From: Desulfonatronovibrio magnus
GTDB taxonomy: Bacteria > Desulfobacterota > Desulfovibrionia > Desulfovibrionales > Desulfonatronovibrionaceae
Length of the DNA stretch: 39,041 bases
Direction of reading: 5' to 3'
NCBI RefSeq assembly: GCF_000934755.1
Contig: NZ_JYNP01000052.1
Location: 1-39,041, forward strand
The translations under genes were made by a program, and so were the position numbers. Below the pieces are notes generated by a model, which did no database searches, was not told the DNA's origin, and was given only the letters and a program-made list of their open reading frames with translations. Positions 1-39,041 of the stretch are shown here, piece after piece. Position 1 is the stretch's first letter, and the number at the start of each line of letters is the position of its first letter.

Positions 1-206
1 GCCTCAAGTTTTTCTTTAGAGGACCAATCCTGGGGACGTTTTTCATGTTTAGCCATCGTGGTACTTCCTGGGTGCTGGATTGTTTTAAGCCAGTATCGCA
101 TGGTAGACGCAGGTACTCCCATATCTTTGGCGACCTGAGCTTGAGAATTAGAACCTGTAAGTACCATTTTGACTACATTTTCCTTAAAATGCAAAGAGTA
201 AGACAT
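1..206 (-). CDS. Transposase N-terminal fragment (helix-turn-helix, IS3 OrfA-like), cut by the window edge
   Basis: Reading the minus strand from ATG at 206 gives a 68-residue open fragment beginning MSYSLHFKENVVKMVLTGSN and still open at base 1. The pattern (basic start, 'FKENVVKMVL', then 'QAQVAKDMGVPASTMRYWLK') is the N-terminal helix-turn-helix of IS3-family OrfA-like transposases, which binds the element ends. A good ribosome site (GGCAGGAGT, about 7 nt upstream) precedes the ATG. The rest of the gene lies outside the window, so the family and intactness cannot be decided. The call rests on motif resemblance only. Confidence 0.6.
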   Translation of the reverse strand, partial: MSYSLHFKENVVKMVLTGSNSQAQVAKDMGVPASTMRYWLKTIQHPGSTTMAKHEKRPQDWSSKEKLE

Positions 207-262
207 TGAAATAACTCCTGCCCCTTGTGATATTAAAAATAGGATGAAAGAGATATTTGGCT

Positions 263-296
263 CCAAGAGGAGGCCCCCCGGGGGGCCTCCTCTTGG
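263..296. repeat. 34-bp perfect palindrome (17-bp arms)
   Basis: Bases 263-279 are the exact reverse complement of 280-296 with no spacer; the centre is C6G6. It sits about 60 bp upstream of the transposase start. There is no T-run on either side, so a classical rho-independent terminator is unlikely. A hairpin or cruciform near an insertion-sequence end, or a bidirectional transcription barrier, are alternatives. The rest of 207-457 shows nothing else recognisable. Confidence 0.8.
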
Positions 297-457
297 CCCT
301 CCCTCAAAATTCATCCAAGGCGACATCTATCCTGACACATGGGGCTTGTTTGTTCAACGGAACCGTCAACGGTCAAACATCGCTGGCAGAAGAGTCAACT
401 TAATCTACCTGATTCACGCATATCCTCAAAATGAGCATTGAAGGAATCTAATACACA

Positions 458-1385
458 CTACTCAGCAGACGGTTTAGTCATACGTGACTTATTTCGAGCG
501 TTCGAATATACACTCAGGGCAGTAACAGTGACCAAAATCAGTCCCATGCCGAAAATCTGCGGGGAGGCCAGGGTTTCATTTAAAATCAGAACCCCGAATA
601 GAGAAGCAGTGGCTGGCTCGACCATCGCCACAATAGATGCTACAGTCGGTGTGGTATGTTTCAGGCCGATGATATAGAGAATAAACGACAAGCCGGTGCC
701 AAACAGCCCCAAGGCCACGAACAGCGGCCAACTCGGAGCTTTCAGCACTGCCAGGGCTTGATCGGCATCGCTTAGCCACATAAGTATTACTGTGAGTACA
801 GCTAAGGCTATCACAAGGATCCCTTGCGGGCTGCCGTGGGGAGCAGCATACTTAAATCCGAAGATGAATACCGCATAGGACAGGCCGGAAAGCAGCCCGG
901 CAGCGGCGGCGATGGGTGTAACCTCTCCCGCTCCGCCCTTGTAAATGCCTGTGAGCAACACCACTCCAAACATCACCATAGCGATAGCAGCCCACTTGAA
1001 CAGAGCCGGTTTTTCAAGCTTAAGTGTGAAGGACAGGAGATAGACGAACACCGGGGCACAGTACATCAGGGTCACCGCAACCGCGACACTGCCCTCTGCG
1101 ATGCTTATTAAATAAAATGCCAGGTTGCCAGCTACGCCCACACCGGCAATCGTAGACCAGAACCACAGTCGGCCACTTGTTAGACCGCTGCCGTGCGGAC
1201 GAATCGATAGCCATACAATAACGAACAAAAACCCGATGGCACCCCAGTAGAATGACACCACAACCGGATCCCAGCCCTGGGCCGTAAGAATGCCGGCAAT
1301 CCCGCCGGACAGTCCCCAGCATAGTGCTGCAAGTGCTACGAAAGTCGTACTGAGCAGACCATTCTGTTTGATAAAAAAACCTCAT
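458..1385 (-). CDS. EamA/DMT-family transporter, N-terminus out of frame at a T7 run
   Basis: The frame 458-1261 encodes about ten hydrophobic segments typical of the drug/metabolite transporter (EamA) superfamily of inner-membrane permeases; the substrate is unknown. Its only in-frame start is an internal GTG at 1261 or 1264. The same frame remains open upstream and reads NGLLSTTFVALAALCWGLSG, exactly the expected first membrane helix, until a TGA at about 1384. The ATG at 1385 is one frame off: ATG-AGG followed by seven T residues. With six T's it would read MRFFIKQNGLLSTTF and join the transporter frame. So the gene is frameshifted, mis-sequenced, or read by slippage on the homopolymer. 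The ATG overlaps by one base (TAATG) the stop of an upstream short reading frame. Confidence 0.75.
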
Positions 1386-1705
1386 TAGCAGCCATGGAAA
1401 GGTGAGTGATCGCCCTTGGTCTTAACCCAGCCAAGGATGATCCCACGGGTTCCTGTTCGCTCAAGGGGGTAGATTTTCAACACAATGGAGCCCTGTCTGC
1501 TTCCCTTGCTCTGCCAACCCTTGTTGTCCAGGAAGGGGACTACAGAGTTGGTTCGTTGGGGGGCAACGCCCGCCATTACTTTGAAGGACTGGCAGGTGGT
1601 TCCTGATTTCTGTCCTTTCATTGCAGTTACTGAGTTCATGACTGACCGGAAACAACCATATCTGGTGCACAATTGGTTTAATGTCTGTTGATTGAAAAGA
1701 TTCAT
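1385..1705 (-). other. Unrecognised short reading frame upstream of the transporter
   Basis: A 106-codon minus-strand frame ends in TAA that overlaps the transporter ATG (TAATG). It is basic and contains no family signature I recognise. There is no convincing ribosome site, and its first ATG falls inside the hairpin at 1695-1735. It could be a small coupled gene or chance. Without it, 1386-1749 contains only the terminator described next. Confidence 0.2.
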
Positions 1706-1735
1706 CCGAAAGCGTTGCCCCCGGATGAATCTTTT
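1695..1735 (-). terminator. Rho-independent terminator, probably bidirectional
   Basis: A 14-bp perfect stem (1695-1708 with 1722-1735) encloses a 13-nt loop. It is followed by T-rich sequence on both strands (TTTTTTCG on plus, TTTTCAAT on minus). It lies just past the stop of the PHP-protein gene at 1750 and probably ends that transcript. Confidence 0.7.
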
Positions 1736-1749
1736 TTCGTCGCAGTTGA

Positions 1750-4074
1750 TTACATTTTTTTAACCCAGATAGGATTGGTCAAAGCCTTATTTCCTTCCTT
1801 ATCTTCAATGACCAGGGCATACCAGGTATCTTTCTCAGGATTTAAGTCAAAAGATAGTATTTTGCTTTGACTGCCGTCTAAGTTCTCCTGCAGTACATAG
1901 CCTTCAATTTCGCCTTCATCATTGAAACCTGCCCCTTCAGACACTACAGTCACTTTTTCCAGACCATTCACTGAAAAGGCTTCAAACCTGAAAGCAAAGG
2001 TGTCTGAACTCAGCTGAACAGTATTTCCAAAATCATGCTCAGGGTATACAAGTGGACCCTGTGATGTATAGGAACGTCCACTTTTCAGGGACTTGTAATA
2101 CTTTTCCAGAGTAAAGTCACCGTCAATTCCGGCATAAGTTCTCAGGTTGCCTGAAGAATATCTCCACACATCGTGAACATCACTTCCACCTGCCAGGTAA
2201 TATCTCTGGTTATTGCTCCAGAAGTCCCATGCTCTTTGGGTAGCTTTCCGGTTGTCTGATGCAGAGATAGCACCATTGAGTTCAATGAGGTCAAAGTCAG
2301 GATCCCATCCTCCAGGAGCCATGTCCTGTTCCAGACTGTGGAAATACCCGTATGTAATGTATGGGTGCGCAATCATTACCAGTGCATCCATTTCTCTGGC
2401 TCTGGCAAATATTTCACTTACACTTCCTGCCGGGTCAATACTGACATCACTTCCGTTCAAGGGAAGGGGAAAGACATTAATATGACCCCAGTTGGGGGAA
2501 ACTTCAATTCCTGAAATAAAAGGTACATTTCTTGACTGAGCAAGATTCTCAATTTCCAGATTGTTGGCTATGGAGTCATGATCACTTACAAATACAATAT
2601 CCAGACCACTGGCCAGCTGTGATCTGACCATATATTCAGGAGGCGTGACACCGTCCAGAATATCTGAATGATGGTGAAGATCAGTTGAGTACCAGCCTCT
2701 TTGTGCGGGATCAATGTCAATGGAGACAGACTGGGTAATGCTGTGATTGCCTTCCGGCTCTACAGTCATACTCACCTGCTCACCTTTGGAAATGAAACCA
2801 GCACCGTGTGAAACTGTAAACTCATATTCCCCTGGAGCAACCACAAAATCAGCAACTCCGAGGCTATCCAGTTTGGTAAAAAAAGTGCTTGCGCCAACAT
2901 ACTCAACCAGTATTTCCGGACCCTGCGTCACCTCAATCCGGGCGTCAACAGGTGTATTATCTGCCTTGTCAGTTACTTTGACCGTAACATTACCGCCTTT
3001 TTGCATATCACTGAAGTTCATCTCGATTTTTTCATCGTTTCTGACAGCTGCTGTCTGAACAGATGTCAGAGAATAGCCCTTGGCCACAGCGTGAACCTGG
3101 TATTCACCAGCAGGCAGCGGTATTTCGTAGACTCCATTGTCACCAACGGTCCAGGCGTAGAGAAGATTTTCCCCACAAGGCGTGGCCTTTTCAAAAATGA
3201 CAACCGGCTTGTCAATGATGTTGCCATCAGTTGTTTTGACCATTCCGGATACTTTTCCAAAGTTTTGGTCCTTGATATCCAGGTTCTTATTCATGACCTG
3301 AGCAGTGCTTCCAATATCCTCGAACTGAATCCAGGCTTCTAAGGTTACACTGTCCCCGGGCTTCATGGTTTTGCTCTGATAGAGATCGCGCCATCCTGTT
3401 CCCCAGGCAAAGTCGGTAAAGCCTGGATAATGCAGGGCCATGGCAAAATTTTCATCATAACCTAATACAAAGTCGCCAAACCAGTCCTCGCCAACCTGAC
3501 CATATCCTCGCTCAGTCGTGCCCCATGGGCCGAACATATATCCGCTAAGAGTGCACAGGGAATAGCCGGCCAGCAAATCTTCGTATGTCTTTTCTCCCTC
3601 ATTGGTCATCTCGGTGGAAACCATGAGGACTGTGCTGCCTGATTCAACAATATAAGTTGTAATCAGGGCTATATCCTCATCATAATCTCTTTTTATCTGG
3701 ATGACAGCCTTTTCAGGGGTATGGCTGACTATGCTCACTTCCTGATAGCTGCTTGGCCACGCAGACCAGCCATGGGGCAAAAAATCAATTAGTGCTGTTC
3801 TGTTATCGGTCCACTCTCCATCAACAAATATTGCAGAATCAACAATGGATCCATGGGGAACTCCCCAGGGTGGCGTGGTACCTACGGCAAAGGATATTTT
3901 GTAGAACTCATTGGATACTGTCAGGTCTTCTTCGTGAAGAGCAATGCCGTTAACAATATCTGTTGGACCGATTTTAATGCTGACACCCTGGGGTGCTGTT
4001 CCAGCCTGAGCAAAACCAAATCCCGCTGTAAGAAAAAAAATGAACATTAAGAAAATGTTGAAAAAATATCGCAC
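1750..4074 (-). CDS. Secreted CehA/McbA-family PHP-domain metallohydrolase
   Basis: A 774-residue protein with a signal peptide (VRYFFNIFLMFIFFLTAGFG, then FAQA), so it is exported. After an N-terminal beta-rich region come carboxypeptidase-regulatory-like/Ig-like segments (roughly 275-460). The PHP metal-binding domain follows from about 465: LHHHSD (about 465), FVSDHDS (about 498), GIEVSPNWGHINVFPL (about 520), MIAHPYI (about 566) and GGSDVHD (about 628). These are the metal ligands of CehA/McbA hydrolases, known for ester and phosphoester cleavage; the substrate here is unknown. I chose the GTG at 4074 rather than an ATG at 4158 because AGAGAGG lies 5 nt upstream and the signal peptide then begins correctly. 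The gene is alone, with a terminator behind it. Confidence 0.85.
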   Translation of the reverse strand: MRYFFNIFLMFIFFLTAGFGFAQAGTAPQGVSIKIGPTDIVNGIALHEEDLTVSNEFYKISFAVGTTPPWGVPHGSIVDSAIFVDGEWTDNRTALIDFLPHGWSAWPSSYQEVSIVSHTPEKAVIQIKRDYDEDIALITTYIVESGSTVLMVSTEMTNEGEKTYEDLLAGYSLCTLSGYMFGPWGTTERGYGQVGEDWFGDFVLGYDENFAMALHYPGFTDFAWGTGWRDLYQSKTMKPGDSVTLEAWIQFEDIGSTAQVMNKNLDIKDQNFGKVSGMVKTTDGNIIDKPVVIFEKATPCGENLLYAWTVGDNGVYEIPLPAGEYQVHAVAKGYSLTSVQTAAVRNDEKIEMNFSDMQKGGNVTVKVTDKADNTPVDARIEVTQGPEILVEYVGASTFFTKLDSLGVADFVVAPGEYEFTVSHGAGFISKGEQVSMTVEPEGNHSITQSVSIDIDPAQRGWYSTDLHHHSDILDGVTPPEYMVRSQLASGLDIVFVSDHDSIANNLEIENLAQSRNVPFISGIEVSPNWGHINVFPLPLNGSDVSIDPAGSVSEIFARAREMDALVMIAHPYITYGYFHSLEQDMAPGGWDPDFDLIELNGAISASDNRKATQRAWDFWSNNQRYYLAGGSDVHDVWRYSSGNLRTYAGIDGDFTLEKYYKSLKSGRSYTSQGPLVYPEHDFGNTVQLSSDTFAFRFEAFSVNGLEKVTVVSEGAGFNDEGEIEGYVLQENLDGSQSKILSFDLNPEKDTWYALVIEDKEGNKALTNPIWVKKM

Positions 4075-4106
4075 ATTTACCTCTCTGGTTAAAATTAATA
4101 AAAATC

Positions 4107-4286
4107 GTATCTGTTTAGCGCTTTTAAGGAAAGCAGGGACAGGCACTCCGGGACCCACTTGATCATCAATTTGTGCTCAAAATGACTCATTTTTGGGACA
4201 AGAGGGTCCCGGAAGAGCCAGTCCCCCTCCGGGCTGTATGCCTCCGGGCAGGAAGCCGTGCCACATCCAAAGCGCTAAACAGATAC
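4107..4286. repeat. Inverted-repeat-bounded element (18-bp perfect arms)
   Basis: Bases 4107-4124 are the exact reverse complement of 4269-4286. Between the arms is a mosaic of dispersed-repeat pieces: an inner inverted repeat CCGGGACCC/GGGTCCCGG, and a module (AGTCCCCCTCCGGGCTGTA...) shared with copies near 11.2 and 27.8 kb. It resembles a miniature transposable or repeat-in-repeat element. It lies in the gene-free stretch 4075-4407 and is the main content there. Confidence 0.6.
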
Positions 4287-4368
4287 TAAAAATCAAATCT
4301 TGACCTGTAAGTTAGCCTCGCTGCTGCAAAGTCTTATAAAAGCCCTCCTTTGTTTATGCGTAAAATCC

Positions 4369-4412
4369 TTTAACAGCCTGTTGAAAAAGTCCTTATTGAA
4401 CGGCCTGTTAAA
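4369..4412 (-). terminator. Hairpin overlapping the AOR stop codon, possible terminator
   Basis: On the minus strand TTTAACAGGCC pairs with AGGCTGTTAAA around a 22-nt loop, followed by GGATTTTACG. The stem includes the AOR stop codon (TAA, 4410-4408). The downstream T-run is short, so termination is only likely. The motif resembles a widespread genomic hairpin repeat. Confidence 0.4.
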
Positions 4413-6258
4413 GCTTAAATTTCTTTTCCAGCCTGACCCCAGTTCTTTGCAAAGTTTCTAAGGAAGGACTGCCATTTTCATCCCAGCCTCTGATCTGGTA
4501 ATAATCCTTAAGCAGATATTTCATGTCATCCTCTGTAATGTGGTGTCCTTTATGCGGGCCGCTGGGCAGTGGTTCTTCCACAAAACGCTGGGGCAGTCTT
4601 TCATCCCTTATGTCCATTCCTTCTCTTAAGTTAAAAATCCGGGTTACATTCCAGATCCTCTCGCCAAGTTCATCAAAAAATGATGCCTGTATATCACTGC
4701 CTGTTGCAGCGTTTAAGAGCAAAGCATAAGTTTCAGGGCTTACCCCCATGGCTCCAAAGTCGCATTTCACCAGACAATCAGTTCCAGCGAGATAATTCTG
4801 CAGAGAAAAGACCAGCTCGGCCTTGCCTTCCAGCTCCAGGGCCTTGACCGGCTTTCCTTTCCATTCCATACCTGTGGATTCATATCCTGCTGGAAATCCT
4901 CGCTGATGACAGGCTCCTCTATCAGCAGTCATATAGGCCAGGCCCATACCTGGAGTGCCTCTGGGTCCCCAGGCAGGCATTTCCATGCCTTTGACATGAA
5001 TAGCCAGGTGTTCAGCCTCTGGACCAAGCTCCTGGGCAGCACGTTTCACCCCTTGGGAAAGCAGTCTCCCGAGATGACCTTTTCCAAAGGCAATCATTTC
5101 AATCAAATCAGCTGCAGCTTTGGCATTGCCGAATTCCAGTTTCAGATCATCTTTAGATTCGATGAGTCCTTTTTCAGCTGCTTCAAAAGCAAAACTTATG
5201 CATGCCCCGGCTGATATGGTATCTACACCCAGCTCATCGCAAAGCCGGTTTAAGTGGGCTACAGCCCTGGGATCTCCTATTTCAAGGTTGGTTCCCAGCA
5301 TGGCTGCAGTCTCATACTCCACAATATCGGTTACAAAAGAAGCATATCTCCCGGTTCGGACAGCTCCCATCTGAGAGCAGGCTATGGGACAGCCGAAACA
5401 GGCAGATCTGGAAAGCCAGAGTTTTTGGGATTGTCCCTTGTCTCCAAGTTTTGCAGCCAGGGGGGAAGTGCCATCGGAAAAGTTTCTGGATGGAATCAAA
5501 CCTGTTTCATTGGCAAATTCAACCGACCCGGCAGTACCTGTAGCCATGAGCCCCTGACAATCCAGACTGTCATAGATCTCTTTGTTAGCCCTGCTTAAAG
5601 CCAGGTTGAACTTTTTGTGGTCATGGATTTTGACCAGTTTGTTACCTTTGAGAGCTATGGCCTTGAGATTTTTTGAGCCCATAACAGCGCCTGCTCCGCC
5701 GCGTCCTGCCTGTCGGTTGGTTTCACAGCAGATCAGGGCAAAAGGAACCTGGTTTTCTCCGGCAGGTCCTATGGTGGCAATTTTAAAATTATCATCACCC
5801 AGTTTGGCCTTGATGCTCTGATTGCTTTTAATGGCATCCTGTCCCCAGATATCATGGGCTGGCACTAAACCTGGGCCGTTATGATCAATCTGAAGAAAAA
5901 CCGGATCAGGCGACTTTCCGGTAAATATCAGGGCATCATACCCGGCATACTTTATTTCCGGACCAAAATAGCCGCCAAAATATGAGTCCAGAAATGTATT
6001 GGTTAGGGGGGACTTGGTGACTACGCAGGCCCTCATGGCCGGAGCCAGGGTTGCAGTCAAAGGACCGGTCAGAAACATAAGTGCGTTTTCAGGGCCGAGG
6101 GGATCAGCTTTTTCCGGAACAATATCCAGAAGCATTCTGGCTCCCCAGCCTTTGCCACCAAGATAGTCATCAAACATCCAGGCAGGCGGCTCGAAAGCAT
6201 TAAAACTTCCCCTGCTCAGTTCTATATGCAGTATCTGGTTCATATATGATTGTGCCAT
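4408..6258 (-). CDS. Tungsten-type aldehyde:ferredoxin oxidoreductase (AOR family)
   Basis: About 616 residues, the usual AOR length. The N-terminal domain carries the tungstopterin-binding signature (YLGGKGWGARMLLD, then GPLTATLAPAMRACVVTKSP and SYFGGYFGPEIKYAGYDALI). The [4Fe-4S] ligands follow (ACFGCPIACS, then the distal DCLVKCDFG). The family oxidises aldehydes to acids, or reduces acids, with ferredoxin-level electrons; the exact substrate cannot be read from sequence. I chose ATG 6258 because GGAGAG stands 4 nt upstream and the protein then begins MAQSYMNQILHIEL, the normal AOR start. It begins one base after the stop of the polyferredoxin gene at 6260, so the two are co-translated and are likely an enzyme/electron-carrier pair. 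Confidence 0.9.
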   Translation of the reverse strand: MAQSYMNQILHIELSRGSFNAFEPPAWMFDDYLGGKGWGARMLLDIVPEKADPLGPENALMFLTGPLTATLAPAMRACVVTKSPLTNTFLDSYFGGYFGPEIKYAGYDALIFTGKSPDPVFLQIDHNGPGLVPAHDIWGQDAIKSNQSIKAKLGDDNFKIATIGPAGENQVPFALICCETNRQAGRGGAGAVMGSKNLKAIALKGNKLVKIHDHKKFNLALSRANKEIYDSLDCQGLMATGTAGSVEFANETGLIPSRNFSDGTSPLAAKLGDKGQSQKLWLSRSACFGCPIACSQMGAVRTGRYASFVTDIVEYETAAMLGTNLEIGDPRAVAHLNRLCDELGVDTISAGACISFAFEAAEKGLIESKDDLKLEFGNAKAAADLIEMIAFGKGHLGRLLSQGVKRAAQELGPEAEHLAIHVKGMEMPAWGPRGTPGMGLAYMTADRGACHQRGFPAGYESTGMEWKGKPVKALELEGKAELVFSLQNYLAGTDCLVKCDFGAMGVSPETYALLLNAATGSDIQASFFDELGERIWNVTRIFNLREGMDIRDERLPQRFVEEPLPSGPHKGHHITEDDMKYLLKDYYQIRGWDENGSPSLETLQRTGVRLEKKFKL

Positions 6259-6259
6259 C

Positions 6260-6703
6260 TTACTCTCCACTTTGCCTGTTTTCTTGTCCAAGTTCCAGGG
6301 CTCCAAAAGGACAGACCTGAACACATTGCGGGTTGCCCTGACACAAGTCACACTTATAGGCCTTCTGGGTTTCCAGATCCCTGTGGATTACTCCAAGAGG
6401 ACAGTATTGACTGCACAGCCTGCAGGAGATGCACTTTTTTTGATCAATAACTACAGCCTGTGTCTGTTCATCTCTATAAATGGCCTTTACCGGACAGACC
6501 TTCATGCACATGGCATTCCGGCACTGCTGACACACTACAGGGATATGAGCCAGATTTTCCCATAAATGCCTTATAATCAGCATCCCCTTATTGGGATTGT
6601 ATCCTCCGAACACATGCATGGAACATGCAGTTTTGCATAATGCACAGCCTGTACAAAGATCAAAGTGGGTACGAATGAATACTTGTGGTTTTGTTTGTTC
6701 CAT
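6260..6703 (-). CDS. Four-cluster [4Fe-4S] polyferredoxin, AOR electron-transfer subunit
   Basis: A 147-residue protein with sixteen cysteines in four complete cluster motifs: CX2CX2CX3C (CTGCALCKTAC), CX2CX4CX3CP (CQQCRNAMCMKVCP), CX2CX2CX3CP (CISCRLCSQYCP) and CX2CX5CX3CP (CDLCQGNPQCVQVCP). This is the DmsB/NrfC/YdhY layout of a four-cluster electron-wire subunit. Start ATG 6703 is preceded by GCAGGAAAATC. An upstream in-frame ATG at 6742 has no ribosome site. Only one base separates its stop from the AOR start, so it is the obvious redox partner of that enzyme. It is cytoplasmic by absence of a signal peptide. Confidence 0.88.
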   Translation of the reverse strand: MEQTKPQVFIRTHFDLCTGCALCKTACSMHVFGGYNPNKGMLIIRHLWENLAHIPVVCQQCRNAMCMKVCPVKAIYRDEQTQAVVIDQKKCISCRLCSQYCPLGVIHRDLETQKAYKCDLCQGNPQCVQVCPFGALELGQENRQSGE

Positions 6704-6791
6704 GATTTTCCTGCAAAAAGTCGGGAAAAAATTATTCAGCAAAAAACATCTCCATAACTCTTTGTCTTTACTGACTCCTGACCCCTGCCTG

Positions 6792-6841
6792 CCCGGTTAA
6801 ACAAATCCGAAGGATTTCCTGCAAAGCAGGGTTTAACAGGG
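6792..6841. repeat. Three-way-junction element 1
   Basis: An outer stem GTTAAAC/GTTTAAC (6796-6802 with 6831-6837) encloses two abutting hairpins: AAATCC-GAA-GGATTT (6803-6817) and CCTGC-AAA-GCAGG (6818-6830). There is no unpaired base at the junction. CCC/GGG (6792-6794, 6839-6841) extends the outer stem past one G-A mismatch. Element 2, five bases downstream, repeats the architecture with different sequence. Confidence 0.8.
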
Positions 6842-6845
6842 CCTG

Positions 6846-6898
6846 CCCCGTGAAACAGCCCGCAGGGCTCCCTGTCGAAGACAGGGGTTTCACTGGGG
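6846..6898. repeat. Three-way-junction element 2
   Basis: An outer stem GTGAAAC/GTTTCAC (6850-6856 with 6887-6893) encloses AGCCC-GCA-GGGCT (6857-6869) and CCCTGTC-GAA-GACAGGG (6870-6886), again with zero unpaired junction bases and 3-nt loops. CCC(C)/GGGG extends the outer stem past one unpaired T. Compared with element 1 the arms differ but pairing is preserved, which points to selection on structure. Confidence 0.8.
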
Positions 6899-6912
6899 AC
6901 ACCTGACTGCTG

Positions 6913-6939
6913 TGGCTGCAAAAATATTTTTTGCAGCCA
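6913..6939. repeat. Perfect inverted repeat (12-bp arms)
   Basis: TGGCTGCAAAAA (6913-6924) pairs with TTTTTGCAGCCA (6928-6939) around a 3-nt loop. It has A/T tracts inside the stem but no downstream T-run. It may be part of the same structured cluster as the two three-way-junction elements, or a second hairpin behind the choline-binding-protein gene. Confidence 0.55.
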
Positions 6940-6961
6940 AATCTTCCATGCAGGGCTCTTG

Positions 6962-7011
6962 AAAAAAATAATCCAAGGGCTAATGCCTGAGCAGACACCA
7001 GCCCCTGGATT
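6962..7011 (-). terminator. Rho-independent terminator of the choline operon
   Basis: On the minus strand AATCCAGGGGCT (7011-7000) pairs with AGCCCTTGGATT (6981-6970), with one G-U wobble. A run ATTTTTTTC follows. It starts about 15 bp after the choline-binding-protein stop codon. Confidence 0.7.
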
Positions 7012-7025
7012 GAACTTAGTTTTTT

Positions 7026-7970
7026 TTACTGATTTAATGCAGCTTCAAATACCGGCAGTGCAGGCTGACCATCAGCTGTAGTTATGCCTTCAAGCCATCC
7101 CTGGTATACTTCGGGATTATTTCTGAGCCATACCAGCCCGGCATCCAGATGTTCCATGGTATTGTCTTCATGAAGCATAGTCATGGCTTCATTGACCATA
7201 TCAATGGGAACCAGATAGTTTTCCAGGAAGCTGTTTACCATGGGATGATCATCAGCAAAGCCATTCCTAACGTTAATATAGACTGTAGCAGTACCGTCAT
7301 TTTCTCCAAAAGTAGTTTCATCACTGCCCTTCAGATATTCCATATCAATAATATTGTTCATCCAGTGCGGTGACCAGCCCAGAAAAACGATCCATTGATT
7401 GTTTCTGGTATAACTCTGAACCTGTGAAAGCATCCCTGTCTCACTGGAAGGAATTATGTCAAAATCCCCAAGGCCGAACATGTTTTCTGCAATCATCATT
7501 TCAATGACTTCATTGCCGTCATTACCTTCTTCAATGCCGTAGATCTTATAATCCAGCTTGTCTGCAAATTTGGCAATATCTTCAAAGTGCTGCAATCCGC
7601 CTTCATATACATAACGAGGTACTGCCAGGGTGTACTTTGCGTTTTCCATAATGGGGTCCATCTGAATAACCCTGCCGCTTTCAAAATGAGGGGTGGCAAT
7701 ACCGCTCATGGTAGGCATCCAATTACCCAGGAATACATCCGCTTCGTCAGTTGCCAGGGCCTGGTAGGCAATGGGCACGGACAGCATCATGCTCGAGGCT
7801 CTATACCCAAGATTATCAAGAATAAATTCAGCAACTTCAGTTTTAACTGTTACACAGGTCCAGGGAACATATACAAAGCGAACTTCCTTGGATGCAAAAG
7901 CCTTGGATCCCATTATTATTGTCAGTAAAAAAAATACCATTACCATTAGTCTCATCAGTCGTTTTTCCAT
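7026..7970 (-). CDS. choX: Choline/betaine ABC transporter substrate-binding protein (ChoX/OpuAC family)
   Basis: 314 residues with an N-terminal signal peptide (hydrophobic 6-22, cleavage near FASKEV). The body fits the periplasmic quaternary-amine-binding OpuAC fold and particularly ChoX: VFLGNWMPTM, KIYGIEEGNDGNEVIEMM, SSETGMLSQV, IVFLGWSPHWMN and a C-terminal WLRNNPEVYQGWLEG. The tryptophans in these motifs supply the aromatic cage for trimethylammonium ligands in the family. Its ribosome site is AAGGAG, 8 nt before ATG. The ATPase and permease are not in the window, so it must use components encoded elsewhere. It follows betA by 181 bp containing a dispersed repeat. Choline rather than glycine betaine is inferred from the betA linkage and the ChoX-like motifs. 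Confidence 0.8.
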   Translation of the reverse strand: MEKRLMRLMVMVFFLLTIIMGSKAFASKEVRFVYVPWTCVTVKTEVAEFILDNLGYRASSMMLSVPIAYQALATDEADVFLGNWMPTMSGIATPHFESGRVIQMDPIMENAKYTLAVPRYVYEGGLQHFEDIAKFADKLDYKIYGIEEGNDGNEVIEMMIAENMFGLGDFDIIPSSETGMLSQVQSYTRNNQWIVFLGWSPHWMNNIIDMEYLKGSDETTFGENDGTATVYINVRNGFADDHPMVNSFLENYLVPIDMVNEAMTMLHEDNTMEHLDAGLVWLRNNPEVYQGWLEGITTADGQPALPVFEAALNQ

Positions 7971-8040
7971 TTTTAAACTCCTTGTTATCTGGTTAAAAAT
8001 AAGTTTGGCCCTGTGTCGTCCTGGTGGGACGCTTCAAAAA

Positions 8041-8140
8041 AAACTGGACCCCGAATCAAGTTCGGGGTGACGGTTAAAGAAAGTACTTACTCATTTCCGT
8101 CATTCCGGCGAAAGCCGGAATCCAGGTTTTGATGGGTGTA
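8041..8140 (+). repeat. Dispersed repeat R2 copy 1 (hairpin pair), between betA and choX
   Basis: It contains CCCCGAA-TCAAG-TTCGGGG and TTCCGGC-GAAA-GCCGGAA stems. An approximately 100-bp copy in reverse orientation occurs at 23331-23432. It is a REP-like intergenic repeat of a type common in many bacterial chromosomes. Confidence 0.75.
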
Positions 8141-8151
8141 ATTTACTTGCG

Positions 8152-9792
8152 TTATTTCTCGTGCCTGTAAAAATTCAGGTTTGAGGCGGGCAGAGGAGTG
8201 TTGCCAAGAATAATATCAGCGGCTTTTTCCCCAATCATCAGTACCGGCGCACATATGTTTCCGTTGGTAATTTCAGGCATGACAGATGCGTCAACTACTC
8301 TTAAGCCCTCAATTCCATGCACTTTTAACTCACTGTCTACAACAGACATGTCATCATAGCCCATCTTGCAGGTGCAACTGGGATGATAGGCGCTTTCACC
8401 TTCTCTCGCTACAAAATCCAGGATCTGTTCATCGGTCTTGATATCCGGTCCTGGGGATAATTCTTTATCACGCAGTTCATCAAAGGCCTTCTGATTAAAT
8501 ATTCTGCGGGAACATTTGATGGCTTCAACCCACTCCTTGCGATCCTTTTCTGTGGAAAGGTAATTAAACAGGATCTTAGGGTATTTTGTAGGATCATTGG
8601 AGGTAATTTTTACATGTCCTTTGGCGTCACTGTACATTGGTCCCACGTGAAGCTGAAATCCGTGTCCCTCACTCGGAGCTGAGCCATCATAGCGAATGGC
8701 AATGGGCAGAAAATGAAACTGAAGATTGGGATACTCCACTTCATCATTGCTGCGGATAAACCCTCCAGCCTCAAAATGATTGCTTGCTCCAATACCCTTT
8801 TTGGCAAAAAGCCATTCAAGGCCGATTTTGGGCATGTTCCAGGGTTTAAGGGCTGGATAGAGGCTGACTGGTTTTTTGGCAGCGCACTGGATATATGTTT
8901 CTAAGTGGTCTTTAAGATTCTCACCGACTCCGGGCAGATTCATCACCACTGGTATTCCAAGTGCCTTAAGTTCTTGTGCATTTCCAATGCCTGAAAGCTG
9001 TAGAAGTTGGGGTGAATTTATGGCACCCCCGCAGCAGATTATTTCAGAAGCATGTGCTGTGTACTTATTTTTGCCTTTTTTATATTCAACACCAACAGCC
9101 TTTTTGCCTTTGAATAATATCCTGGTGGTCAGGGCCTTGGTAACAACCTTGAGGTTGGAACGATGCATGGCCGGGTGGAGATAGCCCCTGGCTGTACTCC
9201 AGCGCCTGCTGCGATAGGTAGTACTTTCAAACCTGGCAAAGCCTTCCTGCTGATACCCGTTGACATCTTTGGTCAAGGGATAACCTGCCTGTTGAACTGC
9301 CTTGAAAAAGGCATCAAACAACGGATTGTCACACTTGGGTGTAGTCAGGTACTGACGACCGTTATCACCCTGATAAGCATCAGCACCTTTAAGCCTGTAT
9401 TCCATTTTTTTGAAATAAGGCAGGCAGTGGGCATAATCCCAGTTTTCAAGGCCTTTGATGGCCCCCCACTTTTCATAATCCATGGCATTGCCGCGAATAT
9501 GGATCATGCCGTTGATGGAACTTGAACCACCAAACACTTTACCTCTGGGCTGGGCAATGCGCCGGTTATGCATAAAAGGCTCCGGCTCTGATTCATACCC
9601 CCAGTTATAAAAATTGTTTGTCAGATTGAAGGACAAAGCAGAAGGCATGTGAATCCGGAAATCTAAGCGGTGGTCCCTGCGGCCCGCCTCCAGAACCAGC
9701 ACTTTTCTGTCCGGATCAGCACTGAGTCGGTTAGCGAGAATGCTTCCGGCAGTTCCTGCGCCAATTATAATGGTGTCATATTTTTTTGTCAT
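8152..9792 (-). CDS. betA: Choline dehydrogenase-type GMC oxidoreductase
   Basis: 546 residues. The FAD dinucleotide-binding motif GAGTAGSILANRLS lies near residues 12-25, followed by VLVLEAGRRD. GMC signatures follow: the GKVFGGSSSINGMIHIRGN stretch (about 84-102), the second GMC motif GAINSPQLLQLSGIG (about 255-270), and the C-terminal active-site region with YHPSCTCKMG and VDASVMPEITNGNICAPVLMIGEKAAD. The H and N of these two segments are the catalytic pair. The family oxidises choline to betaine aldehyde, usually membrane-linked and passing electrons to quinone. The 17-bp spacing from the upstream FadR-type gene and the downstream choline-binding protein support choline as substrate. No betaine aldehyde dehydrogenase is in the window. 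Its ribosome site is ACGGAG, 8 nt before ATG. Confidence 0.85.
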   Translation of the reverse strand: MTKKYDTIIIGAGTAGSILANRLSADPDRKVLVLEAGRRDHRLDFRIHMPSALSFNLTNNFYNWGYESEPEPFMHNRRIAQPRGKVFGGSSSINGMIHIRGNAMDYEKWGAIKGLENWDYAHCLPYFKKMEYRLKGADAYQGDNGRQYLTTPKCDNPLFDAFFKAVQQAGYPLTKDVNGYQQEGFARFESTTYRSRRWSTARGYLHPAMHRSNLKVVTKALTTRILFKGKKAVGVEYKKGKNKYTAHASEIICCGGAINSPQLLQLSGIGNAQELKALGIPVVMNLPGVGENLKDHLETYIQCAAKKPVSLYPALKPWNMPKIGLEWLFAKKGIGASNHFEAGGFIRSNDEVEYPNLQFHFLPIAIRYDGSAPSEGHGFQLHVGPMYSDAKGHVKITSNDPTKYPKILFNYLSTEKDRKEWVEAIKCSRRIFNQKAFDELRDKELSPGPDIKTDEQILDFVAREGESAYHPSCTCKMGYDDMSVVDSELKVHGIEGLRVVDASVMPEITNGNICAPVLMIGEKAADIILGNTPLPASNLNFYRHEK

Positions 9793-9808
9793 TTAAGTCT
9801 CCGTAATT

Positions 9809-10537
9809 TTATGTATTTGTTTGTGTGCTCACTTTTTTCCTTAATATCAGATAATGATAGCTGATGTATGATTTGGCCTTGATGGGATCTGAAGCAGCAA
9901 TCTCTTTCGCAGTATGCTGCCAGTTCTCCACTGCGTAGGCCCTGTACTCAGCATCTTCATACAGGGCATTATCCATGGAACTGAAGCCAAGCTGAATGGC
10001 CCGCATTATCCATTCAAAAATTGGATTTTTCGTCATCTGGGCAAAAAGGATATTCAGCTCCCTGTCTAACTCCACCAGGCTTTCAAGAGACTGACCATCG
10101 GCTTTGACAGTTTCAGCCAACATGTCAGTCTTTTCAATAAGCATTTCTTTTTCTTTTTTTGTGCCCCTGGCAATGGCCAGGTCAGTTATTACATAGTCCA
10201 GGCTTTCTCGAAATTCGATAATCTGCATGGAATCTGTCTGGTTTTGCCTCAAAAAAAGAGCAAACGATTCACTGACATTTACTACTTCAAGATTCTTGAC
10301 GTAAGCCCCACCCTTAGACCCCTTGAGTATGTCGATGAGGCCCTTCTGCTTCAGAACCTGAAGGGCTTCCCTGACAACACCACGACCTGTCTTAAACAGG
10401 TTTTGCAGCTCTCGTTCACTGGGGAGTCTTTGCCCTGGAGTGATCTTGCCGGCAAGAATTGCGGCCTGGATCTGCAGGGCAATGTCTTCACCTGCACGCC
10501 CTGCTTTTACAGGCTCAAAAAGATTATTAGTCATCAT
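9809..10537 (-). CDS. FadR-subfamily GntR transcriptional regulator of the choline operon
   Basis: 242 residues. The N-terminal winged helix-turn-helix is a classical GntR domain (ILAGKITPGQRLPSERELQN, then GRGVVREALQVLKQKGLIDI, GSKGGAYV). An all-helical FCD ligand-binding domain follows (FRESLDYVITDLAIARGT, then LDRELNILFAQMTKNPIFEW). The N-terminal MM gives ATG at 10537 or 10534; the ribosome site is weak. It is the first gene of regulator-betA-choX, with 17 bp to betA. FadR-like palindromes lie immediately upstream, one across the -10 box, so autoregulation and repression of the operon are likely. The effector is unknown; choline or a breakdown product is a reasonable guess. Confidence 0.85.
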   Translation of the reverse strand: MMTNNLFEPVKAGRAGEDIALQIQAAILAGKITPGQRLPSERELQNLFKTGRGVVREALQVLKQKGLIDILKGSKGGAYVKNLEVVNVSESFALFLRQNQTDSMQIIEFRESLDYVITDLAIARGTKKEKEMLIEKTDMLAETVKADGQSLESLVELDRELNILFAQMTKNPIFEWIMRAIQLGFSSMDNALYEDAEYRAYAVENWQHTAKEIAASDPIKAKSYISYHYLILRKKVSTQTNT

Positions 10538-10545
10538 TCAGGCTT

Positions 10546-10560
10546 AATGGACCTACCATT
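10546..10560. promoter_or_regulatory. Candidate second operator of the FadR-type regulator
   Basis: AATGG-ACCTA-CCATT has 5-bp inverted arms identical to the outer arms of the stronger site at 10665-10679. It lies directly upstream of the regulator start codon. It departs from the FadR-type core TnGTnnnACnA at one position. Confidence 0.4.
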
Positions 10561-10664
10561 TTATTGGGCGTTAAAGTTTTTTTGTGCATAGAAAAGAATG
10601 ATTCAGGGCTTATTATGACCAGGAATTGAGGCCAGAGCGCATGATTGAGAGCTTTTTTGGCTCA

Positions 10665-10679
10665 AATGGTAAGACCATT
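10665..10679. promoter_or_regulatory. FadR-type operator overlapping the -10 box
   Basis: AATGGT-AAG-ACCATT is a perfect 6-bp inverted repeat whose centre TGGTAAGACCA fits the TnGTnnnACnA core of FadR-subfamily GntR regulators. It shares three bases with the predicted -10 hexamer of the operon, the expected geometry for a repressor that blocks RNA polymerase. Confidence 0.65.
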
Positions 10680-10704
10680 CTATACAATAATCATACGTTG
10701 TCAA
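10677..10704 (-). promoter_or_regulatory. Sigma-70 promoter of the choline operon
   Basis: On the minus strand the consensus -35 TTGACA (10704-10699) is followed after 16 bp by TAGAAT (10682-10677). The transcript would start about 130 nt before the regulator ATG. The operator at 10665-10679 begins inside the -10 element. Confidence 0.6.
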
Positions 10705-10740
10705 CCATCAAAGTATGTTGATTTTTGAATTTAAGGGAAT

Positions 10741-10984
10741 TAAACTGCGCTTACTTATATGCGCCTCGCATGGGGACCCTGGACGAACTTGTGAGTAACT
10801 TATATCCACTCGTTTCCAGGCTGGAGCCTTGGAACAAGAACAATAAGGAAGTGATCATTTAGATCAAACCTCCCCCAACCCCTCCTTGAAAAGGAGGGGA
10901 GTAGTCCGTGCTGTGCTCTAAATACTACAGGGTTGTGCTACATCAACCATCTGAAATAATAGGCATAAAATTGTAGTTACTTAG
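10741..10984. other. Gene-free stretch with repeat fragments
   Basis: It holds a truncated R1 terminus (GGACGAACTTGTGAGTAACT region, 10769-10800), an AGGCTGGAGCCT hairpin (about 10820), and a 30-bp hairpin-type repeat CCCCTCCTTGAAAAGGAGGGG (about 10880-10901). No coding signal was seen. Confidence 0.5.
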
Positions 10985-11294
10985 CAGCTCCTCACCCGGG
11001 TGTCCCGGGACCGAACTTGTGAGTAACTGCCTTGATAAGTGGAGCCTGCATCCTGCAGACTATTTAATTCAAGGCGGCTGGAAGCCGCCTCCACATTGAA
11101 GAACAGTCCCATATCTGAAAATTGGGACAGTCCCCGCGAGGAAACATTAAAAAGTTTGATACTGCATTGGTTTCTGGCAAAAATCGGTTTTAATGAAAAA
11201 ATTTACATAGCGAGGGACAGTCCCCCTCCGGGCTGTAAGCCTCCGGGCAGGAAGCTGTGCCATGCGCAAAGTTCCCATCTTTGACGGAACTTTT
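10985..11294 (+). repeat. Dispersed repeat R1, copy A
   Basis: A nearly full copy. It begins with CTCCTCACCCGGGTGTCCCG and its partner GTGAG, then a three-way-junction-like module (GTGGA...TCCAC outer arms, AGCCTGC/GCAGGCT-type and GGCGGCT/AGCCGCC inner hairpins). Next is a segment bounded by inverted GGGACAGTCCC-type motifs, then the CTCCGGGCTGTAAGCC module, and last the TTCCCATCTTTGACGGAAC end. The tail 11295-11522 holds nothing I recognise except the ribosome site and promoter region of the next gene. Confidence 0.8.
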
Positions 11295-11522
11295 CATTCG
11301 TTCACAGGCTTCAGCTTAGTGATGTTTTGCTCTCGCTACTTTAATCACTTCATTAAAATGTGGCTGGTGCTACCAAAAAGCGATGCTCTCAGGCTGGGTT
11401 CTAAGTACAAGAGCTGAAAGAACCTTCCGGAAAATGGTCTTGCTAACACTGCTCAAAAGAATTAGCATAATCCTTCACGTTGACTGTGAATCAATACTAT
11501 AGACAACTATTTCAGGTTTTCC

Positions 11523-11969
11523 ATGCAAAATGCCAGACAACCCATAAACAGATGGTTAGACCGACTTGATCCGGATGGTTCAAGATACCTTTTCAATGGT
11601 ATATGTTCTCAATGGGAACAGATAGTTGGCCCTGAAGTTGCGCAAATGGTCAGCCCGTTGGCTCGAAAAAATAAAACCCTGATCTTAGGGGCTGAGGACA
11701 ACTTTGTTTTGCAGGAGTTTACATTTATGTCTCAAGAAATTGTGGACAGAGTAAACGAGTTTTGCGGATCTGTTTTTTTTGACAAGGCCCATGTAGAACT
11801 GCTAAAGGGCAGAACTCCACTTGATCAGATACAGGTTTTAAAACCTGCAGTTAAGACAAAAGCTAAAAAGCCGCCAAACCTTGGTAAGCTCGGAGACACT
11901 GTGCCCAGTGATTCACCTGTCTGGCGCGTATACAGGCAATATGTAGATTTTTTTAACAAGAAAGCGTAA
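11523..11969 (+). CDS. DUF721/DciA-like protein
   Basis: 148 residues. The N-terminal two thirds match DUF721: WEQIVGPEVAQMVSPLARKN, then LILGAEDNFVLQEFTFMSQE, a short helix and strand ending in a lysine-rich linker. In other bacteria DUF721 proteins (DciA) bind and help load the replicative helicase DnaB; that role here is inferred from the family only. The C-terminal 40 residues (KTKAKKPPNLGKLGDTVPSD...) are a basic tail ending in an aromatic patch WRVYRQYVDFF. It starts a short plus-strand group with a 49-bp gap to the next gene. Confidence 0.7.
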   Translation: MQNARQPINRWLDRLDPDGSRYLFNGICSQWEQIVGPEVAQMVSPLARKNKTLILGAEDNFVLQEFTFMSQEIVDRVNEFCGSVFFDKAHVELLKGRTPLDQIQVLKPAVKTKAKKPPNLGKLGDTVPSDSPVWRVYRQYVDFFNKKA

Positions 11970-12017
11970 GCAGATAAAACAAATTACCCAATACAATCAC
12001 CCAAGGAGGACCTTATA

Positions 12018-12359
12018 ATGAGCAATGAGATTAATCTTGATCTGAAAAAACCCTTAGACAAAATGACATCTAAAGAACTTAAGCAGCTTGCCATGGATAA
12101 AATCCCCCAGATTACTGGAGCTTCTGGCATGGATAAGGAATCACTGCTTTCAGCCATTAAGGAAGTACTCGGCATAACTGAAGAAGAGGGCTCAGCCAAA
12201 AAAGCTTACCAGGACCAGATCAAGTCCATCAAGCAAACTATCAAGGAATTGCAGGCCAAAAAGCTTGATTTACCCAAGAAAGAAAAACAGGCTCGCGAGG
12301 CCCTGCGCAAAAAAATTCACAGCCTCAAAAAACGCACCAGACGATTAAGCGCTCATTAG
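12018..12359 (+). CDS. Small Rho-N/SAP-like protein with basic coiled coil
   Basis: 113 residues. Residues 12-50 (LDKMTSKELKQLAMDKIPQI, then GMDKESLLSAIKEVLG) match the Rho N-terminal/SAP-like helix-extended-loop-helix, a nucleic-acid-binding fold. The rest is a lysine-rich helix predicted to form a coiled coil (KSIKQTIKELQAKKLDLPKK, ending KKRTRRLSAH). An excellent ribosome site (AAGGAGGA, 8 nt upstream) supports the start. Similar small proteins occur in Desulfovibrio-type genomes. RNA or DNA binding is an inference, and no partner is evident beyond the DUF721 gene upstream. Confidence 0.6.
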   Translation: MSNEINLDLKKPLDKMTSKELKQLAMDKIPQITGASGMDKESLLSAIKEVLGITEEEGSAKKAYQDQIKSIKQTIKELQAKKLDLPKKEKQAREALRKKIHSLKKRTRRLSAH

Positions 12360-12361
12360 TA

Positions 12362-12550
12362 CTTACTCCTGAAACCCTGTCATAAAAAAACAAGAAATTT
12401 TGAACCGCAAAGGCGCGAAGGACTCAAAGTTAAGACTATAAAGAAGATATTTTTTTGAAAACCAGGCATCGGTTTTCAAAAAGTTCTTTCTTCCTTTGCG
12501 CCCTTTGCGTCTTGAGTGAGTCTTCGAACGGGCGGTTAAGATATTTTTTT
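12362..12550 (+). repeat. Dispersed repeat R4, copy 1
   Basis: It begins CTCCTGAAACCCTGTCATAA and contains AACCGCAAAGGCGCGAAGG, with its inverse CCTTTGCGCCCTTTGCG later in the unit, so the whole element can fold. A reverse-oriented relative occurs at 30398-30600. Both copies sit directly upstream of a plus-strand gene. Confidence 0.75.
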
Positions 12551-12575
12551 TGACAATAGATTTGAGGCTACCGCC

Positions 12576-13634
12576 ATGGAACCAACAGACAACGAATTTG
12601 CACTGTACCCCATAGGTTATGTGGAGTCTGAATTCACAAACAAGAAAGACTGCCCATGCCAGGGCAACAATTCCTGCCCTCCGGCCATAATCCGCATCAA
12701 ACCACAGTTCAAGCAGGCCATGTCAGGATTGGCTGCTGGTCAAAACATCGTTCTTATTACTTTCCTGAACAGGGGAAACAGAAATGTTCTGCAGTGCCAT
12801 CCAAGAAATGATAAAACACTGCCCATAACCGGTGTGTTTGCTACTCGAAGCCCCAACAGGCCCAATCCTCTGGGCATGCATCAGGTTGAAATTCTGTCCA
12901 TGGGAGATGACTTTATCCAGGTTCATCCGCTGGAAGTACTGGATCAGACCCCGGTAGTTGATATCAAGCCTGTATTGGGAACCTCAGAAAAAAATAGGAA
13001 GGAAAGCTCAGACTGCAGCGATGTTGCACGCTTTTTTACAGAAGATGAGATTCAAGGTCTTATTAGAATCTCGCGGTATGCCTGCACAAAAGGTTTGCTT
13101 AGCGGTTTTAACGGCAATCTGAGCATTAAAAAACAGGACTATGTCCTGATTACTGGCTCTAACAGGCCCAAACCATTTTTATCCGCTCAGGATATGTGTG
13201 TTATGAGTCTAAGCTCAGGAACACAAGTGGCAGGAAGTGCAAAAGCTTCTACAGAGGCAGAAATGCATTTGGAGATTTATAGAAATCAATGTGAAGCAGG
13301 TGCTGTTGCTCATACCCACCCCAAAAATTTACTGTCCCTCAGCAGGGTAATGGGCAATTTATCTCTGAGTGATATTGAGCTTTATGAGGCAAAACATCTG
13401 GCTGGGAAGGTTTGTAATGTGCGGGCTTTTCAGCCAGGCAGCCTGGAACTGGCTCTCGATGTTGGGTCTGCAAGCCTTAAGCATAGTTGCATTTTTATGA
13501 TCAACCACGGACTGACCTGTTGGGGACAAAGCTTAGAACAGGCTATGGCTTTGAGTGATGAACTTGATGCCCTGGCCGGCATCCAGCTCAACAAGCTAAT
13601 GACTGATGAAGCAAACTCATCAAAGGGTATTTAA
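12576..13634 (+). CDS. Fusion of a TrmO-type tRNA methyltransferase and a class II aldolase
   Basis: 352 residues, two domains. Residues 9-135 are a TsaA/TrmO domain (YPIGYVESEF, the conserved ATRSPNRPNPLG at 89-100, then LEVLDQTPVVDIKP). In TrmO this domain methylates N6-threonylcarbamoyladenosine-37 of tRNA with S-adenosylmethionine. Residues 150-345 are a class II aldolase/adducin domain with the FucA-type layout: GN 180-181 and TGS 193-195 for phosphate, S225-T226-E227 carrying the catalytic Glu, and zinc ligands HTHP (H246, H248) and NHG (H311). Both halves retain their key residues. The linker is short (about 136-149), with no stop or frameshift. The plain role of the combination is unknown; a chance fusion of neighbours is possible. 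The ribosome site is GAGG, 7 nt upstream. Confidence 0.8.
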   Translation: MEPTDNEFALYPIGYVESEFTNKKDCPCQGNNSCPPAIIRIKPQFKQAMSGLAAGQNIVLITFLNRGNRNVLQCHPRNDKTLPITGVFATRSPNRPNPLGMHQVEILSMGDDFIQVHPLEVLDQTPVVDIKPVLGTSEKNRKESSDCSDVARFFTEDEIQGLIRISRYACTKGLLSGFNGNLSIKKQDYVLITGSNRPKPFLSAQDMCVMSLSSGTQVAGSAKASTEAEMHLEIYRNQCEAGAVAHTHPKNLLSLSRVMGNLSLSDIELYEAKHLAGKVCNVRAFQPGSLELALDVGSASLKHSCIFMINHGLTCWGQSLEQAMALSDELDALAGIQLNKLMTDEANSSKGI

Positions 13635-13842
13635 AAACATTCCATCATCCCTAAGGAAAACTTTCCGGATAATTGCAGTTTTACCATTTATATATGGCAT
13701 TGGGACCGACTCTTCCGGGACCCACTTCCTCAAAAACAAGTCGTTTAAAACATCTTTTGACTCTCAAATAAGCCCCGGAATGCCTGTCCCCTGCTTTTTC
13801 CCGAAAAAAACAAACTGTTAATCTCGATAAAATCTCTCAAGG
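13635..13842. repeat. Intergenic with repeat fragment
   Basis: It contains CCGGGACCCACTTCCTC and CCCCGGAATGCCTGTCCCCT pieces that also occur, in other order and orientation, at about 4130-4160 and 20703-20735. A 71-codon frame crossing it (13606-13821) is made mostly of this repeat and is not called. Confidence 0.5.
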
Positions 13843-14082
13843 CTAAAGATTTGCCTTTTGATACTCATAAATAAAAGTCGCGTATTCTTCATAACTGCCG
13901 AATGAAATCTCCTGCTCTCCAAAATCTCCGGTCAGGGTCAGATTGAAAACCTTGGAACCGCTGGAGCTGTCCATTTTTTCAGTTTTTCCTTTTATTTCAG
14001 ACAAAGGAATCTTTTTGCTGAAAAACAACCATTGAGGAATTGAAACCGCCTTGTTCTGTGCGTCAAATTTGGCCTGACCCAT
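13843..14082 (-). CDS. Small conserved-looking protein of unknown function
   Basis: 79 residues, predicted mostly beta: MGQAKFDAQNKAVSIPQW, then ISFGSYEEYATFIYEYQKAN. No family recognised. It is supported as a gene by a strong ribosome site (AAGGGAGG, 6 nt before ATG), by starting 54 bp after purL on the same strand, and by a balanced composition unlike the shadow frames. It is likely co-transcribed with purL. The small size and single-domain look would suit a cytoplasmic accessory protein, but nothing in the sequence shows what it binds. Confidence 0.65.
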   Translation of the reverse strand: MGQAKFDAQNKAVSIPQWLFFSKKIPLSEIKGKTEKMDSSSGSKVFNLTLTGDFGEQEISFGSYEEYATFIYEYQKANL

Positions 14083-14136
14083 GCTGACCTCCCTTAGATT
14101 AAGTTAGTAAAAAATATAATTGATAAAACATTAACC

Positions 14137-17118
14137 CTACCAATTTAAAGTTTTCTTCCAGGCCTTTGCCAAATCAGAAATTCTGGCGGACATGAGCAAT
14201 TTTTCTCCGCTTTGAACCTTAAGCTCATCAGCTGATATTGTTTCACCAATGCAGGCCCATATCTGTCCGGAAAACAGTTTTTCAAAATCTGCCCTGTCCT
14301 CAGGCCTTACGCTTACCAGAAAACGACTCGCAGATTCACTGTAGAAGAGGTCCGGCCAATAGGCGTTATGATCATCAGCTGGTACCAGATCCATGTCAAT
14401 GCAAGCCCCCTTTCCGCCGCCTATGGCCATTTCAGTCAAAGCAACTCCGAGCCCACCGTCGGAAAGGTCATGACAGGCAGTTACTAATTTTTTGCGCATG
14501 GCCTCATGTAACGTAAGGTATCTTTGCCGGGCTGAAAGTGCGTCTACCTGAGGAACCTGCCCACAATTAACGCCAAGCCTGGAATGGTATTCACTGCCGC
14601 CCAGCTCTACCCTGGTCAACCCCAGAATATAAATTGCCTCCTGAGATGACTTGAAGTCAGATGACACGCACAGATTGATATCGTCAATTACACTCATAAC
14701 GGAAAAAAGCACTGTGGGCGGTATGGATATCCTCATATCTCCGGATACATAATCGTTTTTCATGGAATCCTTTCCTGAAACACAGGGAACCCCATAAGCT
14801 CGACAATAGTGAGCCAGGGCCTGATTGGCCCGGACCAGCTGAGCCAGCTTATACCGGCCATCTGGATTTTTATCTGAAACTACAGGATCACACCAGCAAA
14901 AGTTATCAACACCGGCCATGTGCCGCAAATTTCCACCTACTGCCACATTATTGCGCACAGCCTCATCAATGGCATTGGCCATCATCCAGTAGGCATCATA
15001 ATCGCTGTATTTTGGGCAAATGCCATTGGAGATGACCAACCCTGTGTTTTTGGCAAGATCCGGCCTGACAACTGCAGCATCACCTGGACCATCAGCATTC
15101 ACTCCCATTAGTGGTTTAATGACGCTGCCACCCTGCACTTCATGATCATATTGCCTGATGATATATTCCCTGGAACAGATATTGAGCCTGCCAAGCATTT
15201 CAGACAAAAATTCACCTGATTCCTGAACACCTTTTTGAATGACCTGTTCAGGAAAGACAGGCTTTTGCCATTCAGCCTCCAGCTTCATCTGGGACAAACC
15301 ATTGTGTAGAAAATCCATTTCAAGACAGGCCACATGCTTTGCACCGTACCTTACCTTGAACATGCCGTCAGAAGTAAAACGACCAAGTACAGTGGCTTCA
15401 ACATCCATCTCTGCGGCCAGGGAAAGAAACTCCTCAATCCTGCTTTCCGGAACAGCCAGTGTCATCCGCTCCTGAGCTTCGGACAAAAGAATTTCCCAGG
15501 GCTTTAAACCGTCATATTTTAAAGGAGCAAGACTGAGATCTAAGTCACAACCACCTGAATCCTCAGCCATCTCGCCTACTGAAGACGAGAGCCCTCCTGC
15601 GCCGTTGTCGGTTATAGCATTATACAGTCCCATATCTCTGGCCCGCATTATAAAGTCATACATTTTGCGCTGGGTGATGGGATCACCAATCTGGACAGCA
15701 GTAGCTGGAGAACCTTCATGAAGTTCTTCAGAAGAAAATGTAGCACCGTGGATTCCATCCTTACCTATGCGCCCCCCGGTCATGACTATCAGGTCTCCAG
15801 GCAGAGCCTTTTTTTCATATCCGGGCCGGCCATGAATAAAGGCTGGCATCGTGCCCACTGTGCCGCAAAAGACTAAGGGTTTACCAAGATATCGTTCCTC
15901 AAAAACCACAGCGCCGTTGACTGTAGGAATACCTGATTTGTTGCCTCCGTGCTCAACTCCTTCTCGCACTCCCTCCATGACCCTGCGCGGATGCAGCAGC
16001 CTGGGAGGAAGTTTCTGGTCATAAAATGGAGAAGCAAAACAAAATACATCTGTGTTGCATAAAAGATTCGCACCCATGCCTGTACCCATGGGATCGCGGT
16101 TTACCCCGACAATTCCAGTGAGGGCTCCTCCATAAGGATCAAGAGCGGATGGGCTGTTATGAGTCTCAACCTTGATGCATACATCCATTTCTTCATCAAA
16201 AGCGATAACTCCGGCATTATCTTTGAAGACAGACTGACAAAAATCTTTGTCCCCCTTTTGCCTGCGAATATCTTTGGTACTGCCCGCAATGAAAGTATTA
16301 AACAGACTGTCTACCCGTTCTGTTCTGCCGGTATCTTTGTTGTGATAATTGATCAAAGCATTGAAAATCTTGTGTTTGCAGTGCTCGGACCAGGTCTGGG
16401 CGAGGCATTCCAGCTCAACATCAGTGGGTTGCCCTGGAAGCTTCAGGGATTTCCTGTTCTCGGATATCTGTGGCCTGTCGTAATATTCTCTTATGGTATG
16501 CATCTCTTCTAAACTTAAGGCCAGAACCATCTCGCGGCTAAGACGCATAAGTTCTTCATCATTTAAGCTTTTCAAGTCAATGGTTTCTACCTTGTCACCG
16601 GCTTTGCCGGTCACTTTGGGCTCAACCAGATCAAATCCAGGTTCCTGCTGCCATTGCTGAAGATTTTTAATATCAAAGCGCTGAATAAGCTCATTGGCGA
16701 GAAGATCTGCAGCAATATGTTCTATTGTTTCCCGCGTTAATTCGCCTTTTATCAGGTACTGCCTGCTGGTGTAGACCTGAATTCTCTCATCTTTTTCTCC
16801 AAGGACCATGCGCAGGGTCTGGGCTGCAGTGCGTCCCTGATTGTCAGTAACTCCCGGGCGATATCCCACTTCTATGATCCAGTCGAAGTCCCGGGCCAGT
16901 GGTGTAAAAGAAGGCTGATGCAGAACCGGATCATGCAGTATCTGTTTTTCCAGTACCTCCTGCTGCTGCATACCGGTTATGCCGGATATGGTAAAACAGT
17001 CAATCACCCTGACCGAATCTACAGCAATTTTCAGTTCATCAGCGATCTTTCCCGCAATCTTCCTGCCCTGAACATCTACAACTCTTTCAAGAAGACCAAG
17101 TTCTAATTTAACCAGCAT
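14137..17118 (-). CDS. purL: Phosphoribosylformylglycinamidine synthase, PurS-PurL fusion
   Basis: 993 residues. Residues about 1-90 and 90-160 resemble PurS-type domains. From about 200 the PurL body follows: a linker region with CLAQTWSEHCKHKIFNALI, the ATP- and FGAR-site segment VETHNSPSALDPYGGALTGI, then a run RVMEGVREGVEHGGNKSG and the DNGAGGLSSSVGEMAEDSGG motif. The second half is a repeat of the AIR-synthase fold (VSGKDSMKNDY and ACHDLSDGGLGVALTEMAIG). It makes FGAM from FGAR in purine synthesis. No glutaminase domain is fused, so a separate PurQ must exist elsewhere. Start ATG 17118 has AGGAG about 12 nt upstream. It follows the HDOD-GGDEF gene by 95 bp. Confidence 0.9.
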   Translation of the reverse strand: MLVKLELGLLERVVDVQGRKIAGKIADELKIAVDSVRVIDCFTISGITGMQQQEVLEKQILHDPVLHQPSFTPLARDFDWIIEVGYRPGVTDNQGRTAAQTLRMVLGEKDERIQVYTSRQYLIKGELTRETIEHIAADLLANELIQRFDIKNLQQWQQEPGFDLVEPKVTGKAGDKVETIDLKSLNDEELMRLSREMVLALSLEEMHTIREYYDRPQISENRKSLKLPGQPTDVELECLAQTWSEHCKHKIFNALINYHNKDTGRTERVDSLFNTFIAGSTKDIRRQKGDKDFCQSVFKDNAGVIAFDEEMDVCIKVETHNSPSALDPYGGALTGIVGVNRDPMGTGMGANLLCNTDVFCFASPFYDQKLPPRLLHPRRVMEGVREGVEHGGNKSGIPTVNGAVVFEERYLGKPLVFCGTVGTMPAFIHGRPGYEKKALPGDLIVMTGGRIGKDGIHGATFSSEELHEGSPATAVQIGDPITQRKMYDFIMRARDMGLYNAITDNGAGGLSSSVGEMAEDSGGCDLDLSLAPLKYDGLKPWEILLSEAQERMTLAVPESRIEEFLSLAAEMDVEATVLGRFTSDGMFKVRYGAKHVACLEMDFLHNGLSQMKLEAEWQKPVFPEQVIQKGVQESGEFLSEMLGRLNICSREYIIRQYDHEVQGGSVIKPLMGVNADGPGDAAVVRPDLAKNTGLVISNGICPKYSDYDAYWMMANAIDEAVRNNVAVGGNLRHMAGVDNFCWCDPVVSDKNPDGRYKLAQLVRANQALAHYCRAYGVPCVSGKDSMKNDYVSGDMRISIPPTVLFSVMSVIDDINLCVSSDFKSSQEAIYILGLTRVELGGSEYHSRLGVNCGQVPQVDALSARQRYLTLHEAMRKKLVTACHDLSDGGLGVALTEMAIGGGKGACIDMDLVPADDHNAYWPDLFYSESASRFLVSVRPEDRADFEKLFSGQIWACIGETISADELKVQSGEKLLMSARISDLAKAWKKTLNW

Positions 17119-17213
17119 GATTTATGAAACTCCTAAACTTTTTGAAAAAGGACTAAACTGTTGCATTAACGTGGAACACCTGACAGTAAAAGATATCAGG
17201 AGAAAAACATGGC

Positions 17214-19697
17214 TTATGCCCATATATATGAATTTCCAGGATTTTTCTTAGCTGCAAACAAAGCCTTATCAGCCCTGCCAAGCAATTCTTCCTTGCTCTC
17301 TCCATCCTGCATAATAGCCAGGCCAATGCTCAAACTGACATTGTAGTCGAAATCTGATTCAAAGGACTTGATAAATCTTTTGACCAGTTCCTCAAGCCGT
17401 TTTGCGTCGGTTTCCGTAATCAGCAGCACAAATTCATCACCGCCAAATCTGAAAGGATAGTCCATGCCTCTTCTGGAATTGTTAATGAGCAGCCTTCCAA
17501 AACTTCTCAATGCTTCATCGCCAGCCTGGTGACCATAACGATCGTTGAACTCCTTGAACATATCCAGATCAAAAAAAACGAGCCCCAGTCCCAGGTTCTT
17601 ACGTACAGCGCGCTGGGTTTCCCTCTCTAAAAATATGGCAAACTGATGCCGGTTGAAAACCCTGGTCAGGTGATCAAAAGTAGCCTGTTTTTTAATCTTG
17701 GCTTCCAGCCTGCGGATGGCTGTCAGATCTCTGCCCACTATAAGATATCGTGGACTTGATGTTCCGCTCAAGGGAGTGCAGATAAGTTCCAGTGACTTAC
17801 TGGTGCTGTTCATGATAAGATTGACTTCAATGGGTATCTCTGTCTTGTTCAGGACATCTGGGCCCCAGCCCAGTCCAAGTATAGATGATGGCTGTGCCAT
17901 ATTAAAAAAATTCTTACCAGTCAGCTCTTTTTTATATTGCGGAGAAACAAATTGAATTATGCCATTTTTATCCACAATAAAAACAAGATCCTGCATGGAG
18001 TTGACAATACCTCGCAATTGCTCGCTCTGCCTGAAAACATCCTTTTCAAGAGTTGTCACTTCTGTAATGTCTTCCAGCAGAACAAGAATCTGAAGCACAC
18101 CATCCACGCTAACCTTGTGAGCACTAAGATGCCAGCACGGTTCATGACTGTTTTCCATGCGTGTCTCTAAAGGACAAAAAAGCTTGCTGTACTTTGTCTG
18201 ATTCGGGCTCAGGAAATCATTCCAGGTCTCATCATCAGGAATGTGCGTCAACTCAGCTGCCAATTCCCAGAACTGTCTGTCGCCCGGTTCTGCATCAAGA
18301 CTGAAAATTTCTTTGAAGCGATTATTTGTCTGCAGAATTTTTCCAGCACTTGAAACCCTGGCTACAGCTACCGGCAGAGAATCCATAATCATGGCCTTGC
18401 AAGTAGTGCTCATGGTCCTGTAATAATAGGCTTCAAAGGTACGGGTCAGGAAATTGATGTATAAATCTACTTCAGCGACAGTTTCTTCGCCCAGCGATCC
18501 AGACACCTTTATATAGCCTTTATCCTGCAGGTAAAAATGAATTCCGGCCTTATCTAATCTGTCTTCATCCACAGTCTGATTAGGCAGGGGCTCAACTCCA
18601 TTGGCCCGCGAACAAAAATAATGATTCATCTCCCCGGTCATGGGCGACAAAAGCGCAATTTCAAACTCATCTATCCCCCACAACCAGTGCAGCTGTTTAA
18701 GTATTGTCCTCACCACATGGTACAGATCACCCTGAACATCCTGCAATTCCTGAGCGGCAAAGTACAGATCCTGAATTTTGACTACGGGAAAATTATGATA
18801 TTCTATTTCTTCGTCATTGCTGCTTATGCTTAAACTCTGACACATTGTCTTGAAACGGGTGGAGATGGTTGACCTGACCCGCTCAAAAGCATCTTCGTCT
18901 AACCCCAGGATATTCCTGGCAATACTGCGCACCCTGAACAGCTGAGAAATATTGTTTTCACTCATCTCCACTTCAGCCCAGTAAGTAGCAAGGATCAATG
19001 TCCGGGCAGGGGAATCATGGTCTTTAATGTTTTCAAGGTCGTGATGACTAATTAACAATTCGCATTCTGACCGGGGAAATCCCCAGGAGGAGAGCAGATC
19101 CATTGTCAGAAAAGTATGGTTAACCCCCCAGTGACTTTCTTCTTCCTCAAGCTGATGTGGACGCAAAGTAAGCAGACCATATTTTTCTTTCCTGCATAAC
19201 GAGGCATACTTTTTCAGTCTTGGATCATCAGAACAACACAGCAGTAGAAGGGACAAGTCTTTAACCATGGCACAAACATACAAAGAATCAGCCTGTGGAA
19301 GCTTGAGTTCCCTGGCCAGCAGTTCTGCAGCCATGGCACTCCAGAGAATAACAGCCCAGTTCTGGTATTCTAAATGCTCACATTTACTAAGACGCTCTGT
19401 CAGGCTTTTTTTCATGGTTACGGATATGGCCAGCTTGAGTATCTCGGCACTGCCAAGGATAACCATGGCCCTTTTCAAGTCGCTGACTTTCTGATTCAGA
19501 CCATAATATGGTGAATTGGCGAGAGACATGATCGTTACTGTAAGGCCTGGATCAATTGAGACAATTTTGCTCATCTCGGAAAAATCCGGAGAAGACTTGG
19601 AAGCCTCTTTAATCAGTTGCGGCATTACAGGAGGGAAAACAAGATTCAGGCAGTCCCGTAATGGCTTGATAATATCTCTCGAAATATTGCTGTCCAT
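17214..19697 (-). CDS. HDOD-PAS-PAS-GGDEF regulator, probable diguanylate cyclase
   Basis: 827 residues from ATG 19697, four bases after the stop of the polyprenyl synthase. Approximate order: HDOD domain 15-215 (PPVMPQLIKEASKSSPDFSE, then IDPGLTVTIMSLANSPYY), a GAF-like region 300-420, PAS 430-535, PAS 550-650, and GGDEF 660-815. The GGDEF loop is intact (RFGGDEFVLL). The inhibitory I-site RGMD lies exactly five residues before it, so an active, product-inhibited cyclic-di-GMP synthase is expected. There is no EAL domain. HDOD proteins are usually signalling scaffolds. An ATG at 19844 in the same frame would bury it in the upstream gene, so it was rejected. The tight spacing suggests co-transcription with the isoprenoid gene, an unexpected partner. 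Confidence 0.85.
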   Translation of the reverse strand: MDSNISRDIIKPLRDCLNLVFPPVMPQLIKEASKSSPDFSEMSKIVSIDPGLTVTIMSLANSPYYGLNQKVSDLKRAMVILGSAEILKLAISVTMKKSLTERLSKCEHLEYQNWAVILWSAMAAELLARELKLPQADSLYVCAMVKDLSLLLLCCSDDPRLKKYASLCRKEKYGLLTLRPHQLEEEESHWGVNHTFLTMDLLSSWGFPRSECELLISHHDLENIKDHDSPARTLILATYWAEVEMSENNISQLFRVRSIARNILGLDEDAFERVRSTISTRFKTMCQSLSISSNDEEIEYHNFPVVKIQDLYFAAQELQDVQGDLYHVVRTILKQLHWLWGIDEFEIALLSPMTGEMNHYFCSRANGVEPLPNQTVDEDRLDKAGIHFYLQDKGYIKVSGSLGEETVAEVDLYINFLTRTFEAYYYRTMSTTCKAMIMDSLPVAVARVSSAGKILQTNNRFKEIFSLDAEPGDRQFWELAAELTHIPDDETWNDFLSPNQTKYSKLFCPLETRMENSHEPCWHLSAHKVSVDGVLQILVLLEDITEVTTLEKDVFRQSEQLRGIVNSMQDLVFIVDKNGIIQFVSPQYKKELTGKNFFNMAQPSSILGLGWGPDVLNKTEIPIEVNLIMNSTSKSLELICTPLSGTSSPRYLIVGRDLTAIRRLEAKIKKQATFDHLTRVFNRHQFAIFLERETQRAVRKNLGLGLVFFDLDMFKEFNDRYGHQAGDEALRSFGRLLINNSRRGMDYPFRFGGDEFVLLITETDAKRLEELVKRFIKSFESDFDYNVSLSIGLAIMQDGESKEELLGRADKALFAAKKNPGNSYIWA

Positions 19698-19701
19698 AGG
19701 T

Positions 19702-20670
19702 TTAGAATTTCCTGGTTTTGACCAGAACCAGCATCTCGTCCAGCATATCCCGTTCGTCGCACGCAGGAAATGAGTACAGCGCAGCTCTTGCTCTTTCAAG
19801 ATAGCCGTCAGCCAGTTCCCTGACCCTGTGATCAAAGCCATCATGCTGGATATTTAAAATAATATTTTCCAGTCCTTGCGGGTCCAGGCTGTTATTTGAG
19901 ATTTTTTGGAGCAGGCCGCTTTTTTCTGAACTCGAAAGAGATTCAAGATAAAGTATCAATGGCAGAGTTATCTTGCCTTCTCTTATGTCGTTACCATGCG
20001 GCTTGCCAAGCATACTGGTTTCTGCAGAGTAATCTAAGGCATCGTCCACAAGCTGAAATGCTATGCCAAGATTCATCCCGAATGAGGCAGCCATATCCTG
20101 CAAAAATTTGTCTGCCCGGGCCGCCATAGCTCCGCAACTGGCTGCTGCCTGGATCAGATAAGCGGTTTTACCCCGCACTATCTGAAAATAAATCTTCTCG
20201 TTCATCTCAGGATTTCTGCAGTTGTCAATTTCTTCTACTTCACCAGAAGCAGTCTGTAAAATGGCTTCTGCTACACAATAATTCATGGCTGGCACATCAT
20301 ACCTCGCCACAATCATATTAGCGAGGGCAAGCAAGGCATCACCTGCCAGAACTGTACGTTTTATACCAAATACCACATGAGCGGATTTTTTCCCTCTTCT
20401 AAGCTCAGCCTCATCAAGAATATCATCATGAATAAGCGTTGCTGAATGCAGAAATTCAAGAGAACAGGCCAGAGGATATATATCTTTGCAGCTGTGCTTA
20501 AGGCATCTGGCAATCAGCAGGGTCAACAAGGGGCGCAGCCTTTTACCGCCAGCGAGAAGAGTATACTCACCCACTTCTTTGACTAAGGGATTAAGAACCT
20601 GCAGCTCCTTTTGCAGCACAGTGTTAATGTTAGGCAGTTCTGAATTAAAAAAATCCTTAAGTTTGCTCAT
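19702..20670 (-). CDS. Polyprenyl diphosphate synthase (long-chain, menaquinone side chain)
   Basis: 322 residues. Family motifs are intact: GGKRLRP (41-47), first aspartate-rich motif DDILD (82-86) and second motif DDALD (209-213) with KPHGNDIREGK just after. Residues five and four before the first motif are Ala and Thr, small, as in long-chain (heptaprenyl/octaprenyl) synthases such as IspB/HepT, so a role in the menaquinone side chain is likely. That fits its position just downstream of mqnD and near ubiE. Its ribosome site is AGGGA, 6 nt upstream of ATG. The chain length is inferred. Confidence 0.85.
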   Translation of the reverse strand: MSKLKDFFNSELPNINTVLQKELQVLNPLVKEVGEYTLLAGGKRLRPLLTLLIARCLKHSCKDIYPLACSLEFLHSATLIHDDILDEAELRRGKKSAHVVFGIKRTVLAGDALLALANMIVARYDVPAMNYCVAEAILQTASGEVEEIDNCRNPEMNEKIYFQIVRGKTAYLIQAAASCGAMAARADKFLQDMAASFGMNLGIAFQLVDDALDYSAETSMLGKPHGNDIREGKITLPLILYLESLSSSEKSGLLQKISNNSLDPQGLENIILNIQHDGFDHRVRELADGYLERARAALYSFPACDERDMLDEMLVLVKTRKF

Positions 20671-20774
20671 TAATTTTCCCTATTGTTGTAATAATTTAGA
20701 CCTTTGTGTCTGTCCCCTGCTTTCCGGAACAAGTCTAAAAATATTACCTGTTGTTCACACCCTCTTTCATTCAC
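20671..20774. repeat. Short spacer with repeat fragment
   Basis: A piece TGTCTGTCCCCTGCTTTCCGG also occurs near 4135 and 13790. No gene. Confidence 0.4.
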
Positions 20775-21596
20775 TTACGCAGTACCTTCATTACCTCTTT
20801 CTATAACCCTGTTCCTGAGAAATTCCAGAGCTCTCAAGCCCTGGTCCCCCATGTCATAACTGTAGCGGTTAACATAGGCATTAATATGTTCACTTATAAC
20901 CTGGTCATTTATTTCCCTGGCAAGACTTCTTATCAAGGGCATGACCTGCTCAGGGTGCAATCTGACCAGGTCAAGACTCTTTCTGATCATCTGTTCAGCG
21001 TGTCGGACAAGCTCCGAGCCTGATTTTTTTCTGACCACAATGAGTCCCAAAGGCAATGGCAGACATTCTGTAGCCCTGTCCCACCAGTCACCGATATCCA
21101 AAGAAATCTCCAAACCAAGACTTTTATAAATCAACGCTGTTTCATGAATCAAGAGGCCCGCACAAACTGTGCCTTGCCTGACTGCCTGAGGGATTTCATG
21201 AAAAAGCATGGGAACAGGTTCAAAATCAAAATCAGCAGCTGCCTTTAACAGGGCATAGGCAGTAGTCTGCATACCTGGCACGGCAATAGTACGCGGCACT
21301 TTTTGCCATCCCGAGCGAACTACCAGTTTAGGTCCCTGTCCAAGACCGAACGCGCCCCCGCAACTGAGAACTTTATAATCTTCAAGAACAATGCCCTGGA
21401 CCGCGGATACCTTGATCATATCAACCAGACCTTCTGCTGCCATTTCATTGAGAGTCTGGACATCCTCCCAGACAAACCTGGTTCGCGCAAAGGGCAGATC
21501 ACCCACTAAACCCAGAATCCATGCCCCGAAAACATATGTATCATTGGGGCACGGGGAGATTGCCGCCAGCAATGACTGCTTCTGGTATATTGTCAT
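20775..21596 (-). CDS. mqnD: 1,4-dihydroxy-6-naphthoate synthase
   Basis: 273 residues. The family opening SPCPNDTYVF (14-23), the DVQTLNEMA segment and the GLLIHETALIY motif (148-158), whose His is the catalytic residue in MqnD, are all present. It converts cyclic dehypoxanthinyl futalosine to dihydroxynaphthoate in the futalosine route to menaquinone. The ribosome site before ATG 21596 is weak (AGTCAGAAT), though the start agrees with the family. It follows mqnB on the same strand but with 675 bp of repeats in between. MqnA, MqnC and MqnE are not in the window. Confidence 0.88.
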   Translation of the reverse strand: MTIYQKQSLLAAISPCPNDTYVFGAWILGLVGDLPFARTRFVWEDVQTLNEMAAEGLVDMIKVSAVQGIVLEDYKVLSCGGAFGLGQGPKLVVRSGWQKVPRTIAVPGMQTTAYALLKAAADFDFEPVPMLFHEIPQAVRQGTVCAGLLIHETALIYKSLGLEISLDIGDWWDRATECLPLPLGLIVVRKKSGSELVRHAEQMIRKSLDLVRLHPEQVMPLIRSLAREINDQVISEHINAYVNRYSYDMGDQGLRALEFLRNRVIERGNEGTA

Positions 21597-21610
21597 ATTC
21601 TGACTTTAGA

Positions 21611-21652
21611 GTTCAAAGTTCCTGGTTCCTGGTTCTTCGTTCCTGGTTGAAA
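21611..21652 (+). repeat. Heptamer tandem repeat GTTNNNN (6 units)
   Basis: Six consecutive 7-bp units all start GTT: GTTCAAA, GTTCCTG, GTTCCTG, GTTCTTC, GTTCCTG, GTTGAAA. It lies just upstream of mqnD. Confidence 0.75.
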
Positions 21653-21715
21653 GAAATTTCATCAATATATTGGGTTATATACCTGGTCTGGTCCGAAAGA
21701 CATGTTAAGTTTAAA

Positions 21716-22088
21716 AGCTCCTCACCCGGGCGGCCCGGGATTGAACGTGTGAGTAACTGTCTTTAAAGTGGAGCCTGCATCCTGCAGGCTATTTAATTCC
21801 AGACGGCTGGAAGCCGCCTCCACATTGAAGAACAGTCCCTTATTTGCAAATTGGGACAGTCCCCGCGAGGTACTATAAAAAAGATTGATGCTGCATTGGT
21901 TCCTGGAAGAAATTTGCTTTGATGAAAAAATCTACACAGCGAGGGACAATCCCTGTGCCAAGTGCAAAGTTCCCATCTTTGACGGAATTTTTCAGGCAAA
22001 TGTGCATCAATCATAAGCAAAAATCGTAAAAATATGAGAATTGTAACCGTCTGATTTTGTTAGCAAAACGATTCCAGTTACTTAGAAG
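21716..22088 (+). repeat. Dispersed repeat R1, copy B
   Basis: A long copy with the terminal hairpin (CTCACCCGGGCGGCCCGGG...GTGAG), the AGCCTGC/GCAGGCT and CGGCT-GGA-AGCCG hairpins, the inverted GGGACA motifs, the TTCCCATCTTTGACGGAA segment, and an end GATTCCAGTTACTTAGAAG. It lacks the CTCCGGGCTGTAAGCC module present in copies A and C. Confidence 0.8.
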
Positions 22089-22143
22089 AAGCTAATAGTT
22101 AATAGTTGAAGGGCAATAGCCTGAATTCACTGCCTTTCCCTAA

Positions 22144-22210
22144 TAACAAATAACAAATAACTAATAACGAATAACGAATAACGAATAACAAATAACGGAT
22201 AACAGATAAC
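22144..22210 (-). repeat. Heptamer tandem repeat GTTATNN (about 9.5 units)
   Basis: On the minus strand successive units read GTTATCT, GTTATCC, GTTATTT, GTTATTC (three times), GTTATTA, GTTATTT, GTTATTT. It is the same unit length and GTT phase as the array at 21611-21652, in the opposite orientation, so the two flank R1 copy B. Confidence 0.8.
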
Positions 22211-22271
22211 TGCGTTGTGGGCACAGCCCGCATTAGATATTCTGATTGAAAAGATGAATAAATGCGCCCGT

Positions 22272-22976
22272 TCAAGAAGTCTGAAGTGCTCGAGTCATAT
22301 AGTGCCATGTTCTGTTCAGAGCACTAAACGCGGATTTAAAGTTCCAGTCTTTTTTGTCCCTTGATCCCGCAAGATTTGATATTGTTCTGATTTCCAGGAA
22401 AGGAATATCGTGCCTGAAACAGGAGTACGCCAGAGCAAAACCTTCCATGTTTTCTATCTGTCCATGAAAATCAGAACGCAGCACCTTTGCATGTTCCGGT
22501 GTTGAACTGACACCAGCCACAGTGACACTGACTACTTCCATCCAGCTCGGATCAAGTTTCAGACCACCATAAGTAAACCCGCGCTCCACTAGTGAAAGAC
22601 GATTCCAGACAACACGTTCGCCTTCCTGATAAATGGGAAAACCAAGTATGGAAGCATCAGCAAAAAAGCCTGACCTCACCCCGTATTCAGGCCATACTTC
22701 CTCGCGAACTACGCAAACAGATCCCAATGGCAGAGTTTTGATATCATAAGATCCGGCAATGCCAAAATTAATTACCTGTTTAATCTGTGGGTTTGCAGCA
22801 AGGCATGCTTCTAAGGAAATGGCAGCATTTAAAGGCCCGACTCCACAGATTAAAAAACCAAACATGTTCCAGGTGAAGCGCTCTCCCACAATGATGCCCT
22901 CTAAATCTCTAAGGCTGATGGCGCCCCGCAGCAGCCAGTCCATTTCTTTGCCTGTGGCTGCAACAATTAGAATCAC
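22272..22976 (-). CDS. mqnB: Futalosine hydrolase
   Basis: 234 residues of the nucleoside phosphorylase/MTA-SAH nucleosidase fold: ILIVAATGKEMDWLL, GVGPLNAAISLEA, INFGIAGSYDIKTLPLGSVC, then a substrate segment QIENMEGFALAYSCF and EIRTISNLAGSRDKKDW. These are MqnB features; the enzyme removes hypoxanthine from futalosine. The start is GTG 22976: AAGGAG lies 6 nt upstream, and no ATG alternative gives a full N-terminus. It is divergent from the small DUF2065 gene, with 73 bp between start codons. Confidence 0.85.
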   Translation of the reverse strand: MILIVAATGKEMDWLLRGAISLRDLEGIIVGERFTWNMFGFLICGVGPLNAAISLEACLAANPQIKQVINFGIAGSYDIKTLPLGSVCVVREEVWPEYGVRSGFFADASILGFPIYQEGERVVWNRLSLVERGFTYGGLKLDPSWMEVVSVTVAGVSSTPEHAKVLRSDFHGQIENMEGFALAYSCFRHDIPFLEIRTISNLAGSRDKKDWNFKSAFSALNRTWHYMTRALQTS

Positions 22977-23049
22977 TCTATCTCCTTCCCGCCCTGACCT
23001 TCATCTTTTGTTCTTGCGATTTATACTTTGAGAATATATAGTTTCGGTT

Positions 23050-23250
23050 ATGCAGTTTGATTTTTCTCTGTTTATAACCGCGCTGGGACTTGCGTTTGTC
23101 ATTGAAGGGCTTCCATATTTCATCTGGGCGGAAAAAATGCCCCGCTTCCTGGAAATGATGTCTAAGCAACCAACCGCTAATCTGCGCAGGCTGGGTTTCA
23201 CAGCCATTATCCTGGGCATTCTCGTCATCTTTTTTGGCCGAAGCCTTTAA
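23050..23250 (+). CDS. DUF2065 (YjeT-like) small membrane protein
   Basis: 66 residues with two predicted membrane helices (FSLFITALGLAFVIEGLPYF and LGFTAIILGILVIFFGR) around a short basic loop (PTANLRRLG). The pattern EGLPYF...RRLG...ILG matches DUF2065, an inner-membrane protein of unknown role. No ribosome site is evident: an AT-rich TATATA lies about 10 nt before the ATG, so a leaderless or very short leader is possible. Confidence 0.75.
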   Translation: MQFDFSLFITALGLAFVIEGLPYFIWAEKMPRFLEMMSKQPTANLRRLGFTAIILGILVIFFGRSL

Positions 23251-23330
23251 CGCTTGCGAATTAAAAGTTATCTGTTATCAGCTGCAAGCGCTTCAATTGA
23301 ACGCGTCCGGGACTGAATGTGTGAGTAACT

Positions 23331-23432
23331 TACACCCATCAAAACCTGGATTCCGGCTTTCGCCGGAATGACGGTAAAGAGTAAGTACTTGCTTTAACCG
23401 TCATCCCGAACTTGATTCGGGATCCAGTTTCT
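23331..23432 (-). repeat. Dispersed repeat R2, copy 2 (opposite orientation to 8041-8140)
   Basis: It contains the same two stems as copy 1 in reverse complement. A truncated R1 end (GGGACTGAATGTGTGAGTAA) abuts it at about 23308-23330. The gene-free stretch 23251-23481 holds nothing else. Confidence 0.75.
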
Positions 23433-23481
23433 TTAAGTTGCTTGTAAAATCACCTGTCAAAAAGTTCCCATTCAAGACCTT

Positions 23482-24180
23482 TTATTTTTCAGCCACATGC
23501 ACATACACAATCCCCGAACTTAATGGATAGTAAAATACCCGGGTGAATCCTGCCCTTTTCATCTCTAAGGCCAGCTCATCCTGATGTGGAAACCCCTTGA
23601 TGGTTTCAGCAAGATATGTGTAAGCACCTTTATCTCTTGAAATAAGGCGGCCTATCAACGGTAATACCCTGGTCAGATAAAAATTGTATGCTCCGCGCCA
23701 TATCTTTTGCTTGCCAGTACCAAATTCCAGAATACAGAGCCTTCCTCCGGGTTTGAGAACACGCAGTATTTCCCTGTAGGCTTCATGTCTTGGTTTAATA
23801 TTTCTGATCCCAAAAGCTATGGTCAAGCTTTCAACGCACTCATCAGGCAGAGGAAGCAATCTTCCATCTGCCTGAACAAGGCCGGACCTTGTGCGGGCAA
23901 AATCCGTCTTGGGGCGCCCGCGGACCAGCATAGGCAAGGTAAAGTCCAGGGCCAGAACCTTGGATTCGGGTTTTTTCCTGAGAATTTCCCGGGTAACATC
24001 AAGAGTTCCTGCAGCAAGATCAACAATCAGGCCGTTGGCTCCGCATCTGGCATGCCTGATCAGCCGTTTTCTCCAGTAAATATCCTGTCCAAAACTAAGA
24101 AAATGGTTCAAAAAGTCATACCAGTTCACAATGCCGGAAAAATATCCAGCCACCATCCTGCTGTGTTCAGACCGATTCAT
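23482..24180 (-). CDS. ubiE: Demethylmenaquinone methyltransferase (UbiE/MenG)
   Basis: 232 residues. The UbiE opening (YDFLNHFLSFGQDIYWRKRL) is followed by the S-adenosylmethionine motif LIVDLAAGTLDVT (about 52-64), LALDFTLPML, the conserved TIAFGIRNIKPRHEAYREIL, the LKPGGRLCILEFG motif and a C-terminal SSGIVYVHVAEK. It methylates demethylmenaquinone, the last step after mqnD and prenylation. Its ATG overlaps the stop of the 63-aa gene upstream (TAATG), indicating translational coupling. Confidence 0.9.
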   Translation of the reverse strand: MNRSEHSRMVAGYFSGIVNWYDFLNHFLSFGQDIYWRKRLIRHARCGANGLIVDLAAGTLDVTREILRKKPESKVLALDFTLPMLVRGRPKTDFARTRSGLVQADGRLLPLPDECVESLTIAFGIRNIKPRHEAYREILRVLKPGGRLCILEFGTGKQKIWRGAYNFYLTRVLPLIGRLISRDKGAYTYLAETIKGFPHQDELALEMKRAGFTRVFYYPLSSGIVYVHVAEK

Positions 24181-24371
24181 TAATCCGTGTCTCCATCTTC
24201 TGCAGTAACTTCCTGCTGGGATTGAATGTCTGCTTCAATGGTCTGCAACACCTCTTTATATATCTGAGAGAATAATTCATGGCAGTTGCTGGGGGAAATC
24301 CTGCCAACCTCAATAAACTTAACCACAATTTCCTTGGTGACCTGCAAGGCCTGTTTTTGAGCCTGATTCAT
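24180..24371 (-). CDS. Small coupled protein upstream of ubiE, function unknown
   Basis: 63 residues, amphipathic helix-rich: NQAQKQALQVTKEIVVKFIE, then GRISPSNCHELFSQIYKEVL with an acidic glutamine-rich end. No family assigned. Strong ribosome site AGGAGGCAGG before ATG. The stop overlaps the ubiE start (TAATG), so it is translated first and coupled. Such helical proteins are seen near Desulfovibrio-type ubiE genes, but I cannot name a role. Confidence 0.65.
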   Translation of the reverse strand: MNQAQKQALQVTKEIVVKFIEVGRISPSNCHELFSQIYKEVLQTIEADIQSQQEVTAEDGDTD

Positions 24372-24406
24372 CCTGCCTCCTGAATTACTCCATTTAATAC
24401 TGGAAA

Positions 24407-24455
24407 ACCGCCCGGTGGGGAAATGGCTTGACCTGACAAGACATTAACGGGCGGT
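24407..24455 (-). terminator. Hairpin downstream of the acidic-protein gene
   Basis: ACCGCCCG (24407-24414) and CGGGCGGT (24448-24455) form an 8-bp stem. The loop contains a nested near-palindrome CTTGACCTGACAAG. On the minus strand the stem is followed by TTTTCC, so it may end the transcript of the gene at 24530. It could equally be a leader structure for the ubiE pair. Confidence 0.45.
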
Positions 24456-24529
24456 AAACAGAGAAAACCTTGCAGCCCTCCCTGTTTAAGATTATTACTC
24501 TATCACCAAGATCAGATACAGTCGAGTAA

Positions 24530-26710
24530 CTATTTACCGGAACCTATCATGGCGGATATCTCGTCTCGTATAACCCTGGCAGCCGCCTGAGGTACCTGCT
24601 TGAGGATATACTCCTCCAGCTCCACTTTAAGCTGGGAAGCCAGATGCTTAAGCTCAGGCCTGGTTACTGCATCCTGAGTCAAACTTTCAAGCTTTTCCTC
24701 AACCTCAGGTTCAAGTTGAGCTTTTTTATCTCTAAGTTCACCTATATCCTGGCTTAGTACTGTGAGCTTTTCCTGCATCTTGCCCCAAAACTTTAGAGCA
24801 TTTTCCAGTTCACCGGCCAGAGCTTTTTTTTCAGTTTGCCAGGATTCTATCAGAGCGTTGATTTTATCCTCAACCACAGCGTTGACTTCTTCTTGCAGGG
24901 ACGATCCCTCAGGCTGTTTTTCTTCTAAGAGTACTTGCACATCATCCATTATTTCTTTTCTGAGATCCTCAGGATCAGGAATACTCAGTTCTGCAAATTT
25001 AGTTTCTAACTCGCCAATCCTGTCTGCCATCTCAAGGACGCTCTTTTTATCCAGCTCCGGGTCGGAATCTTCAAGAGCATCAGAACTTTCAGCATCATCC
25101 TGCTTAACTTCCTGGTCAATAAGTTCCTGAACTTTTTCCATAATCTCCGGCATTAACATGCTGGACAGCTTTCGCCCCATTTCAGGCAGAAAGTCAGGAT
25201 CCTCAAGCCTCTGGCTCAAGACATGGCGCACTTTATCCTCAAAGTCTTCAGGATACTCAAAATCAGCTTGTGTTGGGCTTACCTTTTCATCCACATGCGA
25301 TAAAATATCCTTTTTTAATTCAGCGCTGAGGTTTTCAGCGAATTCACTGATGAATTTCAGTTCCTGACCCTTTTCATCCACTGCTTCCAGAACTTTTTCC
25401 TTGAATCCTTCAATGGATTCCGGATCTATGCTCTCGGGTCCAGCCTGTTTATCATCTGTTTCAGCTGCAAGAGCGGCTTTGACATCCTCAGCTATTCTGG
25501 CACTCAATTCCGGTATAAAGCTTAGCTCCATACCCCTGGCCTCAACTGCATCAACTGCCTGAGCAGCTGATTCCTCAGGTGAAACATCAGGAGTGTCCGG
25601 GACTGCTTTCTCAAACCTGGCATCAAGATCCTGCTCTAATTCATTCTTAATCTCCTGAATTCGATTACTGAGGAACTCCCATTGGTGTCCTTTTTCTTCC
25701 AACACATCCATAACTCTCTCGGCAAAGCCGTCATCAGTATGGTCAAATCTTTCTTCTAATGCGTCCATTCTGCCTGACAGGGCCTGAATATGCTCATTAA
25801 AAGATTGAGAGTCTTCCGGGGAAACTTGTGGATCTGATTTATGAGAGGCTTCACCTGCATCTGAAGCCAATTCATGGTCTACCTGATCCACCTGCTTATC
25901 TGTCGGTTGATCTTCAGCTGGAGGCTCAAGAGATGAGGGGTCATCTTCCTGCAAGGTTTCAGAAGTATCAGCAGCAGGCATGACATCTTCATCCTGTAAA
26001 ACTTCCTCAGATTCAGGTTCAATATCTGGGGCAGATTCAGTTTCAGACTGGGGTTCGGATGAAATTTCAGATTCAGATTTCTGATCTTTTTCCAGGCTCT
26101 GCTCAGGTTCGGTGGCAGGTTCGGATTCTGACTCGGGCTCAGCACTCTGCCTGCCTTCGGAAACATCATCATCGTCATCGTCATCAATATCGGCGAGCAT
26201 CTGGTCAAGGTCAGGCATATCGTCATCATCGCCTTCTACTTCTGTATCCTGAGGCTCAACCTGCTGGTCTTGCTTATCATCATTTTCAGAAAGCAAATCA
26301 TCAAGGTCGGCAAAGTCATCATCCTGATCCGAAGAATCTGCGAGATCTTCTTGAGATGATTTATCAGACTCCTGGGCACCGTCAGAGTCAGAGTCTTCAT
26401 CTGAGTCATCAAGAAAATCTTTAAGAAAATCATCATCTGAAATATCATCTTCATGTTCGCTCTTTCCTGATGACGTACCAGGTTTTTCATCTTCGTCAAA
26501 AAGATCAGCAAAGTCATCGTCAGAGTCATCATCTGAGTTAAGGCTGTCAAAAAGATCATTCAGATCATCATCAAAATCGCTGTCCTGATCCGAATCGTCC
26601 TTTTGCTTTGCGCCCTTTTGTCCTGACGCAGGTACATTGCCTTCCTCAACCACCTCGGTCAAATCAATGATCTCATCATCTAAAATATCTTTTTCATTGT
26701 CTGAAGCCAT
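24530..26710 (-). CDS. Large acidic low-complexity protein with four ~42-residue helical repeats
   Basis: 726 residues. Residues 1-325 are extremely acidic (Asp, Glu, Ser, Gln), with several copies of a short motif of the form DDDFADLxDxL (65-70, 93-100, 131-140, 162-172). Residues 327-531 hold four degenerate repeats spaced 51-55 residues: 327-369, 378-418, 432-476 and 487-531. All fit a consensus F-x2-x-V-x-[DE]-A/V-[LV]-[DE]-[EQ]-[KR]-x-x-[EQ]-x-x-F-[IL]-P/S, then a helical arm EL...I...V. The C-terminal part is coiled-coil-like (LIESWQTEKKALAGELENAL). No family recognised. Start at ATG 26710 has AAGGTGG 4 nt upstream. There is no signal peptide. A scaffold or DNA/partner-mimic role is speculation. 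Confidence 0.6.
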   Translation of the reverse strand: MASDNEKDILDDEIIDLTEVVEEGNVPASGQKGAKQKDDSDQDSDFDDDLNDLFDSLNSDDDSDDDFADLFDEDEKPGTSSGKSEHEDDISDDDFLKDFLDDSDEDSDSDGAQESDKSSQEDLADSSDQDDDFADLDDLLSENDDKQDQQVEPQDTEVEGDDDDMPDLDQMLADIDDDDDDDVSEGRQSAEPESESEPATEPEQSLEKDQKSESEISSEPQSETESAPDIEPESEEVLQDEDVMPAADTSETLQEDDPSSLEPPAEDQPTDKQVDQVDHELASDAGEASHKSDPQVSPEDSQSFNEHIQALSGRMDALEERFDHTDDGFAERVMDVLEEKGHQWEFLSNRIQEIKNELEQDLDARFEKAVPDTPDVSPEESAAQAVDAVEARGMELSFIPELSARIAEDVKAALAAETDDKQAGPESIDPESIEGFKEKVLEAVDEKGQELKFISEFAENLSAELKKDILSHVDEKVSPTQADFEYPEDFEDKVRHVLSQRLEDPDFLPEMGRKLSSMLMPEIMEKVQELIDQEVKQDDAESSDALEDSDPELDKKSVLEMADRIGELETKFAELSIPDPEDLRKEIMDDVQVLLEEKQPEGSSLQEEVNAVVEDKINALIESWQTEKKALAGELENALKFWGKMQEKLTVLSQDIGELRDKKAQLEPEVEEKLESLTQDAVTRPELKHLASQLKVELEEYILKQVPQAAARVIRDEISAMIGSGK

Positions 26711-26960
26711 AATTACCACCTTGGTTCACTGATATTCTGAAACTGCATACTGCCACATTACAAAAAAAATATCACCGTTGTAAAGTGACTTGACTGTCAA
26801 AAACTGGTCAATTTAAAGCTGTTGATGGATTTTTGAGGCTGGAAGTGAGTTTTGTACCTGCGAACAAGTTTTTTCATCACCTCTACTATGGCAATGCTAA
26901 GGGCATTTATCAACGAGGTCAGTTTCTGAGGCGGGGTTCGGAGCAGGGAATTTAGAGGTA
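26711..26960. other. Gene-free stretch with a possible small-peptide remnant
   Basis: A minus-strand frame (about 26955 to 26811) reads LTSLINALSIAIVEVMKKLV then RRYKTHFQPQKSINSFK and has no convincing start except an internal ATG (MKKLVRRYK) with GAGGTG ahead. It looks protein-like but no family is recognised. Confidence 0.3.
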
Positions 26961-26967
26961 ATGACAA

Positions 26968-26996
26968 AAAAAGGGGAAGCTGAACTTCCCCTTTTA
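26968..26996 (-). terminator. Rho-independent terminator of the cytochrome gene
   Basis: On the minus strand AAAAGGGGAAG (26995-26985) pairs with CTTCCCCTTTT (26979-26969) around a 5-nt loop, followed by TTTGTC. It starts about 12 bp past the stop of the cytochrome. Confidence 0.75.
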
Positions 26997-27007
26997 TTCA
27001 CCTGAAA

Positions 27008-27481
27008 TTAATCATCTTTTGGATGACAATCCACGCATGCTGTAGGACCTGTAGGCTCACCAGCCTGACCAAGCTCACGATGACATCCAGTCATACACAT
27101 ATCATGATATGCTTTGTAAAAGTAACGGATATCCCTTCTGTCCCTTGGAGATTCGGCAACAGCCATGTCATGACAACCGGCGCTCATACAGCCGATAATC
27201 TTGTCATCTTCAGTTTTGGGATCCCCAAACTCATCATGGTGACAGTCACCGCAAGCAAAGGCAGCATGCACGCTGTGGGAGAAAGGCGAAGGCGCTTCCC
27301 TCATTTCACCATACTCCACTGGGGCGTACAGAAGCCAGTTGTCAGCAAATGTTCCGTGCTTGTAGGACATGTCCTGATCCAACTGCTCATGTTGAGTGGT
27401 CAATCCAGCGTAAAGGGTTGGCAGAACCAGAAAGCCCAGAAAAAAAGCAGCAATCACTCCTAAAATAACAGACTTCTTCAT
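27008..27481 (-). CDS. Exported tetrahaem cytochrome of the c3 type
   Basis: 157 residues with an N-terminal hydrophobic signal (VILGVIAAFFLGFLVLPTLY, then AGL) that could also stay as an anchor. Four haem motifs: CGDCH (CX2CH), CMSAGCH (CX4CH, as in class III cytochromes), CMTGCH (CX3CH, unusual) and CVDCH (CX2CH). Histidines outside the motifs (HEQ, KHG, FSHSVHAAF, AYHDM) can serve as sixth ligands. The four haem sites with short spacing fit a periplasmic c3-type electron carrier for hydrogenase, formate or membrane quinone complexes. A very strong ribosome site (AAGGAGGTG) precedes ATG. Partner unknown; it stands alone with its own promoter candidate and terminator. Confidence 0.8.
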   Translation of the reverse strand: MKKSVILGVIAAFFLGFLVLPTLYAGLTTQHEQLDQDMSYKHGTFADNWLLYAPVEYGEMREAPSPFSHSVHAAFACGDCHHDEFGDPKTEDDKIIGCMSAGCHDMAVAESPRDRRDIRYFYKAYHDMCMTGCHRELGQAGEPTGPTACVDCHPKDD

Positions 27482-27538
27482 CTTCTTTCACCTCCTTGAA
27501 AAAAATTGCTTGTAAAAAAAATAACAATCTGCTTTAGC

Positions 27539-27567
27539 AGATAAGACACATTATTCTACTCTGTCAA
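27539..27567 (-). promoter_or_regulatory. Candidate promoter of the cytochrome gene
   Basis: A perfect -35 TTGACA (27567-27562, minus strand) is followed after 17 bp by TTATCT (27544-27539), a weak -10. A short hairpin (TCTGC-TTTA-GCAGA) lies just inside the transcript start region. Confidence 0.35.
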
Positions 27568-27628
27568 GCATAGTAAAGGCATGGACAAAAAAATTATTCA
27601 TGAACTACTGTTTTTGATATTACAATTA

Positions 27629-27983
27629 AGCTTCTCACCCAGGCGGCCCGGGACCGAACGTGTGAGTAACTGTCTGAAAAGTGGAGCCTGCATCCTGCAG
27701 GCTATTTAATTCCAGGCGGCTGGAAGCCGCCTCCACCTTGAAGAATAGTCCCATATCTGGAAATTGGGACAGTCCCCCTCCGGGCTGTAAGCCTCCGGGC
27801 AGGAAGCTGTGCCAGGCGCAAAGCTCCCATCTTTGACGGAACTTTTCTGGCAAATGTACATCAATCATAAGCAAAAATCGTAAAAACTTGAAAACTGTAA
27901 CCATCTGATTTTGTTGGAAAAACGACTCCAGTTACTTAGAAGCTCCTCCCCCGGGTGGCCCGGGACCGAACTTGTGAGTAACT
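27629..27983 (+). repeat. Dispersed repeat R1, copy C (terminal hairpin at both ends)
   Basis: It opens with CTCACCCAGGCGGCCCGGGA and closes with a second terminal unit CCCCGGGTGGCCCGGGACCG...GTGAGTAACT. It contains AGCCTGC/GCAGGCT, GGCGGCT-GGA-AGCCGCC, the CTCCGGGCTGTAAGCC module and the TCCCATCTTTGACGGAACTTT segment. It fills most of the gene-free stretch 27482-28161. Confidence 0.8.
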
Positions 27984-27998
27984 AAAAAATTAGCCTCA

Positions 27999-28115
27999 AC
28001 ACGTTTGAGATTGCCGCGCTCGAAGACTCGCTCGCAATGACACCTGAGCTGTCAGGGATGTAGTTGCTGAAAACCTGTCACCCACGAGGGAACCTAAGCG
28101 ACCGAAGCAATCTTT
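27999..28115 (+). repeat. Dispersed repeat R3, copy 1
   Basis: It contains GATTGCCGCGCTCGAAGACT, CGCTCGCAATGACACCTGAG, CAGGGATGTAGTTGCT, and later GCGACCGAAGCAATC. The reverse complement occurs at 38213-38335. Confidence 0.75.
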
Positions 28116-28161
28116 ATGGTAAAAGCATAATGCTTTGAATTTATTACTAATTTGGTTGTAG

Positions 28162-29442
28162 TTACTTGTAAGCAGGGAATGTAACATTATTCACAGCCTC
28201 CAAGGTTTTCTCCCATTGTTCAGGGCCATGAGCAAATGAGTTAAAGGCGCACTCAAAACCTGAAGGTGCAAGATAAATACCCTGTTCTCTCATCTGATTG
28301 TAAAACGCTTTGAACAATTCCTGATCAGACTTTTTAGCATCATCAAAATTGGAAACAGGTCCCTCAGTAAAGAAAATTGTAAATATGGAGCCTGCCTGGT
28401 TCAAGCAGACCGGAACCCCTTTTTCAGCAAGGATGTCCCTTATGCCAGTGGCGAGCGCGGCAGTGTCTGTTCCCAGCTGATCATAATTTTCCTCTTTCAG
28501 ACGCTTTAAGGTATGGTAACCAGCGGTCATGGCCAGAGGGTTTCCGGAAAGAGTTCCTGCCTGATACACATCACCGCAGGGAGCAATGCGCTCCATGATT
28601 TCTTTCTTTCCGCCATAGGCTCCAACTGGCATGCCTCCTCCAATAATCTTACCGAGACAAGTCAAGTCGGGAGTAACGCCATAAACCCCCTGTGCCCCGG
28701 AAAACGAAAGTCGAAACCCGGTAATTACTTCATCAAAAACCAGAAGGGCACCATATTCCTGAGTAAGCGATCTCAAGCCCTGCAGAAAACCGTCTTCTGG
28801 AATTACCAGGCCCATATTACCTGCCGCAGGCTCCACAAAAACTGCTGCAATTTCATTGCCATGCTTCTCAAACAACTCTTTTGCGCCCTGCAGATCATTA
28901 TAGTCGGCCAGTAAAGTGTCCGCTACTACCTGCTCGGGTACTCCTGGTGTGCCTGGAATACATAAAGTCGCTGCGCCGGAACCTGCACTGGCCAGAAAGG
29001 GATCAACATGACCATGATAGCATCCTTTGAATTTCAAGACCTTGGAACGGCCCGTATACCCTCTGGCGAGCCTGAGGGCACTCATCGCAGCTTCAGTGCC
29101 TGAATTGACCATGCGCACCAGATCAACTCCGGGCAAAGCTTCTACAATAATCTCAGCAAGATCAATTTCCGGCCTGCATGGAGCACCAAAACTTGTTCCC
29201 TGGTCCAGAGCCTGGTGCAGGGCCTTGTTTACCTGAGGATGATTATGCCCCAGAAGCATAGGCCCCCACGACATTACATAATCAATCATCTCACGGCCTT
29301 CTTCAGAATAAATAAACGGCCCATCTGCCCGGGCGATAAACATGGGAGTGGCATCCACGCCGGCGCATGTGCGAACTGGACTGTTAACACCGCCAGGTAT
29401 AACTTTGCGGGCCTGTTCAAAAAGATCTTTGGAAATACTCAT
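28162..29442 (-). CDS. hemL: Glutamate-1-semialdehyde 2,1-aminomutase
   Basis: 426 residues, the usual length. PLP-fold features: [14 protein letters not shown] (115-128), KGCYHGH (139-145), the [10 protein letters not shown] segment (236-244) and the catalytic Lys265 in [13 protein letters not shown]. It converts glutamate semialdehyde to 5-aminolevulinate at the start of tetrapyrrole synthesis. It lies 53 bp after ahbB on the same strand with an AGGAG site, so haem precursor supply and the siroheme branch are in one operon. Confidence 0.92.
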
Positions 29443-29495
29443 ATCAACTCCTGTATTGTTCTATATGCTTTTGCTGGTTGTTGCAGCTATTTTGG

Positions 29496-29975
29496 CTAAA
29501 AATATTTCATTGATGTCTTTTTAAGTTCTTCTTCACTAAAAAGCATGGCGCACTGGCTGACTCCTGTCTCCTCCTGAAGTTCCCTGACCACCCTGGCACA
29601 GTCATTCTTTGAACGTCCATGAATCATGGTATAAAGATTATAAGGCCAGTCAAGGCAATTCTTTCTTTCATAACAATGAGTTATCTCTGGTCTTTTGGCC
29701 ATGATCTTTCCGGTTTTTTCCAGATCACTATCATCTTCAACATACCAGGCCACCATGGAGTTAAAACCATATCCAGCCTGCTGATGACGCAGGGTTGCGC
29801 CAAAGCGACGGATATATCCCCCTGTTTTGAGACGCTGAAGTAAATTCAGCACATCCTCTTCCTTAACCCCTGCCATGCGGGCAATGTCTGCATATGGCTC
29901 AAGCGAGTCAGGCAAATCAGCCTGTACTACTTTTAAAACCTTCTTTTCCTTATCACTGAACTGAATTGCTGTCAT
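29496..29975 (-). CDS. ahbB: Siroheme decarboxylase subunit, AhbB-like (Lrp/AsnC family)
   Basis: 159 residues. An N-terminal Lrp-type helix-turn-helix (MAGVKEEDVLNLLQRLKTGG, YIRRFGATLRH) is followed by an AsnC-type ligand domain. The pattern RRFGATLRHQQAGYGFNSMV, HCYERK...WPYNLYTMIHG and C-terminal KKTSMKYF is that of the beta subunit of siroheme decarboxylase, the enzyme (with AhbA) of the siroheme-to-haem route in sulfate reducers. The family has a regulator fold but catalyses decarboxylation. AhbA as the identity is possible; I favour AhbB from the CY...WPYNL and KKTSM motifs. The ribosome site is AAGGAAG, 5 nt upstream. Confidence 0.78.
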   Translation of the reverse strand: MTAIQFSDKEKKVLKVVQADLPDSLEPYADIARMAGVKEEDVLNLLQRLKTGGYIRRFGATLRHQQAGYGFNSMVAWYVEDDSDLEKTGKIMAKRPEITHCYERKNCLDWPYNLYTMIHGRSKNDCARVVRELQEETGVSQCAMLFSEEELKKTSMKYF

Positions 29976-29997
29976 TGGTCTTCCTTATAAGCGTTTA

Positions 29998-30120
29998 CCG
30001 GGGGCCTGGGACCTGTCCCGTGAGTAACTGCCTTGATAAGTAGAGCCTGCATCCTGCAGGCTATTAAAGTCCAGGCGTGTGGAATCCGCCTCCACATAAA
30101 GGGGAGAGTCCCTCCAGGCG
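29998..30120 (+). repeat. Dispersed repeat R1, copy E (partial)
   Basis: It carries the terminal GTGAGTAACTGCCTTGATAAG and the AGCCTGC-ATCCT-GCAGGCT hairpin, with a degraded second hairpin. A fragment GCGGGCTGTGCCCACAAC near 30370 is shared with 22213-22231 in reverse orientation. Confidence 0.7.
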
Positions 30121-30213
30121 AATAGTTTTAACATGCCTCAATAGGTCTAACTATCCATAGTGATTCACAGCCTAATTTGCAAGATACGATTTATTTCCAA
30201 AAATAAATGCTAA

Positions 30214-30227
30214 TTGATATAAGTCAA
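30214..30227. promoter_or_regulatory. FNR/CRP-family-like site between ahbB and the iron-sulfur gene
   Basis: TTGATATAAGTCAA has half-sites TTGAT and GTCAA 4 nt apart, the FNR-type geometry. It lies in the divergent spacer 29976-30611 and could control either gene. Only one imperfect site was found. Confidence 0.35.
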
Positions 30228-30397
30228 AGCTATATTGGCAAGAGTGCATAATATGCCCTCATTGAGCATGAAAAAGCAACTTCCTTATGCCGAAATCGGC
30301 CGGAAGGAGCTCATTTGATTCAACAATATGACCGCTGGTACTTCCAGCACCCTGAAATTAGTCTAATGCGGGCTGTGCCCACAACCCCAAAAAAAAT

Positions 30398-30600
30398 ATT
30401 TTAACCGCCTGTTGGAAGACTCACGCAAGACACAGAGGGCGCAAAGGAAGAAAGAAGTTTACTGTCTTTAACTTTGAGTTCTTCGCCTGCCCAGTTGAAT
30501 TGCTCGAAAAGCAAGCCCCAAGGGCATTCAACCCGGGCGCCTTTGCGGTTCAAATTTTCTTGATTTTTATGACAGGGTTTCAGGAGTAAGTTACTAAAGG
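30398..30600 (-). repeat. Dispersed repeat R4, copy 2 (opposite orientation)
   Basis: It contains AACCGCCTGTTGGAAGACTC, GGGCGCAAAGGAAGAAAGAA and, near its end, CCTGAAACCCTGTCATAA in reverse complement. It matches copy 1 with a 60-bp insertion-like segment. Confidence 0.7.
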
Positions 30601-30611
30601 AGAGTAAAGCC

Positions 30612-31400
30612 ATGATGAAAGCACAACGCGAAATAGTTAGAATTGATGAAGATCTTTGTGATGGTTGCGGACAATGCGTACCTGGATGTGAGGAAGGGGC
30701 AATAAAAATCATAAACGGCAAGGCCAGACTCATTGCGGACAATCTGTGCGACGGTTTGGGCGCATGCCTTGGCCAATGCCCCCAAAACGCAATCTCCATC
30801 ATTACCCGACCAGCTGATCCATTTGATCATGATGCAGTAGAGCAGCATCTGAGCTTAAATCAGAAAAGTATTCCGAAACAGCCAGGGACTGCCCCCGGAT
30901 TTCCCAACCTGGGCTGCGGATGTCCTGGGTCAGCAATGAAAACATTCAGCCCGGCCGGACAAAAAGCATCTCTTAGTTCAAATGATGAAGAAGATTCAGC
31001 TCTGAGTCACTGGCCTGTAAAAATCCGTCTCATTCCACCTCACGCGCCTTTTCTGAAAAATGCTGACCTTCTAATAGCAGCAGATTGCGCGTGCGCGGCT
31101 CTGCCCAGCCTCCATCAGCGCTTGCTTCCGGAAAAAGTAATCATGCTGGGCTGCCCCAAATTTGATGAAGTTCATGACTACATTAGGCGCTTCGTTGATA
31201 TTCTGAAGCAAAACCAGATAAAGAGCATTACAGTACTGTCCATGGAGGTACCTTGCTGCGCCGGTCTGGCTCATATTGTCAGGCAGGCCATTGCCACAGT
31301 CAGGCAGGATATTCCATTTGAGGAAATCAAAATTACCCGACAGGGAGTTACCTTTACTGAAAAACCTGCTGATCAGCTTTTTCAGCCATTATCCTTATGA
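30612..31400 (+). CDS. Two-cluster ferredoxin-domain iron-sulfur protein
   Basis: 262 residues. Two N-terminal [4Fe-4S] motifs: CDGCGQCVPGC (16-26) and CDGLGACLGQCP (45-56, where Leu replaces the usual second Cys of the motif, giving CX5CX3C). A CGCPG turn follows near 103. Then an alpha/beta domain holds cysteines ADCACAALPS, MLGCPKFDEVHDYIRR and MEVPCCAGL. This resembles the 'ferredoxin plus C-terminal cysteine domain' proteins found beside hybrid-cluster proteins and in sulfate reducers. The function is unknown. Ribosome site AAGGAGAG, 7 nt before ATG. The second cluster motif lacks one ligand at its usual place, so an atypical cluster or loss is possible. Confidence 0.65.
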   Translation: MMKAQREIVRIDEDLCDGCGQCVPGCEEGAIKIINGKARLIADNLCDGLGACLGQCPQNAISIITRPADPFDHDAVEQHLSLNQKSIPKQPGTAPGFPNLGCGCPGSAMKTFSPAGQKASLSSNDEEDSALSHWPVKIRLIPPHAPFLKNADLLIAADCACAALPSLHQRLLPEKVIMLGCPKFDEVHDYIRRFVDILKQNQIKSITVLSMEVPCCAGLAHIVRQAIATVRQDIPFEEIKITRQGVTFTEKPADQLFQPLSL

Positions 31401-31414
31401 TCAAGTTGCCAGGT

Positions 31415-31905
31415 TAAGGATTTCGTTCAGAAACCAATGCAGTATCAATCCTTTAGTACCTCGCGGGGACTGTTCTAATTCCCATATATGAGACTGCCCT
31501 TCAATGTGGAGGCGGCTTCCAGCCGCCTTTGCTTTAACAGCCTGAAAGTTGCTCACAGGTTCAGTCCCAGTCCGCCGGAGTGGAGCGCTTACAAGTAACT
31601 GGAATCGTTTTGCTAATAAAATCAAATGTTTACAGTTATCACATTTTGACGATTTTTGCTCATGATTGCTGCACATTTGCCAGAAAAGTTCCGTCAAAGA
31701 TGGGAGCTTTGCGCCTGGCAAAGGGACTGTCCCTCGCTGTGTAAATTTTTACATTAAGGCAAATTTCTTCCATGAACCAATGGAGTATCAGTCTTTTTTA
31801 TAGTACCTCGCGGGGACTGTCCCAATTTTCAGAAAAGTGACAGTATCCTAAAGTTACTCACAAGTTCGGTCCCGGGCCGCCCGGGTGAGGAGCTTACAAA
31901 GCATT
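31415..31905 (-). repeat. Dispersed repeat R1, copy D (two partial units, minus orientation)
   Basis: Two back-to-back partial copies: 31415-31586 and 31587-31905. They share the GGCGGCTTCCAGCCGCC hairpin, the TTCCGTCAAAGATGGGAGC segment, the inverted GGGACTGTCCC motifs and the closing GGTCCCGGGCCGCCCGGGTG. The gene-free stretch 31401-31909 is almost entirely this repeat. Confidence 0.75.
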
Positions 31906-31909
31906 AAAC

Positions 31910-34687
31910 TTATACATCATAAGCAAAAAGCTCATTGATAACTCTTATCAGCTGTTTTTTCTCAAACGGCTTGATCAGAACAGCCTCAATGCCCGCATTC
32001 AATGCAGCCTCTTTCTGAGCAGCCGGTAAATGAGCACAGACCCCAACAATTCTGGCTGGCTGTTGCCCCTTTTCCTGCTCGTATTCACGCATGAGTTCAG
32101 CTGCTTCTATACCACTTAACCCTGCCAGCCTGATTTCCAGCAAAACCAGATCAAACCGGCCCGAGGCAAAGGCTTCAAATGCCTCAAGTCCATTGCCCAC
32201 CACATGGACCTCACAGCCGCACTGCTCAAGATAATACTTCATGACCTGCCTGGAAGCAGGAACATCAGCAAGCAGAACACGCAAGTGCCCTGGCGGACAA
32301 GTAGATGTGGGTATAACAACCGGACCTATCTTCAGATTCAAGGCCCTGACCAGGGAATCTGAAAGGTGCGAAAGTGAGAATGGCTGCTTCAGAATAACAT
32401 ATGCATCGTTAAAAACCCCGGGAAAATGACCTTGACTACCTTTTGAGTCGCAAATAACAATAATACCTGGAAGAAAGTCCTGATCTCTGGTCAAAGCCTT
32501 TAAACTCTGCCGGGTAATCTTTTGGGAGAAGTCGCTTGCCATTCTTGCAGGAATGAGGATCAGATCAAAATTATTTCGGCTTGTGCAGACCTCTTCCCAG
32601 CATGAAAAGGCCTTATCCATGCTATCCGCCTCAAGAAAATCAACACCCAGATTAGTCAAGTTTTCACATAAAACAAATCTATGCGCATATACATCATCCA
32701 CTACCAGAGCCTTGATGCCTTGCATTTTTTCCCTGAAAACAGCCAGCCCGGTCTCAACTAAGCTTGACTCAAGCCTGACAGAAAAGACATATGTCAAATC
32801 TGCATTTTTTCCCTGAAGGGTATGAATGGAGCCCCCCATGGCTCTTATTATTCTTTCACAGATGGGCAAACCTAATCCATTGTGAACTGAAGGCAGGGGG
32901 GAAGCGCCCGGCCTGTAGGGCAAATGGCCGTCCATATCGGATGCTGACCCCGACAATGAAACACTGTCACTATGCAGAGTAAAAGTGTACACACCGCTCT
33001 GTTCTTCCATTTTCAAGGACAGACTTACAGTTCCATCATAACTTTGCTGAATCATACCGTTTAGCAGGGTACTCAAAACCTGGCTCAAACGATTGGCATC
33101 CCCTTTGACCAGAGAATTTATATCCGGGTCAATCTCACTTTTTAAAATACAGTCTCTTTCCCGAGCAGTCAGCCCCGCGTGCTGAACAACATTTTCCGTT
33201 ACTTCGTACAGACTGAAAAAATTGTTTTCCAGAACAAAGGTCTTATCTTCAAAACCAATGAGGTCCATAACATCATTGAGAACTAAAGTAAGACTCTGGC
33301 ATGCATGCCTGGCCATATGGAAAATCATATCTTCCTGCCGATTTGTGGGGTATCCAGGAAACATATCACATGCTCCGAGTATACTCATCAGAGGTGTTCT
33401 GACCCCGTTGTTAATCAGCTGCAACAGTTCATCCCTGAGCCGGGAAGAACTTTCAGCCAGTGTTCTGGCATTTTGAATCTCTTCAACAGCCTGCTTTCTC
33501 TCGGTACAGTCCTCTACATACCCTTCGATTAGATTCTGGCCATCTTCCCAAACCTGATGAGCCGACACACTGCCCCAGAACCATGATCCATCCTTTTTCC
33601 AGAGCATGGCTTCAAAATTGAATACTTTCTCCTCTTCTCTAAGTATCCGAAAAAAATCCCTGAATACATTTTTATCCACAAACAGCTCAGATACAGGGCC
33701 AGTGATACTTTTTGTAAAGTCTTCTGGCGACTCATAACCATGCATTCCGGCCAGAGCCGGGTTTACACTGATCACTTCTCCATCAAAGGAAACCTGAAAA
33801 ATACCCTCTAAGGCATTTTCAAAAAGCCCGCGATATTTCTGTTCCTTTTGCCTGGCTTTTGCCAGAAGGCTGGACAGTGTAGCCATATATCTTGAACCCA
33901 AACCCCGGGCAATGTCTGATTGAGTTAAAATCCCTGCCACTTGTCCACATGGATCAAGCACAACCAGTCTGCGCAGATCTTGCGCAGACATCTTTTCAAG
34001 GGCAAGCTGCAATGGTTCATCTTTGCAAACAGCCTGAACAGGGCTGCTCATAACCTGAAAAAGTTTTAGATGATCAAGATCAGGCAGTGCATCATGCACA
34101 ATCCTTACGCAATCACGTTCAGTGAGAATGCCTGCGGCTACATGCGATGCCTTCTGAGGCATTTGAGAGCTATCGTGCACAATCACCAGACAGCTGATTT
34201 GCTGTTCAGCCATAACCCGAAAATAATCGCGCACCATACCGTCTAACGGAGCAGTAATGACCTGGGGATTAAAAAAATCAGCAACAGTGGTTTCCTGGTC
34301 CAGCCCCCCTTCCATCAGGGATTTGATGAGATTGGTCAGGGTAATCACACCCATGACATTCTGATTGTCATCCAGAATAACCAGGTGCCTTATGTTCATT
34401 CGTCGCATATGATCGTAAGCATCCAGCACAGTGGTGGCACTCTTTTGAGAATATACAGGAAAACTCATATTGAGCTTCACTGGTGATTTGGTCATATCAA
34501 TGCCCTGGGCTACTGACCAGAGCAGATTGTGCTCTGTAAAGATGCCCACTGGAGACTGGTCGTCCATAATCACCACACACGATACACGATGCTCGCGCAT
34601 TTTTCTGACCACATTGATGGCAGGTGCGCTCTGGTCAATGCTGACTACGTCCGAACTGAGTATTTCAGCAACTGTCTTGTTTAACAT
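31910..34687 (-). CDS. CBS-PAS hybrid-kinase-like protein lacking phospho-acceptor residues
   Basis: 925 residues from ATG 34687 (AAGGAAAG upstream; an earlier ATG at 34762 would overlap the preceding gene). Order: four CBS motifs (1-265), PAS (285-395), HisKA-like (410-480), ATPase-like (485-640), receiver-like 1 (655-785) and receiver-like 2 (800-925). Every phosphotransfer site is changed. The H-box reads INNGVRTPL, with Asn427 where the His should be. The ATPase DTGxG segment is replaced by HSDSVSLSG, although GLGLPI and GDANRLSQVL remain. Receiver 1 has Pro713, and receiver 2 has Glu851, at the Asp site. The frame is intact over 2.8 kb, so it is a pseudo-kinase scaffold, not a decayed gene. 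The CBS domains probably bind adenine nucleotides (family knowledge). It follows the REC-REC-HD-GYP gene by 28 bp. Confidence 0.82.
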   Translation of the reverse strand: MLNKTVAEILSSDVVSIDQSAPAINVVRKMREHRVSCVVIMDDQSPVGIFTEHNLLWSVAQGIDMTKSPVKLNMSFPVYSQKSATTVLDAYDHMRRMNIRHLVILDDNQNVMGVITLTNLIKSLMEGGLDQETTVADFFNPQVITAPLDGMVRDYFRVMAEQQISCLVIVHDSSQMPQKASHVAAGILTERDCVRIVHDALPDLDHLKLFQVMSSPVQAVCKDEPLQLALEKMSAQDLRRLVVLDPCGQVAGILTQSDIARGLGSRYMATLSSLLAKARQKEQKYRGLFENALEGIFQVSFDGEVISVNPALAGMHGYESPEDFTKSITGPVSELFVDKNVFRDFFRILREEEKVFNFEAMLWKKDGSWFWGSVSAHQVWEDGQNLIEGYVEDCTERKQAVEEIQNARTLAESSSRLRDELLQLINNGVRTPLMSILGACDMFPGYPTNRQEDMIFHMARHACQSLTLVLNDVMDLIGFEDKTFVLENNFFSLYEVTENVVQHAGLTARERDCILKSEIDPDINSLVKGDANRLSQVLSTLLNGMIQQSYDGTVSLSLKMEEQSGVYTFTLHSDSVSLSGSASDMDGHLPYRPGASPLPSVHNGLGLPICERIIRAMGGSIHTLQGKNADLTYVFSVRLESSLVETGLAVFREKMQGIKALVVDDVYAHRFVLCENLTNLGVDFLEADSMDKAFSCWEEVCTSRNNFDLILIPARMASDFSQKITRQSLKALTRDQDFLPGIIVICDSKGSQGHFPGVFNDAYVILKQPFSLSHLSDSLVRALNLKIGPVVIPTSTCPPGHLRVLLADVPASRQVMKYYLEQCGCEVHVVGNGLEAFEAFASGRFDLVLLEIRLAGLSGIEAAELMREYEQEKGQQPARIVGVCAHLPAAQKEAALNAGIEAVLIKPFEKKQLIRVINELFAYDV

Positions 34688-34715
34688 GGCTTTATCTTTC
34701 CTTGGCTCAGCAGTG

Positions 34716-36104
34716 TCAGGAGATAGATTCAAAATGACCTTGGCCAATATCTGGGTTATCATGTATAAGTTTCAAAAATACTGATACGCATTTGGAACAT
34801 AGATGATTACCAGTGGCACTGCCAATTATTTCAAGAGCTTTATCAAACCCCATGGGATCTCTGTATGGCCTGCTGCTGGTTACAGCATGATAGACGTCCG
34901 CCACAGCAATGATTCTCGCCCAGAGATGAATGGCATCGCCGGAGAGACCGTAAGGATATCCTGACCCATCTATCTTTTCATGATGCTGCAATACTCCTGG
35001 AATTATTTCGCTCATACTGGGTATGGGTTTTAAAATTTGGGCCCCCATAAGTGGATGACGCTGAATTTCGGAAAACTCTTCATGAGTCAAGCGTCCTGGC
35101 TTGAGTAGTACCTTGTCCGGAATGCCTATTTTTCCAATGTCATGCAGCCGGGCGCACAAAGTGATGTCGTGCAGTTCTGATTCAGAAAAATCCATTTCTT
35201 TAGCAATCAGGGAAGCAATGGCAGCCACTGATTCTGAATGGCCTCTGGTATAAGGATCTCGTGCCTCCAAAGCCTGAATAAGGCTGGCAATGCTGCCCAC
35301 AAGCATATCCCGGTCATGTGTCAGGCGCTGTTTATCCAGAAGAAGTAGTCGAAAGTGATCAGAAAGCAGTTTTTCAGCATATATCACAAGCTGATCAAGA
35401 TTGAATGGCTTAAGTATATATCCTGATGCCCCCCGCTGCATCATTTCTCTCATCAATCGACGATCACTCTCAGAACTCATGATCAGCACAGGCACATCAT
35501 CAAGCTCTGAACGGGAGCGGATATTTTCGCACAACTCTATACCGTCCATGACCGGCATATTCAGATCAGTAATGATCATATCAGGCTTAAGATTACCCAG
35601 AATTTCCAGGGCCTTCATACCATTTTCAGCCAGTTCCACACCGAAACCATTCTCCATCAGACCACGGGACACTATACCCCTGATATATTTGGAATCATCC
35701 ACTACAAGAACCTTGCTGTTGCGCAACATGACTGACTTTTCCAGAATGTCATTGACCCTGGGCAACAAGTCCCTGCTGGCATTGATTTTGGGTACATATG
35801 CAGTTGCGCCGACTTCAAAACCTTTTTCAATATATTCCTCATTCTCATTGGCACTTAGCATGAGTACGGGAATATGCCTGGTTCTCTCGTCAGACTTAAG
35901 CTGCCTGCACAGTTCAAAACCATTCATCCTGGGCATATCTATATCAGTTATGATCATGTGAGGCATATGTTCTAAGGCCTTTTCCAGTCCTTCCTGCCCG
36001 TCCTCACCTTCAAAAAGTTCAGCCTTGAAAGACGCAAGCTGCTTGAGCAGCACCTTTCTAATGGTTTTACTGTCATCTACAATAAGTATTCGTGATTTAT
36101 TCAT
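34716..36104 (-). CDS. Response regulator with two receivers and an HD-GYP output
   Basis: 462 residues. Receiver 1 has D54 (MIITDIDMPRM) with DD at 10-11 and K106. Receiver 2 has D180 (MIITDLNMPVM). The HD-GYP domain follows from about 270: HD at 321-322 in ARLHDIGKIGIPD, HHE at 374-376 and DGSGYP at 379-384, all intact. This is the RpfG layout, a cyclic-di-GMP phosphodiesterase controlled by two receivers. I chose ATG 36104 (MNKSRIL) because receiver 1 starts there; an earlier ATG at 36164 adds a Cys-rich tail with no ribosome site. A CBS-PAS pseudo-kinase follows on the same strand. Confidence 0.88.
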   Translation of the reverse strand: MNKSRILIVDDSKTIRKVLLKQLASFKAELFEGEDGQEGLEKALEHMPHMIITDIDMPRMNGFELCRQLKSDERTRHIPVLMLSANENEEYIEKGFEVGATAYVPKINASRDLLPRVNDILEKSVMLRNSKVLVVDDSKYIRGIVSRGLMENGFGVELAENGMKALEILGNLKPDMIITDLNMPVMDGIELCENIRSRSELDDVPVLIMSSESDRRLMREMMQRGASGYILKPFNLDQLVIYAEKLLSDHFRLLLLDKQRLTHDRDMLVGSIASLIQALEARDPYTRGHSESVAAIASLIAKEMDFSESELHDITLCARLHDIGKIGIPDKVLLKPGRLTHEEFSEIQRHPLMGAQILKPIPSMSEIIPGVLQHHEKIDGSGYPYGLSGDAIHLWARIIAVADVYHAVTSSRPYRDPMGFDKALEIIGSATGNHLCSKCVSVFLKLIHDNPDIGQGHFESIS

Positions 36105-36321
36105 TAGGTTTCCATTTGGCCGGCAATTTGGCCAGCACTCAAAACACATAAAATCAATCTGCAAAAAAACTGTTGCAATGCCTGTTGGTCAGCTTGTAAA
36201 AATTCCTGAAGTCAGTAATAATATGCTACCAATATGAAATTTGCAAGGACTCCACCCAAGCCTCGCACACTGCAAACTGTTGCCTCTTAAGAATGAACAC
36301 GGAGTAAAAGGTCCCGTCATT
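36105..36321. other. Divergent spacer between the signalling operon and the DUF1566 gene
   Basis: 217 bp with no repeat or clear promoter consensus seen. AT-rich around 36205-36240. Confidence 0.4.
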
Positions 36322-37317
36322 ATGATCAAAAATATTATTCAAACCGGACTGGACAGATGTTTTGATGAGCAGGAAAATGAAATTCACTGTTTAAATGCCG
36401 GCCAGGATCCCACTTATGCCGTTGGCGAACCATGGCCTGTGCCCAGATTTACTCTTTTAGACAAGGACGTTGTCAAGGATGAATTAACCGGCCTCAACTG
36501 GACTCGCAAGGCAAACTTCTTTGAATTCCCTCTGACATGGGACCAGGCCTTTGCAGAGATCGACCAACTGAATAACCAGGGTTTTGGCGGATTTAATGAC
36601 TGGAGGATGCCCAATCGTCGTGAAATGCGCTCCATCCTGTCTCATGGTGCGAGAAAGCCGGCACTGCCACAGGACCATCCATTTGCAGATGTCTTCCTGG
36701 GCTGGTATTGGACTTCCACTTCATCTGCCATGGCACCAGCATATGCCTGGTACGTTCACCTTGAAGGTGCAAGAATGTTTTACGGCGGTAAAAACCAGAG
36801 GTACCTGGTATGGCCTGTAAGGGGGAAATCTGTTCACATACCTGCCACAGGTCAGACAATGTGTCATGACACCCAGGGGCAAACCATAGACTGTAAAGGC
36901 TCAGGCCAGGACTCTGAAATCCAGACAGGACAACCGTGGCCTGAACCACGATTTGTTAAACACGGGCCCCACTTTCTTGATAAGCTGACAAACCTTGTAT
37001 GGCATGATCCCGGCAAAATAAGTGGAGGGCCTTTCACCTGGATACAAGCCCTGGATGCTGTGGCAGAAATCAAGGGGAATGGATGGCGAATGCCCAACAT
37101 TAATGAGCTTGAGTCCCTGGTAGATGCCTCAAACCACTCCCCTGCACTGCCTGACCAGCATCAATTCACAGGACTGCAGGAAGGATACTGGTCATCTACC
37201 ACAAGCTTCTTTGAAGCAGACTGGGCATACGTTCTGTATCTGCACAAAGGCGCAGTTGGTGTTGGATTCAAGCCCTATGCCGAATTTTACCTCTGGCCGG
37301 TACGAAGTGAGCTTTGA
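36322..37317 (+). CDS. Protein with two DUF1566 (Lcl-type) domains
   Basis: 331 residues from ATG 36322. The frame is open from 36241 but only the later ATG has an AAAAGG ahead. Two DUF1566 domains (about 45-165 and 205-330) share: LTGLNWTRK and LTNLVWHDP, a helix (TWDQAFAEID / TWIQALDAVA), WRMPN followed by REMRSIL / NELESLV, a W-rich strand (WYWTSTSS / GYWSSTTS), and an end Y[LF]WPVR. DUF1566 is found in surface or lectin-like proteins; no signal peptide is seen here. The duplication within one gene is old, as the two halves are far from identical. Function unknown. Confidence 0.8.
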   Translation: MIKNIIQTGLDRCFDEQENEIHCLNAGQDPTYAVGEPWPVPRFTLLDKDVVKDELTGLNWTRKANFFEFPLTWDQAFAEIDQLNNQGFGGFNDWRMPNRREMRSILSHGARKPALPQDHPFADVFLGWYWTSTSSAMAPAYAWYVHLEGARMFYGGKNQRYLVWPVRGKSVHIPATGQTMCHDTQGQTIDCKGSGQDSEIQTGQPWPEPRFVKHGPHFLDKLTNLVWHDPGKISGGPFTWIQALDAVAEIKGNGWRMPNINELESLVDASNHSPALPDQHQFTGLQEGYWSSTTSFFEADWAYVLYLHKGAVGVGFKPYAEFYLWPVRSEL

Positions 37318-37378
37318 GCTTATTTAACAGATTCACCATTATCAAAAGAATGACCATGGGAAGCCTGTGCTTCACCTA

Positions 37379-37972
37379 TCAGTAAATTACAGGGTTGGGC
37401 ATTAATGCCCGGCGACAGAACTCAATTGCTGTGTACTCATAAGAAGATTCGCTTATTCTACCAAGAAGTTTTCTATGGATTACTCCTTTTAAAAGACACG
37501 CAATGACTATTACCAACTCTTCTACTGGATGGGCATCAAACTCGCCAGCGGCATTTCCAGTTTCGAGACAATCCCGCAGGTATCCGGTAATAAGATCATG
37601 TCTTTCCTGCATTATTTCATGGTAGATGTGAGTATTTTTTTTCAGACTGGAAGGACAGTGGGACAGGATCAACCTTCCGTCATTGGGTCTGTTTGCAGCA
37701 ATATTAATATGCAAGCGAATCAGGTTGCTGATTTTATCGAACTGGGTACCTGGATTTTGAGGCAGGGACTTGATGTGAGCGAAGTATTCCTCATATACAC
37801 TTCTTATTATCTCGATAAAAATATCTTCTTTGCCTCTAAAGTGATAATACATCAAAGGCTCAGTCACCCCTGTGCCATCAGCTATCTGCTGGAGTGAAGT
37901 GCTGTCAAAACCTTGAGTGGCAAACAGCTTTTTAGCTGTGGCAACAATTTTAACTTTTCTGTTTTTAGCCAT
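37379..37972 (-). CDS. TetR-family transcriptional regulator
   Basis: 197 residues. N-terminal TetR helix-turn-helix (KKLFATQGFDSTSLQQIADG, TGVTEPLMYYHFRGKEDIFI). The C-terminal ligand domain is divergent. Good ribosome site AGGAGA, 8 nt before ATG. No target gene is obvious: the neighbour DUF1566 gene converges from the other strand. A regulon elsewhere or autoregulation is possible. Confidence 0.85.
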   Translation of the reverse strand: MAKNRKVKIVATAKKLFATQGFDSTSLQQIADGTGVTEPLMYYHFRGKEDIFIEIIRSVYEEYFAHIKSLPQNPGTQFDKISNLIRLHINIAANRPNDGRLILSHCPSSLKKNTHIYHEIMQERHDLITGYLRDCLETGNAAGEFDAHPVEELVIVIACLLKGVIHRKLLGRISESSYEYTAIEFCRRALMPNPVIY

Positions 37973-38055
37973 GACTCGCGTCTCCTGATTTTTTTATTAA
38001 CTTGGTAACTTATTGCTGCAGGCCACTAAAGGAAGCACTATAAAAAGCAGGCGAG

Positions 38056-38208
38056 GTTGCCAAAGCTCTGGGCGACCATATTGATGTCATGCGTAAGCGC
38101 CTGCTGGCTGATATATATCCAGAACCAAAACTTTACAAGGGAAAAGGACACAGGCGGTTTACTGCCAGGGAGGTGTTGGAAGGGCTGAGATTAAGGAAAA
38201 GATTGAGT
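38056..38208 (+). pseudogene. Remnant of a phage/transposon DNA-binding protein
   Basis: A plus-strand frame without a proper start (stop upstream at about 38047) reads EVAKALGDHIDVMRKRLLAD, then KGKGHRRFTAREVLEGLRLRK, and runs into repeat R3. The helix-turn-helix look and basic end resemble small terminase-like or recombinase-associated DNA-binding proteins. It is truncated on both sides, and a repeat boundary coincides with the loss of its 3' part. Confidence 0.4.
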
Positions 38209-38212
38209 TGTA

Positions 38213-38335
38213 AGCCGCATACAGATTGCTTCGGTCGCTTGGGCTTGCTAACAATGACAGGTTTTGAGCAACTACATCCCTGACAGCTCAGGTGTCATTG
38301 CGAGCGAGTCTTCGAGCGCGGCAATCTCTAACGTG
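38213..38335 (-). repeat. Dispersed repeat R3, copy 2 (opposite orientation)
   Basis: Reverse complement of the unit at 27999-28115, including GATTGCTTCGGTCGC, ACTACATCCCTGACAGCTCA and GGTGTCATTGCGAGCGAGTC. Confidence 0.75.
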
Positions 38336-38375
38336 TTAAGGGTGTTTTTCTTGTTCCCAAGCTCAAGCCTGGGAA

Positions 38376-38460
38376 TACCTTTTTTTTGTGGCTCCAGCCA
38401 CATTTTGAAGAAGCGGCTGGAGCCGCAAGAGAAAAACTTCCCCAGGCTGGAGCCTGTGAA
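38376..38460. repeat. Serial GGCT-NN-AGCC hairpins
   Basis: Three short hairpins in a row, each of the form xxGGCTnnAGCCxx: GTGGCT-CC-AGCCAC, GCGGCT-GG-AGCCGC, CAGGCT-GG-AGCCTG. A similar hairpin AGGCTGGAGCCT occurs near 10820. Confidence 0.65.
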
Positions 38461-38461
38461 C

Positions 38462-38516
38462 TAAGGGTATAAGTTACTCACAGGTTCGGTCCCGGTCCGC
38501 CCGGGTGAGGAGCCTA
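38462..38516 (-). repeat. Dispersed repeat R1, terminal fragment (copy F)
   Basis: AGTTACTCACAGGTTCGGTC then CCGCCCGGGTGAGGAGCC, the reverse complement of the R1 terminus. Confidence 0.7.
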
Positions 38517-38633
38517 TAAATCCTGGCTCCTTAGTTGTTATTGATGACTTTCTTGCCCGAAAAGTTTCTATGGAGCTGAATCTGAATCTTACATGAACTG
38601 CTGGCATACTAATAGCGGCAAAGTTAAAGGGAC

Positions 38634-38783
38634 TTATTGATAGTGTTGGTCCTTATTTATTGAGCGTCCGGGGTTTATCAAAAAGCTGGCAAAACTGTGC
38701 CGGAGAGTGTGCAGCTTTACGTCTTCCAGACCAGCTTTTTCTCTAACTGTAAACCATATAATTGGCCCAACCGGAAGTATCAA
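38634..38783 (-). pseudogene. Tyrosine recombinase (phage integrase) fragment
   Basis: A 49-residue minus-strand frame between two stops reads GPIIWFTVREKAGLEDVKLH, followed by TLRHSFASFLINPGRSIN. The HxLRHSFAS box (with an Arg and two His of the catalytic set) and the preceding AGLxDVxLH are diagnostic of the integrase catalytic core. The C-terminal Tyr region is absent; the frame ends at TAA 38634. The gene is therefore a decayed remnant. Confidence 0.75.
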
Positions 38784-38841
38784 CTAAAAGCTGATATTTA
38801 ATCTTCTTGCATTGTCCCAAACCATAAGATATCTTTTCACT

Positions 38842-39041
38842 ATGTCATTTGAAATTCCATCCCCACACGATGCAGGCTTTAAGACCTTTTTCCAGGATGA
38901 AGAGCTGGTCCGAGATTTCATCAAATATTACATACCGGATGAAATCAAGGCCTACTTAGATCTGTCAGTAATAGAAATTGATATTAGCGGGTTTGTAGCT
39001 GAAGAGTTCAAAGAGTTTCTTACTGACGTGGTTGTCAGGGT
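38842..39041 (+). CDS. Rpn-family recombination-promoting nuclease/putative transposase, 5' part
   Basis: ATG at 38842 opens 66 residues running off the window: SPHDAGFKTFFQDEELVRDF, then LDLSVIEIDISGFVAEEFKE and LTDVVVR. HDAxFK...F.D.ELVRDFI...LP and the following FLTDVVVRV fit the PD-(D/E)XK nuclease fold of the Rpn/transposase_31 family, where the first Asp and later acidic residues are metal ligands. The 3' part is missing because of the window edge, so activity cannot be judged. Confidence 0.75.
   Translation, partial: MSFEIPSPHDAGFKTFFQDEELVRDFIKYYIPDEIKAYLDLSVIEIDISGFVAEEFKEFLTDVVVR

Follow-up and report, generated by a model that had tools for sequence, protein, structure and literature searches.

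In the RpfC/RpfG system, the gene for a hybrid kinase stands beside the gene for a REC-HD-GYP protein, with RpfC, a kinase located in the membrane, phosphorylating RpfG. A different principle is represented by DivL, a protein that has no receiver domains. DivL is described as a sensor of DivK~P that acts neither as a kinase nor as a phosphatase (PMC4211667), ChrS is a further case in which a pseudokinase form is known (PMC9491836), and DivL and RocA have been reported to regulate two active kinases, CckA and CovS (for RocA, PMC7028121 and PMC7380576). Among the matches listed in a search of the open-licence literature, titles and abstract openings mention no dead hybrid kinase that is linked to CBS domains and encoded next to an HD-GYP protein.

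We analyzed a stretch of 39,041 nucleotides from Desulfonatronovibrio magnus (contig NZ_JYNP01000052.1, hereafter the window), in which the minus strand carries an uninterrupted open reading frame of 925 codons at 31910..34687, with its ATG at 34687 and the end of its stop codon at 31910. Both the coordinates and the length given in a first-pass annotation of this DNA were correct. Pfam searches, residue reading, and alignment with kinases of the same genome yielded the order CBSx4-PAS-DHp-CA-REC-REC, that of a dead hybrid histidine kinase. The protein starts with four CBS domains (residues 1-278; 33854..34687, minus strand; Pfam CBS, 109 bits) that share 30-41% identity with those of 15 relatives, and its residue 1 aligns with the ORF starts of five CBS relatives (L043, L045, L046, L055, and L058). 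These are followed on the same strand by a PAS domain (about residues 279-404; 33476..33853; PAS_9, 37.7 bits against a cut-off of 27), a DHp-CA pseudokinase core (residues 405-642; 32762..33475), a first pseudo-receiver, REC1 (about residues 655-790; 32318..32725), and a second one, REC2 (about residues 800-925; 31913..32290; Pfam Response_reg, 67.8 bits). Only CBS, PAS, and one receiver thus exceeded the Pfam cut-offs. HATPase_c and HisKA remained below theirs, at 24.1 bits against 26.4 and 18.3 bits against 26.9, respectively, and REC1 had no Pfam match and matched a home-made receiver profile weakly, at 12 bits. No membrane segment was found by hydropathy, and none is expected, since no 19-residue window has a mean Kyte-Doolittle value above 1.31.

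CBS domains that sense adenosine ligands have a G-h-h-T/S-x-x-D/N motif as their signature. All four CBS domains of the 925-aa protein keep it in the form G-h-h-T-x-x-D/N (GIFTEHN at residue 48, GVITLTN at 113, GILTERD at 186, and GILTQSD at 252), from which nucleotide binding is predicted. The four CBS motifs and the PAS domain named in the first-pass annotation are therefore both present.

The 925-aa gene lies directly downstream of an HD-GYP gene on the same strand, as had also been proposed. The gap between the two genes is 28 bp (34688..34715, minus strand) and contains the ribosome-binding-like AAGGAAAG upstream of the ATG. The upstream gene (34716..36104, minus strand) codes for a REC-REC-HD-GYP phosphodiesterase of 462 aa (Pfam Response_reg twice; HD_5, 139 bits) with the features of an RpfG-type REC-HD-GYP protein: its receivers are intact, as are the active-site motifs HDIGK and HHEKIDGSGYP, and its HD-GYP part matches the solved HD-GYP proteins 5z7c and 4mcw. 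A scan for promoter-like sites returned 7, versus 8.0 in shuffled sequences, and no terminator-like site was detected on the coding strand; this result neither helps nor excludes an operon.

The phospho-acceptor sites of the 925-aa protein were read directly, and they hold Asn427 in DHp, Pro713 in REC1, and Glu851 in REC2, confirming the original residue assignments. When the kinase core was aligned with 56 kinases from the same genome over 13 catalytic columns, 11 of the columns were found to be lost: the phospho-accepting His is replaced by Asn, a Glu by Gly, the two N-box Asn residues by Thr and Gly, and a Lys by Gln, the D/G/G of the G1 box reads S/S/S, both F-box Phe residues are deleted, and the first G2 Gly has become Ala. 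The absence of the G1 box, claimed earlier, is thus borne out, whereas two G2 glycines are retained. The catalytic-column score lies 35 sd under the mean of the 56 paralogs. Phospho-His, ATP-site boxes, and receiver phospho-Asp, by which an active hybrid histidine kinase is recognized, are all missing, and the protein would fit a pseudo-histidine kinase, in which the core of the histidine kinase fold is retained while the catalytic columns are lost.

The two receivers differ in what they have kept. In REC1 the acidic pair is retained, the Thr is replaced by Cys, and a Gln separates the Lys from the Pro ("LKQP"); in REC2, which shares the replacement of Thr by Cys, the acidic pair is short of one residue, and the Lys (Lys906) is kept. 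A review defines a pseudo-receiver as a receiver fold in which any one of five conserved residues is missing (PMC12632262), and both domains, devoid of Asp and Thr, belong to this category. Glu851 is a possible mimic of phospho-Asp; a standard switch in REC2 is doubtful, because an acidic-pair residue and the Thr are also gone.

How rare such losses are was then assessed in the same genome. His is absent from 1 of 111 HisKA matches, namely the 925-aa protein, and is kept by the other 110. Such a frequency is ordinary, since a published census puts HisKA domains without His at 0.9% and receivers without Asp at 2.0% (PMC12632262). For receivers, the home-made profile was run on the fetched kinase frames, the 925-aa protein, and the HD-GYP neighbour, a survey that covers stretches around kinases and whose profile can miss other degenerate receivers. 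It returned 96 stretches, 91 of them with a letter at the phospho-Asp site, and this letter was Asp in 89; both exceptions belong to the 925-aa protein. What is unusual here is the loss of all three phospho-acceptor sites in a single protein.

The kind of output to which such a sensor is usually connected was examined in a scan with the CBS alignment, which produced 364 relatives. The best 80 of these 364 were classified by motif and small home-made profiles into 30 GGDEF, 10 GGDEF+EAL, 3 EAL, 9 HD-GYP, and 17 kinase proteins, plus 11 with none of these. By motif, then, the CBS4 sensor is fused to a c-di-GMP enzyme in 52 of the best 80 of 364 relatives, with HD-GYP in 9 and GGDEF and/or EAL in 43. 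Pfam confirmed HD_5 in all three HD-GYP fusions tested (L224, L252, and L266), and the CBS4-PAS-GAF-HD-GYP gene of L266 overlaps at its start with a separate HD-GYP gene. All 17 kinase-type relatives appear to keep the His, 15 as called by a His-motif expression and 2 (L228 and L240) by eye, the expression match in L240 being a chance one. Within the group of 11, Pfam assigns L253 to GGDEF, stretches resembling GGDEF and EAL can be read by eye in L275, and L289, which is partly masked, was left unclassified. Another member of this group, L287, is a CBS-PAS protein whose start is cut by a contig end and which terminates in a HisKA domain that has Asp in place of the His and is followed by no ATPase (CA) domain; no HD-GYP-like ORF occurs within its 7.5-kb stretch. 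This protein is an independent hint that sensors of the CBS-PAS type may make use of a dead DHp.

In a tree of the CBS parts, the branch of the 925-aa protein, at 1.39 changes per column, is the second longest of 79. The tree groups the protein with the CBS-only proteins L243 and L248 at 86/91, although this placement is unsure; its labels differ slightly from the motif classes, since other expressions were used, 2 of the 80 relatives were dropped for short matches, and L275 was labelled EAL. The CBS4-PAS-HK-REC proteins of Solidesulfovibrio (Desulfovibrionaceae) show 38-41% identity in CBS and about 28% overall. Among the sequences compared, the closest matches of the CBS part are these Solidesulfovibrio proteins, that of the PAS domain is the Desulfovibrionaceae CBS4 kinase L061, and hybrid kinases encoded in the same genome come closest to the kinase half and REC2. 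The Solidesulfovibrio proteins were considered as active orthologs and rejected, because the kinase half is nearer to the hybrids of its own genome and the CBS tree placement is unsure.

Based on these data, our leading explanation is that the 925-aa protein is a DivL-like pseudokinase that passes the ligand state of its CBS and PAS domains to the HD-GYP protein through docking, to which we give about an even chance. That the phosphotransfer residues are lost while the fold is retained, and that the CBS motifs and the HD-GYP neighbour are intact, is supported by the sequence; we infer co-transcription, dimerisation, the ligand, the contact, and the effect on the HD-GYP neighbour. The protein would be a cytosolic sensor that keeps its kinase and receiver domains as folded surfaces for interaction, with no further handling of phosphate. 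A ligand would be bound by the four CBS domains and PAS, probably an adenine nucleotide in the case of CBS, and the resulting conformational change would be relayed through a dimeric DHp-CA core and the two pseudo-receivers, directly docked on the REC-REC-HD-GYP phosphodiesterase. Such docking would most simply employ the DHp face that normally takes a receiver domain, as in DivL with DivK~P. The breakdown of c-di-GMP would then be set by the nucleotide state and perhaps also by phosphorylation of the HD-GYP receivers from another kinase.

The link with the HD-GYP neighbour was examined from the side of that gene as well. HD-GYP orthologs (36-63% identity) are present in 66 of 345 genomes of the class, including the window's own, at E 1e-85, and the neighbourhoods of 20 from the 65 other genomes were fetched and their genes counted by tblastn. 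The HD-GYP gene was found in 20/20 of these stretches and a CBS relative near it in 0/20; a kinase relative occurs elsewhere in the stretch in 4/20 (L096, L105, L109, and L114), and the contig of L097 ends at the HD-GYP gene. The pairing is thus lineage-specific as far as seen. The repeated fusion of CBS4-PAS to c-di-GMP enzymes, HD-GYP included, nevertheless supports the link. Hence, the initial idea of a nucleotide sensor tied to the HD-GYP protein gained from the nucleotide-type CBS motifs and from the CBS4 fusions with HD-GYP, while the 20 neighbourhoods examined speak against a conserved module.

These observations also bear on a competing explanation, in which the partner of the pseudokinase is another histidine kinase of the genome, engaged in mixed DHp dimers or complexes, and the HD-GYP gene is a mere neighbour. 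It would be in keeping with the 110 other HisKA matches available in the genome, with a kinase half whose best matches, among the sequences compared, are hybrid kinases of that genome, and with 20 examined HD-GYP orthologs that manage without a CBS neighbour. The fusion of CBS4 sensors to c-di-GMP enzymes in so many of the best-matching relatives and the position of the gene directly behind the HD-GYP gene point the other way, and we regard this explanation as unlikely, albeit worth keeping in sight.

The other issue is whether the frame is maintained at all or belongs to a pseudogene that is being lost and happens to be still open. Across 348 genomes of the class, no ortholog of the 925-aa protein other than the window itself reached E 1e-70, with the two best candidates per genome scored, and none emerged when 84,980 genomes were scanned with a peptide pattern; orthologs with the same four substitutions beside RpfG-type genes, which the first-pass annotation had suggested looking for, were therefore not obtained. 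The 17 other genomes of the family contain no match to the protein at E 1e-60 and none to its CBS part at E 1e-20, and the 20 plasmid records with CBS relatives all fall below 60% identity. The annotation had further held that orthologs keeping His and Asp would mark a recent pseudogene; the Solidesulfovibrio proteins do keep these residues, but they are not clean orthologs, given the closer relationship of the kinase half to hybrids of its own genome.

As a substitute for dN/dS, we compared the retention of catalytic and hydrophobic-core columns with that in paralogs of the same genome and in simulated neutral decay, using a single-sequence model that ignores indels, starts from a typical paralog, and decays to the same divergence. 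In the kinase core, 59 of 64 core columns are still hydrophobic (mean of 56 paralogs, 62.3; minimum, 57), while none of 280 neutral runs kept at least 59, the best run reaching 57; these runs acquired 5.1 stops on average, and not one was stop-free. In REC1, 28 of 30 core columns have been kept; the simulated mean was 21.6, and 0/332 neutral runs matched the observed value. REC2 has also kept 28 of 30, here against a simulated mean of 25.3, and was matched in 44 of 276 runs, 20 of which were stop-free, so that REC2 alone does not exclude neutral drift. Since about 10% of the REC1 runs and 31% of all REC2 runs were free of stops, the open frame of one short domain means little.

At non-catalytic columns, none of the sequences compared has diverged further than the kinase core and REC1 (0/56 paralogs and 0/83 receivers lower, respectively), whereas REC2 is not extreme (14/83 lower), and the identity to the kinase consensus is the lowest of 57 aligned sequences in both DHp and CA. 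The codon-position G+C of the domains broadly follows that of the HD-GYP gene and differs from that of the neighbouring intergenic stretch, with DHp-CA showing the pattern least. The lack of orthologs, including in the family, the long branches in the CBS tree, and the low consensus identity would all suit a pseudogene. Set against them are 925 codons without a stop, a codon-position G+C that does not look intergenic, the change of 11 of 13 catalytic columns, which requires a long time without catalysis, and a retention of the kinase and REC1 fold cores above every neutral run. This retention, together with the lack of any stop-free kinase run, renders a long-decayed pseudogene unlikely, so that the original view of a maintained protein finds support in the simulated decay. 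We consider a pseudogene on its way out improbable; the fold seems to have been kept by selection long after the loss of catalysis, a pattern still compatible with a very recent loss of function. A ShkA-like role of REC1 and REC2 as putative ligand or docking sites, with c-di-GMP binding providing feedback from the neighbour's substrate, would agree with the core of REC1 being kept despite the loss of most sequence similarity and with the REC1 pseudo-receiver described for ShkA, which binds c-di-GMP and occupies the same place between CA and REC2 (PMC7010744), but the kinase is active in ShkA and dead here, and we find this role very doubtful.

If the 925-aa protein does act as a DivL-like pseudokinase on its HD-GYP neighbour, the two might make up a wholly phosphate-free "two-component" pair, in which a dead kinase and dead receivers form the allosteric adaptor by which a CBS/PAS nucleotide sensor docks on a separate HD-GYP enzyme, at its receivers, and two proteins mimic the one-chain CBS4-PAS-HD-GYP fusions; we put this forward tentatively and as rather less than probable, with L287 as a second independent case. 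A 2025 review calls the activation and inactivation of bacterial pseudo-receivers a mystery (PMC12632262). Pseudo-receivers are common; a kinase and both its receivers dead together, with the other surveyed copies intact, represent an unusual joint loss. The 925-aa protein would thus be a clean natural case of histidine kinase parts serving solely as protein-protein parts, and it offers a testable link from the adenine-nucleotide state to c-di-GMP breakdown.

Compared with known systems, the 925-aa protein resembles Caulobacter DivL in combining PAS with DHp-CA, in the replaced phospho-His, in the kept histidine kinase fold, and in the proposed receiver docking (as described for DivL in PMC4211667). 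Where DivL has Tyr for His, the 925-aa protein has Asn, and in addition its ATP site is ruined, both of its receivers are dead, and it carries four CBS domains; the likeness is mechanistic only, as the domain layout differs. With ShkA of Caulobacter, it shares the order DHp-CA-REC1-REC2 and a degenerate REC1, but ShkA is described as an active kinase whose phosphate is transferred to REC2 (PMC7010744). The CBS4-PAS-HK-REC proteins of Solidesulfovibrio have the same N-terminal layout; they differ in that the aligned ones keep His, N-box, G1, and Asp, in their single receiver, and in adjoining a sigma-54 response regulator gene at the one locus scanned by Pfam. As in RpfC/RpfG, a hybrid-kinase-type gene adjoins a REC-HD-GYP gene; in contrast to that system, a dead kinase is combined with CBS domains, hydropathy shows no membrane segment in it, and its neighbour has two receivers. 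Finally, the CBS4-PAS-HD-GYP proteins of Desulfobulbaceae and relatives join the same type of sensor to HD-GYP in one chain, with no Pfam kinase or receiver domain in the two scanned (L224 and L252).

When a tree was built from the CBS parts of the dead kinase's relatives, seven fusions of a CBS4-PAS sensor to HD-GYP (loci L224, L250, L252, L231, L232, L258, and L223) formed one clade with support of 100/99, and their hosts are Desulfobulbaceae and relatives. Two other CBS4-HD-GYP fusions, at loci L236 and L266, lie outside this clade. At L266 (5664-9331), the start of the gene encoding a CBS4-PAS-GAF-HD-GYP protein is overlapped by 4 bp by a separate HD-GYP gene, whose product has a 5TM-like match slightly under the Pfam cut-off.

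The D. magnus genome (4.8 Mb) gave 111 HisKA matches, and the genomes of the five other species of the genus compared range from 1.8 to 2.9 Mb. With the 925-residue protein as query, a first look returned 228 candidates in D. magnus versus 46 to 89 in these five species. The contig carrying the dead kinase and HD-GYP pair encodes a further c-di-GMP protein, HDOD-PAS-GGDEF (17214-19844), and an ORF combining TrmO_N and class II aldolase domains (12576-13634). The contig also has copies of the 20-base motif ACAGTCCCCGCGAGGTACTA at 31454-31494, 31801-31841 and 21856-21875. This motif makes up a portion of a longer repeat; allowing up to two mismatches, the whole genome contains 218 copies of it (113 forward, 105 reverse), and the reversed control gives 0.

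The CBS-PAS protein at L287 (3-1229), from a Desulfobacterales bin, ends in a HisKA domain with Asp at the His position and carries no ATPase domain. At L253 (7001-8700), the GGDEF motif of a CBS4-PAS-GGDEF protein reads GNDEF; this protein is possibly a dead cyclase with the same CBS4-PAS sensor type.
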